Both the position numbers and the translations under genes were made by a program. The notes below the pieces were generated by a model. It saw only the letters and a list, made by a program, of their open reading frames with translations. It made no database searches and had not been told where the DNA came from. A stretch of DNA of 48,052 nt from NCBI RefSeq assembly GCF_900156285.1, contig NZ_FTNC01000021.1, positions 1-48,052 on the forward strand, given 5' to 3'. Numbering within the stretch: position 1 is the stretch's first letter; each line of letters begins with the position of its first letter. Positions 1 through 48,052 of the stretch are shown here, piece after piece. This stretch comes from Halanaerobium kushneri. GTDB taxonomy: Bacteria > Bacillota > Halanaerobiia > Halanaerobiales > Halanaerobiaceae.

Positions 1-1
1 C

Positions 2-454
2 AGAGAGAATCCTGGCAGTACAGTTAAATTAATTACAAACGACTTTAAACATTCTGCTGTATTAATCAGCAGATACTACAGAGATCGCTGGCAGATAGAG
101 ATTTTCTTTAAGTGGATCAAGCAGCATCTGCATGTTAAAGTCTTTTATGGACACAGTGAAAATGCTGTTAAATCACAGATATTTACTGCTTTAATCAGCT
201 TTGTATTGCTAACTCTTTTAAAAAGAGAAGCCAATACAGATAAGAGCTTATTTAAAGTACTAAAGTATTTTAGAGCCTGTAAGTTTGAAAGTCTAAAAGC
301 TTTTATCAGAAAGATAAATCGACCACCATCACGCACTTCTAAAGGTCGAAGAGTGATAGATTACGAAAAAATCTATCAGCTAACCGAAAGGCAGGTGATG
401 GCAGGAGAAACAGAGTTTTTATATTCAACAGAATTAAATCCAGTGATTCTGTAA
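2..454 (+). CDS. IS4-family transposase, C-terminal part (cut by window edge)
   Basis: An open frame enters from the left edge and ends at the stop at 452-454. It contains the C-terminal signature of IS4-type DDE transposases, Y-(2)-R-(3)-E-(6)-K, visible in YRDRWQIEIFFKWIK around positions 74-118; the Glu would be the third catalytic acidic residue. Only the last 150 residues are inside the window, so intactness, left end and terminal repeats cannot be judged. It lies about 200 bases upstream of the lipid A operon and points the same way. Family assignment rests on the motif and is fairly secure; the subgroup is not assigned. Confidence 0.8.
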   Translation, partial: RENPGSTVKLITNDFKHSAVLISRYYRDRWQIEIFFKWIKQHLHVKVFYGHSENAVKSQIFTALISFVLLTLLKREANTDKSLFKVLKYFRACKFESLKAFIRKINRPPSRTSKGRRVIDYEKIYQLTERQVMAGETEFLYSTELNPVIL

Positions 455-586
455 AAAGAATAAATATATTATGGTAAAATGTGGATGAAGACTATCTATT
501 AGTACTCCATTATCTCTTTTTCTTAAAAATGGATAAGGTTGTGACTGAATATTCTGTAGATAGTATACTTTATCTATAACTTAAAT

Positions 587-613
587 TTGACAATGCTTAA
601 ATATTTTTATGCA
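587..613 (+). promoter_or_regulatory. possible promoter of the lpx-lpt operon
   Basis: A perfect -35 box TTGACA is at 587-592, but the best -10 candidates (TATGCA at 608-613 after 15 bases, or TGCAAT after 17) are poor. A second weak option is TATACT at 564-569. The operon must start somewhere in 455-661, which otherwise holds no gene; which site is used cannot be decided by eye. Confidence 0.35.
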
Positions 614-661
614 ATGCTAGTGAAATAAATTATTGTTAATCTTAAGGGGGATAATATAAAA

Positions 662-1723
662 TTGACAGCAGCCAAGAAAAATAGTTATCAAGTTGAAGAA
701 TTAGCAGTGATTACAGATTCAGAAATTAAGGGAAATAAAAAGTTAGAGGTTGATAATGCAAGGGGGATAGAAGAAAGTTTAGCTAATTCTGTTACCTTTG
801 CTGATCAAAAAGAATATTTAATTCAGGCTTTAAAATCAGAGGCTGCGGTAATTGTCAGCAGTTATCAGATTTGCGAAGAGCTTGATTTAGAAATAAAAGC
901 TGAGAAAACATTTTTGCTGACAGATAATCCCAGAAGAGTTTATGCTCAGATTGCTGATCTGCTGACACCAAGACCATATGCCAGTGGAGAAATTTCCGAG
1001 AAAGCAGTGATCGATGATTCGGTTAAGCTGTCAGAAAATCTTTCTATTCATCCCGGCGTGGTAATTGCAGAGAATGTAGAGATTGCTGAGAATACTATTC
1101 TTGCACCAGGAGTGATTATAGGACCGGATGTCAAAATTGGCAGCAACTGTCTTTTGCATCCAGGAGTGATTATCGAAAGAGGAACAATAATTGAGGATGA
1201 AGTTATAATTCAATCCGGTGCTGTAATTGGTTCTGATGGTTTTGGTTTTGCTACAGACGAAAGTGGACACCATAAGATTCCCCAGCAGGGTAATGTGATT
1301 ATTGAGTCTGAGGTGGAGATTGGTGCTAATGTTACTATTGATAGAGGAGCAAGTGGACCGACAATTATTAGAAAAGGCAGTAAGCTGGATAATCTAATTC
1401 AGATTGGTCATAATGTTGAAGTAGGTGAAGAATCTCTGCTGGTAGCTCATACCGGTGTAGCTGGAAGTACAAAGTTGGGGCGGCGGGTAACTCTGGGAGG
1501 ACAGTCGGGAGTTGTTGGCCATATCAAACTGGCAGATAATACAACTGCAGCTGCCAGAGCAATGGTTACTTCTCCTACCAATAAAGGCGATTTTATTTCT
1601 GGTGCCCCGGCCCAATCACACAGAGAAGCTCTTAAGGAACAGGCTTATTTACGTCGCCTGCCTAAATATATAGATAAAATAAAGAAATTGGAAAAGAAAC
1701 TGGAGGAACTGGAAAATAAATAA
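662..1723 (+). CDS. lpxD: UDP-3-O-acylglucosamine N-acyltransferase LpxD
   Basis: LpxD adds the second hydroxyacyl chain, from acyl-ACP, to the 2-amino group of UDP-3-O-acylglucosamine in the cytoplasm, the third step of lipid A synthesis. The 353 residues show an N-terminal uridine-binding region (about 1-105), then hexapeptide repeats of a left-handed beta helix (about 108-320) and a short charged C-terminal helix. The expected catalytic His is His250 in IQIGHNV, within the family motif DNLIQIGHNVEVGE. The start is TTG at 662, 11 bases after AAGGGGG (644-650); no ATG gives a better fit. It opens the lipid A operon, 60 bases ahead of lpxC. Length matches the family (E. coli 341). Confidence 0.95.
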   Translation: MTAAKKNSYQVEELAVITDSEIKGNKKLEVDNARGIEESLANSVTFADQKEYLIQALKSEAAVIVSSYQICEELDLEIKAEKTFLLTDNPRRVYAQIADLLTPRPYASGEISEKAVIDDSVKLSENLSIHPGVVIAENVEIAENTILAPGVIIGPDVKIGSNCLLHPGVIIERGTIIEDEVIIQSGAVIGSDGFGFATDESGHHKIPQQGNVIIESEVEIGANVTIDRGASGPTIIRKGSKLDNLIQIGHNVEVGEESLLVAHTGVAGSTKLGRRVTLGGQSGVVGHIKLADNTTAAARAMVTSPTNKGDFISGAPAQSHREALKEQAYLRRLPKYIDKIKKLEKKLEELENK

Positions 1724-1783
1724 TCCTTGAATTATAAAGTCAATAAATATATAATAAACTATTGAAAGGCTTTTAATGAAAGG

Positions 1784-2650
1784 ATGACAGTTTTGTATAT
1801 AGAAAAAGGACAACAAAAGACACTAAATGAAGAGATTGAAATTAAAGGGATTGCCCTGCATTCGGGCAAAGATGCTGAAATTAAATTAAAACCAGCTCCG
1901 GTTAATACGGGAATAGTTTTTTTTCGTTCTGATTTAGATTATCAATTAAAATTGAAGGCAGAGCCGGGGGCGGTAGTTAATCTGGTAAGAAATACTACAA
2001 TTGGTAGTAGAGAAATTAAAGAAGCTAAAGTTAGTACAATTGAACATTTAATGGCGGCAATCTGGGGCAGTGGAATTGACAATTTAAAAATCGAAGTTTC
2101 CGGCCCCGAGGTTCCAGTTATTGATGGAAGTGCCTATCCTTATTACCAGCAGATTCTGGCGGCTGGACTGAAAGATCAGCAGGAACAGAGAAAGATTTTT
2201 AAAGTTGAGTCTCCGATTTATGCTCGTGAGGAAGAATCTTATATCACCATTCTCCCTTATGAAGGTTTTAAGGTTTCCTATACTCTGGATTATCAGCATC
2301 CAGTAATTGGAAGTAGTTATTTTGAATTCGATACTGATAAAATTAGTTTTGGAGAAGAAATCGCCAGAGCCAGAACTTTTGGCTTTGCTGCCGAAGTGGA
2401 AAAGCTGCATGAACAGGGGCTGGCGCTGGGCGGAAGTTTGCAAAATGCTGTTTTAATCGAAGAGAAGAAAACAGTAAATCCACTCAGATTTGAAAATGAG
2501 TTTGTAAGACATAAAATTCTCGATGTTATTGGAGATATGTTTTTAAATGGCAGAATTATGGGCCATATAATAGCCGTAAAATCAGGTCACAGACTTCATG
2601 TCAGGCTGGCGGAGAAGATTAGAGAAAAAATGCTTGAGGAGGAAAATTAA
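1784..2650 (+). CDS. lpxC: UDP-3-O-acyl-GlcNAc deacetylase LpxC
   Basis: LpxC is the zinc-dependent deacetylase that makes the committed step of lipid A synthesis. The 288 residues carry both LpxC repeats. Zinc ligands by family pattern are His88 (STIEHLMAA) and His243 plus Asp247 (RHKILDVIGD); His269 in VKSGH is the expected catalytic histidine. The LRFENEFVRHK segment is also typical. ATG start at 1784; the preceding AAAGG is modest. The gene runs into fabZ with one base between the lpxC stop and the fabZ start. This is a plain LpxC, not the LpxC-FabZ fusion known from Bacteroidetes, although the same gene order is kept. Confidence 0.96.
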   Translation: MTVLYIEKGQQKTLNEEIEIKGIALHSGKDAEIKLKPAPVNTGIVFFRSDLDYQLKLKAEPGAVVNLVRNTTIGSREIKEAKVSTIEHLMAAIWGSGIDNLKIEVSGPEVPVIDGSAYPYYQQILAAGLKDQQEQRKIFKVESPIYAREEESYITILPYEGFKVSYTLDYQHPVIGSSYFEFDTDKISFGEEIARARTFGFAAEVEKLHEQGLALGGSLQNAVLIEEKKTVNPLRFENEFVRHKILDVIGDMFLNGRIMGHIIAVKSGHRLHVRLAEKIREKMLEEEN

Positions 2651-2651
2651 T

Positions 2652-3101
2652 TTGAGTGAGATAAATGAAATTATTGATATTGGTGTAATCAGGTCAATTT
2701 TACCCCATCGCTATCCTTTGTTATTAGTAGATAGAATCGAAGAAGTGCATAAAAAGGAATCTATTGTTGGGATTAAAAATGTAACAATTAATGAAGAGTT
2801 TTTCCTGGGACACTATCCTGATCACCCAATAATGCCCGGAGTGTTGATAGTCGAGGCGATGGCTCAGGTAGCAGGAATTTTAATTTATTATAGTTTTGAA
2901 GATATGGAAGATAAGCTTCCTATTTTTACGAGTATTGATAAGGCTAAGTTTAGAACACCTGTTAAGCCTGGAGATCAATTAAGAATCAAGGTGGAAATAG
3001 TGAGATTGCGCAAAAGAGTATCTAAGGTTCGAGGAGAGGCTTATGTGGGCGATAATCTTGCTGCAGAAGCAGAAATGATGTTTACTTTTGAGGAGAAATA
3101 G
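2652..3101 (+). CDS. fabZ: 3-hydroxyacyl-ACP dehydratase FabZ
   Basis: FabZ dehydrates 3-hydroxyacyl-ACP in type II fatty acid synthesis and so competes with LpxA/LpxD for the same hydroxyacyl-ACP pool; its place inside lpx operons is classic. The hot-dog fold motif is clear: HYPDHPIMPGVLIVEAMAQ, with the catalytic His and Glu, and the N-terminal ILPHRYPLLLVDR. The start is TTG at 2652, nine bases after AGGAGG (2637-2642). An in-frame ATG at 2598 lies inside lpxC and would add residues that look like the lpxC tail out of frame, so it was rejected. The resulting 149 residues match the family length. Confidence 0.94.
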   Translation: MSEINEIIDIGVIRSILPHRYPLLLVDRIEEVHKKESIVGIKNVTINEEFFLGHYPDHPIMPGVLIVEAMAQVAGILIYYSFEDMEDKLPIFTSIDKAKFRTPVKPGDQLRIKVEIVRLRKRVSKVRGEAYVGDNLAAEAEMMFTFEEK

Positions 3102-3131
3102 AGATAAAATTCTGGAAGGGGAATGATAGTC

Positions 3132-3941
3132 TTGGCAGCTGAAAAAAAAGGAAAAGTGCTTCACATGAGCAATATTCATGAGACAGCAATTGTTGCTCCT
3201 GGAGCCAAAATTGGGAAAAATGTTGAAATTGGCCCCTATGCTATTATTGGCGAAAATGTCGAAATCGGTGAGGGAACTGTGATTGGACCTCACGTCGTGG
3301 TTAAGGGCTGGACACAAATTGGTAAAAATAATGAAATATTCCATGGGGCTTCTATAGGCTTTGAGCCCCAGGATTTAAAATTTGATGGAGAAAAAAGTTA
3401 TCTTTTTATTGGAGATAACAATACCATTAGAGAAAATGTTACTATTCACCGGGGGACCGCTGATGGCGGCGGGGAGACAAGAATTGGAAATGATAACTTA
3501 CTAATGGCTTACTGTCATGTAGCACATGACTGTCAGTTGGGCAGCAATATTGTAATGTCTAATGCTACCAATCTGGCCGGCCATGTAGTAATTGAAGACC
3601 ATGCTGTAATTGCTGGTATGGTTGGAGTGCATCAGTTTGTACGTATCGGAAAGATGAGTATGGTTGGTGCTCACTCTAAAGTAGTAAAGGATGTTCCACC
3701 CTACATTTTAGTTGACGGACATCCAGCAGGAGTCAATGGGATTAATGTTATTGGGTTAAGACGCAATGGGGTCAGTCCTGATATGCGAGGAGAGATTAAA
3801 AGAGCTTATAAAACTCTTTATCGTTCCAAGCTAAATATTGATGAAGCAATTGAAAAAATGGATCAGGAGCTGGATGCCAGTGAGGAAATTGAGCATTTTC
3901 TGCGCTTTTTACGTAATGCAAGCCGCGGAATCTGCCGGTAG
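3132..3941 (+). CDS. lpxA: acyl-ACP--UDP-GlcNAc O-acyltransferase LpxA
   Basis: LpxA transfers a 3-hydroxyacyl chain to UDP-GlcNAc, the first lipid A step. Hexapeptide repeats fill the N-terminal two thirds, followed by a helical C-terminal domain. The catalytic His lies in CHVAHDC (residue 132 from the chosen start), and GMVGVHQFVRIG is the usual family segment. Start choice: GGAAGGGG (3114-3121) is ten bases before TTG 3132, the usual spacing here; ATG 3123 is too close to it, while ATG 3168 gives the N-terminus closest to other LpxA proteins but lacks a good ribosome site. At the E. coli Gly173 chain-length position this protein has Ala (VGAHSKV). Function is secure; the start is not. Confidence 0.92.
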   Translation: MAAEKKGKVLHMSNIHETAIVAPGAKIGKNVEIGPYAIIGENVEIGEGTVIGPHVVVKGWTQIGKNNEIFHGASIGFEPQDLKFDGEKSYLFIGDNNTIRENVTIHRGTADGGGETRIGNDNLLMAYCHVAHDCQLGSNIVMSNATNLAGHVVIEDHAVIAGMVGVHQFVRIGKMSMVGAHSKVVKDVPPYILVDGHPAGVNGINVIGLRRNGVSPDMRGEIKRAYKTLYRSKLNIDEAIEKMDQELDASEEIEHFLRFLRNASRGICR

Positions 3942-3950
3942 GTGTCATCG

Positions 3951-4787
3951 ATGACTAAAAAAGCTCTGATTGCAGGTTGGGGTGATCTGCCGCGGCTCTG
4001 GGCTGAGAAGGCTCAGGCTGCCGGAGAAAATTTTATTGTTATAAAAATAGCTGAAGAAATCACAGCTGAATTCTCTGATTTAGACTGTGCAGAATATACG
4101 GTTAATTTAACCCGACTGGAGGAAATTTTGCAGCTTTTAGAGAAAGAAAAAATTGAAGAGGCTATCTGGCTGGGCAAGATTAAGAAAACACATCTTTTTG
4201 CTGATTTTAATCCAGATCAGAAGCTGAAGCAGCTTTTGGTACAGCTGCCTGATTTAAATGATGACACAATTTTAGGAGCTCTGGCACTGGAATTTATAAA
4301 TTCGGGAGTCAAGATTCTACCTCAGACTTATCTTTTAGAAGATCAGCTGGCAGAGGCAGGAGTTCTGGCCGGTCAAGTGGAAGCTGATTTAAAAAAAGAT
4401 CTAATCTTTGCTTTTGAGACTGCTTTTAATCTCGGTCGTTTTGATATCGGCCAGACAGCTTTAATTAAAGATGGAGCTGTAATGGCCCTGGAGGCAATTG
4501 AAGGAACAGATGAGGCCATAAAACGGGCGGCAAAATTTGGTGGCCCGGGAGTAGTTATGGCTAAATGCAGTAAAAAAAGTCAGGATCTTCGCTTTGACCT
4601 ACCAACAGTTGGTTTAAAGACGCTGGATAATTTAATTGCAGCTGAGGCAGCTGCTTTAATTATCGAAGCAGAAAAAACTTTTGTTTTAAATAAAGAGGAA
4701 TTTTGCCGCAGAGCAGCTGCCAACGGAATTGTAATTGCTGCCGCGGAATATAAAGAAGGGGAGTTAATTCTACCTTGGCAAAAATAA
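3951..4787 (+). CDS. lpxI: UDP-2,3-diacylglucosamine pyrophosphatase LpxI
   Basis: LpxI (DUF1009) hydrolyses UDP-2,3-diacylglucosamine to lipid X; it replaces the LpxH of E. coli and is unrelated to it. Visible family features are the N-terminal IAGWGDLP, an interior domain without repeats, and the C-terminal segment around DLRFDLPTVGLKTL, which holds the Asp known to be catalytic in Caulobacter LpxI. ATG 3951 was chosen because AGGTG (3940-3944) is six bases ahead; GTG 3942 is part of that site. The gene follows the lpxA stop by nine bases and its last 13 bases overlap lpxB, consistent with translational coupling of consecutive enzymes. Confidence 0.93.
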   Translation: MTKKALIAGWGDLPRLWAEKAQAAGENFIVIKIAEEITAEFSDLDCAEYTVNLTRLEEILQLLEKEKIEEAIWLGKIKKTHLFADFNPDQKLKQLLVQLPDLNDDTILGALALEFINSGVKILPQTYLLEDQLAEAGVLAGQVEADLKKDLIFAFETAFNLGRFDIGQTALIKDGAVMALEAIEGTDEAIKRAAKFGGPGVVMAKCSKKSQDLRFDLPTVGLKTLDNLIAAEAAALIIEAEKTFVLNKEEFCRRAAANGIVIAAAEYKEGELILPWQK

Positions 4788-5920
4788 TGGTTTCTGCAGG
4801 CGAGATATCGGGAGATATGCACGCTGCTGCAGTCCTAAAAAAAGTAAAAGAAGTAAATGATAGTATTCAAATTTTTGGTATGGGCTCAACTGCGCTTAAA
4901 GAAATAGGAGCGGAGATTTTAATTGACCCTACTAAAATTAGTACTATTGGCTATATAGAGGCCTTAAAAAATCTAAAAACTCATTTTAAGCATCTCAGAC
5001 AAATGAAAAAGCTGCTCAGAGAACGAAAACCGGATCTTGTTTTTCTGGTCGATTATTCAGCTTTTAACATGAAGCTAGCTAAAGCCTGCAGTCAGGAAGG
5101 GATTAAGGCAGTCAATTATTTCCCGCCATCTGCCTGGGTTTATAATAAGCGGCGAGCCAGCAAGATGGCTTCTTATGGTACTCATATTGCAGCTGTTTTC
5201 CCAATGGAGAGAGATGTTTATCGCCAGGCAGGAGCAGAAGTCACTTTTGTCGGTCATCCCCTGGTGGATATTGTAGAAGTGGAAAAATCTGAGGCTGAAA
5301 TTAAAAAAGATTTAAAAATTGATCATCAAAAACCGATAATTACTCTTTTTCCGGGCAGCCGTCGGGGAGAAATTGAATCTCTGCTGCCGGAAATGCTAAA
5401 AGCAGTCCGGAAAATAAAAGCTAAAAAGCCGGAGCTTGAATTTCTGCTTTCTGCTGCAGACGGGATTGAACTGGAGTATTTAAATTCTTTTATTAATAAA
5501 TTTGATCTTGAGCTAAAGATTATTCAAAAAAACAATTATCAGTTAATGCAGATTTCAGAATTTATAATTTCGGCATCGGGAACCACAACTCTGGAGGCTT
5601 CCATATTAAATACACCTCAGATAATCTGTTATCAGGCAGCTCTAACTACTTATCTGCTTGCTAAATATCTTTTTAAAGTTCAATTTGTCGGCCTGCCTAA
5701 TATTATTGCCGGAGCAGAAGTAGTGCCGGAGCTGCTGCAGAATGATTTTGAGGCAGAAAAAATTGCTGAACTTTCGTTGAACTGGCTGAATAATAAAGAA
5801 GAATTAAAAAAAATAAAAAAGGAACTGCAGACGGTACGCCACAAGCTTGGTGGTGGAGGTGCAGTGAAAAAAACAGCAGATTTACTGCTTAGAGAAGGAG
5901 GGCTAAAAAATCGTGGATAG
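4775..5920 (+). CDS. lpxB: lipid-A-disaccharide synthase LpxB
   Basis: LpxB (glycosyltransferase family 19) joins lipid X to UDP-2,3-diacylglucosamine to give the tetraacyl disaccharide. The N-terminal SAGEISGDMHAA matches the family AGExSGD signature, and FPGSRRGEI and SGTTTLEA are the usual donor-binding segments. Its 381 residues equal the E. coli length (382). The start is TTG 4775, 11 bases after AAGGGGAG; ATG 4787 is the next option and would remove four residues. The 3' end overlaps lptC by eight bases. LpxK, KdtA and late acyltransferases are not in this window. Confidence 0.95.
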   Translation: MAKIMVSAGEISGDMHAAAVLKKVKEVNDSIQIFGMGSTALKEIGAEILIDPTKISTIGYIEALKNLKTHFKHLRQMKKLLRERKPDLVFLVDYSAFNMKLAKACSQEGIKAVNYFPPSAWVYNKRRASKMASYGTHIAAVFPMERDVYRQAGAEVTFVGHPLVDIVEVEKSEAEIKKDLKIDHQKPIITLFPGSRRGEIESLLPEMLKAVRKIKAKKPELEFLLSAADGIELEYLNSFINKFDLELKIIQKNNYQLMQISEFIISASGTTTLEASILNTPQIICYQAALTTYLLAKYLFKVQFVGLPNIIAGAEVVPELLQNDFEAEKIAELSLNWLNNKEELKKIKKELQTVRHKLGGGGAVKKTADLLLREGGLKNRG

Positions 5921-6485
5921 AAAGAGTATTTTTTTAGCGCTCTTTATTTTTATTATTATTATTTTTTCTCTTTATTTTAGTCTGGAAAAAAATCCAATTA
6001 TTCCACCTGAACCGCCTGCCGAAAATCAGGCGCTGCCCGAGGAGGAACTGGAAGAGGTAAATTTTAGTATTTTTAATAACCAGCAGCAGCACGAGCTAAA
6101 GTTAGAGAGTGAAAATCTTAAAAATTATAAAGAGAATCAGCGAATGGAGTTAAAACCGGTTGAGGCAGAAGTCTATTCTCTCAATGATGACCAACTGTTA
6201 TATACTCTCAAAGGGGATTTTGCTATTTATTACAGCAGTAAAAATTATCTTGAGATTCGCGGTAATGTAGTTATCGAGAGTGATCGTTATTATATTGAAG
6301 CTGAGGAACTTGATTATTATTTAGATCGCAATTTTTTGGAAGGGCGAGGTTCGGTTGAGATTAAAGGCAGTGAATTTCAATCTACCGCCAGCAGTTTTAG
6401 CTCAGATCTTAATTTAAAAGATTTAAAACTCAGAGGAGATAATAAACAGGCTGCAGTTGATTTTTCAGATCTGACAGCGGAGTAG
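5913..6485 (+). CDS. lptC: LPS transport periplasmic protein LptC
   Basis: LptC is a single-pass inner membrane protein that hands LPS from the LptB-permease complex to LptA. The 190 residues begin with a hydrophobic helix (about 5-22), then an acidic Pro-rich linker, then a beta-jellyroll region (about 75-185) with repeated short strands of the OstA/LptC type, such as LEIRGNVVIES and LEGRGSVEIKG. The GTG start at 5913 lies within lpxB. Sequence identity in this family is low, so the call rests on the topology plus its place between lpxB and lptA. Confidence 0.85.
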   Translation: MDRKSIFLALFIFIIIIFSLYFSLEKNPIIPPEPPAENQALPEEELEEVNFSIFNNQQQHELKLESENLKNYKENQRMELKPVEAEVYSLNDDQLLYTLKGDFAIYYSSKNYLEIRGNVVIESDRYYIEAEELDYYLDRNFLEGRGSVEIKGSEFQSTASSFSSDLNLKDLKLRGDNKQAAVDFSDLTAE

Positions 6486-6524
6486 TGGGATTAATTTAAT
6501 GATTATTTTAATTGAGGAGCAATT

Positions 6525-7172
6525 ATGATGCAGAAAAAAATTTTATTCTTTTTATTAATATTTATACTGGCCCTTACTGCTAATGCAGCTGCAGTCAGGG
6601 AATTAAATGGTGATAATCTTAATCTGGAACAGACTGCTCAGGGCCAGATTTTTAAGGCTACCGGTAATGTAGAATTTGTCTACGATGAGCTGCGCATTAC
6701 AGCTGAGGATGAAGGTATATACCGTCGTTATAATGGAGAAGTTGAATTCAGAAAAAATGTTCAACTTTTTTATCAGGAATTTGAGGCTGAAGCAGTTGAG
6801 CTAACTGGAAATCTGTCTGACCAGATTTTTCATTTAACTAAAGAAGCTGAAGTAAGAGGCGAAAATTCTCTGCTGCAGGCAGATCAAATTGATATTTATC
6901 GAGCTGAAGATAGAATTGAAGTTCTGGGTAATGCCTATCTGGAATATAATAATTTTTGGGCTGAGGCCGACCAAATAATTTATTATCTTGATCGAGAGTT
7001 AATTTCTTTAAAAGGTAATGTTAAAGGTGAGCGGAACGGAGAATCCTTTAATTCTCAGGCAGCAGAAGTTAATCAAAAGACCGATGAGGTAAAACTTACA
7101 GGTCAGGCTACTCTGCGCTTTAGTGAAGAAAATTCTGCTGCAGGCAGCGGCAGTGAGACAGCGGGGGAGTAA
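6525..7172 (+). CDS. lptA: LPS transport periplasmic bridge protein LptA
   Basis: LptA forms the periplasmic bridge that carries LPS from LptC to LptD. There is a signal peptide of about 21 residues ending NANAAA-like (ALTANAAA), then OstA-type repeats with the patterns FKATGNVEFVY, VEFRKNVQLFY, IEVLGNAYLEY and ISLKGNVKGER, each a strand pair of the jellyroll. At 215 residues it is a little longer than E. coli LptA. ATG 6525 follows GAGGAG by about eight bases; the adjacent ATG 6528 is an alternative. Four bases separate it from lptB. Confidence 0.88.
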   Translation: MMQKKILFFLLIFILALTANAAAVRELNGDNLNLEQTAQGQIFKATGNVEFVYDELRITAEDEGIYRRYNGEVEFRKNVQLFYQEFEAEAVELTGNLSDQIFHLTKEAEVRGENSLLQADQIDIYRAEDRIEVLGNAYLEYNNFWAEADQIIYYLDRELISLKGNVKGERNGESFNSQAAEVNQKTDEVKLTGQATLRFSEENSAAGSGSETAGE

Positions 7173-7176
7173 TTAG

Positions 7177-7896
7177 ATGACTATCAAAGCTCAGGGTTTA
7201 ATTAAAGAATACAATAAAGAAAGAGTAGTCAATGAGGTTGACCTTAAGGTGGATCGCGGCCAGATTGTTGGGCTTTTGGGCCCTAATGGGGCTGGTAAAA
7301 CAACTACTTTTTATATGATTTTAGGTTTGATTAATCCGGATGGTGGCCAGATATTTTTTGATGAACATAATATTTCTAATCTGCCTGTTTACAAACGTGC
7401 CCGGCTCGGGATAGGTTATTTACCCCAGGAGGCTTCCATTTTTCGTAAATTGACAGTGGGTGAGAATTTAAAGGCAATTCTGGAATATCGAGATTTAGAT
7501 AAAAAAGAGATTGAAAAAAATATTAAAGAGCTGCTGCAGGAGTTTCATATTGAAGGTTTAAGAAATCGTAAGGGATTTCAGCTTTCCGGTGGCGAAAGAC
7601 GCCGGGTGGAAATAGCCAGAGCCCTGGCGGCAGATCCTGCTTTTATTCTTCTAGATGAGCCTTTTGCAGGAGTAGATCCGATTGCAGTTAATGATATTCA
7701 GGAAATAATCCGCTATCTCAAAAAACGAGGTCTTGGTGTTTTAATTACTGATCACAGTGTGCGAGAGACTCTTTCGATTACAGATCGCGCCTATATTATG
7801 CACGAAGGCAAAATCTTGCTTTCTGGAACTTCAGAAGAAATAGCCCAAAATGAGCAGGCTCGCAAATTCTATCTTGGCGACAAATTTAAAATTTAG
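7177..7896 (+). CDS. lptB: LPS export ABC transporter ATPase LptB
   Basis: LptB powers extraction of LPS from the inner membrane together with LptF/LptG. All ABC motifs are present: Walker A GPNGAGKTT (35-43), Q-loop Gln84, signature LSGGE (136-140), Walker B FILLDE (156-161) and H-loop His193. GVDPIAV after Walker B is typical of LptB. The length (239) equals the family norm. It lies four bases after lptA and 15 before the permease gene. Confidence 0.96.
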   Translation: MTIKAQGLIKEYNKERVVNEVDLKVDRGQIVGLLGPNGAGKTTTFYMILGLINPDGGQIFFDEHNISNLPVYKRARLGIGYLPQEASIFRKLTVGENLKAILEYRDLDKKEIEKNIKELLQEFHIEGLRNRKGFQLSGGERRRVEIARALAADPAFILLDEPFAGVDPIAVNDIQEIIRYLKKRGLGVLITDHSVRETLSITDRAYIMHEGKILLSGTSEEIAQNEQARKFYLGDKFKI

Positions 7897-7911
7897 AGAG
7901 GTGCATCTTTT

Positions 7912-9012
7912 TTGAAGACAATTAATAAATACATTTATAAAGAATTGATTGCACCTTTTTTCTTTGGTGTGGCAGCTTTTACAGGTATTTTTATCGGAAC
8001 TGATTTAATTTTTGATCTGACAGAGTTTTATACTCAGTGGGGAGTGGATGTTTTTACTTTAATCAGACTTTTCTTTTTGAGTCTGCCGGAGATTATAGTT
8101 TTAACCTTTCCCATGGCTTCTCTACTGGGAACAATTATGGCTTACAACCGACTTTCGGGTGATAGTGAGATTACAGCCATGAGAGCCGGAGGGGTGAGTA
8201 TCCTTTCTCTAGTTTTACCGGCCCTCATTATGGGACTGGTAACCAGTGGGGTTACAGTTGCCATTACCGAGTTTCTGGTTCCTAATGCCAATTACCAGGC
8301 AGAGCAGATAATGTATCAGGCTCGTCATGGTGAGCAGAGACCGAAAACTCAGTATGATTTATTTTTGACTCCTATGGACAGCAGTACCCGCAGACCGGAT
8401 TATATACTCTATGCACACAGTTTTAATGGCGAAAGTGGTATGATGGAAGATGTGGTTGTTCAGAGTTTTGAGGATGGCAGTCCGGACAGTGTTCTGGAAG
8501 CAGAGCGTGCAGAATGGCTGAGTGATGGCTGGCATTTTTATAATGGCACAGTATATTTTCTGGATCGAAATAATCGGCAGCCGGCGCTGGAGTTCAGTAC
8601 CTATCGTTCCCGGGAGGAGATTCATTCTCCAACACAGGCTGGAAAACTCGGCAAGAGTATAGACGAGATGAATATTAGGGAATTAAGTGAGCATATTGCA
8701 CTTAAGGAGGAGCAGGGTAGGACCGCCTACGAAGAGCGGGTAGCTCTGCACCATCGATTTTCAATTCCGCTGGCAAGCTTTATTTTTGCTCTACTGGCAG
8801 CGCCACTGGGGATCAAACCACAACGTTCTGCCGGTTCGGCAACTGGTTTTGGAATCAGTATAATAATTATTTTTATTTATTATATTTTAATGACAGTTGG
8901 AGATGCTCTTGGTAGTCAGGGGAGTATTCAGCCCTGGTTGGGTGCCTGGCTGCAGAATATAGTGATATTTATTGTTGGTGTTGGACTGCTGATTAAGACG
9001 ACGAGACAGTAA
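7912..9012 (+). CDS. LptF/LptG-family LPS export permease
   Basis: A YjgP/YjgQ-family permease, the membrane partner of LptB. Three hydrophobic segments precede and three follow a large periplasmic domain (about residues 125-275), as in LptF and LptG. The N-terminal TINKYIYKELIAPFFFGV and the segment VLTFPMASLLGTIMAYNRLSGDSEITAMRAGG hold the coupling-helix region typical of the family. TTG start at 7912, about ten bases after AGAGAGGTG. E. coli needs both LptF and LptG; only one gene is present here, so either it forms a homodimer or the partner is elsewhere. LptF versus LptG cannot be decided by eye. Confidence 0.9.
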   Translation: MKTINKYIYKELIAPFFFGVAAFTGIFIGTDLIFDLTEFYTQWGVDVFTLIRLFFLSLPEIIVLTFPMASLLGTIMAYNRLSGDSEITAMRAGGVSILSLVLPALIMGLVTSGVTVAITEFLVPNANYQAEQIMYQARHGEQRPKTQYDLFLTPMDSSTRRPDYILYAHSFNGESGMMEDVVVQSFEDGSPDSVLEAERAEWLSDGWHFYNGTVYFLDRNNRQPALEFSTYRSREEIHSPTQAGKLGKSIDEMNIRELSEHIALKEEQGRTAYEERVALHHRFSIPLASFIFALLAAPLGIKPQRSAGSATGFGISIIIIFIYYILMTVGDALGSQGSIQPWLGAWLQNIVIFIVGVGLLIKTTRQ

Positions 9013-9029
9013 TTAAGGAGGTGGAGATC

Positions 9030-10334
9030 ATTAACGCATTTGTTATAATAGCAGCGGTAGTAATTTTAAGTGGTTTAATAGCCTATATTGGTGATCGAAT
9101 TGGTATGAAAATGGGTAAAAAGCGGGTATCTTTGTTTGGTCTCCGCCCCAGATATTCTTCGATTATTATAACTATAGTAACAGGTATTTTAATCGCCGTT
9201 CTTTCTGTTACTATTTTGCTGGCAGTTTATTCCGAGTTGAGACAGGCTTTATTCAATATTAATGATGTGCTGACAAGACTGGAATACTTGAATGAAGAAC
9301 TTCAAAATAAAGATCAGGAACTGGCAGCTAAAGATAAGAAGCTTAATAAAAAGGACCAGGAACTTTCCGGTTTGCAGCAGGAAATCGAAACAAAAGAACA
9401 GCAGATAACGGAAAAAGAGGCTGAAATTGCGGCTCGCGAAAAAGAAATTGCAAAACGCGATCAGGAGATAGCGGCCGTGGAAAAGGAACTGGACGAATTG
9501 AGTCAGAATAGAAATGAACTGCAGAACCGGGTTAACGAATTAAGTTCTCAACGAGACGAGCTGGAAACTCAGGTGTCCGATCTGCAGCAACAAATATCGG
9601 AACTGGAAGCTGACTATGATAAATTGCGGGAAGTTGCCAATCAGCTGCAGGCCGGTGTGATTTACTATATGGGAGAAGATATGGTCTACCAGAAAGGTGA
9701 TGTAGTTTACACTGATACTCTTGAGGGAGGACGCAGTGAGCAGGAGACAATTTCTGCTTTAAATAAATACCTGCAGGCAGCTAATAAGGTGGCACTTCAA
9801 AAAGAGATTGAAGTTAATCAGGATACTGGAATGGCACTTCGTCTGCAGACAGAGGATATCTTAAATGCTGCCCGCATTATTTATAATATGGAGCCTGGCA
9901 GTAGAGTTATTGTTTCTCTAATTGCAAGAGTAAATGTTCCTAAAAATGACTGGTTATATGCTAATTTCCAGCTTTATGAGGATTTTAAAGTCTTTGAGCA
10001 GGGCCAGTTAATTAGCAGCAGAGAAATTAGTGCTGAACAGAGCAGTAAGGAAATTGAAACTGAATTAGAAGCACTGCTGCAGGATATAAATGAAAAAGCA
10101 ATTAGTCAGGGGCTTTTACCGGATAATTCCGGTCAGGTAGGCAGTATCAACTTTAGTCAGTTTTATGATCTGGTCAACAGAGTTCGTGCTGCAAGTGGCA
10201 AAGTTCGGATCAGTATTTATGCTGATGCTGATATCTGGCGTCAGGATCGACTAAATGATAATCTGAAATTTGATCTAGAAGAGCTGAATCCTGAGTCTGA
10301 GAATACTGGCAGAAAGGCGGATAATAATGAGTGA
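9030..10334 (+). CDS. DUF3084 coiled-coil membrane protein, probable ATT start
   Basis: A DUF3084-family protein of unknown function. Two membrane helices (about residues 3-20 and 45-70) enclose a conserved basic loop with KKRVSLFGLRPRYSS. A long coiled coil follows (about 85-205, with repeated KDQELAAKDKK and EKEIAKRDQE-type heptads), then an alpha/beta C-terminal domain. The only standard start near the N-terminus, GTG 9021, is inside the AAGGAGGTG ribosome site itself. ATT 9030 lies eight bases after AGGAGG (9016-9021), and beginning there gives the usual short N-terminus before the first helix. It follows the LPS permease directly and overlaps the next gene by eight bases, which suggests an envelope role; this is inference. 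Confidence 0.8.
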   Translation: MNAFVIIAAVVILSGLIAYIGDRIGMKMGKKRVSLFGLRPRYSSIIITIVTGILIAVLSVTILLAVYSELRQALFNINDVLTRLEYLNEELQNKDQELAAKDKKLNKKDQELSGLQQEIETKEQQITEKEAEIAAREKEIAKRDQEIAAVEKELDELSQNRNELQNRVNELSSQRDELETQVSDLQQQISELEADYDKLREVANQLQAGVIYYMGEDMVYQKGDVVYTDTLEGGRSEQETISALNKYLQAANKVALQKEIEVNQDTGMALRLQTEDILNAARIIYNMEPGSRVIVSLIARVNVPKNDWLYANFQLYEDFKVFEQGQLISSREISAEQSSKEIETELEALLQDINEKAISQGLLPDNSGQVGSINFSQFYDLVNRVRAASGKVRISIYADADIWRQDRLNDNLKFDLEELNPESENTGRKADNNE

Positions 10335-10740
10335 ATTATTAGCACTGGATCCCGGTCGTGATAAGATAGGAGCAGCAGTTCTCTCTTTTGCTGGAAGTGA
10401 GAAAGAAAAAACAATAATAAAAAAAAATGTGTTATTAGATCATCTAAATGAGATTTTTAATCACTATCAGATTAAAGAAATTGTAATTGGTAATGGAACC
10501 GGAGCTGAAGAGTTGAGAGAAATAGTGACTGGTGCCTATCCTAAAATTAAAATCAGTCTGATTGAGGAAAAATATACAACCGAAGAAGCTCAGGCTCGAT
10601 ATCTGGCAGAAAAACCAATGTCTAATTACGAAAAACTGCTGCGAAAAATAGTCAGCTGGAAGATAAAAAAACCTCTGGATGACTATGCAGCCTTAATTAT
10701 TGGTGAAAAATATCTCGAAAAACTTGACAAAAATAAGTAA
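10327..10740 (+). CDS. YqgF/RuvX-like RNase H-fold protein
   Basis: A small 137-residue protein with the RNase H-like fold of the YqgF (RuvX, pre-16S rRNA nuclease or resolvase-like) group. Landmarks are the N-terminal LALDPGRDKIGAAVL with the first catalytic Asp, the strand IKEIVIGNGTGAEEL, the conserved Glu in SLIEEKYTTEEA, and the last acidic residues in LDDYAALIIGEKYL. It is probably a paralogue of the housekeeping YqgF, which usually lies elsewhere. It overlaps the DUF3084 gene by eight bases, so the two are likely translated together. The substrate is unknown. Confidence 0.75.
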   Translation: MSELLALDPGRDKIGAAVLSFAGSEKEKTIIKKNVLLDHLNEIFNHYQIKEIVIGNGTGAEELREIVTGAYPKIKISLIEEKYTTEEAQARYLAEKPMSNYEKLLRKIVSWKIKKPLDDYAALIIGEKYLEKLDKNK

Positions 10741-10781
10741 TTGCTTTACAATAATGTTTGAGGATTAATAATAAATTAAAT

Positions 10782-10811
10782 TTGACAGGTAGATTAGTTT
10801 ACTGTTATAAT
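10782..10811 (+). promoter_or_regulatory. strong sigma-A-type promoter of the SLH porin gene
   Basis: TTGACA (10782-10787) and TATAAT (10806-10811) are both perfect, with an 18-base spacer. This is the best promoter in the window and fits high expression of the porin downstream. The transcript would start near 10818 and carry a leader of about 240 bases. Confidence 0.85.
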
Positions 10812-10854
10812 TTAATTTGTAAATTGATAATTTAATATGCTTATAAACTCGACG

Positions 10855-11040
10855 CTAAAATGCGGCGGAAAGGAGGTGCCCCCCAGAGCTGCGGAGTTGT
10901 AGAGTTATAAGAGTTCTAAGATGCTTATTTAAAAATCTTTTGGACAGATGAAGAGGAAACTAGGTAACTCGCTCGGATGTCCTCTATGATTGCATAAGTT
11001 ATTAGAACTTATATATCGAAAGAAAAAGAAAGATAACAAT
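10855..11040 (+). promoter_or_regulatory. long structured 5' leader of the SLH porin gene
   Basis: The 317-base stretch 10741-11057 holds no gene but appears structured. Stem 1 pairs 10862-10866 with 10888-10892 and encloses AAAGGAGGTG (10869-10878), a perfect complement to the 16S 3' end, 180 bases before the real start. Stem 2 pairs AGTTCTAA (10912-10919) with TTAGAACT (11002-11009), with extra pairs on both sides. Inside it TGTCCTCT (10978-10985) can pair either with GGACA (10942-10946) or with AGAGGA (10952-10957), two exclusive states. No known riboswitch was recognised. The true ribosome site is CAAGGGGGAT just before 11058. Confidence 0.5.
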
Positions 11041-11057
11041 CAAGGGGGATTTTAATA

Positions 11058-12881
11058 ATGAAAAAACTTACAATTACAATTGCTTTACTGTTAGTTGTAG
11101 CATTTGCTATGCCTACCTTTGCACAGTCATTCTCTGACGTGCCAAGTGATCACTGGGCATATGATGCAATCAACAAGCTGGTTGCTGCTGGTATCGTTGA
11201 AGGTTATCCTGATGGCGAATACAAAGGTGACCAGAACATGACTCGTTACGAAATGGCTGTTATGGTTAGCCGTGCTCTAGACAACATTGTTGCTGAGCAA
11301 GAAGCTATGGCTGAAGAAATGGACGCTATGGGTGAAGGTCTAACTACAGGTCAGGCTGAAGACGTAACTGCTATCGTTAAGTCCTTAATGGAAAAGAACA
11401 CTCAGGACAGCTTAACTGATGCTCAGGCTGAAGAAGTAGCAGATATCGTTGATGCTTTAACATTTGAATTAAAAGCTGAACTTAAAGTATTAGGCGCAGA
11501 CGTTGACGCTTTAGGTAAAGATATGGCTGAATTAGAAGCTAAAGTAGACGCTATGGACGTTCCACAGGATAACATTGAGTTTGGTGGAGAGTTCAAGACT
11601 ATTTTTGAAGTAGCTAATTATGGTGATGCTTCTGAAGAAGCAGCTACAGTTGCTTTATGGGACGATGGAGATGCTTTAGATGGTCCTGATCCAGATGAAT
11701 TTCCTGCTGAAAAACGTTTCTGGCAAGAAATTGGAATTAATATGAATGGTAATCTAAATGATGCTAAATTCAATTTAGATATTGATACAATTAATAACGT
11801 GTTTGCTAATGAAGATTCACTCAACAATTATGGTGTAGCTCCTTTAGCTCAAGGTGAACAAGATTTACAGTTGGATAGTGCTTTGTTGACAGTTAACTAT
11901 GCTGATGCAGTTATCACATTAGGTGACCATGCTGATTACAGTGTTGCAAGATACTTTGTTGATGAAGAAGATGTTGAAGGTGTTTCAGCTTCACTTAACT
12001 ATCTAGATACAGATTGGACATTTGTTGCAGGTGGATTTGGTACAGATTCAGAATCTGACATTTATGGTGTTACAGCTGAAAAAGATATGGAATTTGGTAA
12101 TGTAACTGGAAGACTATATCAAGCTAGAAAATATTATGCAGATGCTGATGATGATGGCGTAGATGAATTGTATAATGCCAATGTTACAGCTTTAGGCTTA
12201 GCTGTATCTGATGTAGCTCTAACTGATGTTGTAACTATGGGTGGAGAGTTCGCAGTATCAAATGTTGATTCAGATATTGACCCATTTGTTAGTGAAGACT
12301 CTGACTATTTATTCAATGTTAATGCTGAATTTGCTGCAACTGAAGAACTTACTCTAACAGGTAAAGCAGAAACTGTAGGAGAAAACTTTGTAGCATATGC
12401 TGGTGATTTAGAAGAGTCTAATAACTATAATATGTTCAATGTTGGTGCTGAGTATGTATTAAATGAAAATAATACAATTACTGGTGGCTATACATTTGTT
12501 GACCATGATCAGCCTGAAGATAAGAGTACTGTGGAAGTTGCTTTAGATAACGTATATGGTGACTTTACAAACAATGCTTCATTATCTTACACAATGAATG
12601 ATACCTATACAGATGGTTACAATACTACAGTTATCGAATTAGGTACTGAGTATGCTTGGAACGAAACAACTACTCTAGGTGCTGCTTTAGTTAACAAAAA
12701 TGAAGATAACGATGGTACTAATGTAATCAAATATAATTATCTAAAAGGTACTTTAGATAAGGAATTAGCTGATAACATGACATGGAATACTGAAGCTAAG
12801 TATATCATGGGTGAAGTTAACGCTGCTGAAACAGAAGGTGTAGGTAATGCACTTACTACTTCTTTAACAGTAAGCTTCTAA
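11058..12881 (+). CDS. SLH-domain outer membrane porin (OmpM-like)
   Basis: A 607-residue outer membrane protein that would both form a pore and tether the outer membrane to the cell wall. Order: signal peptide (1-22, ending PTFA), one S-layer homology domain (about 24-72, with FSDVPSDHWAYDAI and TRYEMAVMVSRAL), a coiled coil (about 75-168), and a C-terminal barrel (about 172-607) with many alternating strands and the terminal aromatic pattern LTVSF. This matches OmpM-type porins of diderm Firmicutes. Its codon choice differs from neighbours: mostly GCT, GGT, GTT and TTA, as in highly expressed genes. A consensus promoter and a structured leader precede it and a terminator follows. Confidence 0.9.
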   Translation: MKKLTITIALLLVVAFAMPTFAQSFSDVPSDHWAYDAINKLVAAGIVEGYPDGEYKGDQNMTRYEMAVMVSRALDNIVAEQEAMAEEMDAMGEGLTTGQAEDVTAIVKSLMEKNTQDSLTDAQAEEVADIVDALTFELKAELKVLGADVDALGKDMAELEAKVDAMDVPQDNIEFGGEFKTIFEVANYGDASEEAATVALWDDGDALDGPDPDEFPAEKRFWQEIGINMNGNLNDAKFNLDIDTINNVFANEDSLNNYGVAPLAQGEQDLQLDSALLTVNYADAVITLGDHADYSVARYFVDEEDVEGVSASLNYLDTDWTFVAGGFGTDSESDIYGVTAEKDMEFGNVTGRLYQARKYYADADDDGVDELYNANVTALGLAVSDVALTDVVTMGGEFAVSNVDSDIDPFVSEDSDYLFNVNAEFAATEELTLTGKAETVGENFVAYAGDLEESNNYNMFNVGAEYVLNENNTITGGYTFVDHDQPEDKSTVEVALDNVYGDFTNNASLSYTMNDTYTDGYNTTVIELGTEYAWNETTTLGAALVNKNEDNDGTNVIKYNYLKGTLDKELADNMTWNTEAKYIMGEVNAAETEGVGNALTTSLTVSF

Positions 12882-12911
12882 ATATAGCTTATAGCTAAAA
12901 GAAACAAAAAC

Positions 12912-12942
12912 AACCCGGGGGATTTATTCCCTCGGGTTTTCT
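12912..12942 (+). terminator. intrinsic terminator after the SLH porin
   Basis: AACCCG at 12912 pairs with CGGGTT near 12933, supported by an inner GGGA/TCCC pair, followed by TTTTCT. Confidence 0.85.
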
Positions 12943-12987
12943 ATGTTTATAGGAAAAAAATAACAATCTATAGGAGGAATTTAAAAA

Positions 12988-13722
12988 GTGAAGAATAAAA
13001 TTATAATATTAATGATGGCCTTAATGATAGTAGGGTTGTTAGCAGGAAGTGCAGCTGCATCTGATTGGGAAGCTGTTGGAGGATTATCAATTACAACTGT
13101 AACTTTAGATCAATGGAATGCTAAAGTAGATTCAGTTAATGAAGTATTAAGTGCTGAAGGTAGTCCTTTATTAATTGATTCAACTAATAAAGAAGAAATG
13201 GATAACATTGATAAGGTTCCTATGTTCTTTATTGGTGCAGAAAAAGAGATAAATGATAAATGGTCAACAGAATTCCGTTATGAGTATATCTTTGGTACTG
13301 TTGAAGGGTCTGCTGATGTAACCTATGATCTTACAGCAGTAGGAGGATCAGCAGGCACCTCTAAGCATGAAGCTGAACTTGATGTAAAAATGCATGGATT
13401 AGCAGCTTTAGCAAAATATCAAATAAACAATAATTGGTCTACTAGAGGTGGAATTGGATTTTATAACGGTACTAAAACAAAAAAAGTTAGTGGTCCAGTT
13501 TTTGTAGCAAAAGGAGTAGCTGATGATAATGAATATGACTTGGATGCAATAAGTTATCGCTTAGGAGTAGGTTATGAGCGTTCTTTTGCTCAAAATTGGT
13601 CTTTTAATGGAAATATTGATTATTTATATATGGAAATTGAAGATGAGGACCCAGGTGAGGTAGATCCTAATATCTACAGTAACGGATTTTCATATGCAGC
13701 TGGTTTAACATATAGTTTCTAA
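12988..13722 (+). CDS. outer membrane beta-barrel protein, unknown role
   Basis: A 244-residue protein with a signal peptide (about 1-25, ending AGSAAAS) and a pattern of amphipathic strands typical of small 8-10 strand barrels of the OmpW/opacity type, for example STEFRYEYIFG, ALAKYQINNNW and AGLTYSF, ending in Phe as outer membrane proteins usually do. GTG start at 12988 after AGGAGG. It sits between two terminators and may be read partly from the porin promoter. It has the same GCT/GGT/TTA-rich codon style as the porin. No specific family was recognised; the localisation is inferred. Confidence 0.75.
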   Translation: MKNKIIILMMALMIVGLLAGSAAASDWEAVGGLSITTVTLDQWNAKVDSVNEVLSAEGSPLLIDSTNKEEMDNIDKVPMFFIGAEKEINDKWSTEFRYEYIFGTVEGSADVTYDLTAVGGSAGTSKHEAELDVKMHGLAALAKYQINNNWSTRGGIGFYNGTKTKKVSGPVFVAKGVADDNEYDLDAISYRLGVGYERSFAQNWSFNGNIDYLYMEIEDEDPGEVDPNIYSNGFSYAAGLTYSF

Positions 13723-13743
13723 AAGATAAATTAATAAACAAGA

Positions 13744-13790
13744 AAAAGCCCCCGGGGCAGCGACTATAATTCTGCCTTGAGGGCTTTTTT
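13744..13790 (+). terminator. intrinsic terminator after the beta-barrel gene
   Basis: AAAAAGCCC... GGCAG at 13744-13760 pairs with CTGCC ... GGGCTTTTTT ending at 13790; long stem with a 10-base loop. The A-tract on the left would let it also serve the minus-strand ccdA transcript arriving from the right. Confidence 0.85.
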
Positions 13791-13908
13791 ACTCTTTTAA
13801 ACAATAATTTAATTAGTCAAAAATAAATCTCTATATTTTTTTATTACTGCTTCATCAAATTTATTTGAATCATAGTTTAATTCATTTCCAGCGGTGGGAT
13901 CTGGAAAT

Positions 13909-14601
13909 TTAAAGCAGCATTCTATTTAAAACTTCCAGATAACCACTGATCATCAAAAATCCAAAAATAATTAGTAATATTCCTGTTATTTTGTTTACTA
14001 ATGGTAGATACTTATTAAAAGCTTTTAACTTTGGCAGGAGATAGTCCATGAAAATTGCTGATAAGAAAAAAGGAACTGATAGGCCAATGGAATAAAATAA
14101 AAGGAGCAATCCTCCTCCCATGATGTTGGACCTTGTGCTGGCAGCGATCAGAATTGAACTTAAAATAGGTCCTATACAGGGAGTCCAACCGAGGGCCAGA
14201 ATTAATCCCATTACAAAGGAACGTAAATTACCCTGCAGATAATCCGGTAACTCAAATTTCTTTTCTCGATAGAAATAGCTTATTTCAAGAATTCCTGTTA
14301 AATGAAGACCAAAAATAATAATAATAATGCCGCCAATGTTTGTCAGGATATTCTGATTTCTAATTAAAAATTTGCCTAAAAATGTGGCTGATAGGCCCAG
14401 CAAAATAAATATAATAGTAAAACCAGCAATAAAGCTGAGAGAAGAGATTACAATTGAAATATTCTTATTTTTTTCTTTTGCTTTTGCATAATCACCGACC
14501 AGATAAGATAGGTAGGTCGGTATTAATGGTAAAATACAGGGAGAAAAGAAAGATAACAGTCCTGCCGAAAGAGCTGCAATCAAACCTATATCTGCTGACA
14601 T
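13909..14601 (-). CDS. ccdA: CcdA-type thiol:disulfide transmembrane protein
   Basis: CcdA (DsbD membrane-domain family) moves electrons from cytoplasmic thioredoxin across the membrane to reduce disulfides outside. The 230 residues form six hydrophobic helices. The two redox cysteines are in SFFSPCILPLIPTY and GWTPCIGPIL. ATG on the minus strand at 14601, with GAGGTGATCAT just ahead. It is alone and divergent from the neighbouring envelope cluster. No cytochrome c gene lies near, so the partner may be an extracytoplasmic thioredoxin or the disulfide-bonded envelope proteins around it. A 33-codon frame continues past its stop in the +1 frame (see findings). Confidence 0.9.
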   Translation of the reverse strand: MSADIGLIAALSAGLLSFFSPCILPLIPTYLSYLVGDYAKAKEKNKNISIVISSLSFIAGFTIIFILLGLSATFLGKFLIRNQNILTNIGGIIIIIFGLHLTGILEISYFYREKKFELPDYLQGNLRSFVMGLILALGWTPCIGPILSSILIAASTRSNIMGGGLLLLFYSIGLSVPFFLSAIFMDYLLPKLKAFNKYLPLVNKITGILLIIFGFLMISGYLEVLNRMLL

Positions 14602-14633
14602 ATGATCACCTCAAATATATTTTTATTAATTAG

Positions 14634-14662
14634 ATTATATAATACTATATCGAAATAGACAA
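14634..14662 (-). promoter_or_regulatory. promoter of ccdA
   Basis: On the minus strand TTGTCT (14662-14657), a 17-base spacer and TATAAT (14639-14634), followed about 30 bases later by the ccdA ribosome site. Confidence 0.65.
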
Positions 14663-14717
14663 ATATAATAAATTGGAAAATAAAAGGTTTTCTTATCTGG
14701 ATTATTCAGGCCAGATC

Positions 14718-14726
14718 TGTTATAAT
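14718..14726 (+). promoter_or_regulatory. extended -10 promoter of the beta-barrel/repeat-protein operon
   Basis: TG-T-TATAAT at 14718-14726 is an extended -10 element; the -35 region (TGGATT or CTGGAT) is weak. AAAGGAGG and the start at 14765 follow. Confidence 0.55.
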
Positions 14727-14764
14727 TAAAGTGTGTAATTATAAAAGAAAGGAGGCAGGGAAAG

Positions 14765-15757
14765 ATGAAGAGGGTATTGATATTTACTGCCATTATTTTG
14801 TTAATTTTTACTTTCAATATTTCGGCTAAGGAAGCAGATCAGACCAATACTGATCCTGAAACAGAAAATCTTAAAAGTCTGGACCTGTCTCAGGAAAAGT
14901 CGTTTTCCGATTCTGCCAGGGAAGAACTGCTGGGTATTGCTTCTCAGTTTGAAAGTACAACCAACATCGAAGATATTGAAATAGACAACAGCAGCTTTAA
15001 TCTTACTGGTAATGGAAGCCAGCAGAATACAGGTTTACAGCTTTTATCTGATCTTAATTTTAATACGGATTATAGTCAGCAGATTATTGATGATGAAGTC
15101 ATTAGTGAAACCCAGCTGCAGCTTGAATATGCCATTAACTCGCGAGCTCTGATTAGAGCAGGTTACAGTCTTGCTAACCGAGAATGGTGGGAGGTGCAGA
15201 GTGTAAATTCTTCCACGGTTGATTCGGAAGCCAATCCGAATCTTACTATTAACAGTGAGGAAAACCTATTAACACCTGCCAGTTCTGAGAGAGTTTTTAG
15301 AGAAGAAAATGAAAGTCGGCGCAGTCTGGGACTTGCCTATCAAACCAGTGATCGGCTTACAGTTTCTGCTGATTTTATAGAAAATAATGATTTAAATACA
15401 TTTAATGATGATTATGACTTAAATGCTGATACTACAGTTTTTGGATTGCAGTATAATGACCCAATGGGAACAATTAGAGCCAGCTATCAGATTGATTTAA
15501 ATGACGAACTGACTCAGAGAATAACTGGTGTTGAGCTTGATTTTAATAATTTGGCAACTTTTAGTGCTTCCTATAAACTGCTGAACCCAGAGGACCTGGA
15601 GTCAACTTTAAAATCTCAGACAGCCTGGGATTTAGGTCTGGGAGTAACTTTTGATGAAAATTATGGTTTGAATCTTGGTTATGAATTAATCGAAAATGAC
15701 GAAAATAAGGATGATAGCGAAAGAAATATTAGTGCTTCTTTCGAAATAAACTTTTAA
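14765..15757 (+). CDS. putative outer membrane beta-barrel protein
   Basis: A 330-residue protein with a signal peptide (about 1-21, ending FNISA). An acidic Ser/Asp-rich stretch (about 22-85) precedes repeated amphipathic strands from about 95 onward, such as QLQLEYAINSRALIRAGYSL, RRSLGLAYQT and DLGLGVTFDENYGLNLGYEL, ending NISASFEINF. The final Phe and the strand pattern suggest an outer membrane barrel. No family recognised. ATG after AAAGGAGG; 15 bases separate it from the next gene. Its neighbours, including lptD, fit an envelope role. Confidence 0.65.
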   Translation: MKRVLIFTAIILLIFTFNISAKEADQTNTDPETENLKSLDLSQEKSFSDSAREELLGIASQFESTTNIEDIEIDNSSFNLTGNGSQQNTGLQLLSDLNFNTDYSQQIIDDEVISETQLQLEYAINSRALIRAGYSLANREWWEVQSVNSSTVDSEANPNLTINSEENLLTPASSERVFREENESRRSLGLAYQTSDRLTVSADFIENNDLNTFNDDYDLNADTTVFGLQYNDPMGTIRASYQIDLNDELTQRITGVELDFNNLATFSASYKLLNPEDLESTLKSQTAWDLGLGVTFDENYGLNLGYELIENDENKDDSERNISASFEINF

Positions 15758-15772
15758 GGATGGTGCAGTATT

Positions 15773-16705
15773 TTGTCAATAAATATAAAAAAAATTACAG
15801 TACTGATTTTAGTATTTTCAATTATTATGACACCTATTTTGCCTTATTCCCAGCTGCAGGCTGCGGGAATTATCCCGCTCGATGGTCTGGCAGATGCGGA
15901 AAGGCTTTTATATGGTTCTGTGTCGGATAAGCCGATTTTAGAACGGGTTAGTGATGTTGAACAGAGTTTATATCAAAAAAAACAGCCGGGATCCATTGTC
16001 GAAAGAACAGAAAAAATAATTTCAGATCTTTTTGAAACAACAGAAAAGTCTCCTTCTCTTGTTTTTCTCTTTAATACAGTTGAGTGGGCAATAAGTGGAG
16101 AAATCGGGAGATCTAATCTGCTTGAACGGATCAGTAATTTAGAGAAGATGGTAAGTGGTCAAGTTACTGAAGGCCCACTTAAAGAAAGGATTAAGGAGCT
16201 TTATCAGCTAACAATCAGCGGGCGGGAAATGCCAATTCAGCTTGTAAAAAGCAGAGAGGATCAGCTAATCAGGATCGAATTACTGGAAGAAATTGATTCT
16301 AAAACTGCCAGCCGGGGTAAGAAAGTTCCCTATCAGGTGATAGAAGATATTAAAATTGGGGATGTTTTAATCATACCTGCAGGTACTACAGGAGAGCTGG
16401 AAGTTACAGAAATTAAAGAAGCCGGGAAAATGGGTCAGGATGGAGACATTAAAATTGGTTTTCCTCAACTGACTGCTATTGATGGTAGTTCACTGGATGT
16501 TGCAATTGAAGATGAGGCCCGAGAAGAGAACGAATCACAGAAACTGGCTATTGGTGCCAGTGTGCTGGGAACGGCCCTTCTTGGTTTGCCGGGAGTAGTT
16601 GTCGGTTATTTTGTTGAAGGTGAAGATGAGACAATTCCTGCTGGTTCAGAGTTATATATCCAGCTGATTGAAGAAAAAGAAATTAGGGGTATAGTTTTAA
16701 AATAG
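15773..16705 (+). CDS. envelope protein with Leu-Glu-Arg repeats, unknown role
   Basis: A 310-residue exported protein of unknown function. A signal peptide (about 1-31, ending QLQAAG) is followed by about six copies of a 20-residue repeat of the form L-x-E-R-x3-L-E-x4-G (ILERVSDVEQSLYQ, SIVERTEKIISDLF, LLERISNLEKMVSG, LKERIKELYQLTISG). The C-terminal part (about 195-310) has VIEDIKIGDVLIIPAGTTGE and an alternating-strand domain, then a Gly-rich hydrophobic segment ALGIGASVLG-like (KLAIGASVLGTALLGLPG). TTG start at 15773 after AAGGATGGTG. It lies between a barrel gene and lptD and ends at a terminator. Confidence 0.6.
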   Translation: MSINIKKITVLILVFSIIMTPILPYSQLQAAGIIPLDGLADAERLLYGSVSDKPILERVSDVEQSLYQKKQPGSIVERTEKIISDLFETTEKSPSLVFLFNTVEWAISGEIGRSNLLERISNLEKMVSGQVTEGPLKERIKELYQLTISGREMPIQLVKSREDQLIRIELLEEIDSKTASRGKKVPYQVIEDIKIGDVLIIPAGTTGELEVTEIKEAGKMGQDGDIKIGFPQLTAIDGSSLDVAIEDEAREENESQKLAIGASVLGTALLGLPGVVVGYFVEGEDETIPAGSELYIQLIEEKEIRGIVLK

Positions 16706-16709
16706 ATCT

Positions 16710-16734
16710 AACCTGCCAGAAAGGCGGGTTTTTT
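16710..16734 (+). terminator. intrinsic terminator before lptD
   Basis: AACCTGCC (16710-16717), loop AGAA, AGGCGGGTT, then TTTTTT. Confidence 0.85.
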
Positions 16735-16783
16735 CATATTATTTTAGATGAGCAGAAAACTGATTTGAAAAGGAGTTAGAATC

Positions 16784-18559
16784 TTGCAGAAAAATAATTA
16801 TAGACATTGTCAGTTAAATCAAATTGGAGGATTTTTGCTGCTTGTTTTTGCCTTTCTTTTTTTACTTTCGTTTTCAGTATCTGCAGCAGATTATGTTGTT
16901 CAAGGAGAAGAAATTACTTTTATTGAGCAAACAGGTCTGGTAGTTTTTGAAGGTTCACCTGTTTTCAAATCAGCTGATTTTACTGTTAGAGCAGATAAAT
17001 TTGAACTTGATACCGAAAATAAAAAGTTAAAAGCTTATAAAAATGTTTTAATTGAATCTGATAAAGATGATCTGCGGGGTGACAGCCTGGAGTATAATTA
17101 TCAACTGGAAACGGGAAGTCTTTACGATGCGAAAGGAAGTGTTGGCCAGATATATTTTTCTGGTTCGGAGCTAAATATACTTTCGGCTTCACCAGTAGAA
17201 GGTGTCATGCAGTCAGCAGAATTTACTCCCTGCAGTCGTCCGGAAGCGCACTATCATTTTAAGGCTAAAGAGGTCAGAATTAATCCTGATAATACGATTA
17301 CTATTCATCATATAGTTCCTTACATAGCCAATATACCTGTTTTTTACTTTCCATATTATTCTGTTACCTATGATCCTGACGGAAAAGAGGGAGAAGAACT
17401 TAGAAACACCTTTCCCCTGCCCAGATTCGGCTATGATGCTGAAAAAGGAGTTACAGTTGAGTTGTCCTATCCCTACCAGATTGGAGATTCTAACAGCGGC
17501 CGAATTTATTACTGGCGGGAAGGGTCCGGAGAGGAAAGAGATGAACGCAGAGAGTATCTTAATATCCAGCGATTTACTGAGAATTTAAGTTTCAAAAATC
17601 GTTATTATTATCTTTATGATTATGATTTTGAGGATGAGGTTTTAGACGAAGAAGAAAAAGAATTTAGAAGTTCACTGCTTTATACTCCTGGCAATTTAAG
17701 TTTGGAAGCAGGACTTTTGCGAGATTTACTGCCTGCAGAGCCGGTCAATCGATATTTTGTTGAGGCAAATTACCAATTTGAAAGTGGTTTGAAAACTGGT
17801 CTTTTTAAGAAATACGATCCGGAACAGAAAGAAATAATTGAAACAGTTTATACAGCTGACTATCGCTTTGGGACAGGGGTCAATGCATCTTTGAGAAGAG
17901 AATATAATAGCGAAGAACTGATTAAAGAAAATTACAGTTTAAGCCATAATCAGACAGCTGTTAACTGGAATCTTAAATATGTGGCAGGAGAAGACTACAA
18001 TTACTATCCTTATCTTGAACTTTCATTTCCTGCTTTTTATTCTTTTAAAACTTCCCTGGGGACAGGACGGGTCGAAAATGGAGGAGTAGAGTTAAATAAA
18101 TCCAGATTAAATTTAAACTACAACAATAGCTGGCAGCTTCCAGCTGGTTTCTCCTACCACTTAACTCATAATTATCGACTTGATCATTATCAGAGCGGCT
18201 ATGATCAGAATTATCACTTTTCGGTTTTAAATACCGGTCTTCGCTATCGAAATCAATTAAATAAAAAGTTGCTTTTTAAATCTGCCCTTTTTTATCGGCA
18301 GGATAGAGTGATGGGCAGTACCCCATTAGTCGATGATCGGGAAGAAGAGGAAAGATTGCTTAAACCTTCAATTTCTCTAGATATCAGAGGTGATTATCCA
18401 GATTCAGCCTGGGCACTTGAGGCTGATGGCAGTTTTGATTTATCTAGCGAAGAATGGGACGAAATAAACCTTCGACTTAGAAAAAAAGAAGACTGTTTTG
18501 ATTTTTTTATTGGCTATGAATTTGTTGATAAAAGTATTAATTTTGGTCTTTCTATTTAA
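16784..18559 (+). CDS. lptD: LPS assembly outer membrane protein LptD
   Basis: LptD is the outer membrane translocon that places LPS on the cell surface. A signal peptide (about 1-35) is followed by an OstA-type jellyroll (about 37-190) and a beta-barrel (about 190-591). FTPCSRPEAHYHFKA and IANIPVFYFPYYSVTYDP match the LptD joint region. The mature protein has just two cysteines, Cys150 in FTPCS and Cys571 in KEDCFDFFIGYEF, which fall at the places of E. coli Cys173 and the Cys724/725 pair. At 591 residues it is shorter than E. coli LptD (784). TTG start 16784 follows AAAGGAG. LptE, its lipoprotein plug, was not recognised nearby. Confidence 0.9.
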   Translation: MQKNNYRHCQLNQIGGFLLLVFAFLFLLSFSVSAADYVVQGEEITFIEQTGLVVFEGSPVFKSADFTVRADKFELDTENKKLKAYKNVLIESDKDDLRGDSLEYNYQLETGSLYDAKGSVGQIYFSGSELNILSASPVEGVMQSAEFTPCSRPEAHYHFKAKEVRINPDNTITIHHIVPYIANIPVFYFPYYSVTYDPDGKEGEELRNTFPLPRFGYDAEKGVTVELSYPYQIGDSNSGRIYYWREGSGEERDERREYLNIQRFTENLSFKNRYYYLYDYDFEDEVLDEEEKEFRSSLLYTPGNLSLEAGLLRDLLPAEPVNRYFVEANYQFESGLKTGLFKKYDPEQKEIIETVYTADYRFGTGVNASLRREYNSEELIKENYSLSHNQTAVNWNLKYVAGEDYNYYPYLELSFPAFYSFKTSLGTGRVENGGVELNKSRLNLNYNNSWQLPAGFSYHLTHNYRLDHYQSGYDQNYHFSVLNTGLRYRNQLNKKLLFKSALFYRQDRVMGSTPLVDDREEEERLLKPSISLDIRGDYPDSAWALEADGSFDLSSEEWDEINLRLRKKEDCFDFFIGYEFVDKSINFGLSI

Positions 18560-18576
18560 ATCTAATCTAATTTATT

Positions 18577-18607
18577 AAAACCCTGTCTGATTAAAGGACA
18601 GGGTTTT
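18577..18607 (+). terminator. intrinsic terminator after lptD
   Basis: AAAACCCTGTC at 18577-18587 pairs with GGACAGGGTTTT at 18596-18607; the symmetric A and T runs could let it act in both directions. Confidence 0.8.
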
Positions 18608-18677
18608 GAATATTTTTTCACAAAATTGCAGGAATTTTCCTTTTAATCGTGAAAAATAAAGAAAAAGGGTGATTTTT

Positions 18678-19379
18678 GTGAAAAAGAACACAATAACTTT
18701 TCTGATAGTTTCTATTCTTTTAATTTTCTCTGCTTTGACTTTAACTGGTTTTTATGCAGCCCCGGTGGCAGCTAAGGACTATAGGCCGGAAATTAGTGGC
18801 AGTTTTGAGAGTGGAGATAGGCTTTATACTGATCCGGGAGACCTGGAAGAAAATGAAGATAACATTGTTGATTATTATCAGTATAACAAACAGTGGCTGC
18901 GATATAAACAGAAGCTGGCTGTAGGTGAATATTATTATTTGAAAGCTCAACGGCAGCAGCGCATTTATGAACAGAGTCAGACCTATGATAATTTGAATTT
19001 AGAAGTTGAGGGTAATTATACCTTTTATTTAACTGAGAAACTGCGCAATCGATTTAAACTTTTGCTGCGAGATAAGGATTATCTGGAGGCGGAAACAAAA
19101 GACTATCAGCTGGCCCGAGTGCAGTACACACTGCAGTATGATTTAAATGAAAAACACGATTATGAAATTTTATTTCAAAGACAGTGGACTGAATATAAGA
19201 TCAGTCCGGAAGATGACTATCGATTGAATCGAGTTTCCTTAAAGTGGGGCTGGAAATTTAGCGAAAATCTTGATCTGGACACAAAGCTGCAGTTTGACCA
19301 GCAGATAAATACGAAAAATTCCGGTCGAACTGATAAGAGTGGCCGCAAAATTTCTTTGAAATTTAAATATAAACTCTAA
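18678..19379 (+). CDS. putative outer membrane beta-barrel protein
   Basis: A 233-residue exported protein. The signal peptide (about 1-33) ends VAAK. The rest is rich in Tyr, Lys, Glu and Gln in alternating strands (QWLRYKQKLAVGEYYYLKAQ, VQYTLQYDLNEKHDYEILFQ, VSLKWGWKFSENLDL), ending SLKFKYKL. This looks like a small barrel of unknown function. GTG 18678 was chosen because GTG 18669 is part of the AAAGGGTGAT ribosome site. It stands between the lptD terminator and the promoter of the phosphoglucomutase gene. Confidence 0.6.
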   Translation: MKKNTITFLIVSILLIFSALTLTGFYAAPVAAKDYRPEISGSFESGDRLYTDPGDLEENEDNIVDYYQYNKQWLRYKQKLAVGEYYYLKAQRQQRIYEQSQTYDNLNLEVEGNYTFYLTEKLRNRFKLLLRDKDYLEAETKDYQLARVQYTLQYDLNEKHDYEILFQRQWTEYKISPEDDYRLNRVSLKWGWKFSENLDLDTKLQFDQQINTKNSGRTDKSGRKISLKFKYKL

Positions 19380-19401
19380 TTTTTCTTAATTCTTTAAAAA
19401 C

Positions 19402-19430
19402 TTTATAAAAAAAATTATTTGTGATATAAT
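19402..19430 (+). promoter_or_regulatory. promoter of the phosphoglucomutase gene
   Basis: TTTATA (19402-19407), a 17-base spacer and TATAAT (19425-19430). Confidence 0.55.
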
Positions 19431-19489
19431 ATTTTCAATGAGTAGCATAAATACTTTAGATCGTTTATCAACAAAGGAGTTGATCAATT

Positions 19490-21235
19490 TTGAGTTATAT
19501 GTCCAGATATCGCGATTGGCTTTTAAGTGACTATTTTGATAAGGAGACAAAAGAAGAGCTGGAAGCCATCCAGGATGATGAAGCAGAAATTGAAGATCGC
19601 TTTTATAAAAATATTGATTTTGGTACAGGTGGTATGAGAGGAAAAATGGGGGCCGGAACTAATAGAATTAATAAATATGTGATCCGGAAAGCCACTCAGG
19701 GTCTGGCCAATTATATAATTAATTACAGTGATGATGGTCAGGAAAAAGGTGTTGTAATTGCCTACGATTCAAGACATAATTCGCCGGAATTTTCGCTGGA
19801 AGCAGCACTTGTGCTGGCTGCAAATGGCATCAAAACATATTTATTTACCGGAATGAGAGCAACTCCGGAGCTTTCTTATGCAGTTAGAGAATTAGATGCA
19901 ATCGGTGGCATAGTAGTTACCGCCAGTCATAATCCACCGGAATATAATGGCTATAAGGTCTACTGGGAAGATGGGGGACAGGTAGTACCTGAGCAGGCTC
20001 GAGATATTATTGCTGAAATTGAAGAAATAGATGATTTTTCTATTGTTAAAACTATGGATGAGATGGAGGCAGTTGATAAGGGATTATTAAATTACATTGG
20101 TGCCGAAGTTGATGATAGTTATCAAAAAACTTTAATAGATATTTTACCAGATACAGATCTAGCAGCAGAGAAGGGCAGCAATTTATCAGTGGTTTATACT
20201 CCACTACATGGAACAGGCAGTACAGTAATCCCAAAACTTCTCAGTGATTTAGGTTTTTCTAACCTGCATCTTGTGGAAGAACAATCAGATGGAGATTCAG
20301 AATTTTCTACCGTAGAAAGTCCAAACCCTGAAGACAGAGAGGCTTTTGATCTAGCATTAAAGCTGGCTGAGGAAGAAGAAGCTGATCTGGTTATTGCAAC
20401 TGATCCTGACTGTGATCGGATGGCACCTGCAGTTAGAGATGCGGAGGGGAACTATCAGTTTTTAAATGGGAATGAGACAGGTGTTTTATTTGCTGATTTT
20501 CTTTTAAAAGAAGCAAAGGCAGCAGGTAAGCTACCTGATAATGGAGTTATTGTTAAGTCAATTGTTTCTACAGATATGGTTTTAGATATTGCTGCTGAGT
20601 ACGGGGTGGAAGTACTCGATGTACTGACAGGATTTAAATTTATTGGAGAAAAAATTACAGAGTTTGAAGCATCAGGGGAAAAAGAATTTATTCTGGGTTT
20701 TGAAGAAAGCCTCGGATATTTAATTGGTAAACATGCGCGCGATAAAGATGCTGCGGTTGCCGCTGGTCTGGCAGCAATTATGGCTCTAAAATATAAAGAA
20801 GAAGGAACAAATCTGCTGGAGCGTCTGGCAGAATTGCGAGAAGAATTTGGTTATTATCTGGAAGATTTAGAGTCGATTCGCCTGGAAGGAAAGGAAGGTC
20901 AGGAAGTAATAACTAAAACAATAGCCAGACTGAGAGAAGAGAGTCCCGAAAAAATAGCAGGCCGCAGGGTTAAGGTGGTTAAGGATTATAAATTATCTAC
21001 AATTAATTATTTAGATGAAAATCAGGAAGAAGAAATAAAGCTGCCTAAATCAAATGTGCTTCAATATTTACTGGAAGGTGATGCTAAACTCACTATTAGG
21101 CCCTCCGGAACTGAACCCAAACTTAAATTTTATTTTGCAGTTCGCGAAAAAGATCAGGCAACAGCAGAAAAAGTGCTGGCCGGATTTAAGGAGAATTTAA
21201 TGTCTGAAGTTGAGGAGATAATGAACAGCTTCTAA
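19490..21235 (+). CDS. alpha-phosphoglucomutase/phosphomannomutase family enzyme
   Basis: A 581-residue alpha-D-phosphohexomutase that interconverts hexose 1- and 6-phosphates. Four domains are marked by GTGGMRGKMGAGTNRIN near the N-terminus, the catalytic phosphoserine loop TASHNPPEYNGYKVYW, the metal loop DPDCDRM, the sugar loop GFEESLGYLIG and the phosphate-binding RPSGTEPKLKFYF. Length and N-terminus fit the PgcA-type enzymes of Firmicutes. TTG start 19490 is ten bases after AAAGGAG; ATG 19499 is too far. With galU 2 kb downstream it would supply glucose 1-phosphate for UDP-glucose. Exact sugar preference cannot be read from sequence. Confidence 0.9.
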   Translation: MSYMSRYRDWLLSDYFDKETKEELEAIQDDEAEIEDRFYKNIDFGTGGMRGKMGAGTNRINKYVIRKATQGLANYIINYSDDGQEKGVVIAYDSRHNSPEFSLEAALVLAANGIKTYLFTGMRATPELSYAVRELDAIGGIVVTASHNPPEYNGYKVYWEDGGQVVPEQARDIIAEIEEIDDFSIVKTMDEMEAVDKGLLNYIGAEVDDSYQKTLIDILPDTDLAAEKGSNLSVVYTPLHGTGSTVIPKLLSDLGFSNLHLVEEQSDGDSEFSTVESPNPEDREAFDLALKLAEEEEADLVIATDPDCDRMAPAVRDAEGNYQFLNGNETGVLFADFLLKEAKAAGKLPDNGVIVKSIVSTDMVLDIAAEYGVEVLDVLTGFKFIGEKITEFEASGEKEFILGFEESLGYLIGKHARDKDAAVAAGLAAIMALKYKEEGTNLLERLAELREEFGYYLEDLESIRLEGKEGQEVITKTIARLREESPEKIAGRRVKVVKDYKLSTINYLDENQEEEIKLPKSNVLQYLLEGDAKLTIRPSGTEPKLKFYFAVREKDQATAEKVLAGFKENLMSEVEEIMNSF

Positions 21236-21290
21236 GTATTTGGCATGCAAGAAGAGTAATAGAAAAATAAGAGGCAGAATTAAAAAAATA

Positions 21291-21312
21291 AAAGGGAGGC
21301 TCTGCCTCCCTT
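21291..21312 (+). terminator. hairpin after the phosphoglucomutase gene
   Basis: AAAGGGAGGC (21291-21300), loop TCT, GCCTCCCTTT. Strong stem, but only a broken T-run follows (GCTGTTTTATT), so termination efficiency is uncertain. Confidence 0.6.
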
Positions 21313-21352
21313 TGCTGTTTTATTCAGCTTTTCCCGAACAGAGGTGTTTATT

Positions 21353-23227
21353 ATGAAAAAAATAATTTTCATTTTTATTCTAGTTATTATTTTCACTACT
21401 TTATTTTCCGGGCTTCTTTTTGCTGAATCAGAGCCCGAAAGATCTGCAGCAGAAAATAGTCTGCAGGAAATAGAATTTGATGGCGAGAGCTATCTGGTGG
21501 AAAATTATCAGCATTTTAAAAACAGGATTGGAGCAAAAAGTGAGCCGGCCGTGGGGCTGGCACTTTCTGGTGGAGGAGCCAGAGCAATTGCAAATCTGGG
21601 GGTCATAAAAGCTCTGGTAGAAAATAACATTCCCATTGATTTAATGACTGGAACCAGTATGGGTTCAATTATTGCTACTCTCTATGGTAGTGGTCTGTCG
21701 GTGGATCAGATCGAAGAAATTGTAACAGATACTCCTTTTGCCAGACTTTTTAATTTCGGTCGGGGAGCTCTTTTGAATAGTAAAAAAGTAAATATTTTTA
21801 TGGAATCAGTTGCACCGCAAAAAAAATTGGAAGATTTTCTGATTCCGACAGCTCAGCTTAGTTTTGATCTGGCAGAAGGAAAAAAATATTTAACAACAGA
21901 GGGTAAAATCTCAGAGGTGCTGCAGGCGGCCTATTCAATTCCCGGTTATTTTCCAATCCATTCTCAGAATGAGCATTATTTTATTGATGCAGGGGTACTG
22001 GAATCATCTCCTGCAAAATCAGCTGCTCTGCTGGGAGCTGATTATGTTATTGCCACTCACACACCTGAAGATGAGAAAAGATATGATTATGGAAGTCCTT
22101 TTCAATCAGCAAACCGTTTTTTAGAAATTATTCAGGATGAGTATTCCGGCCAGATACTGGACAGATATGCTGATTTTATTATTACTGCCGATGTTGAAAA
22201 CTATACGTTTATGGATTTTAATTATGCCAGCAGACTGGTAGAAATAGGTTACCTGGAAACTTTAAAGAAAATTCCACAGTTAAAAGCTGAATTAAAAAAA
22301 GCAGGTATACCTCTCCGACAACCAGTTCCTCGTCAAAATTATAGTTTGGACAGCATACTGCGAGATCTTGAATTCGACCGGCTGATTGTAGAAGAAAGGG
22401 GAATAAGTCCTCTGATTTATTATGGAAGAGATTTTTCGCCTTTCAGCCAGGAATTATTTCGTACACCGCTGGATCAATTTCAGGTAGGTGCTGAGATCTA
22501 TTATAACAGGGCCAGGCTTGCTCTATTGGGAGAGGATAGCTGGGAGGATGCTTACTCAGCTGCTCTAAGAATAAAAAAAATTACGGATAGTCTTGATCTA
22601 TATTTAAAATATAGAAATGATTATGATTCTGCTACTAAAAATGATTATGAAGCAGAACTTAAATATTTTGGTAGAAGATTTAATTTATCTGCCGGTTATG
22701 GCAGGAGACAGGGAACTGAATATTTGCTTTTTGGAAATGATTTTCGCTATCTTGGTGATGACTTTCAGTGGCAGTCCGAAAATGATCTTTTTTTAAATTA
22801 TCAGCAGGGTGATGTTGATATTTTGAGTTCACACCTTATTAATTATGACTTTACTGAGGCCTGGAGTATTGGGACCGAAGTTATTTATAATAGCAGTGAT
22901 TATGTGGAATCTCCACTTATCTATAGGGGTCAAAAACTGGACAGTAATACCAATCTGCAGGCTTCTTTAAATTTCAATTATAATTATAATTTGCAGCTGC
23001 CGATGGAACTTCTAAATTTCTTGCAGTTAACTGATATTGGAGGTTACCTATTTGTTGACTATTACAGTGATCAGCAGTGGTCAGAGGAGGGACTGGCAGT
23101 TGGGCCTGCTTTTAATTCGAGATTATATTTATTAGGTTTAAAACCAATAGAAGTTGATTTATTTGTGGCCCATGATTTTGAAATTAAAGATCAGCGCTAT
23201 GGACTTCAGTTTTCCTACAGTTTTTAA
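21353..23227 (+). CDS. patatin-like phospholipase with C-terminal beta-barrel (type Vd-like)
   Basis: A 624-residue protein joining a lipid acyl hydrolase to an outer membrane barrel. Signal peptide (about 1-24); patatin domain (about 65-300) with the oxyanion loop SGGGARA, nucleophile Ser102 in GTSMGS, and Asp212 in IDAGV as the second member of the Ser-Asp dyad; then a region that may contain a POTRA-like unit, and a barrel from about 400 to the end with terminal LQFSYSF. The layout matches PlpD-type two-in-one autotransporters. ATG 21353 was chosen; GTG 21344 is part of the GAGGTG ribosome site. Likely substrates are membrane phospholipids; this is family knowledge, not shown here. Confidence 0.85.
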   Translation: MKKIIFIFILVIIFTTLFSGLLFAESEPERSAAENSLQEIEFDGESYLVENYQHFKNRIGAKSEPAVGLALSGGGARAIANLGVIKALVENNIPIDLMTGTSMGSIIATLYGSGLSVDQIEEIVTDTPFARLFNFGRGALLNSKKVNIFMESVAPQKKLEDFLIPTAQLSFDLAEGKKYLTTEGKISEVLQAAYSIPGYFPIHSQNEHYFIDAGVLESSPAKSAALLGADYVIATHTPEDEKRYDYGSPFQSANRFLEIIQDEYSGQILDRYADFIITADVENYTFMDFNYASRLVEIGYLETLKKIPQLKAELKKAGIPLRQPVPRQNYSLDSILRDLEFDRLIVEERGISPLIYYGRDFSPFSQELFRTPLDQFQVGAEIYYNRARLALLGEDSWEDAYSAALRIKKITDSLDLYLKYRNDYDSATKNDYEAELKYFGRRFNLSAGYGRRQGTEYLLFGNDFRYLGDDFQWQSENDLFLNYQQGDVDILSSHLINYDFTEAWSIGTEVIYNSSDYVESPLIYRGQKLDSNTNLQASLNFNYNYNLQLPMELLNFLQLTDIGGYLFVDYYSDQQWSEEGLAVGPAFNSRLYLLGLKPIEVDLFVAHDFEIKDQRYGLQFSYSF

Positions 23228-23252
23228 CATCTATCTGATTTAATGTTATAAT
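23224..23252 (+). promoter_or_regulatory. promoter of galU
   Basis: TTAACA (23224-23229), a 17-base spacer and TATAAT (23247-23252) with an upstream TG (23244-23245), an extended -10. The -35 box overlaps the stop codon of the patatin gene. Confidence 0.7.
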
Positions 23253-23316
23253 ATTAATAAGAGAAATTTTGATTAATTTGACTTAGACTTAGCGAAAATT
23301 ATTTGGGAGTGATATA

Positions 23317-24186
23317 ATGAAGATTAAAAAAGCAGTAATTCCAGCAGCCGGCTGGGGAACCAGACTATTACCGGCAACCAAGGCTCAACCCAAAGAGATG
23401 CTGCCGATTGTTGACAAACCTTCTATTCAGTATATAGTTGAGGAGGCAGTTGCAGCAGGAATTGAGGATATTTTAATCATTACCTCTAAAGATAAACAGA
23501 GCATTGAAGATCATTTTGATAAATCTCAGGCCCTGGAAGCAGCTTTAAAAAGACAGGGTAAAACAGAGCTTTTAAATATGGTTGAAGATATTTCGGAGAT
23601 GATTACTATTCATTCAGTCAGGCAAAAGGAGCAGAAAGGTCTGGGCCATGCTATTTATTGTGCCAAAACATTTGTGGGTAATGATCCTTTTGCAGTCCTG
23701 CTTGGGGATGATATAATCCATTCTAAAAAGCCAGTTATTCAGCAGATGATGGAGATTTATGAAGAAAAAGAGACTGCTGTTCTGGGCTGTAAAACTGTTG
23801 CTGAAAAAGACGTAAATAAATATGGAATAGTTGATTATAGCCGCAAAGATGGTGATGTTTATCGGGTCGAAGATATGGTAGAAAAACCATCACTGGAAGA
23901 GGCGCCTTCCAATCTTGCAATTTTAGGACGTTACATTATTACTCCTGATATTTTTAATATTTTAGAAAACACGCCTCCAGGCAAAGGAGGAGAGATCCAG
24001 CTAACTGATGCTTTAAAGACTCTGCTTGATAAGCGAGTAGTTTATGGTTATGATTTCGAAGGAAAACGTTATGATGTTGGAAATAAAATGGGTTTTTTAA
24101 AAACCACAGTTGAGCTGGCTCTGGCAAGAGAAGATTTGGGGCCTGAATTTAAAAAATACTTAAAGGAACTGACAGCAGATTTTTAA
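23317..24186 (+). CDS. galU: UTP--glucose-1-phosphate uridylyltransferase
   Basis: GalU makes UDP-glucose from UTP and glucose 1-phosphate, feeding LPS core, wall polymer and other glycan synthesis. The N-terminal signature PAAGWGTRLLPATKAQPKEM is complete, with PIVDKPSIQYIVEEAV and the later EKPSLEEAPSNLAILGRYI and GKRYDVGNKMGF segments. The 289 residues equal the family length. It has its own promoter and ends only seven bases from the convergent radical SAM gene. Confidence 0.95.
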   Translation: MKIKKAVIPAAGWGTRLLPATKAQPKEMLPIVDKPSIQYIVEEAVAAGIEDILIITSKDKQSIEDHFDKSQALEAALKRQGKTELLNMVEDISEMITIHSVRQKEQKGLGHAIYCAKTFVGNDPFAVLLGDDIIHSKKPVIQQMMEIYEEKETAVLGCKTVAEKDVNKYGIVDYSRKDGDVYRVEDMVEKPSLEEAPSNLAILGRYIITPDIFNILENTPPGKGGEIQLTDALKTLLDKRVVYGYDFEGKRYDVGNKMGFLKTTVELALAREDLGPEFKKYLKELTADF

Positions 24187-24193
24187 TCAGTAT

Positions 24194-25831
24194 TTAGAAT
24201 TGAAAAAAATGGGAAAGAGTTTTCTGATCAAAATCTGGCCCCAGTAGAGCAGATAATTCTTTAATATCTGCTGGTTTTTCCAGTATTAGTCGGGAAGCTC
24301 TTTTGCTTCCGATTCCCGGGATAGCTTCCAATTCTTTTTTACTATAATCATTAAATTTTTTGGGCCATTTGAGAGCTGTAATTGAGCGATAACCGTGATC
24401 AACAACTTTTACTTTTTGAAAAAAATTGTCATTTTGATCGATGACTGCTGTTAGTATCGGGTAGGTACCCAGCTGTCTGCAGTAGTTGAGACTGCCCTTT
24501 TTCTTTTCGGAATAGAGGTCAGTTAAAACAACACCTGCCGGAAATACTTTTTTTAGCATTTGCTGATTAATTTCTTTATTTATTTTTTGTTTGTATTTTT
24601 TGAATTCACCCTGGGAGTACTTAACTTCAGGATAACTGCCCAGGCGGACAACCTGTCTGATATTAATTCTTCTGAGCATTAAATTATCAGTCAGTAATTT
24701 TTTTAAGAACTGATAATTATAATTAAGAGTTTTTCGGCTTTCTCCAATCAGGCCGTGGAGAAAATTGAGACCTGGAAGCAGTTTGGGGATGCCGTTTTCT
24801 CTTCTGCCGCCAATTTCATTCATTAGTTTAATGGCAAAATAATTATCCTTACTGCTGCTGTCTATATTATTTTTCTTTAAGACTTCTGGGTCGGCTGATT
24901 CCAGCCCAAAGGCTGCTGTATCACCGGGAGTGTTATATTTAGCAATGGTTTCTATAATTTGAGCTGATTTTTCTGGATTGCGGGCAATTTCAGCCGGGTT
25001 CATATTATCCATATGCAGCACTTTGAGATCAGGATCCGCTCTGCGAATGCCCTGATAGAGTTCCTTGATCTGATCAGGGTTTAAAATAAAATTTTCATTT
25101 TTCAGCTGAGCCCCATAGAGCAGTAGATCTGTCTGGCTTCCAAGGCGGTAGTGATGAATACCTACTTCAGCCAGAGCCTTAACTTCTGCGGCAATATTTT
25201 CCGGGCTGCGGCTGTAAGTTAAATTCTTTAGGCGTTCACTGCAGAAAGCACAGTGGCTGCTCCGGGGACAGCCTCGAAAAGTTTCCAGTTCGGCAATTAT
25301 TTTTGGATAATTGGGGTGTCTTTTGAGTAAATGACTGCCGCTTAAGGCAAATTTGTTTATATACTTGTCAATTTCAGCTGGTAAAATTTCTGTTTCTGTC
25401 AGTCTTTTAAAAATATCTACTGCAGCGATTTCCGCTGCTATAATATCAAAATTATCTTTAAATTTTTCTTTCATGTTTTCAATTAAGGTGATTGGCCCCC
25501 CCAGAACTTTGGTGGGATAAAAAACTTTTTTGCCTATTTCTTTAATTTCTGCCGCTGTAGCTGGCTGTCCCCCGAGATAATGTCCGGGAACTGTGGTTCC
25601 GGCAATCATAATTACTATGTCTGCGGTTTCCATTTTTTTTAGTTCTAAATCTTTATTTTCTCTTAGGCTGTCAATGGTCAGGTAGTTAAGATTATCGTCT
25701 CGCACCCCTGCTTCCAGGAGAGCACCCCAGAGATAGCGGATATGAGGAGAAATATAAGGTGGAACTCCGAGGCAGGAGGGTTCATCTAAATATCCATCTA
25801 TTACTGTGATTTTTAACTGGTTATTTTTCAT
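24194..25831 (-). CDS. radical SAM protein with C-terminal helix-hairpin-helix
   Basis: A 545-residue radical SAM protein of unknown substrate. The N-terminal 190 residues resemble the cobalamin-binding-like alpha/beta region often placed before radical SAM domains. The cluster motif is unusual, Cys-x5-Cys-x2-Cys (GCPRSSHCAFCSE). The C-terminal end has a helix-hairpin-helix (LEAIPGIGSKRASRLI). From memory this combination resembles the mainly archaeal COG1031 group, so lateral transfer is possible. ATG 25831 has AAAGGAC ahead; GTG 25849 lies before that site and was rejected. It stands alone on the minus strand. Confidence 0.8.
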   Translation of the reverse strand: MKNNQLKITVIDGYLDEPSCLGVPPYISPHIRYLWGALLEAGVRDDNLNYLTIDSLRENKDLELKKMETADIVIMIAGTTVPGHYLGGQPATAAEIKEIGKKVFYPTKVLGGPITLIENMKEKFKDNFDIIAAEIAAVDIFKRLTETEILPAEIDKYINKFALSGSHLLKRHPNYPKIIAELETFRGCPRSSHCAFCSERLKNLTYSRSPENIAAEVKALAEVGIHHYRLGSQTDLLLYGAQLKNENFILNPDQIKELYQGIRRADPDLKVLHMDNMNPAEIARNPEKSAQIIETIAKYNTPGDTAAFGLESADPEVLKKNNIDSSSKDNYFAIKLMNEIGGRRENGIPKLLPGLNFLHGLIGESRKTLNYNYQFLKKLLTDNLMLRRINIRQVVRLGSYPEVKYSQGEFKKYKQKINKEINQQMLKKVFPAGVVLTDLYSEKKKGSLNYCRQLGTYPILTAVIDQNDNFFQKVKVVDHGYRSITALKWPKKFNDYSKKELEAIPGIGSKRASRLILEKPADIKELSALLGPDFDQKTLSHFFQF

Positions 25832-25866
25832 GGTTAGGTCCTTTCTCACTATTAATTTGCTGTTTT

Positions 25867-25895
25867 AAGCTCTTAAAAAGAGTTTAAAAGAGCTT
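25867..25895 (-). promoter_or_regulatory. hairpin in the leader of the radical SAM gene
   Basis: AAGCTCTT (25867-25874) and AAGAGCTT (25888-25895) form an eight-pair stem. It would lie in the 5' leader of the minus-strand gene, between its promoter and start. Its role is unknown. Confidence 0.35.
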
Positions 25896-25960
25896 TTTAA
25901 TGTCTCAACTTTAGTTTTATGTAATCTTGATAAGTGATTTTTAACAGTTTCTTTGACTTT

Positions 25961-25969
25961 ATTATAACA
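25961..25969 (-). promoter_or_regulatory. extended -10 promoter of the radical SAM gene
   Basis: On the minus strand TG-T-TATAAT is read at 25969-25961. The -35 region is weak (TTTCCT). The 302-base gap 25832-26133 between the two divergent genes also holds a weak forward candidate, TTGCGG (26023) with TATAAG (26046). Confidence 0.5.
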
Positions 25970-26133
25970 TAAAGCTTAACCCGAGGAAAAATACCTGAAT
26001 AAATCAAAAATCCAGGCAGGATTTGCGGCTTTGAGATTAAATATATATAAGTAGGGAAAAAAGATCTCTCGGAAAAGTTTTGGATTTATACGGATTATTG
26101 GAAATCGGATAATAATAAATGGAGATGAAAATT

Positions 26134-28293
26134 GTGATTAAATTAAATTCATTTGTTTTAAAAATTTTTGGTTTTGCTCTAATTATATTGCTTTTGCTGG
26201 CGTTTCCTGTTTCTGCAGAGTATTATCAATCCGGATTAATTGATTTTATCCAGTCCAACCATCAGATAACAGTACCTATTTTTTCTCCAACAGCTGAGAT
26301 CAGCCTGCTGGCTGAAAAAGACACAGTTCTAATAGCAGCAGGAGCTGAAAATCTGAAGTTGGAAGCTGGCAAAGAGTATTACATAACTCAGGGAGAGATC
26401 AACCTGCAGCAGCCTGAATTAAAAAGTGGCTGGGGAGTTCAGATAATGGCCAGTTCTACCGCCGAAAATGCCAGTCAGTTTAAAAACCAGGTAGAAATAG
26501 ATTTTGAGGAACAGATAATTGTAAAAGAAGAAGAGGGGCTTTTTAAAGTTCTGGCCGGAGCCTTTAACGAGCGCGGACAGGCAGAAGCATTCCAGCAAGA
26601 ATTGCAGCAAGCCGGCTATAATGGCTGGATAAGAGAGATTAAGATTAAGAATCAGGATTCTGATCCTCAGCAAAAAGCAGAAAATCAGCAGGTTCAGCCC
26701 TACAATCAGGAAGTTGGAGAAGGGCTTAATTTCTATAATGATGCTGGTGAGAAAATAAGAGCGGCTCATGTTTTTAAAATTAGGGGTCAGTTTAAGGTTG
26801 AGGATAGAAAAATGCAGGGAGAGTTTCAATTTGGACCGATTGGAAATTCAGTCTTATTTAGCTATAAAACTAATCTGGAGGAGATGACAGCTTATCTGCT
26901 GCAGAGTTCTTTTAATGCAGGTGCTCCGGTGGAGGCACTAAAGGCCCAGTCTATTCTTTATAGGACTTCACTGCTCTATCAGTTGGAAGTTCAGGGTGCA
27001 CGCCTGGAAAACTTTAATAAGCTAGCCTTTGGTCGTTTGAGTCCGGTGTTTAAAGAAGCTGTAGCAGCGACTTCAGGCCAGGTACTTACCAGGGATAAGG
27101 AGTTTTATTATAATAGTGATTTTTCTTTAAAAGAAATTAACAGTCCCAGAGCTGGTATTGTTCCCCTGGCTCAGGCAGATTATAATTTTCAGGAGATTAT
27201 AGAATATTATTATGATCGAGCGGAAATTGCGGAACTGACAGAACTTATAGATAGTGAGCTTAAATTTACTGCTCGTATTAACCGGGGACTTAATTTTAAG
27301 GAAATCAGGCAAAAGAGCTGGGCCGGACCCCGAGTAATTACGGTTGTTGACTATGACCTCTCAGTTGATGAACTTAATTTAAAGCCAGTGCTGGCTCAGG
27401 GAGTTGTACCGGGAAGGGAAGATCTTGGTGATATCATTCGTGATCATTCTGCTCTGGCTGGTGTTAATGGAGGCTATTTTCATTACAGCGGCAGACCGCT
27501 GGGGCTGCTTTATCTTGATGGAACTCTGGTCAGTGAACCGCTTTATCAACGAACTGCACTTTTAATTGCTCAGGACAAAGAACTTTCTTTTGCTCAGGTA
27601 GACTGGGAGGGAGAACTGTTAATAACTGATCTTTCCAGAAGTTTTAAAATAAATGGTGTTAACAGGTCAGTTCATGCCGATGAAGCAGTTGTTTTTAACA
27701 GTTATTATGGGGCTCGAATGCCGGCCTTAAGTAAGGGCTATTATGATCTTGTTATTCGTTCGGGAAAAATTTTGGGTACAGAAACTGAGCCTGGAGCTGA
27801 AACTCCAATTCCCCCGGATGGATTTGTGGTTCGGGTTGGTTCCGAAAGAAGAGATTTAATATATTTAACACCCGAATTAAAGAACCAGAGGGTAAAGATT
27901 AATAACAAGTTTTCGCCTGATTTAGAAGAGAAGAATATTATTTATGCTGTCGGTGGTGGCCCGCGTCTATTGAAAAATGGAGAAATAAAAATTACAGGTA
28001 AGCAAGAAAAATTTCAACCTGACATTTTAAATGGTAGAGCGCCGAGAACAGCACTTGGATTAACAGCGGATAATCATCTTTTGATGCTGACTATTGATGG
28101 TAGACAGGAAAAATTGAGCATTGGAATGAGTTTAGAAGAAACAGCTGAAATTTTAAGAGAGCTGGGTGCTGTTGAAGCTATGAATCTTGATGGTGGTGCC
28201 TCAGCCAGAATGGTGATCAGAGGTTTTACAATGAATCGTCCCAGTGCAGATCGTTTGATTTCGAATGGAGTCATAGTTAATCGCGAAGATTAA
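26134..28293 (+). CDS. SPOR / SpoIID-like / phosphodiester glycosidase fusion protein
   Basis: A 719-residue exported protein with three joined domains. Signal peptide (about 1-28, ending PVSA); a SPOR-type peptidoglycan-binding domain (about 98-170, VQIMASS and FKVLAGAFNERGQAEAF); a SpoIID/LytB-like domain (about 230-370) with PVEALKAQSILYRT and AVAATSGQVLT; and a NAGPA/phosphodiester glycosidase domain (about 395-719) with GVNGGYFHYSGRPLG and the family signature MNLDGGASARM. In the SpoIID-like part the catalytic Glu of the usual AAEMP segment is replaced (LLQSSFNAGAP). GTG 26134 follows GGAGATGA at good spacing; ATG 26119 has no ribosome site. Probably a wall-glycan remodelling or binding enzyme; substrate unknown. 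Confidence 0.85.
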   Translation: MIKLNSFVLKIFGFALIILLLLAFPVSAEYYQSGLIDFIQSNHQITVPIFSPTAEISLLAEKDTVLIAAGAENLKLEAGKEYYITQGEINLQQPELKSGWGVQIMASSTAENASQFKNQVEIDFEEQIIVKEEEGLFKVLAGAFNERGQAEAFQQELQQAGYNGWIREIKIKNQDSDPQQKAENQQVQPYNQEVGEGLNFYNDAGEKIRAAHVFKIRGQFKVEDRKMQGEFQFGPIGNSVLFSYKTNLEEMTAYLLQSSFNAGAPVEALKAQSILYRTSLLYQLEVQGARLENFNKLAFGRLSPVFKEAVAATSGQVLTRDKEFYYNSDFSLKEINSPRAGIVPLAQADYNFQEIIEYYYDRAEIAELTELIDSELKFTARINRGLNFKEIRQKSWAGPRVITVVDYDLSVDELNLKPVLAQGVVPGREDLGDIIRDHSALAGVNGGYFHYSGRPLGLLYLDGTLVSEPLYQRTALLIAQDKELSFAQVDWEGELLITDLSRSFKINGVNRSVHADEAVVFNSYYGARMPALSKGYYDLVIRSGKILGTETEPGAETPIPPDGFVVRVGSERRDLIYLTPELKNQRVKINNKFSPDLEEKNIIYAVGGGPRLLKNGEIKITGKQEKFQPDILNGRAPRTALGLTADNHLLMLTIDGRQEKLSIGMSLEETAEILRELGAVEAMNLDGGASARMVIRGFTMNRPSADRLISNGVIVNRED

Positions 28294-28352
28294 AGCTCTG
28301 CATTGGAAAGTAACTTTTGCAGAAATAATTTTAAATATAGCTTTATCTAATA

Positions 28353-28358
28353 TATAAT
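28353..28358 (+). promoter_or_regulatory. possible promoter upstream of the heptose genes
   Basis: TATAAT at 28353-28358 with TTTAAA 17 bases upstream (28330-28335), just ahead of AGAGGAGAG and the ATG at 28384. Confidence 0.4.
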
Positions 28359-28383
28359 AAAATTACACTAGAGGAGAGATAAA

Positions 28384-28911
28384 ATGACTAAAAAAATAAT
28401 GATATTAATGATTACAGTAAGCTTAATTTTTACAGTTTTTACAGCAGTTAATGCAGCTGAACTGAAAGAGGTAAATTACCTTATTTCAGGTGATTCAATG
28501 GAGATTGACACTCTGCAGTTAGAGCCAAAGTTTATTCTTAATGGTGGCCATCAGGGGAAGCTGAACCTCGCTTTTGATGGAGACGATTTTCATATTGGTG
28601 CAGATATTGGTTTGAATATGATTTCCCAGCCTGAGTTTAAAATGGATCTGCATCTGATGCTGACAGACAAAGTTGATGCTCAAGACTTTGGTAAAGGGGT
28701 AGGAATTTCGGCTGCAACTTTAAATAAGGATCTAAACTTTTTCTGGCAGACCTATTACTTTGTTGATGAGGACTTAACTGATCACAGTTATTACAGAGGT
28801 GGTGCCAGATATAATATTGGTCCCCGCAGTGATTTGGAGATAAGTATTGGTAATCAGTACTGGGATCTCAGCAATCGAGTTATAAATTTTGGTCTGACCT
28901 ATAAAATGTAG
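28384..28911 (+). CDS. small exported beta-rich protein, unknown role
   Basis: A 175-residue protein with a signal peptide (about 1-24, ending VNAAE) and about eight amphipathic strands, such as LNLAFDGDDFHIGADIGLNM, FKMDLHLMLTD, YYRGGARYNIGPRSDLEISIG and VINFGLTYKM. A small outer membrane barrel or periplasmic beta protein is likely. It lies nine bases before the heptose kinase gene, so it probably shares that transcript. Family not recognised. Confidence 0.6.
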   Translation: MTKKIMILMITVSLIFTVFTAVNAAELKEVNYLISGDSMEIDTLQLEPKFILNGGHQGKLNLAFDGDDFHIGADIGLNMISQPEFKMDLHLMLTDKVDAQDFGKGVGISAATLNKDLNFFWQTYYFVDEDLTDHSYYRGGARYNIGPRSDLEISIGNQYWDLSNRVINFGLTYKM

Positions 28912-28920
28912 GGGGCTGAG

Positions 28921-29931
28921 ATGGGAAACTATAGTTCAGAGGAATTAATAAAATATATAAATAAATTTAGCGAAAAAAGAATAATGGTTCTGGGAGATTT
29001 AATAGCTGATAAATTTATTATCGCTGATCCAGAAAGGCTTTCTCGCGAGGCACCGGTTCTGATTTTAAAACATCAGCAGGAGAAAATCCTGCCTGGTGGT
29101 GGAGCCAATGCAGCTGCCAATATTGCCAGCCTGGGAGCAGAGGTTGATCTGCTTGGTGTTGTAGGAGAGGATCTGGCAGCAGAAGCTCTGATTGAAGAGC
29201 TTGAAGAACGGCAGATTTTAACTGCAGGAGTCTTTAAGGACAGAAGCAGGCCGACTGCTGAGAAAACAAGGATTCTGGCCGGTGGTGAGCAGATTGTTCG
29301 CCAGCAGGTGGTAAGGGTTGATAAAGTTAAGAGTTTTGATATCAGTACTCAGCTTCAGCAGAAATTAAATTCTTACCTTAAGGAAAATATCGCCAGCAGT
29401 GATGCGATTCTTTTTTCGGATTACGGAAACGGAATTTTTAATCAGAATAGTACGGCTCAGTTTGTAGAAGCTGCCGCTGCTGCCGGAAAAGAGTCAGCTG
29501 TAGACAGCCGTTATCAGTTAAATCAGTTTAAGGGAGCTGTAATTGCAACTCCTAATTTAGAAGAAGCCTCTGCTATTTATGGCAGGGAACTGAGATCTCA
29601 GGCTGAAGTAGAAAAAGCTGGTCTAGAAATGAGGAAAAAGCTGGAATTAAAATATCTGCTTATAACTCAGGGTGGAGATGGAATGACTCTTTTTGCACCC
29701 GGAGATAAAATAGAGCATATTGCCGCTGCTAATTTTAGTGAAGTTTTTGATGTAACAGGTGCTGGAGATACCGTGGTTGGTACACTGGTTCTGGCCCTGG
29801 CGGCAGGTGCACCGGCAGAGATTGCGATTAGAATTGCCAATTATGCTGCCGGGATTGTTGTCCGCAAAAGTGGGGTTGCTTCAGTTACAGGCGCCGAATT
29901 AATCAGGGAAGTGAATAAAAATGACAGCTAA
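28921..29931 (+). CDS. rfaE1: D-glycero-beta-D-manno-heptose-7-phosphate kinase
   Basis: A PfkB-family kinase equal to the N-terminal half of HldE, which phosphorylates heptose 7-phosphate at C1 for ADP-heptose synthesis. Motifs: VLGDLIADKFI at the N-terminus, PGGGANAAANIASLGA for sugar binding, and VTGAGDTVVGTLVLAL with the catalytic Asp near the C-terminus. The 336 residues match the kinase module, here a separate gene. It overlaps the adenylyltransferase gene by 11 bases. The isomerase, phosphatase and epimerase steps are not in the window. Confidence 0.92.
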   Translation: MGNYSSEELIKYINKFSEKRIMVLGDLIADKFIIADPERLSREAPVLILKHQQEKILPGGGANAAANIASLGAEVDLLGVVGEDLAAEALIEELEERQILTAGVFKDRSRPTAEKTRILAGGEQIVRQQVVRVDKVKSFDISTQLQQKLNSYLKENIASSDAILFSDYGNGIFNQNSTAQFVEAAAAAGKESAVDSRYQLNQFKGAVIATPNLEEASAIYGRELRSQAEVEKAGLEMRKKLELKYLLITQGGDGMTLFAPGDKIEHIAAANFSEVFDVTGAGDTVVGTLVLALAAGAPAEIAIRIANYAAGIVVRKSGVASVTGAELIREVNKNDS

Positions 29932-30406
29932 AATTATGGACCTCGATGCTTTGAAAAAAGAAATTGATGCCCGAAAAGAGGCAGGAGAATTAATTGTTTT
30001 TACAAATGGTTGCTTTGATATCCTGCATGTTGGTCATATTCGCTATTTGAAAAAAGCTGCTTCTCTGGGTGATAAGCTGGTGCTGGCTGTAAATAGTGAC
30101 AGTTCAGTTAGAAAGCTGAAAGGGAAAACACGTCCTCTGATGCCGGAGGCTGACAGACTCGAAATGCTGGCTGCTCTGGAAATGGTCGATTATCTAATAC
30201 TCTTTTCGGAAGCTGATGCCACTAACTTACTGGAGCAGATTAAACCACAGGTTTATGTTAAAGGTGGAGATTACAGAATTGAAGATCTACCTGAGGCGGA
30301 GACAGTTTACAGTTATGGTGGAAAAATAGTTTTAATTACCGAGGTTAAGGGAAAATCAACAACAAATTTAATTAAAAAGATAAGGCAGATTAAAGATGAA
30401 AAATAG
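29921..30406 (+). CDS. rfaE2: D-glycero-beta-D-manno-heptose 1-phosphate adenylyltransferase
   Basis: The 161-residue nucleotidyltransferase equal to the C-terminal half of HldE; it makes ADP-heptose from heptose 1-phosphate and ATP. The HxGH motif is in TNGCFDILHVGHIRYL, and KPQVYVKGGDY and GKSTTNLIKKI are the other family segments. ATG 29921 lies inside the kinase gene. Presence of both modules implies a heptose-containing LPS inner core or another ADP-heptose glycan. Confidence 0.93.
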   Translation: MTAKIMDLDALKKEIDARKEAGELIVFTNGCFDILHVGHIRYLKKAASLGDKLVLAVNSDSSVRKLKGKTRPLMPEADRLEMLAALEMVDYLILFSEADATNLLEQIKPQVYVKGGDYRIEDLPEAETVYSYGGKIVLITEVKGKSTTNLIKKIRQIKDEK

Positions 30407-30500
30407 TCAACTACAAATTCTTATTCTGCTGACCCTCTTACTTTTAGGAGTGACAATGCTGGAATTGGGTATTTCATTTCAGGATTTGATGAGTTTTTGA
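30396..30500 (+). CDS. 34-residue single-helix membrane peptide (candidate)
   Basis: A short frame starting at ATG 30396, inside the last codons of rfaE2 (11-base overlap), and ending at TGA 30498-30500. It encodes 34 residues: a polar start (MKNSQLQ), one hydrophobic helix (ILILLTLLLLGVTMLELG) and a short polar tail. AAGGCAG lies about 11 bases ahead, a weak site, but overlap with rfaE2 could couple translation. The helix pattern is more regular than expected from chance, though there is no homology support. Confidence 0.4.
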   Translation: MKNSQLQILILLTLLLLGVTMLELGISFQDLMSF

Positions 30501-30532
30501 GGGAAAACTGAGACCAGGATGGGGGGATATTC

Positions 30533-31159
30533 TTGTTTAAAGAGAAGGAAGAAGAAGAGATTATAGAGATGGCCCAGGCTGGAAATGACTTTGCAATAGA
30601 ATATCTAATAGATCAAAATATGGATATAGTCTATGCTAAGGCCAGATTCTTTTTTATCAAGGGTCTGGATCGGGATGATGTTATTCAGGAGGGACGAGTT
30701 GGACTGTACAAAGCAATCCGGGATTTTAAAGAAGATAAAGGAGCTTCTTTTCGAGGTTTTTCTCAGCTTTGTGTACACAGACAGCTGGTTTCTGCTATAA
30801 AAAAGGCAAATCGCCAGAAACACATGCCTTTAAATACCTCTGCTTCTCTTGATAAAAGCCTGGACTATGGCAATGAAACGGGAAGAACTTTTAATGAAAT
30901 TTTACCAGATGAAGGAGAAAATCTAGAAAAGAAATTTATCTGTCAGGAAACTTTAACTACAATTATTGACGAACTCTCGGAAGAATTAACAGATCTTGAA
31001 TGGAATGTGTTTATGCTTTATCTGGATAGTAAATCCTATCAGGAAATATCCGAAGATCTTGATATTAATGTCAAAACGGTTGACAATGCTCTGCAGAGGG
31101 CCAGAAAGAAAATTGATGATCTGCGTGAACATTACAACCTCAAAGGAGTTGTTAATTAA
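30533..31159 (+). CDS. sigH: RNA polymerase sigma-H (SigH/Spo0H family)
   Basis: A 208-residue sigma-70 family factor of the sigma-H group that, in Firmicutes, directs transition-phase, competence and sporulation genes. Region 2 carries KGLDRDDVIQEGRVGLYKAI and DFKEDKGASFRGFSQLCVHRQ, very close to Bacillus SigH; NRQKHMPLNTSASLDKSL follows. Region 4 has the helix-turn-helix YQEISEDLDINVKTVDNALQ. TTG start 30533 follows GGGGGGAT. comFC starts two bases after its stop, and a sigma-H-type promoter precedes hpf downstream. Confidence 0.92.
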   Translation: MFKEKEEEEIIEMAQAGNDFAIEYLIDQNMDIVYAKARFFFIKGLDRDDVIQEGRVGLYKAIRDFKEDKGASFRGFSQLCVHRQLVSAIKKANRQKHMPLNTSASLDKSLDYGNETGRTFNEILPDEGENLEKKFICQETLTTIIDELSEELTDLEWNVFMLYLDSKSYQEISEDLDINVKTVDNALQRARKKIDDLREHYNLKGVVN

Positions 31160-31161
31160 AA

Positions 31162-31908
31162 TTGAAAGTACTGGATATTTTAAAAGATTTGGTTTATCCT
31201 GAAAAACCTGTCTGTCTTGCCTGTGGTCGCAGATATGATCATTCCGAAATAGAAGGGGTTTGTGACCGCTGTCTGGCCCGTTTTTCTTTTATTACAGATG
31301 CCTGCCCGGTCTGTGGAAGAGAGGTTGTTCCGGCAACCTTAATTGAAGGGCAGCCCTGTCCGGAATGTAAGGAAGAAAGACCGCCTTACAATTATGCCCG
31401 CAGTGTTTTCACTTATTCAGGTTATGCCAGAGAAGTACTTTTGGAATATAAATATGGTCATCGGCCAGATCTGGCTGAGCCATTTTCGCAGATGTTATTT
31501 CTCTATTATGATGAATATTTTAAAGATCGGGATATAGATTTTTTAATTCCAGTACCAATGCATGGTGACCGCAAAACATATCGCGGTTATAATCAGGCTG
31601 CCAGACTGGCAAAAGAGCTTTCCAAAAAAATAAAAGTCGAATATAAGGATGTGCTTTTTCGAGTTAAAAATTCACTCCCACTTTATACTTTGACCAAGAA
31701 GGCAAGAAAACTGGAGCTGGAGGGAGCTTTTGAGTTAAAAGATAAGATTGATCCCGCTATTTTTGAGGACAAAAACATTTTGATTATTGACGATATAATT
31801 ACAACAGGTACCACTTCTTCTGAGATTTCGCATTTTGTTTTAAAAGAGATGGGTGCTAAAAATGTTTATGTGCTGACAGCAGCTTCAGTACCGGTTAAGT
31901 TAGACTAG
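31162..31908 (+). CDS. comFC: ComF family phosphoribosyltransferase-like protein
   Basis: ComFC takes part in DNA uptake and transformation in Firmicutes. The 248 residues begin with zinc-ribbon-like CxxC pairs (CLACGR, CDRCL, CPVCGR, CPEC) followed by a phosphoribosyltransferase domain with the PRPP loop NILIIDDIITTGTT. TTG start at 31162; AAAGGAG in the end of sigH serves as ribosome site. Its direct coupling to sigH agrees with sigma-H control of competence known in other Firmicutes. No comFA is adjacent. Confidence 0.9.
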   Translation: MKVLDILKDLVYPEKPVCLACGRRYDHSEIEGVCDRCLARFSFITDACPVCGREVVPATLIEGQPCPECKEERPPYNYARSVFTYSGYAREVLLEYKYGHRPDLAEPFSQMLFLYYDEYFKDRDIDFLIPVPMHGDRKTYRGYNQAARLAKELSKKIKVEYKDVLFRVKNSLPLYTLTKKARKLELEGAFELKDKIDPAIFEDKNILIIDDIITTGTTSSEISHFVLKEMGAKNVYVLTAASVPVKLD

Positions 31909-31993
31909 TTTTTGAATTACGCTTCTTTCTGAACTTAAATTAAAACTATTTAGATTAAAATTAAATTAAGATTTTTAATAATTATTTTTTAAG

Positions 31994-32022
31994 GCAGGAA
32001 TTATTTTCACTTTGTAGAATAA
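31994..32022 (+). promoter_or_regulatory. sigma-H-type promoter of hpf
   Basis: GCAGGAATT (31994-32002), an 11-base spacer, and GTAGAATAA (32014-32022). This fits the Bacillus sigma-H consensus RnAGGAwWW-N11/12-RnnGAATww at every defined position. A sigma-A-like TATAAT (32023-32028) overlaps downstream, so dual use is possible. The transcript would begin near 32030 and hpf starts at 32086. Confidence 0.7.
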
Positions 32023-32085
32023 TATAATATACAGAGAAAAGCAAAATATAATAATAATAATAGTTGTATGAGAGGAGTGAGCTTC

Positions 32086-32670
32086 ATGAAAATTATGACC
32101 TATGGTAAAAACATTGATGTTACCCCGGCTCTAAAGAAGCACGCAGAGGAGAAGGTAGAGAAGCTGGAGAAGTATTTCAATGGAGAACCGATGGAAGTTC
32201 AGATCTCCATGGAAGTAGAAAAAGAAAGACATATTGTCGAAGTTACAGCCTTTGTTAAGGGTCTTATCCTTAGAGGTGAGGAAGCTTCCGGTGATATGTA
32301 TGCTTCTATCGATGGTGTAATGGATAAACTTGAACGCCAGGTTAGAAAATATAAAACTAAGATTCACGATAGATACATTGAGAAGAAACAGGAATACAAA
32401 GAAGAATATAAGGAGAAGCGCAAAGAACAGGTCTTAAATCATCAGTTAGGTAATGAGGAAGAAAATATTGATACTGATGTATTTGAGCCGCAGGTTGTGA
32501 GGACCAAGCGTTTTCCAATGAAGCCGATGAATGTAGAAGAGGCCTGTATGCAGATGGACCTCTTAGATCATGACTTCTTTGTTTTCCATAATGCTGATAC
32601 AGAAGAAACCAATGTGGTTTATAAGCGAAACGATGGAAATTATGGCTTGATTGAGCCGACATTTGGTTAA
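32086..32670 (+). CDS. hpf: ribosome hibernation promoting factor, long form
   Basis: Long HPF dimerises 70S ribosomes into inactive 100S particles in slow growth. The 194 residues comprise the N-terminal RaiA-type domain (about 1-100, MKIMTYGKNIDVTPALKKHA) , a charged linker rich in Lys and Glu, and the C-terminal dimerisation domain (about 135-194, RTKRFPMKPMNVEEACMQM). ATG 32086 follows AGAGGAG; the ATG at 32068 precedes that site and was rejected. In B. subtilis the homologue (yvyD) is under sigma-B and sigma-H, in line with the promoter seen here. Confidence 0.95.
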   Translation: MKIMTYGKNIDVTPALKKHAEEKVEKLEKYFNGEPMEVQISMEVEKERHIVEVTAFVKGLILRGEEASGDMYASIDGVMDKLERQVRKYKTKIHDRYIEKKQEYKEEYKEKRKEQVLNHQLGNEEENIDTDVFEPQVVRTKRFPMKPMNVEEACMQMDLLDHDFFVFHNADTEETNVVYKRNDGNYGLIEPTFG

Positions 32671-32703
32671 GATAATAATAGTATTAGATAAGATTGAATT
32701 AAG

Positions 32704-32732
32704 AGGGATGCCCTGGCGGGCTCCCTTTTTTT
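32704..32732 (+). terminator. intrinsic terminator after hpf
   Basis: AGGGATGCCC pairs with GGGCTCCCT (one bulged T), then a run of eight T. Confidence 0.85.
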
Positions 32733-32818
32733 ATACCATTATGAGAAATCATTCACTATAAATAAGAAAATAGATCTTTTGGTACCGGGAATTAACCAAT
32801 AATCTAATCTGCCTTTAA

Positions 32819-32847
32819 TTGTGTTTTAGGGTTTAAGATGATATAAT
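32819..32847 (+). promoter_or_regulatory. upstream promoter of secA
   Basis: TTGTGT (32819-32824), a 17-base spacer, TATAAT (32842-32847). Confidence 0.6.
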
Positions 32848-32879
32848 TACTTTGATTGAGATAGCAGGAATGCATTAGA

Positions 32880-32930
32880 TTTACAAATGGAATTATATTA
32901 TTATAATACGATTGAAAATTTTTTAATCGT
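32880..32930 (+). promoter_or_regulatory. proximal promoter of secA with a hairpin at the transcript start
   Basis: TTTACA (32880-32885), 16 bases, TATAAT (32902-32907). Directly after it ACGATT (32908-32913) and AATCGT (32925-32930) form a stem around an A/T-rich centre, at or near the 5' end of the transcript. Confidence 0.6.
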
Positions 32931-32951
32931 CAAATTTAGGGAGGAAGATAA

Positions 32952-35519
32952 ATGTTTGAGTTCCTCAAGAACTTATTTAAAGATCCAAACGAAAAAGAAC
33001 TGGAAAAATTGGAACCGATTGTAGAAAAAATTAATGCTCTTGAACCTGAAATGCAGGCATTGAGCGATCAGAATTTAAAGGCGAAGACTGCAGAGTTTAA
33101 AAATAGATATCAGGAGGGAGAAAGTCTGGATGAGCTTTTACCGGAGGCTTTTGCTGTTGTAAGAGAAGCTTCTCAGAGAGCAACCGAAGCTGGTTTTCGT
33201 CACTATGATGTTCAGCTGATTGGAGGAATTGTTCTTCATCAGGGAAAAATAGCAGAGATGAAGACCGGGGAAGGAAAAACGCTGGCTGCAACTCTACCTG
33301 TTTATCTTAATGCTCTGAGTGGACAGGGGGTACATGTAGTAACAGTTAATGACTATCTGGCCGAAAGAGATAGTGAGTGGATGGGCCAGATTTATCGCTT
33401 TTTAGGGATGTCTGTGGGAGTAATTTTAAGTGGAATGTCTCCTGCTGAGAGGAGAGAAGCTTATAACTGTGATATTACTTATGGTACCAACAATGAGTTT
33501 GGCTTTGATTATCTAAGGGATAATATGGCCTATAAGGAAGAGGACCTGGTTCAGCGAGAGCATCATTATGCAATTTTAGATGAGGTCGACAGTATACTAA
33601 TTGATGAAGCCCGGACACCGCTTATTATTTCGGGGCCGGTTCAGGAAAAAAGTTCGGATTACCGTAAATTTAATCGAGTTATTCCAGCTTTAAAACGTGA
33701 GGAAGACTTTGAAATAGATGAGAAAAACAAACTGGTAACTCTGACTGAATCAGGGGTAAAAAAGGCTGAAAGCAAGTTAAATGTGGACAACCTTTACTCA
33801 GAAGAAAATTTCAAACTCAATCATCAATTAAATCAGGCCTTAAAAGCTCATACTTTAATGAAAAAGGATAGAGACTATATAGTTAAAGATGGTGCCGTAA
33901 AAATTGTGGACGAATTTACCGGTCGAGTAATGGAAGGCCGACGCTACAGTGAAGGGCTGCATCAGGCTATTGAGGCTAAAGAAGGAGTAGAGGTCCAGAA
34001 AGGAAGTCAGACCTTTGCCAAAATTACTTTGCAAAACTTTTTTAGAATGTATAATAAACTGGCTGGAATGACAGGTACTGCTGAGACTGAAGAGGAAGAA
34101 TTTATAAAAATTTATGATATGCCCGTAGTAGTTGTGCCTACAAATGAGCCGATGATCAGAGATGATATGCCGGATTTAGTTTTTACCAATAAAGAGGCCA
34201 AGTATAAGGCAGTTATTAATGAAATTAAAGATTTATATAAGACCGGTCAGCCGGTGCTGGTTGGTACAGCAGATATTGAAAATTCGGAGATGTTAAGCCG
34301 CCAGTTAAAAAGAGAAAATGTACCGCATGAGGTTTTAAATGCAAAAAACCATGAACGAGAAGCAGATATAATTAAAGATGCCGGACAGAAAAAAAGTGTA
34401 ACAATTGCAACCAATATGGCCGGTCGTGGTACAGATATTGTTTTAGGAGAAGGTGTCAAAGAGCTTGGTGGTCTGCATGTGCTGGGTACAGAACGCCATG
34501 AGAGCCGTCGGATAGACAATCAGCTTCGCGGCCGTTCTGGACGTCAGGGAGATCCAGGTTCTTCCCAATTTTATGTTTCACTGGAAGATGATCTTTTAAG
34601 GCTTTTTGGTTCTGATAAGATCAACGGTATTCTCGATAAATTGGGTGTTGATGAGGACCAGCCAGTTGAACACAAAATGATTTCTAACTCAATTGAGCGT
34701 GCCCAACAGAAAGTGGAGAGCCGCAATTTTGATATCAGAAAAGCAATTCTGGAATATGATGATATCTTAAATAAGCAGCGGGAGGTTATTTACGATCAGC
34801 GCCGTACGCTTTTAACTACAGCCGAATTGGAAGAAAAAATAGCTGGAATGATGGAACAGCTTTTGGATGATGTAATCGAGATGTTTATGTCTGAAGATCT
34901 CCATCCAGATGAGTGGGATTTAGCTGGAATGTTTGAATATCTGCATGGAATTGGACTGGCCAGTGAGCTAGAAGCAGCAGATTTAGACAGTCTGGAGAGA
35001 AATGAAATTAAAGAGAAAATAACTTTAAGTTCGCTGGGAGCTTATCAGCAGAAACGAGAAAAAATAGACTCAGAGAGATTTAATAAAATAATTAAATTTT
35101 TAGCTTTAAGAGTAATTGACCGCAAGTGGATGACTCACCTGGATAATATGGATGAGCTTCGCCAGGGAATAGGTTTAAGAGCTTATGGTCAGAAAGACCC
35201 TCTAACAGAATATAAATTCGAATCCTTTGATATGTTTAATGAGCTAACTGCTTCTATCCGGGAAGATATAGTTGAGACTGCCTTTAAAGTTGAAGTTGAA
35301 GAAAGAGAAAATATTCCGAGACAGGAAATTAATCAGCGTCAGTTAAACTATTCTTCACCTCAGTCAGCTTTAGAGGGAAAATCAAAGGGAAATGATAGAT
35401 CAACAGCTGGTGATGGCAGTGTTGGTCAGGCAACTGTTGTAAAAGAAGAAGAACCAGGCCGTAATGATCCCTGCCCCTGTGGTAGTGGTAAAAAATATAA
35501 AAAATGTTGTGGGAGATGA
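32952..35519 (+). CDS. secA: protein translocase ATPase SecA
   Basis: SecA drives preproteins through SecYEG. The 855 residues show Walker [12 protein letters not shown], the DEVDS box, the preprotein cross-linking domain, helicase motifs [12 protein letters not shown] and [13 protein letters not shown], and a C-terminal SEC-C zinc tail ([19 protein letters not shown]). Length is usual for Firmicutes. It has two candidate promoters, and prfB follows within six bases. The many exported and outer membrane proteins encoded in the window depend on it. Confidence 0.97.
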
Positions 35520-35524
35520 TTTAA

Positions 35525-36623
35525 ATGAACAATAGTTTTAAGGACAAATTTTCAGAATTAAAACAGAGATTTAAGGAATTGAGTGATTTACTTTGACCGG
35601 GAAAAATTACTGCAGGATAAAAAAGATATAGAATCTGAGATGTCAGCAGGTGGATTCTGGGATGATAAAGAAAACGCTCGTAAAAAATCGCAGAAACTGG
35701 ACTGGATTAAAAAACGTCTTAAAGTGATCAAGAGCCTGGAAGAAAAATTTGAAGAGGCTGAAGTTTATCTTGAACTTGCTGCTGAAGAAGACGAAAGTTT
35801 GGAGAGTGAACTTAAAGTAACTCTCACTGAACTGGAAAAGGAACTTGAAAAACTTGAGTTGAAACTGAGATTAAATGAGCCTTATGATGATCACAATGCT
35901 ATTTTATCTATTCATCCGGGTGCAGGTGGAACTGAATCTCAGGACTGGGCTCAGATGCTGCTTAGAATGTACAGCCGCTGGGCAGAAGCAAATGGTTATC
36001 AGCTTCAAACTCTAGATTTTAACCCGGGTGATGAAGCCGGAATTAAGAGTGTGACGCTGATGATTGAAGGAGATTATGCATTTGGTTATTTAAAGGGTGA
36101 ACGAGGAGTACATCGTCTGGTCAGAATTTCTCCTTTTGATTCCTCTGGCCGCAGGCATACTTCTTTTGCTTCGGTTGATGTAATGCCGGAGATTGATGAT
36201 GATATTGAGGTTGATATTGACGAAAGTGATTTGAAGATTGATACTTATCGGGCCAGTGGAGCTGGCGGGCAGCATGTCAATAAAACTGATTCTGCTGTAA
36301 GAATTACCCATCAGCCTACAGGTGTGGTAGTCCAGTGCCAGAACGAAAGATCACAGCATAAAAACAAGGAAACAGCAATGAAGATTTTAACTGCCAAACT
36401 GCTGGAATTAAAAGAAGAGGCTCAGGCAGAAAAAATTGATGAATTAAGTGGTGAACATAAGGAGATTGCCTGGGGAAGCCAGATCAGATCCTATGTTTTT
36501 CATCCTTATAACATGATTAAAGATCACCGAACTGATTTTGAAGAAGGTAATGTAGACAAAGTAATGGACGGTTATCTTGATGAATTTATAGAGGCTTATT
36601 TAAAATATCAGAGCGCTCAATAA
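35525..36623 (+). CDS. prfB: peptide chain release factor 2, with programmed +1 frameshift
   Basis: RF2 ends translation at UGA and UAA. Translation begins at ATG 35525 after GGGAGATGA, runs 23 codons to CTT TGA at 35591-35596, shifts +1, and continues from GAC 35595, giving 365 residues, the same length as E. coli RF2. The stop-recognition motif SPF (RISPFDSSG) and the catalytic GGQ (GAGGQHVNK) are present. CTTTGAC at 35591-35597 is the classical slip site by which low RF2 raises its own synthesis. The stimulatory internal Shine-Dalgarno is weak here (GAGTGA just ahead, AAGGA farther). Annotating only from GTG 35583 would lose the first 20 residues. Confidence 0.95.
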
Positions 36624-36713
36624 ATTTTAGAACAATAAAAGCTGTGGGAATAAATAGGAGCTCCTTTTTATGAGTTCTTTAATTAATTATTTTAGAGGAA
36701 AAGGTGAATTTTG

Positions 36714-38666
36714 TTGAAAAAAATATTGATTGGGGTTATTTTAATAACTTTTATTGCAGCTGCCTGGACACTGACTGCAAGAATTAACAAAGTCGATCAA
36801 AATCCAGGTATAGAAGTAATAATGGATGGAGAAGCTTATACAGAATTAAAGTCTCTGGAACCAGAACTTGATCTTCAGCAGTTAAAAGAAAGTGGGGTTA
36901 CAGGTCTGGCGATTTATCAACAGAGGCTGGAAGACTTTGTTGAGAGAGGGGCTTTAAAAAGAATTGAAGCACTGGATATTATTCTGGGTGGTGAGCAATT
37001 AAAAGCTGAACTGGCCGCCGGCCGGATTGAAATTTCAGAACTTGAAAATTCAGCTCTTTTTGCTGTTTTTAGTGACTCACTGTGGCAGCAGATCAATAAA
37101 CTGGCACCAGAATTAAAGGCAGATTATGCAGCCAGGACTATTAAAACTGGTACTTACAATTTCCTTTATTTTCCCAGCTGGCACAAGAATCTCGAAGATA
37201 TTAATCTTGGTTATAACGAAAGCCAGTTTAAGGAGGCAAAAGCAAATGATTTAAAAATTGCTTTTAGAAGTAATAATAAATTAAATGCGCTATCTGCCCT
37301 GAAAAATAACCTTGAGTTATTAAAAGCAGATTATTTGATTTTTGATGGAGAAGAGGTTACCGGTTATCCTGACAGGCTTGATCAAACGGCTGCTTTAATG
37401 CAGGAGCACAATCTGATTTTTGGTAATGTTGAAGCTTTTATTGCTGCTCAGGCTGGAGCTGAAAAACTGGCTAAGTTAAATGATTTTCAGCTGCTGCGGA
37501 CTCATAGTATGCAGCAGGAAGAAGTTGAAAAGGCAGATAATCAGGAAATTATAAATCGTTATTTGCTTTCAGTCAGAGAAAGAAATGTAAAGATTCTTTA
37601 TCACAAACCTTATCTTAAAGGTGATCAACTGAAAGAAAAAAACCTGACACTACTTGGAGAGTTGACTTCCAGCCTCAAAAAAGAAGGTTATCTACCGGGG
37701 AGTGCAGAAACAGCCCCTTATTTTAGTAATTCAGGCTGGGATGTACTGTTGATATTGCTTGGAGTAACGGCTGCCGGAATTTTGCTCCTCAATTATTTTA
37801 CTGCTTTTAAATACGAAAAACTAATGATTCTCCTGCTGCCGACAGCTGCTGTTGCTGGATTTCTATTCTTAAGTTCAGGTAGGGAAATTTTATTGCGCCA
37901 AATAACTGCACTGGGTTCGGCTGTGATTTTTCCTTCGCTGGCAGTGATCGTTTTTCTGCTGGAAAAAAAGCAGGGAGGAGAAAATCTGGAAGGTGGTTTA
38001 AAACTGGCCTTTCTATTCTTTAATTTTACTGCTGCTGTTTTGACAGCACTGGTTGGAGGAATATTAGTTAGCGCTGTTTTAAATAGCAGTGAATTTATCT
38101 TTAAAATCAATGATTTTAGAGGTGTAAAAGTTGCTTTTTTAATGCCTCTGATTATAATATCACTTTATTATCTTTTCCAGCCTGGCTCAAAGGATTTACG
38201 GCATAAAATACCTCAGCTTCTGGAAAGTGTAATTAAAGTTAAACATATCATTCTGGCAGGAGGTCTGGCTTTAATTGCAGTTATTTACATTGGTAGAACA
38301 GGTAATTTTCCTCTGCTGCCTGTGCCAGCCTGGGAATTAACTATTCGCAGTCTGCTGGAGAAAATTCTTTATGTGAGACCTCGTTTTAAAGAGTTTTTAA
38401 TAGGTCATCCTTTATTTATTTTCTCACTGTATTTGAGTGTTCAAAAAAGAAAAGAGCTTTATTTTTATCCGCTGTTAATGCTGGCTTCAGTAGGTGTTAT
38501 AACTATAGTCAATACTTTTTCACACCTGCATACACCAGTGCTGATCTCACTGCTTAGAACTTTTCATGCTTACTGGTTGAGTTTTGCAGTTGCTGCAGTT
38601 TTTATTCTTATCTATAAGTTCTTTACTAACTTATATAAAAAATACTATCTGGTTGGGGTTAAATAA
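36714..38666 (+). CDS. DUF5693 family membrane protein
   Basis: A 650-residue protein of unknown function, like DUF5693 proteins usually found beside csaB. One N-terminal hydrophobic helix (about 3-22) precedes an outside domain (about 25-340; GVTGLAIYQQRLEDFVERG and FGNVEAFIAAQAG resemble a TIM-barrel-like fold), then eight or so membrane helices to the end. TTG 36714 is seven bases after AAGGTG; TTG 36711 is also possible. Its stop overlaps the csaB start (TAATG), so it probably acts with CsaB in making or exporting the wall polymer; this is inferred from context. Confidence 0.75.
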   Translation: MKKILIGVILITFIAAAWTLTARINKVDQNPGIEVIMDGEAYTELKSLEPELDLQQLKESGVTGLAIYQQRLEDFVERGALKRIEALDIILGGEQLKAELAAGRIEISELENSALFAVFSDSLWQQINKLAPELKADYAARTIKTGTYNFLYFPSWHKNLEDINLGYNESQFKEAKANDLKIAFRSNNKLNALSALKNNLELLKADYLIFDGEEVTGYPDRLDQTAALMQEHNLIFGNVEAFIAAQAGAEKLAKLNDFQLLRTHSMQQEEVEKADNQEIINRYLLSVRERNVKILYHKPYLKGDQLKEKNLTLLGELTSSLKKEGYLPGSAETAPYFSNSGWDVLLILLGVTAAGILLLNYFTAFKYEKLMILLLPTAAVAGFLFLSSGREILLRQITALGSAVIFPSLAVIVFLLEKKQGGENLEGGLKLAFLFFNFTAAVLTALVGGILVSAVLNSSEFIFKINDFRGVKVAFLMPLIIISLYYLFQPGSKDLRHKIPQLLESVIKVKHIILAGGLALIAVIYIGRTGNFPLLPVPAWELTIRSLLEKILYVRPRFKEFLIGHPLFIFSLYLSVQKRKELYFYPLLMLASVGVITIVNTFSHLHTPVLISLLRTFHAYWLSFAVAAVFILIYKFFTNLYKKYYLVGVK

Positions 38667-39736
38667 TGAAGAAAATTGTGATTTCGGGCTATTATGGTTT
38701 TAATAATCTTGGTGATGAAGCTGTACTGGCTGGAATAACTTCACTTTTAAAAGCAAAAAACGAAGAGCTGAAAATTACTGTTCTTTCAGCAGAACCTGCA
38801 AAAACTTCTGAGCGGTACAAACTTAATGCTGTAAGTCGAAACTCGATTATCCAGATTCTGGCTGTTCTGGCTGAAGCGGATCTTTTTATTAGTGGTGGGG
38901 GCAGTCTGCTGCAGGATGTGACTGGGAATTTTTCGGTTCCTTATTATCTGGGGCTTTGCTGGCTGGCCAGAATCCAGGGAGTAAAAACAGTTTATTATGC
39001 TCAGGGTGCAGGTCCACTTGATAAAAAGTGGAGTCAGTATTTAACTGCTCTGACGTTAAATAGATTTGAACTGCTTGGCGTCAGGGATCAGACTTCTAAA
39101 AAGCTGCTGAGAGAGATTGGAGTTAAAAATGAGATTGAATTAACAGTTGACCCGGTATTTGCACTTTTTGATCCTATAAACAATCTGAGACAGCAGATTA
39201 AAGGACAAATCGAAGTTGGAATTTCGGTGCGCCCCTGGTCAGTTGATTATATATCTGAACTTGCTGATGCTTTAAATCAATTTGCCCGGGGGAAGAGGGT
39301 AAAATTTAATATTTTTCCAATGCACCAGGGTTCAGATGAAAAAATTTCACTTCAGCTTAAAAAGAAGCTGGAGGCTGAAACAGAAATTAAGGAGCTTTCT
39401 CCGATTCCGGAAAAAGCTTTAAAATCTTTTTCTCAGCTTGATTTATTTGTTGGAGTTCGTCTCCACAGTTTGATTTTTGCGCTTTTAAATCAGATTCCGG
39501 TGCTGGCTTTAAGTTATGACCCCAAAATTGAGGGACTAATGACGCAGCTAGATTACCTGCCATTAATGAAACTAGAAAACTTAGAGTCCACTCAGGCATT
39601 GGAGAAGCTGGAATCTATTTTTGCTGAACGTTACAGTCTGCGCAAAAAAATCAAAGAGTTTTTGAAGCTCAAAAAAGCAGAGGCAGAAGAATTTGCCGAA
39701 CTGGTTCTAAAGGAGGTTGACTCTTGCGAGAGCTGA
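38666..39736 (+). CDS. csaB: polysaccharide pyruvyl transferase CsaB
   Basis: CsaB adds ketal pyruvate to the secondary wall polymer that SLH domains bind. The 356 residues start with the family signature SGYYGFNNLGDEAVLAGI; other landmarks are SGGGSLLQDVTG, YYAQGAGPL and VGVRLHSLIFAL. It overlaps the DUF5693 gene by one base and the glycosyltransferase by 13. An SLH-domain porin is encoded 27 kb upstream, which gives it a plausible client. Confidence 0.92.
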   Translation: MKKIVISGYYGFNNLGDEAVLAGITSLLKAKNEELKITVLSAEPAKTSERYKLNAVSRNSIIQILAVLAEADLFISGGGSLLQDVTGNFSVPYYLGLCWLARIQGVKTVYYAQGAGPLDKKWSQYLTALTLNRFELLGVRDQTSKKLLREIGVKNEIELTVDPVFALFDPINNLRQQIKGQIEVGISVRPWSVDYISELADALNQFARGKRVKFNIFPMHQGSDEKISLQLKKKLEAETEIKELSPIPEKALKSFSQLDLFVGVRLHSLIFALLNQIPVLALSYDPKIEGLMTQLDYLPLMKLENLESTQALEKLESIFAERYSLRKKIKEFLKLKKAEAEEFAELVLKEVDSCES

Positions 39737-40464
39737 TTAAAATACTGGATATAAATATAGATAAGCTCAATATGCGGCAGGCAGTTGAGAGGGTAAAAGA
39801 ATTAACTTTTGATCACAGCAGCCCTTCTTTAGTAGTAACTCCAAATTCGGAGATGCTGGCCCTGGCCGTTGAAGATCAAAAGCTGGCCGAAATTTTAAAT
39901 TCAGCTGATCTGGCAACTGCCGATGGGATTGGGGTTGTTATTGCTTCCAAAATTTTAGGTGATCCTCTGGAAGAGAGAGTGGCCGGTTTTGATCTGATAA
40001 GTTTATTATTTAAAGAACTGGCTGAAGAGGATATTAACTTTTATTTTTTGGGTGGTAAGCCAGGAATTGTTGACCGGGCGACAGCAAATTTAAAAAGAGA
40101 TTTTCCTGATTTAAATATTAGCGGTTACCACCACGGCTATTTAAATCGAGAAAATCAGCAGCAGGTGATTGCAGAAATAAATGAAAAAAATGTCGATCTG
40201 CTGCTGGTCGGGATGGGTGTTCCTCTGCAGGAAAAATTTTTAGCTAATAATTTGGAGAATTTAAATATAGGAACTGCCATTACAGTTGGCGGCAGTTTTG
40301 ATGTGTTGGCCGGTGAGGTTGAAAGGGCTCCGCTCTGGATGCAGAAGGCTGCCCTGGAGTGGTTTTATCGATTGCTGCAGGAGCCATCTCGATTTGGAAG
40401 AATGCTGTCTCTGCCGCGATTTATTTATCTTGTAATTAAATCTAAATACTTTAAACTGGACTAA
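39724..40464 (+). CDS. WecG/TagA/CpsF-family glycosyltransferase
   Basis: A family 26 glycosyltransferase that, in TagA, adds N-acetylmannosamine to lipid-linked GlcNAc in wall polymer synthesis. Motifs: VTPNSEMLALA (with the family Asn), TADGIGVVIASKILG with the proposed catalytic Asp, FFLGGKPG-like YFLGGKPGI, and VGGSFDVLAGEVERAP. TTG start 39724 is seven bases after AAAGGAGG within csaB. The csaB-tagA pairing is a common arrangement for SLH-anchoring polymers. Confidence 0.9.
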   Translation: MRELIKILDINIDKLNMRQAVERVKELTFDHSSPSLVVTPNSEMLALAVEDQKLAEILNSADLATADGIGVVIASKILGDPLEERVAGFDLISLLFKELAEEDINFYFLGGKPGIVDRATANLKRDFPDLNISGYHHGYLNRENQQQVIAEINEKNVDLLLVGMGVPLQEKFLANNLENLNIGTAITVGGSFDVLAGEVERAPLWMQKAALEWFYRLLQEPSRFGRMLSLPRFIYLVIKSKYFKLD

Positions 40465-40517
40465 TTAAATAAAAAATAAATTTGCACAGGGAGCTAAGTA
40501 GAAGAGGGGGAGATAGT

Positions 40518-41360
40518 TTGAAAAAAAGAATTTTTATCGATTATCTTGGAATTACAGCCGGTTCATTTTTGATTGCACTGGCTTTAACAGTTTTTCTGGT
40601 TCCCAACAAAATTGCTGCCGGAGGGGTCAGTGGACTGGCAACTGTCATTTATTATCTGACGTCTTTTCCGATTGGTATAACCATGCTGGTTATTAATATC
40701 CCACTTTTTCTGGCTGGCATTAAGATTATGGGGATGAGTTTTGGGATTAGGACTATTTATGGGATTGTTTCGCTTTCTGTTTTTACTGATCTGCTGCAGC
40801 CTCATATGACGGCTCTGACTGATGATCTTTTGCTGGCTTCAATTTATGGTGGGGTAGTTGGAGGAGTAGGTCTGGGAATAGTTTTTAGATCTCGCGGTAC
40901 TACAGGAGGTACTGATCTAATAGCCTCACTGATCAATTATTTTACGGGGATTACAGTTGGAGAAGGACTTTTAATTGCAGATGGGGTTGTAGTTGCTCTG
41001 GCCGGAGTCTTTTTTAATCTTGAAGTTGCCCTCTATGCAGCTGTTACTATTTTTATTACTTCTCAAACTATTGATGTTGTGCAGGAGGGTTTAAACTTTA
41101 AAAAAGGTGTGTTGATTATCTCCGATAAAGCTGAAAAGATTAATCAGATGGTTGTTAATGATTTAAACAGAGGGATAACTGAATTTGAGGCTAAGGGTGG
41201 TTATACAGGTGATCGCAAGCGGGTTCTGCTCTGTATAATTTCACGTTCCGAGGTTTCAGAGCTAAAAAAGGCAGTGTCCGAAATTGATCAGGAAGCTTTT
41301 GTTATTATTAGTAATGTTCATGAAGTTCTGGGCGAAGGTTTTACTGAAATAGTTCATTAG
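40518..41360 (+). CDS. YitT family membrane protein
   Basis: A 280-residue YitT-type protein (DUF161 repeats plus C-terminal DUF2179). Five or six hydrophobic helices cover about 8-185, with FLVPNKIAAGGVSGLATV and FRSRGTTGGTDLIASLIN as family hallmarks, followed by a soluble alpha/beta domain (about 195-280, KGVLIISDKAEKI). TTG 40518 follows GGGGGAGAT at good spacing; an upstream ATG at 40482 gives an Arg-rich extension without a ribosome site and was rejected. Transport function is presumed but unproven. Confidence 0.88.
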   Translation: MKKRIFIDYLGITAGSFLIALALTVFLVPNKIAAGGVSGLATVIYYLTSFPIGITMLVINIPLFLAGIKIMGMSFGIRTIYGIVSLSVFTDLLQPHMTALTDDLLLASIYGGVVGGVGLGIVFRSRGTTGGTDLIASLINYFTGITVGEGLLIADGVVVALAGVFFNLEVALYAAVTIFITSQTIDVVQEGLNFKKGVLIISDKAEKINQMVVNDLNRGITEFEAKGGYTGDRKRVLLCIISRSEVSELKKAVSEIDQEAFVIISNVHEVLGEGFTEIVH

Positions 41361-41417
41361 CTGATTTAGTATATCATATTTTAATTTATTAATTTAAGAA
41401 AGCGGGTGGCGAATTTA

Positions 41418-42650
41418 ATGAAAATACTTAGAGATAAATTTAAAAATCAAGTCTGGCTGATAGCCATAACATTTTTATTATTATTTACTTTTGCAGTTTC
41501 TGCACAGGATAGTGCAGTAGACAAACAGCTTCCACAGGAGCCTCAGCAGGATGAAAATTACACCAAGGCTGATGCTTTTCAGGATGTAATGTTTCTGCTG
41601 CAGAATTATTATGTTGAGGATGTAAAATTTGAAACACTGATTGAAGGTGCCATTGATGGAATGCTAAATAAGGTTGACCGATATTCTTATTTTATGTCTC
41701 CTTCGGAATATGAGGAAATGCAGCAGGAATATGAGGGTCATTATGGTGGAATTGGAATTGTAATTACAATGAGAGATAATAAATTAACAATAGTTTCTCC
41801 GATAAAAAATACTCCCGGAGAGAGAGCAGGTCTGAGATCTGGAGATATTATTACTGCAATTGATGGTCAGGAGACAGCTGAGATGTCACAGATGAAGGCA
41901 GTAGATTTGATGCGCGGAGAAGAAGGCACAGATGTTACTCTGACTATTGATCGAGGAGATGAAGATCCATTTGAGGTTGAAATTACTCGCGAAGATATAG
42001 AAGTGCCCTATGTTGAAACTGAAATGAAAACCAATGAGATTGGCTATATTAGTCTGGCCCAGTTTATTGAGAATGTAGGTACAAAAGTAGAAACTGCTGT
42101 GGCTGATTTAAAAGAACAGGGAGCTCGAGGTATTATTCTTGATTTAAGAAATAATCCCGGGGGTCTGCTGAATGAGGCTGTAAATGTTTCTTCAGTATTT
42201 TTAGAAGAAGGAGTTGTAGTTTCTGTCAGGCAGAAGGATGAGACAGAAAGAATATTGAAAGTAAATCAGGATATTAATGCGAATACTGAAATTCCGTTAA
42301 TTATTTTAATTAATAAAGGTTCTGCCAGTGCCTCCGAAATTGTTTCAGGGGCTATCAAAGATTATGATCGCGGTAAGTTAATTGGAACAACAACTTTTGG
42401 TAAAGGAGTTGTACAATCAGTTGTACCGCTTAAGGATGGTTCTGCAGTCAGTTTAACTACTGCTCGCTATTATACTCCTGATGGCAATTATATTCATGAA
42501 AAAGGAATTAAGCCTGACGTAAAAGTAGAGCTGGATATTGAGGCAGCTCAGGAAGATGGTAGTGATAATCAGCTGGAGCGGGCAATAGATGAGATGGAAA
42601 ATATGATCTTTGTGCGTGAATTTCAGGATAAAAAGGCTGCAGGAGAGTAA
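41418..42650 (+). CDS. ctpA: C-terminal processing peptidase (CtpA, family S41A)
   Basis: An exported serine protease with a Ser-Lys dyad. Order: signal or anchor helix (about 12-30), N-terminal helical domain, PDZ domain (about 90-170, GGIGIVITMRDN and GLRSGDIITAIDGQ), then the S41 catalytic core with Ser in NKGSASASEIVSGAI and Lys in TTTFGKGVVQSV. ATG 41418 lies eight bases after GGGTGG; GTG 41406 is within that site. Length about 410, usual for the family. It may trim or clear envelope proteins; its substrate cannot be told. Confidence 0.93.
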   Translation: MKILRDKFKNQVWLIAITFLLLFTFAVSAQDSAVDKQLPQEPQQDENYTKADAFQDVMFLLQNYYVEDVKFETLIEGAIDGMLNKVDRYSYFMSPSEYEEMQQEYEGHYGGIGIVITMRDNKLTIVSPIKNTPGERAGLRSGDIITAIDGQETAEMSQMKAVDLMRGEEGTDVTLTIDRGDEDPFEVEITREDIEVPYVETEMKTNEIGYISLAQFIENVGTKVETAVADLKEQGARGIILDLRNNPGGLLNEAVNVSSVFLEEGVVVSVRQKDETERILKVNQDINANTEIPLIILINKGSASASEIVSGAIKDYDRGKLIGTTTFGKGVVQSVVPLKDGSAVSLTTARYYTPDGNYIHEKGIKPDVKVELDIEAAQEDGSDNQLERAIDEMENMIFVREFQDKKAAGE

Positions 42651-42692
42651 AAACGATCGGGATAAATTATTGATATTTAGGAGCTGAAAAAA

Positions 42693-43355
42693 ATGAGTAT
42701 TTTTGAGATTATGGGACCGGCTATGATCGGTCCCTCCAGCTCTCATACTGCTGGAGCCGCCAGAATTGGTAGAATGGCCAGACTTTTATTTGCAGATAAA
42801 ATTGACCGGGCAGTGGTTAAGCTGCACGGTTCTTTTGCAGATACTGCAGTCGGTCACGGAACTGATCGGGCAATAATTGGTGGGTTACTTGGATTTTTGC
42901 CTGATGACGAGCGGCTGCGTGGTTCTTTTGAGCTGGCGGATAAGCAGGGGATGGAATTTTCTCTGGAAGAAGTTAAGCTGCGAGAGGTGCATCCCAATAC
43001 TGCAAAGATTGAGTTATATAATAAAGAAAATAATAAGAAGCTGGAAATTGTAGCTTCTTCCATTGGTGGAGGCCGAATTAAAGTTACAGAAATAAACGGC
43101 AGTCCTGTTGAATTAACCGGCAGAATGCCTACTCTCTGGATTCTACACCATGATCGGCCGGGAGAAGTTGGAATTATTACTTCAATTTTAGGCAGTTATA
43201 AGATTAATATTGCCTTTATGCAGGTTTATAGAAATCGAAAGGGTGATATTGGCTCCTGTATTATTGAAATGGACCATAAGCCAAATGAATATGTAATCAA
43301 ACATCTAGAAAATAGTGAAGACATAATTCAGGTGCGATATTTACCGCGGATATGA
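42693..43355 (+). CDS. sdaAB: L-serine dehydratase, iron-sulfur type, beta subunit
   Basis: One half of the oxygen-sensitive L-serine deaminase that turns serine into pyruvate and ammonia. MGPAMIGPSSSHTAGAARIG is the SDH beta signature; the C-terminal part (about 148-220) is an ACT domain (LWILHHDRPGEVGIITSIL) that may bind serine. ATG start with AGGAG ahead. The alpha subunit gene follows after ten bases. Confidence 0.95.
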   Translation: MSIFEIMGPAMIGPSSSHTAGAARIGRMARLLFADKIDRAVVKLHGSFADTAVGHGTDRAIIGGLLGFLPDDERLRGSFELADKQGMEFSLEEVKLREVHPNTAKIELYNKENNKKLEIVASSIGGGRIKVTEINGSPVELTGRMPTLWILHHDRPGEVGIITSILGSYKINIAFMQVYRNRKGDIGSCIIEMDHKPNEYVIKHLENSEDIIQVRYLPRI

Positions 43356-43365
43356 GGTGGAGTTA

Positions 43366-44241
43366 ATGGAATATGCGACAATAGAAGAACTTGTTTCCCT
43401 GGCTGAAGCTGCTGAAACTTCTATTTCGGAGATTGTGCTCCAGGTTGAAGTTGAAGAGGAAGAAATTACTGAAGCAGAGATCAAAAAATCAATGCTGGCT
43501 AATTTAAAAGTAATGAAAGATGCTGTTGCTTATGGCCGTCAGAATAATATTCAGACTGGTGGTGGTCTGGTGGGTGATGAGGCCCTAAAACTGGGACAAT
43601 ATTTGACTGTGGCCGCAGAGGCTGAAAAAGATAATATATACAATAAAATTATTACTTTTGCTCTGGCAACTGCAGAAGTAAATGCTGGTATGGGTAAAAT
43701 TGTTGCTGGACCAACTGCAGGGGCAAGTGGAATAGTTCCCGCTGTTATCTTAGCAATTGGAGAAGAAAATAATTTAAATGATCAGTCAATGTCTGAAGCA
43801 CTTTTTACTGCTGCCGGACTGGGATATGTTGTTTCCAAAAAAGCAACTCTGGCCGGTGCTGCAGGTGGCTGTCAGGCTGAATGTGGAGTTGGAGCTGCGA
43901 TGGCAGCCGGTGCGGCTGTGGAACTTAGAGGTGGTACTCCCAGAATGGCAGCTGCTGCTTTTGCCATGGCTTTAAAAAATATGCTGGGGCTTGTCTGTGA
44001 TCCTGTGGCCGGGTTGGTTGAGGTCCCCTGTGTAAAGAGAAATGCTTTTGCTGCCGCTCATGCCTACACGGCTTCGACAATGGCTCTGGCTGGAATTAGA
44101 AGTGTAATTCCCGCTGATGAAGTAATTATGGCTATGACAGAAATTGGAGATCAGATGCCTACCTGTCTTAAAGAAACTTCCCGTGGGGGGCTGGCAGTTA
44201 CCCCAACAGCTCTTAAAATTAAAGAAGAACTCAGGGATTAA
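43366..44241 (+). CDS. sdaAA: L-serine dehydratase, iron-sulfur type, alpha subunit
   Basis: The catalytic half of L-serine dehydratase. GPTAGASGIVPA marks substrate binding, and the cysteines in GGCQAECGVGAA, LVCDPVAG and VPCVKRN supply the 4Fe-4S cluster ligands. ATG 43366 was taken because GTG 43357 lies in the GAGGTGGAG ribosome site. The operon ends at the terminator that follows. Confidence 0.95.
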   Translation: MEYATIEELVSLAEAAETSISEIVLQVEVEEEEITEAEIKKSMLANLKVMKDAVAYGRQNNIQTGGGLVGDEALKLGQYLTVAAEAEKDNIYNKIITFALATAEVNAGMGKIVAGPTAGASGIVPAVILAIGEENNLNDQSMSEALFTAAGLGYVVSKKATLAGAAGGCQAECGVGAAMAAGAAVELRGGTPRMAAAAFAMALKNMLGLVCDPVAGLVEVPCVKRNAFAAAHAYTASTMALAGIRSVIPADEVIMAMTEIGDQMPTCLKETSRGGLAVTPTALKIKEELRD

Positions 44242-44271
44242 ATTAATTTTTAATATAATATAGCAGAGATC

Positions 44272-44311
44272 AGGACTTCGGAGATTTAAAAATCTTTGAA
44301 GTCCTTTTTTT
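44272..44311 (+). terminator. intrinsic terminator after sdaAA
   Basis: AGGACTTC-GGAGATT pairs with AATCTTTGAAGTCCT, loop TAAA, followed by TTTTTTT. Confidence 0.88.
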
Positions 44312-44380
44312 ATGATAATTTTTAGGTTTAAGAGAAATTCAATTATAGCAGGGGTTAATAGCTGTAAAATATAATTTGAA

Positions 44381-44395
44381 TGAAAATAATTTTCA
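44381..44395 (+). promoter_or_regulatory. Fur-like 7-1-7 palindrome upstream of the tryptophanase operon
   Basis: TGAAAAT-A-ATTTTCA is a perfect 7-1-7 palindrome that differs from the classic Fur box TGATAATnATTATCA only at one symmetric pair. It ends 18 bases before the -35 box. Assignment to a Fur-family regulator is inference. Confidence 0.5.
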
Positions 44396-44413
44396 AAATT
44401 TTATAAAAAGCTA

Positions 44414-44466
44414 TTGACATAGTTATAATAAATTGTTATTATAATAATAAGTTATTATCATAATAA
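44414..44466 (+). promoter_or_regulatory. promoter with two tandem 7-1-7 palindromes
   Basis: TTGACA at 44414-44419; the -10 lies in an A/T run (TTATTA at 44437 after 17 bases, or TATAAT at 44440 after 20). Covering and following it are TTATTAT-A-ATAATAA (44436-44450) and TTATTAT-C-ATAATAA (44452-44466), perfect 7-1-7 inverted repeats spaced 16 bases apart. A repressor bound here would block the -10 region. Confidence 0.55.
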
Positions 44467-44514
44467 AAATTAATCATCACTTATCAAAATTATTAATCAA
44501 CAGGAGGGTTTCAA

Positions 44515-44892
44515 ATGAAAGAACAAATTGTAAGTAAGGAAGCACCTGCTGCAATAGGTGCTTATTCTCAGGCAATTAAAAAAGGAGATATGATCTTCAC
44601 ATCAGGACAGATACCAATTGATCCGGAAACTTCAGAGATGGTAGAAAAAGACATAGAAAAACAAACAGTTCAGGTAATGGAAAATCTAAAATATGTATTA
44701 AAAGAAGCGGGTTCAAGTTTTGATAAGGTTATTAAAGCTACAATATTTTTAAGTGACCTTAATAATTTTTCTAAAGTAAATGATATTTATAAAGAGTATT
44801 TCTCCAATATTCCACCAGCAAGAGCCTGTGTTGAAGTTAGTAAACTTCCCAAAGATTCTCTTGTAGAAATTGAGGTTATTGCTTTCGAATAG
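44515..44892 (+). CDS. ridA: RidA family 2-iminobutanoate/2-iminopropanoate deaminase
   Basis: RidA hydrolyses reactive enamine/imine intermediates released by PLP enzymes. The 125 residues show SQAIKKGDMIFTSGQIPIDP, the catalytic Arg in PPARACVEV, and the terminal Glu in VEIEVIAFE. It is the first gene after the operator-rich promoter, followed by a tryptophanase that releases aminoacrylate, exactly the type of imine RidA removes. Strong GGAGG ribosome site. Confidence 0.94.
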   Translation: MKEQIVSKEAPAAIGAYSQAIKKGDMIFTSGQIPIDPETSEMVEKDIEKQTVQVMENLKYVLKEAGSSFDKVIKATIFLSDLNNFSKVNDIYKEYFSNIPPARACVEVSKLPKDSLVEIEVIAFE

Positions 44893-44958
44893 TAATTTTA
44901 TTAAACCAAAAGGATTATCTTTTAATTAATTTAGAATCAAAAATAGGAGGAGTTTAAA

Positions 44959-46347
44959 TTGAGTAAAAAATATGTTGCTGAACCTTTTAGAATTAAGATG
45001 GTTGAACCAATCAAAATGTTAACAAGAGAAGAAAGAGAAAAAAAAATAAAAGAAGCAGATTATAACTTATTTAATCTTAAGAGTGAGGATGTTTACATAG
45101 ATTTACTGACTGACAGCGGCACCAATGCTATGAGTCAGGAACAGTGGGCAGGTGTGATGAAAGGTGATGAGGCTTATGCAGGTGGTTCCAGTTATTTTAA
45201 ATTATTAGATACAGCAAAAGAAATTTTTGATTATAAGTATATTCAGCCTGTTCATCAGGGAAGAGCAGCGGAAAAAGTATTATTTCCAGTTTTGCTTGGT
45301 GAAGGAAAATATTCAATTTCAAATATGCACTTTGATACCACCAGAGCTCATGTTGAGTTGTCAGGTGCTCGTGCAATTGATTGTGTCGTACCAGAAGCAG
45401 GAGATCCGGCAAAAAGAGTTCCTTTTAAAGGTAATATGGATCTTGAAAAATTAGAAAAATTAATTGAAAAACATGGTTCTGAAAAAATTGGTGTAATTGT
45501 AATGACAATTACAAATAATTCTGCTGGTGGTCAGCCTGTATCAATGCAGAACATTAAAAAAACTGCTGAAATTTGTAATAAATATGATATTCCGCTCAAT
45601 ATTGATGCTGCTCGTTATGCAGAAAATGCTTATTTTATCAAACAGCGAGAAAAAGGATTTGAAGATAAGAGTATAAAAGAGATTGTTAAAGAAATGTTTA
45701 GTTATGCTGACTCTTTTACCATGAGTGCTAAAAAAGATACTATTGTTAATATGGGAGGTCTGCTTGGAATAAAAAATAATGAAGAATTATTCCAAAAACT
45801 AAAAGCAAGAACAATTTCATATGAGGGATTTTTAACTTATGGAGGTTTATCAGGAAGAGATTTAGAAAGTCTTGCAATCGGATTGCGGGAAGGATTAAAT
45901 GAAGATTATCTGGAATATCGAATTGGCCAGATTCAGTATCTTGCCGGCAGACTGGATGAAGCAGGAATTACTTATCAAGCACCAGCTGGAGGTCATGGTA
46001 TCTTTGTGGATGCTAAAGATATGCTTCCTCATATTCCATATTATGAATATCCAGGTCAGGCCCTGGCTGTGGAATTATATAAAGAGGCAGGGATTAGAAC
46101 CTGTGATATTGGCTCCTATATGTTGGGTAATGATCCAGATACAGGTGAACAGTTAGAGGCAGATTTTGAATTTACCCGCCTGGCTATTCCAAGAAGAGTA
46201 TATACTCAGGCACACATAGATATTATGGCTGATGCACTGATTGCAATTAAAGAAAAGGCACAAAAAGTTGGAGGATATGAGATAACCTGGGAACCAGAAA
46301 TACTAAGGCATTTTCAGGCGAGTTTAAAGCCTATTGATGGGGAATAA
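44959..46347 (+). CDS. tnaA: tryptophanase (beta-eliminating lyase)
   Basis: A 462-residue PLP enzyme that splits L-tryptophan into indole, pyruvate and ammonia. The PLP lysine is Lys259 in [19 protein letters not shown] and HQGRAAE are general to the family. Tyrosine phenol-lyase is the alternative, but this protein has FDTT (Asp126) where that enzyme has Thr124, Ile where it has the phenol-binding Arg381 (RTCDIGS), and [13 protein letters not shown] and MGGLL as in tryptophanase. TTG 44959 follows AGGAGGAG. It sits between ridA and an amino acid symporter. Purified activity would settle Trp versus another substrate. Confidence 0.85.
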
Positions 46348-46357
46348 GTAGGTTGAA

Positions 46358-46394
46358 ATTAACCAGCAAAGGTCTGTTTACTTTGCTGGTTAAT
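46358..46394 (+). other. perfect 14-pair hairpin between tnaA and the symporter gene
   Basis: ATTAACCAGCAAAG (46358-46371) and CTTTGCTGGTTAAT (46381-46394) with a nine-base loop. No T-run follows, so it is not a usual terminator; it may protect the upstream mRNA or lower downstream expression. Confidence 0.65.
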
Positions 46395-46462
46395 GAAAAA
46401 CTAAAATAATCTGAATAAAAATAAAATTATCATTTTTCCACTAATTAAATGAGGTGAAAATA

Positions 46463-47779
46463 ATGGCAGAACGAGAAAAATGGAATAGTAAATTTGGTTT
46501 TGTTTTGGCCTGTGTAGGAGCGGCAATTGGTTTAGGTAATATTTGGATGTTTCCCTGGCGTTTAGGTGCTTATGGAGGAGCTGCGTTTCTTGTTCCCTAT
46601 TTATTGTTTGTATTTACTTTGGGTTGGACTGGACTAATGGAAGAATTTGCTTTTGGTCGTGACCAGCAGACAGGTGCAATTAGTGCTTATGAAAATGTCT
46701 TTAAAGAAAAAGGAATGAATTTTGGTAGTAAATTAGGAATTATTCCGGTTTTAGGAGTAACAGGTGTTTTTACATTTTATTCTATAGTAGTTGGCTGGAT
46801 TCTAAAATATTTTACTTTGTCAGCGACAAATTCATTTGCAGAAATTGAAAATATTCCTGCATTTTTTGGAAACTTTGCCGGAAATACAGGTTCAATTTTC
46901 TGGCATGCTTTAGCTATTATTTTAACGCTATTAATTGTTAGAATGGGGGTAAAAGACGGTATAGAAAAAATGAATAAAATAATGATGCCTGGACTTTTTA
47001 TACTGTTAATAATATTATTATTTAGATCTCTTACTCTCCCGGGAGCAAAAGAGGGGATTGCCTTTCTGCTAGTTCCGGATTGGTCTAAATTGAAAGAACC
47101 ATTAACCTGGGTAATGGCACTGGGACAGTCTTTCTTTACTGTTTCTCTTGGTGGTGCAACTATGCTTGTGTATGGTAGTTATCTGGATAAAGATTCTGAT
47201 ATACCAACTGCTTCATTCCAAACCGCTTTTTTTAATACAATGTCTTCTTTATTAGCTGCATTTGTAATTATTCCTGCAGTATTTGCTTTTGGCTTAGATC
47301 CACAGGCAGGACCACCATTACTATTTATCACTATACCCAAAGTTTTTCAGCAGATGCCCGGTGGTTACATATTTAGTTCTCTGTTTTTCTTAAGTATAGT
47401 ATTTGCCGGTCTGTCCTCTGCAATTAACTTAATGGAGGTACCTGTTGAAGCTTTAATTGATAGACTAAATATAACAAGAAGAAAAAGTGTGTTAATTGTA
47501 GGAATAGCTGCATTTGTTATTGGAATTCCACTTGATTTAAGCATGGAGTTGTTTGGTAAGTTTGCTGATACAGTTACTATTTATTTAATTCCTTTTGGAG
47601 CTGTGTTATCAGCAATAATCTTCTTCTGGGTTTATGGAATTAAAAGAGCTCGCAGAGCTATTAATGAAGGTTCAAAAAGACCCCTCGGAAAAATATGGGA
47701 GCCCTATGCAAAATATATTTTCAGTTCAGTTGCAATTCTGGTATTAGTGCTGGGAGTAATTTTTGGTGGAATTGGTTAA
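46463..47779 (+). CDS. Na+-dependent amino acid transporter (NSS/SNF family), likely tryptophan
   Basis: A 438-residue sodium:neurotransmitter-symporter-family protein with about 11 membrane helices. ACVGAAIGLGNIWMFPWRLG is the helix 1 signature with the unwound ion and substrate site; GGAAFLVPYLL and YGSYLDKDSDIPTASFQTAF are other family segments. ATG 46463 is six bases after GAGGTGA; GTG 46454 is inside that site. Its place after tnaA recalls TnaT of Symbiobacterium, so tryptophan uptake is likely by context. A terminator follows. Confidence 0.88.
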   Translation: MAEREKWNSKFGFVLACVGAAIGLGNIWMFPWRLGAYGGAAFLVPYLLFVFTLGWTGLMEEFAFGRDQQTGAISAYENVFKEKGMNFGSKLGIIPVLGVTGVFTFYSIVVGWILKYFTLSATNSFAEIENIPAFFGNFAGNTGSIFWHALAIILTLLIVRMGVKDGIEKMNKIMMPGLFILLIILLFRSLTLPGAKEGIAFLLVPDWSKLKEPLTWVMALGQSFFTVSLGGATMLVYGSYLDKDSDIPTASFQTAFFNTMSSLLAAFVIIPAVFAFGLDPQAGPPLLFITIPKVFQQMPGGYIFSSLFFLSIVFAGLSSAINLMEVPVEALIDRLNITRRKSVLIVGIAAFVIGIPLDLSMELFGKFADTVTIYLIPFGAVLSAIIFFWVYGIKRARRAINEGSKRPLGKIWEPYAKYIFSSVAILVLVLGVIFGGIG

Positions 47780-47789
47780 AAAATAATTT

Positions 47790-47817
47790 AAGTGTGAGGT
47801 GGAAACACCTCGCACTT
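47790..47817 (+). terminator. intrinsic terminator after the symporter gene
   Basis: AAGTGTGAGGTG, loop GAAA, CACCTCGCACTT (one G-U pair), then TATTG; short T-run but very stable GNRA-type hairpin. Confidence 0.75.
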
Positions 47818-47887
47818 TATTGAATTTTAAAATTATAATAATAATGAGTTTCCCCATTTTTTAAAATAGCAAAAACTATCCTTACTG

Positions 47888-48052
47888 TCATAATGGTAAA
47901 GAGAGTCTTAATATCTTTTGTGATCGTCGTTTTTTGTAATAACTCTTACAAAAAGACGCTATTCCAGTGTAAGATTTAGCCAGTATTTCTTTGATTCCAT
48001 CTGCCAAAGCATAATATTCAAAGTTTGGTATGTCAAATATTCTTTCTGAAAC
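47888..48052 (-). CDS. unidentified partial reading frame at the right edge
   Basis: On the minus strand a frame enters from the right edge and runs 54 codons to a TGA at 47890-47888. It reads plausibly as the end of a protein: IPNFEYYALADGIKEILAKS, then a basic tail SYYKKRRSQKILRLSLPL. No family was recognised; a transposase end is possible from the basic tail. A 13-pair hairpin (47925-47958) lies within it. Confidence 0.4.
   Translation of the reverse strand, partial: VSERIFDIPNFEYYALADGIKEILAKSYTGIASFCKSYYKKRRSQKILRLSLPL

Follow-up and report, generated by a model that had tools for sequence, protein, structure and literature searches.

Sigma-H and Ribosome Hibernation in Described Systems

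In Bacillus subtilis, an hpf reporter requires its sigma-H site, and under nutrient limitation hpf depends on sigma-H (PMC12421865), a dependence that agrees with the original prediction, in which the B. subtilis gene was named as a sigma-H target. In PMC8066629, sigma-H control of B. subtilis hpf is attributed to Drzewiecki et al. (1998), and experimental proof of the link between hpf and sigma-H was found in the literature for B. subtilis only. The sigma-H promoter of B. subtilis hpf (yvyD) and the one described below, from the salt-loving Halanaerobium kushneri, share both the consensus and the gene, and a sigma-H-type promoter before hpf is of a known kind. The two systems differ in that B. 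subtilis also uses sigma-B at hpf and sporulates, whereas Halanaerobium is without SpoIVA; the SigH-like matches of this lineage included no sigma-B-type factor.

The second system to be compared is the SigH regulon of C. difficile, in which promoters of the form AGGA ... GTAGAAT precede division, translation and stationary-phase genes, as they do here (PMC7438776). Its targets include ftsZ, minC, spoVS and frr, and the target table also holds CD0142, an “RNA-binding protein” that might correspond to hpf (PMC7438776). Unlike Halanaerobium, C. difficile has one SigH, with sporulation genes within its regulon.

The hpf Locus of Halanaerobium kushneri

The window, that is, the whole stretch of 48,052 nucleotides analyzed here (contig NZ_FTNC01000021.1), carries GCAGGAATT-N11-GTAGAATAA at 31994-32022, about 64 nt before the ATG of hpf at 32086. 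Read directly from the window, all 15 defined positions of RNAGGAWWW-N11-RNNGAATWW are matched, and the full sigma-H consensus with the right spacing that had been claimed for this site is thus present. The features of the locus are listed below.

30396-30500, + strand: small ORF directly upstream of sigH2, encoding a hydrophobic peptide of 34 aa, MKNSQLQILILLTLLLLGVTMLELGISFQDLMSF; unannotated, with counterparts in the order
30533-31159, + strand: sigH2, a paralogue of the SigH-type sigma factor with a TTG start, assigned by NCBIfam, tree and synteny
31162-31908, + strand: comF (comFC-like), in the interval from sigH2 to hpf, named by synteny with a TIGR00201 score of 95.6 bits, below the cut-off of 233.6
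31994-32002, + strand: -35 element GCAGGAATT of the sigma-H-type hpf promoter, kept in the order and by the majority of the phylum sample
32003-32013, + strand: spacer of 11 nt, ATTTTCACTTT, of the length that is enriched in the genome (12 nt is at background)
32014-32022, + strand: -10 element GTAGAATAA of the sigma-H-type hpf promoter, conserved in the order
32023-32028, + strand: TATAAT-like hexamer directly 3′ of the -10 element, possibly a weak sigma-A -10 or an AT-rich start region
32071-32077, + strand: ribosome-binding site of hpf, AGAGGAG, kept in relatives
32086-32670, + strand: hpf, ribosome hibernation promoting factor (HPF/YfiA family), NCBIfam TIGR00741, 92.8 bits against a cut-off of 40.9
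32701-32729, + strand: stem of a rho-independent terminator 3′ of hpf, with a T run behind it (fold -18 kcal/mol, z -3.2)
32880-32907, + strand: sigma-A-type promoter of secA, TTTACA-16-TATAAT, 11/12 match

The product of hpf falls into the HPF/YfiA family by its TIGR00741 domain. Because a good terminator lies behind it and secA has a sigma-A-type promoter of its own, hpf looks like a separate transcription unit. A candidate sigma-H-type site before secA, GCAGGAATG...GGAATTA, was left uncounted for its 14-nt spacing and the good sigma-A promoter there. The order comFC-hpf-secA-prfB of B. subtilis is the same here. The raiA-motif RNA of Rfam is known from comFC-raiA neighborhoods; the search for it gave zero matches in the window and 13 related loci.

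Conservation of the Promoter

An hpf gene was detected in 35 of the 38 genomes of the order, and 34 of the upstream stretches, with readable DNA, were scored over 250 nt each at the 15 defined positions, with dinucleotide shuffles of the same stretches as the chance baseline; AT-rich Halanaerobium DNA favors the W positions, a bias that the shuffles account for. All 34 upstreams reach at least 13/15 (9.3 expected from the shuffles), 32 reach at least 14/15 (0.92 expected), and 19 carry the exact motif (0.03 expected), while control upstreams, those of both sigH genes in the same genomes, peak at 11-13/15 and reach 14 once. The bases of GCAGGAAT and TTTGTAGAAT are without exception invariant in the 11 Halanaerobium species compared, and most spacer positions and both flanks vary. 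Among the hpf upstreams of the order, a spacer of 11 nt is found in the family of the window, in f5 and f7 and in the greater part of f4, and one of 12 nt in f2 and f6 and in the greater part of f3. Relatives thus keep the promoter at the corresponding place before hpf; a lack of such conservation was the first observation by which the original prediction could have failed, and the order upstreams gave the opposite result. On these comparisons, we regard 31994-32022 with high confidence as a real, conserved sigma-H-type element.

Beyond the order, both genomes of the sister order of the class carry the hpf motif at 14/15 each. A phylum sample of 68 hpf upstreams from the same GTDB phylum contains 42 with at least 14/15 (1.0 expected) and 18 with the exact motif (0.03 expected). 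Most of these sites lie 65-110 nt ahead of the hpf start, and about 40% of the sample stays below 14/15; one upstream, that of G044, was taken with an offset of about 40 nt from the gene start and scored 12, by which the result is unaffected. The conservation of the hpf upstream across the phylum sample therefore indicates that the link between hpf and sigma-H is old. It had been suggested that this control is kept in a diderm Firmicute lineage, which holds as far as conservation in the order is concerned, but the wording is too narrow for a link found across the phylum sample.

The distribution of SigH itself was also compared with that of the motif. Six fully scored genomes are without a SigH match (G041, G063, G068, G106, G128, and G145), and in five of them the motif is absent (11-12/15); the exception is G041, for which a congener, another species of the genus, does carry SigH. 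In f22, a lineage with a divergent SigH, the hpf upstream is also without the motif (12-13/15). The numbers are small, but the SigH-less and divergent-SigH lineages point the same way.

Persistence after the Loss of Sporulation

None of the 12 Halanaerobium genomes has SpoIVA, nor do families f2, f4, and f7, but 11 other genomes in the order possess it. Late sporulation sigma factors, of the sporulation type and about 250 aa long, have the same distribution and are missing from Halanaerobium; Spo0A is retained in 37 of the 38 order genomes. SpoIVA and the sporulation-type sigma factors are gone and the promoter stays, and therefore the sigma-H-type promoter of hpf outlived sporulation here. 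The earlier surmise that it might be kept even where sporulation is lost is borne out by its conservation in the families without SpoIVA.

Sigma-H-Type Sites in the Genome

For the whole genome, matches to AGGAWWW-N11-RNNGAATWW were counted by pattern searches and in targeted stretches. There are 46 matches at a spacing of 11 in this genome, against about 17 for each of the other spacings (7-10 and 13-16; Poisson, 7e-9), and 18 at a spacing of 12, which is at background. The N11 matches are intergenic in 36 of 46 cases, compared with 3 of the 18 N12 matches (Fisher, 9e-6), and an ORF lies downstream of 34 of the 46. Two other Halanaerobium genomes gave 28 matches versus 2 in the control and 30 versus 3, respectively.

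Genes behind the N11 sites of this genome include hpf, minC, ftsA, zapA, hfq, ferritin, pyrH, and xerC, two universal stress proteins, a Lon-like protease, a HIT protein and a macro-domain gene, as well as GH13 and branching-enzyme genes, phosphomannomutase and alkaline phosphatase, names without a Pfam match having been read from the sequence by the analyst. Gene calls were supplied by a simple ORF finder, and therefore individual members of the regulon are provisional. Exact sites recur in at least one of the two other Halanaerobium genomes before the orthologues of hpf, zapA, pyrH, hfq, ftsA, ferritin, and HIT, and likewise before those of GH13, branching enzyme, phosphomannomutase, the macro-domain gene, xerC, and one stress protein; the zapA and pyrH sites are also exact in a spore-former of another family. 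Judged by its predicted members, the N11 target set reads as a regulon of stationary phase, stress and division.

There are further sites outside this genome. In the Halanaerobium genome G011 (loci L321, L335, and L339), exact sites stand before prepilin-like, PilB/GspE-like and dnaG-like genes, named from their sequences, which may point to a connection with type IV pili and with a dnaG-rpoD operon. In the spore-forming order member G031 (L374, G031:C1:782473), an exact site precedes a spoVS-like gene, which fits the SigH regulon of C. difficile.

Two SigH-Type Factors

The promoter had been described as lying close to sigH itself, 0.8 kb away, and this does not hold: the neighbor is a class-specific paralogue, and the canonical sigH is found behind rlmB on another contig (G000:C52:847-1503, - strand, locus L070), in the cluster radA-disA-carD-ispD-ispF-gltX-cysS-thyX-rlmB-sigH. 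The product of 30533-31159 exceeds the threshold of NF006148 (219.8 against 208) and stays below that of TIGR02859 (211.5 against 294.8), while canonical SigH scores 336.6 with TIGR02859 and passes both NCBIfam SigH models well. The two proteins are 47% identical. By locus and by tree, 30533-31159 is not the orthologue of the canonical gene, the canonical copy standing behind rlmB and SigH2 forming a separate monophyletic clade (support 1.0), which also contains the sister order of the class but, of the phylum members in the tree, no others. Among named organisms, Halanaerobium sp. 5-U2 and H. saccharolyticum are the closest by SigH2. Two SigH-type genes are present in almost all genomes of the order, and Halanaerobium, a lineage lacking SpoIVA, keeps both. 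Throughout the order sigH2 lies upstream of comF and hpf, at about 9 kb in one genome.

The canonical SigH of the same genome differs from SigH2 in locus and shares with it the family and the conserved regions 2.4 and 4.2. Arg96 and Thr100 of B. subtilis SigH are region 2.4 residues with a role in recognition; the equivalent of Arg96 is kept, SigH2 carries Ser in place of Thr100, and the two factors have a nearly identical recognition helix in region 4.2. With recognition residues that are the same or conservatively replaced, both SigH factors may therefore read the same promoters. Autoregulation was considered and rejected, a sigma-H site being missing upstream of both sigH1 and sigH2.

The small ORF at 30396-30500 overlaps the heptose adenylyltransferase gene at its end and has a counterpart in 26 of the 31 SigH2 loci of the order. 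Its peptide has one hydrophobic segment with a kept pattern like LL...(A/G)T..(D/E)LGISF, the pN/pS among 11 Halanaerobium copies is 0.34, and Pfam and NCBIfam gave zero matches above cut-off. A role of the peptide as membrane regulator of SigH2 is attractive but no more than a guess. A SigH paralogue paired with a small membrane peptide was not found described in the literature, nor did we find literature on SigH paralogues or on hibernation in Halanaerobium. Upstream, at 28921-30406 (+ strand), heptose-7-phosphate kinase and heptose-1-phosphate adenylyltransferase have a separate gene each, which fits a diderm envelope, and this pair adjoins sigH2 in many families of the order.

Which Holoenzyme Reads the hpf Promoter

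Very probably, 31994-32022 is the promoter from which a sigma-H-type holoenzyme induces hpf upon slowdown, leading to ribosome hibernation, through a link older than the loss of sporulation. As growth slows, a sigma-H-type factor would become available, and RNA polymerase with canonical SigH, SigH2 or both would read the site; hpf would be transcribed as its own short unit, with its own promoter and a terminator behind, and HPF would pair ribosomes into inactive, protected dimers. Transcription by sigma-H, its timing and the effect on ribosomes are inferred here by analogy to B. subtilis. The link would have arisen before Halanaerobium lost sporulation, and it may have been kept because sigma-H here still runs a regulon of stationary-phase, stress and cell-division genes.

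A special case of this explanation, with which its probability overlaps, is that SigH2 and not canonical SigH reads the promoter, so that sigH2, comF and hpf form a local regulatory module in which the peptide is possibly a membrane regulator. The lasting association of the three genes in the order, the fully supported monophyly of SigH2 and the conserved small ORF before its gene speak for such a module, which we nevertheless hold as a tentative and rather unlikely specification, since comF-hpf-secA is an old neighborhood on its own and the adjacency may be inherited by chance, the canonical consensus is kept at hpf in phylum members with one SigH, and the recognition residues barely differ between the paralogues. 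An assignment of the hpf promoter to SigH2 by sequence was tried and rejected for the likeness of these residues and for the GTAGAAT -10, which the SigH sites of C. difficile share (PMC7438776).

Alternatively, sigma-A could mainly transcribe hpf from the overlapping TATAAT at 32023-32028, with the sigma-H motif being minor or vestigial. Of the 34 order genomes, 31 do have a TATAAT-like hexamer (at least 5/6) at -3 to +6 nt relative to the -10 element, and the Listeria hpf homologue has a sigma-A promoter (PMC8066629). However, a -35 of at least 4/6 at 16-18 nt accompanies it in only 2 of the 34 and not in the genome of the window, the hexamer drifts from -3 to +6 in relatives while GAAT is fixed, and a vestigial site is not expected to remain exact in non-sporulating lineages; sigma-A as the main reader is accordingly improbable, although it may contribute to hpf transcription through the hexamer. 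That the motif arose by chance in AT-rich intergenic DNA, for which one may point to the approximately 17 occurrences of the looser pattern to be expected at each spacing in this genome, is refuted by its conservation in 34 genomes of the order and in the larger part of the phylum sample and has practically no likelihood left.

Implications for Sigma-H

New are the deep conservation of the hpf promoter, its survival past the loss of sporulation, and the linked SigH paralogue. A bolder reading, which we consider doubtful, is that the second sigma-H of Halanaerobiia, checked by a small membrane peptide of about 34-57 residues encoded in the ORF directly before its gene, is a dedicated, RpoS-like stationary-phase factor kept after sporulation was lost; if true, it would serve hpf, hfq, ferritin, and stress and division genes. 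The pairing of the SigH paralogue with the small membrane peptide is testable by gene removal. Reading of 31994-32022 by a sigma-H-type holoenzyme, whichever paralogue is involved, would have a wider meaning: because the hpf promoter is kept across the phylum sample and in lineages that lost spores, it suggests that an original and durable job of sigma-H was preparation for starvation, with ribosome hibernation, division and stress functions, and not only the start of sporulation.
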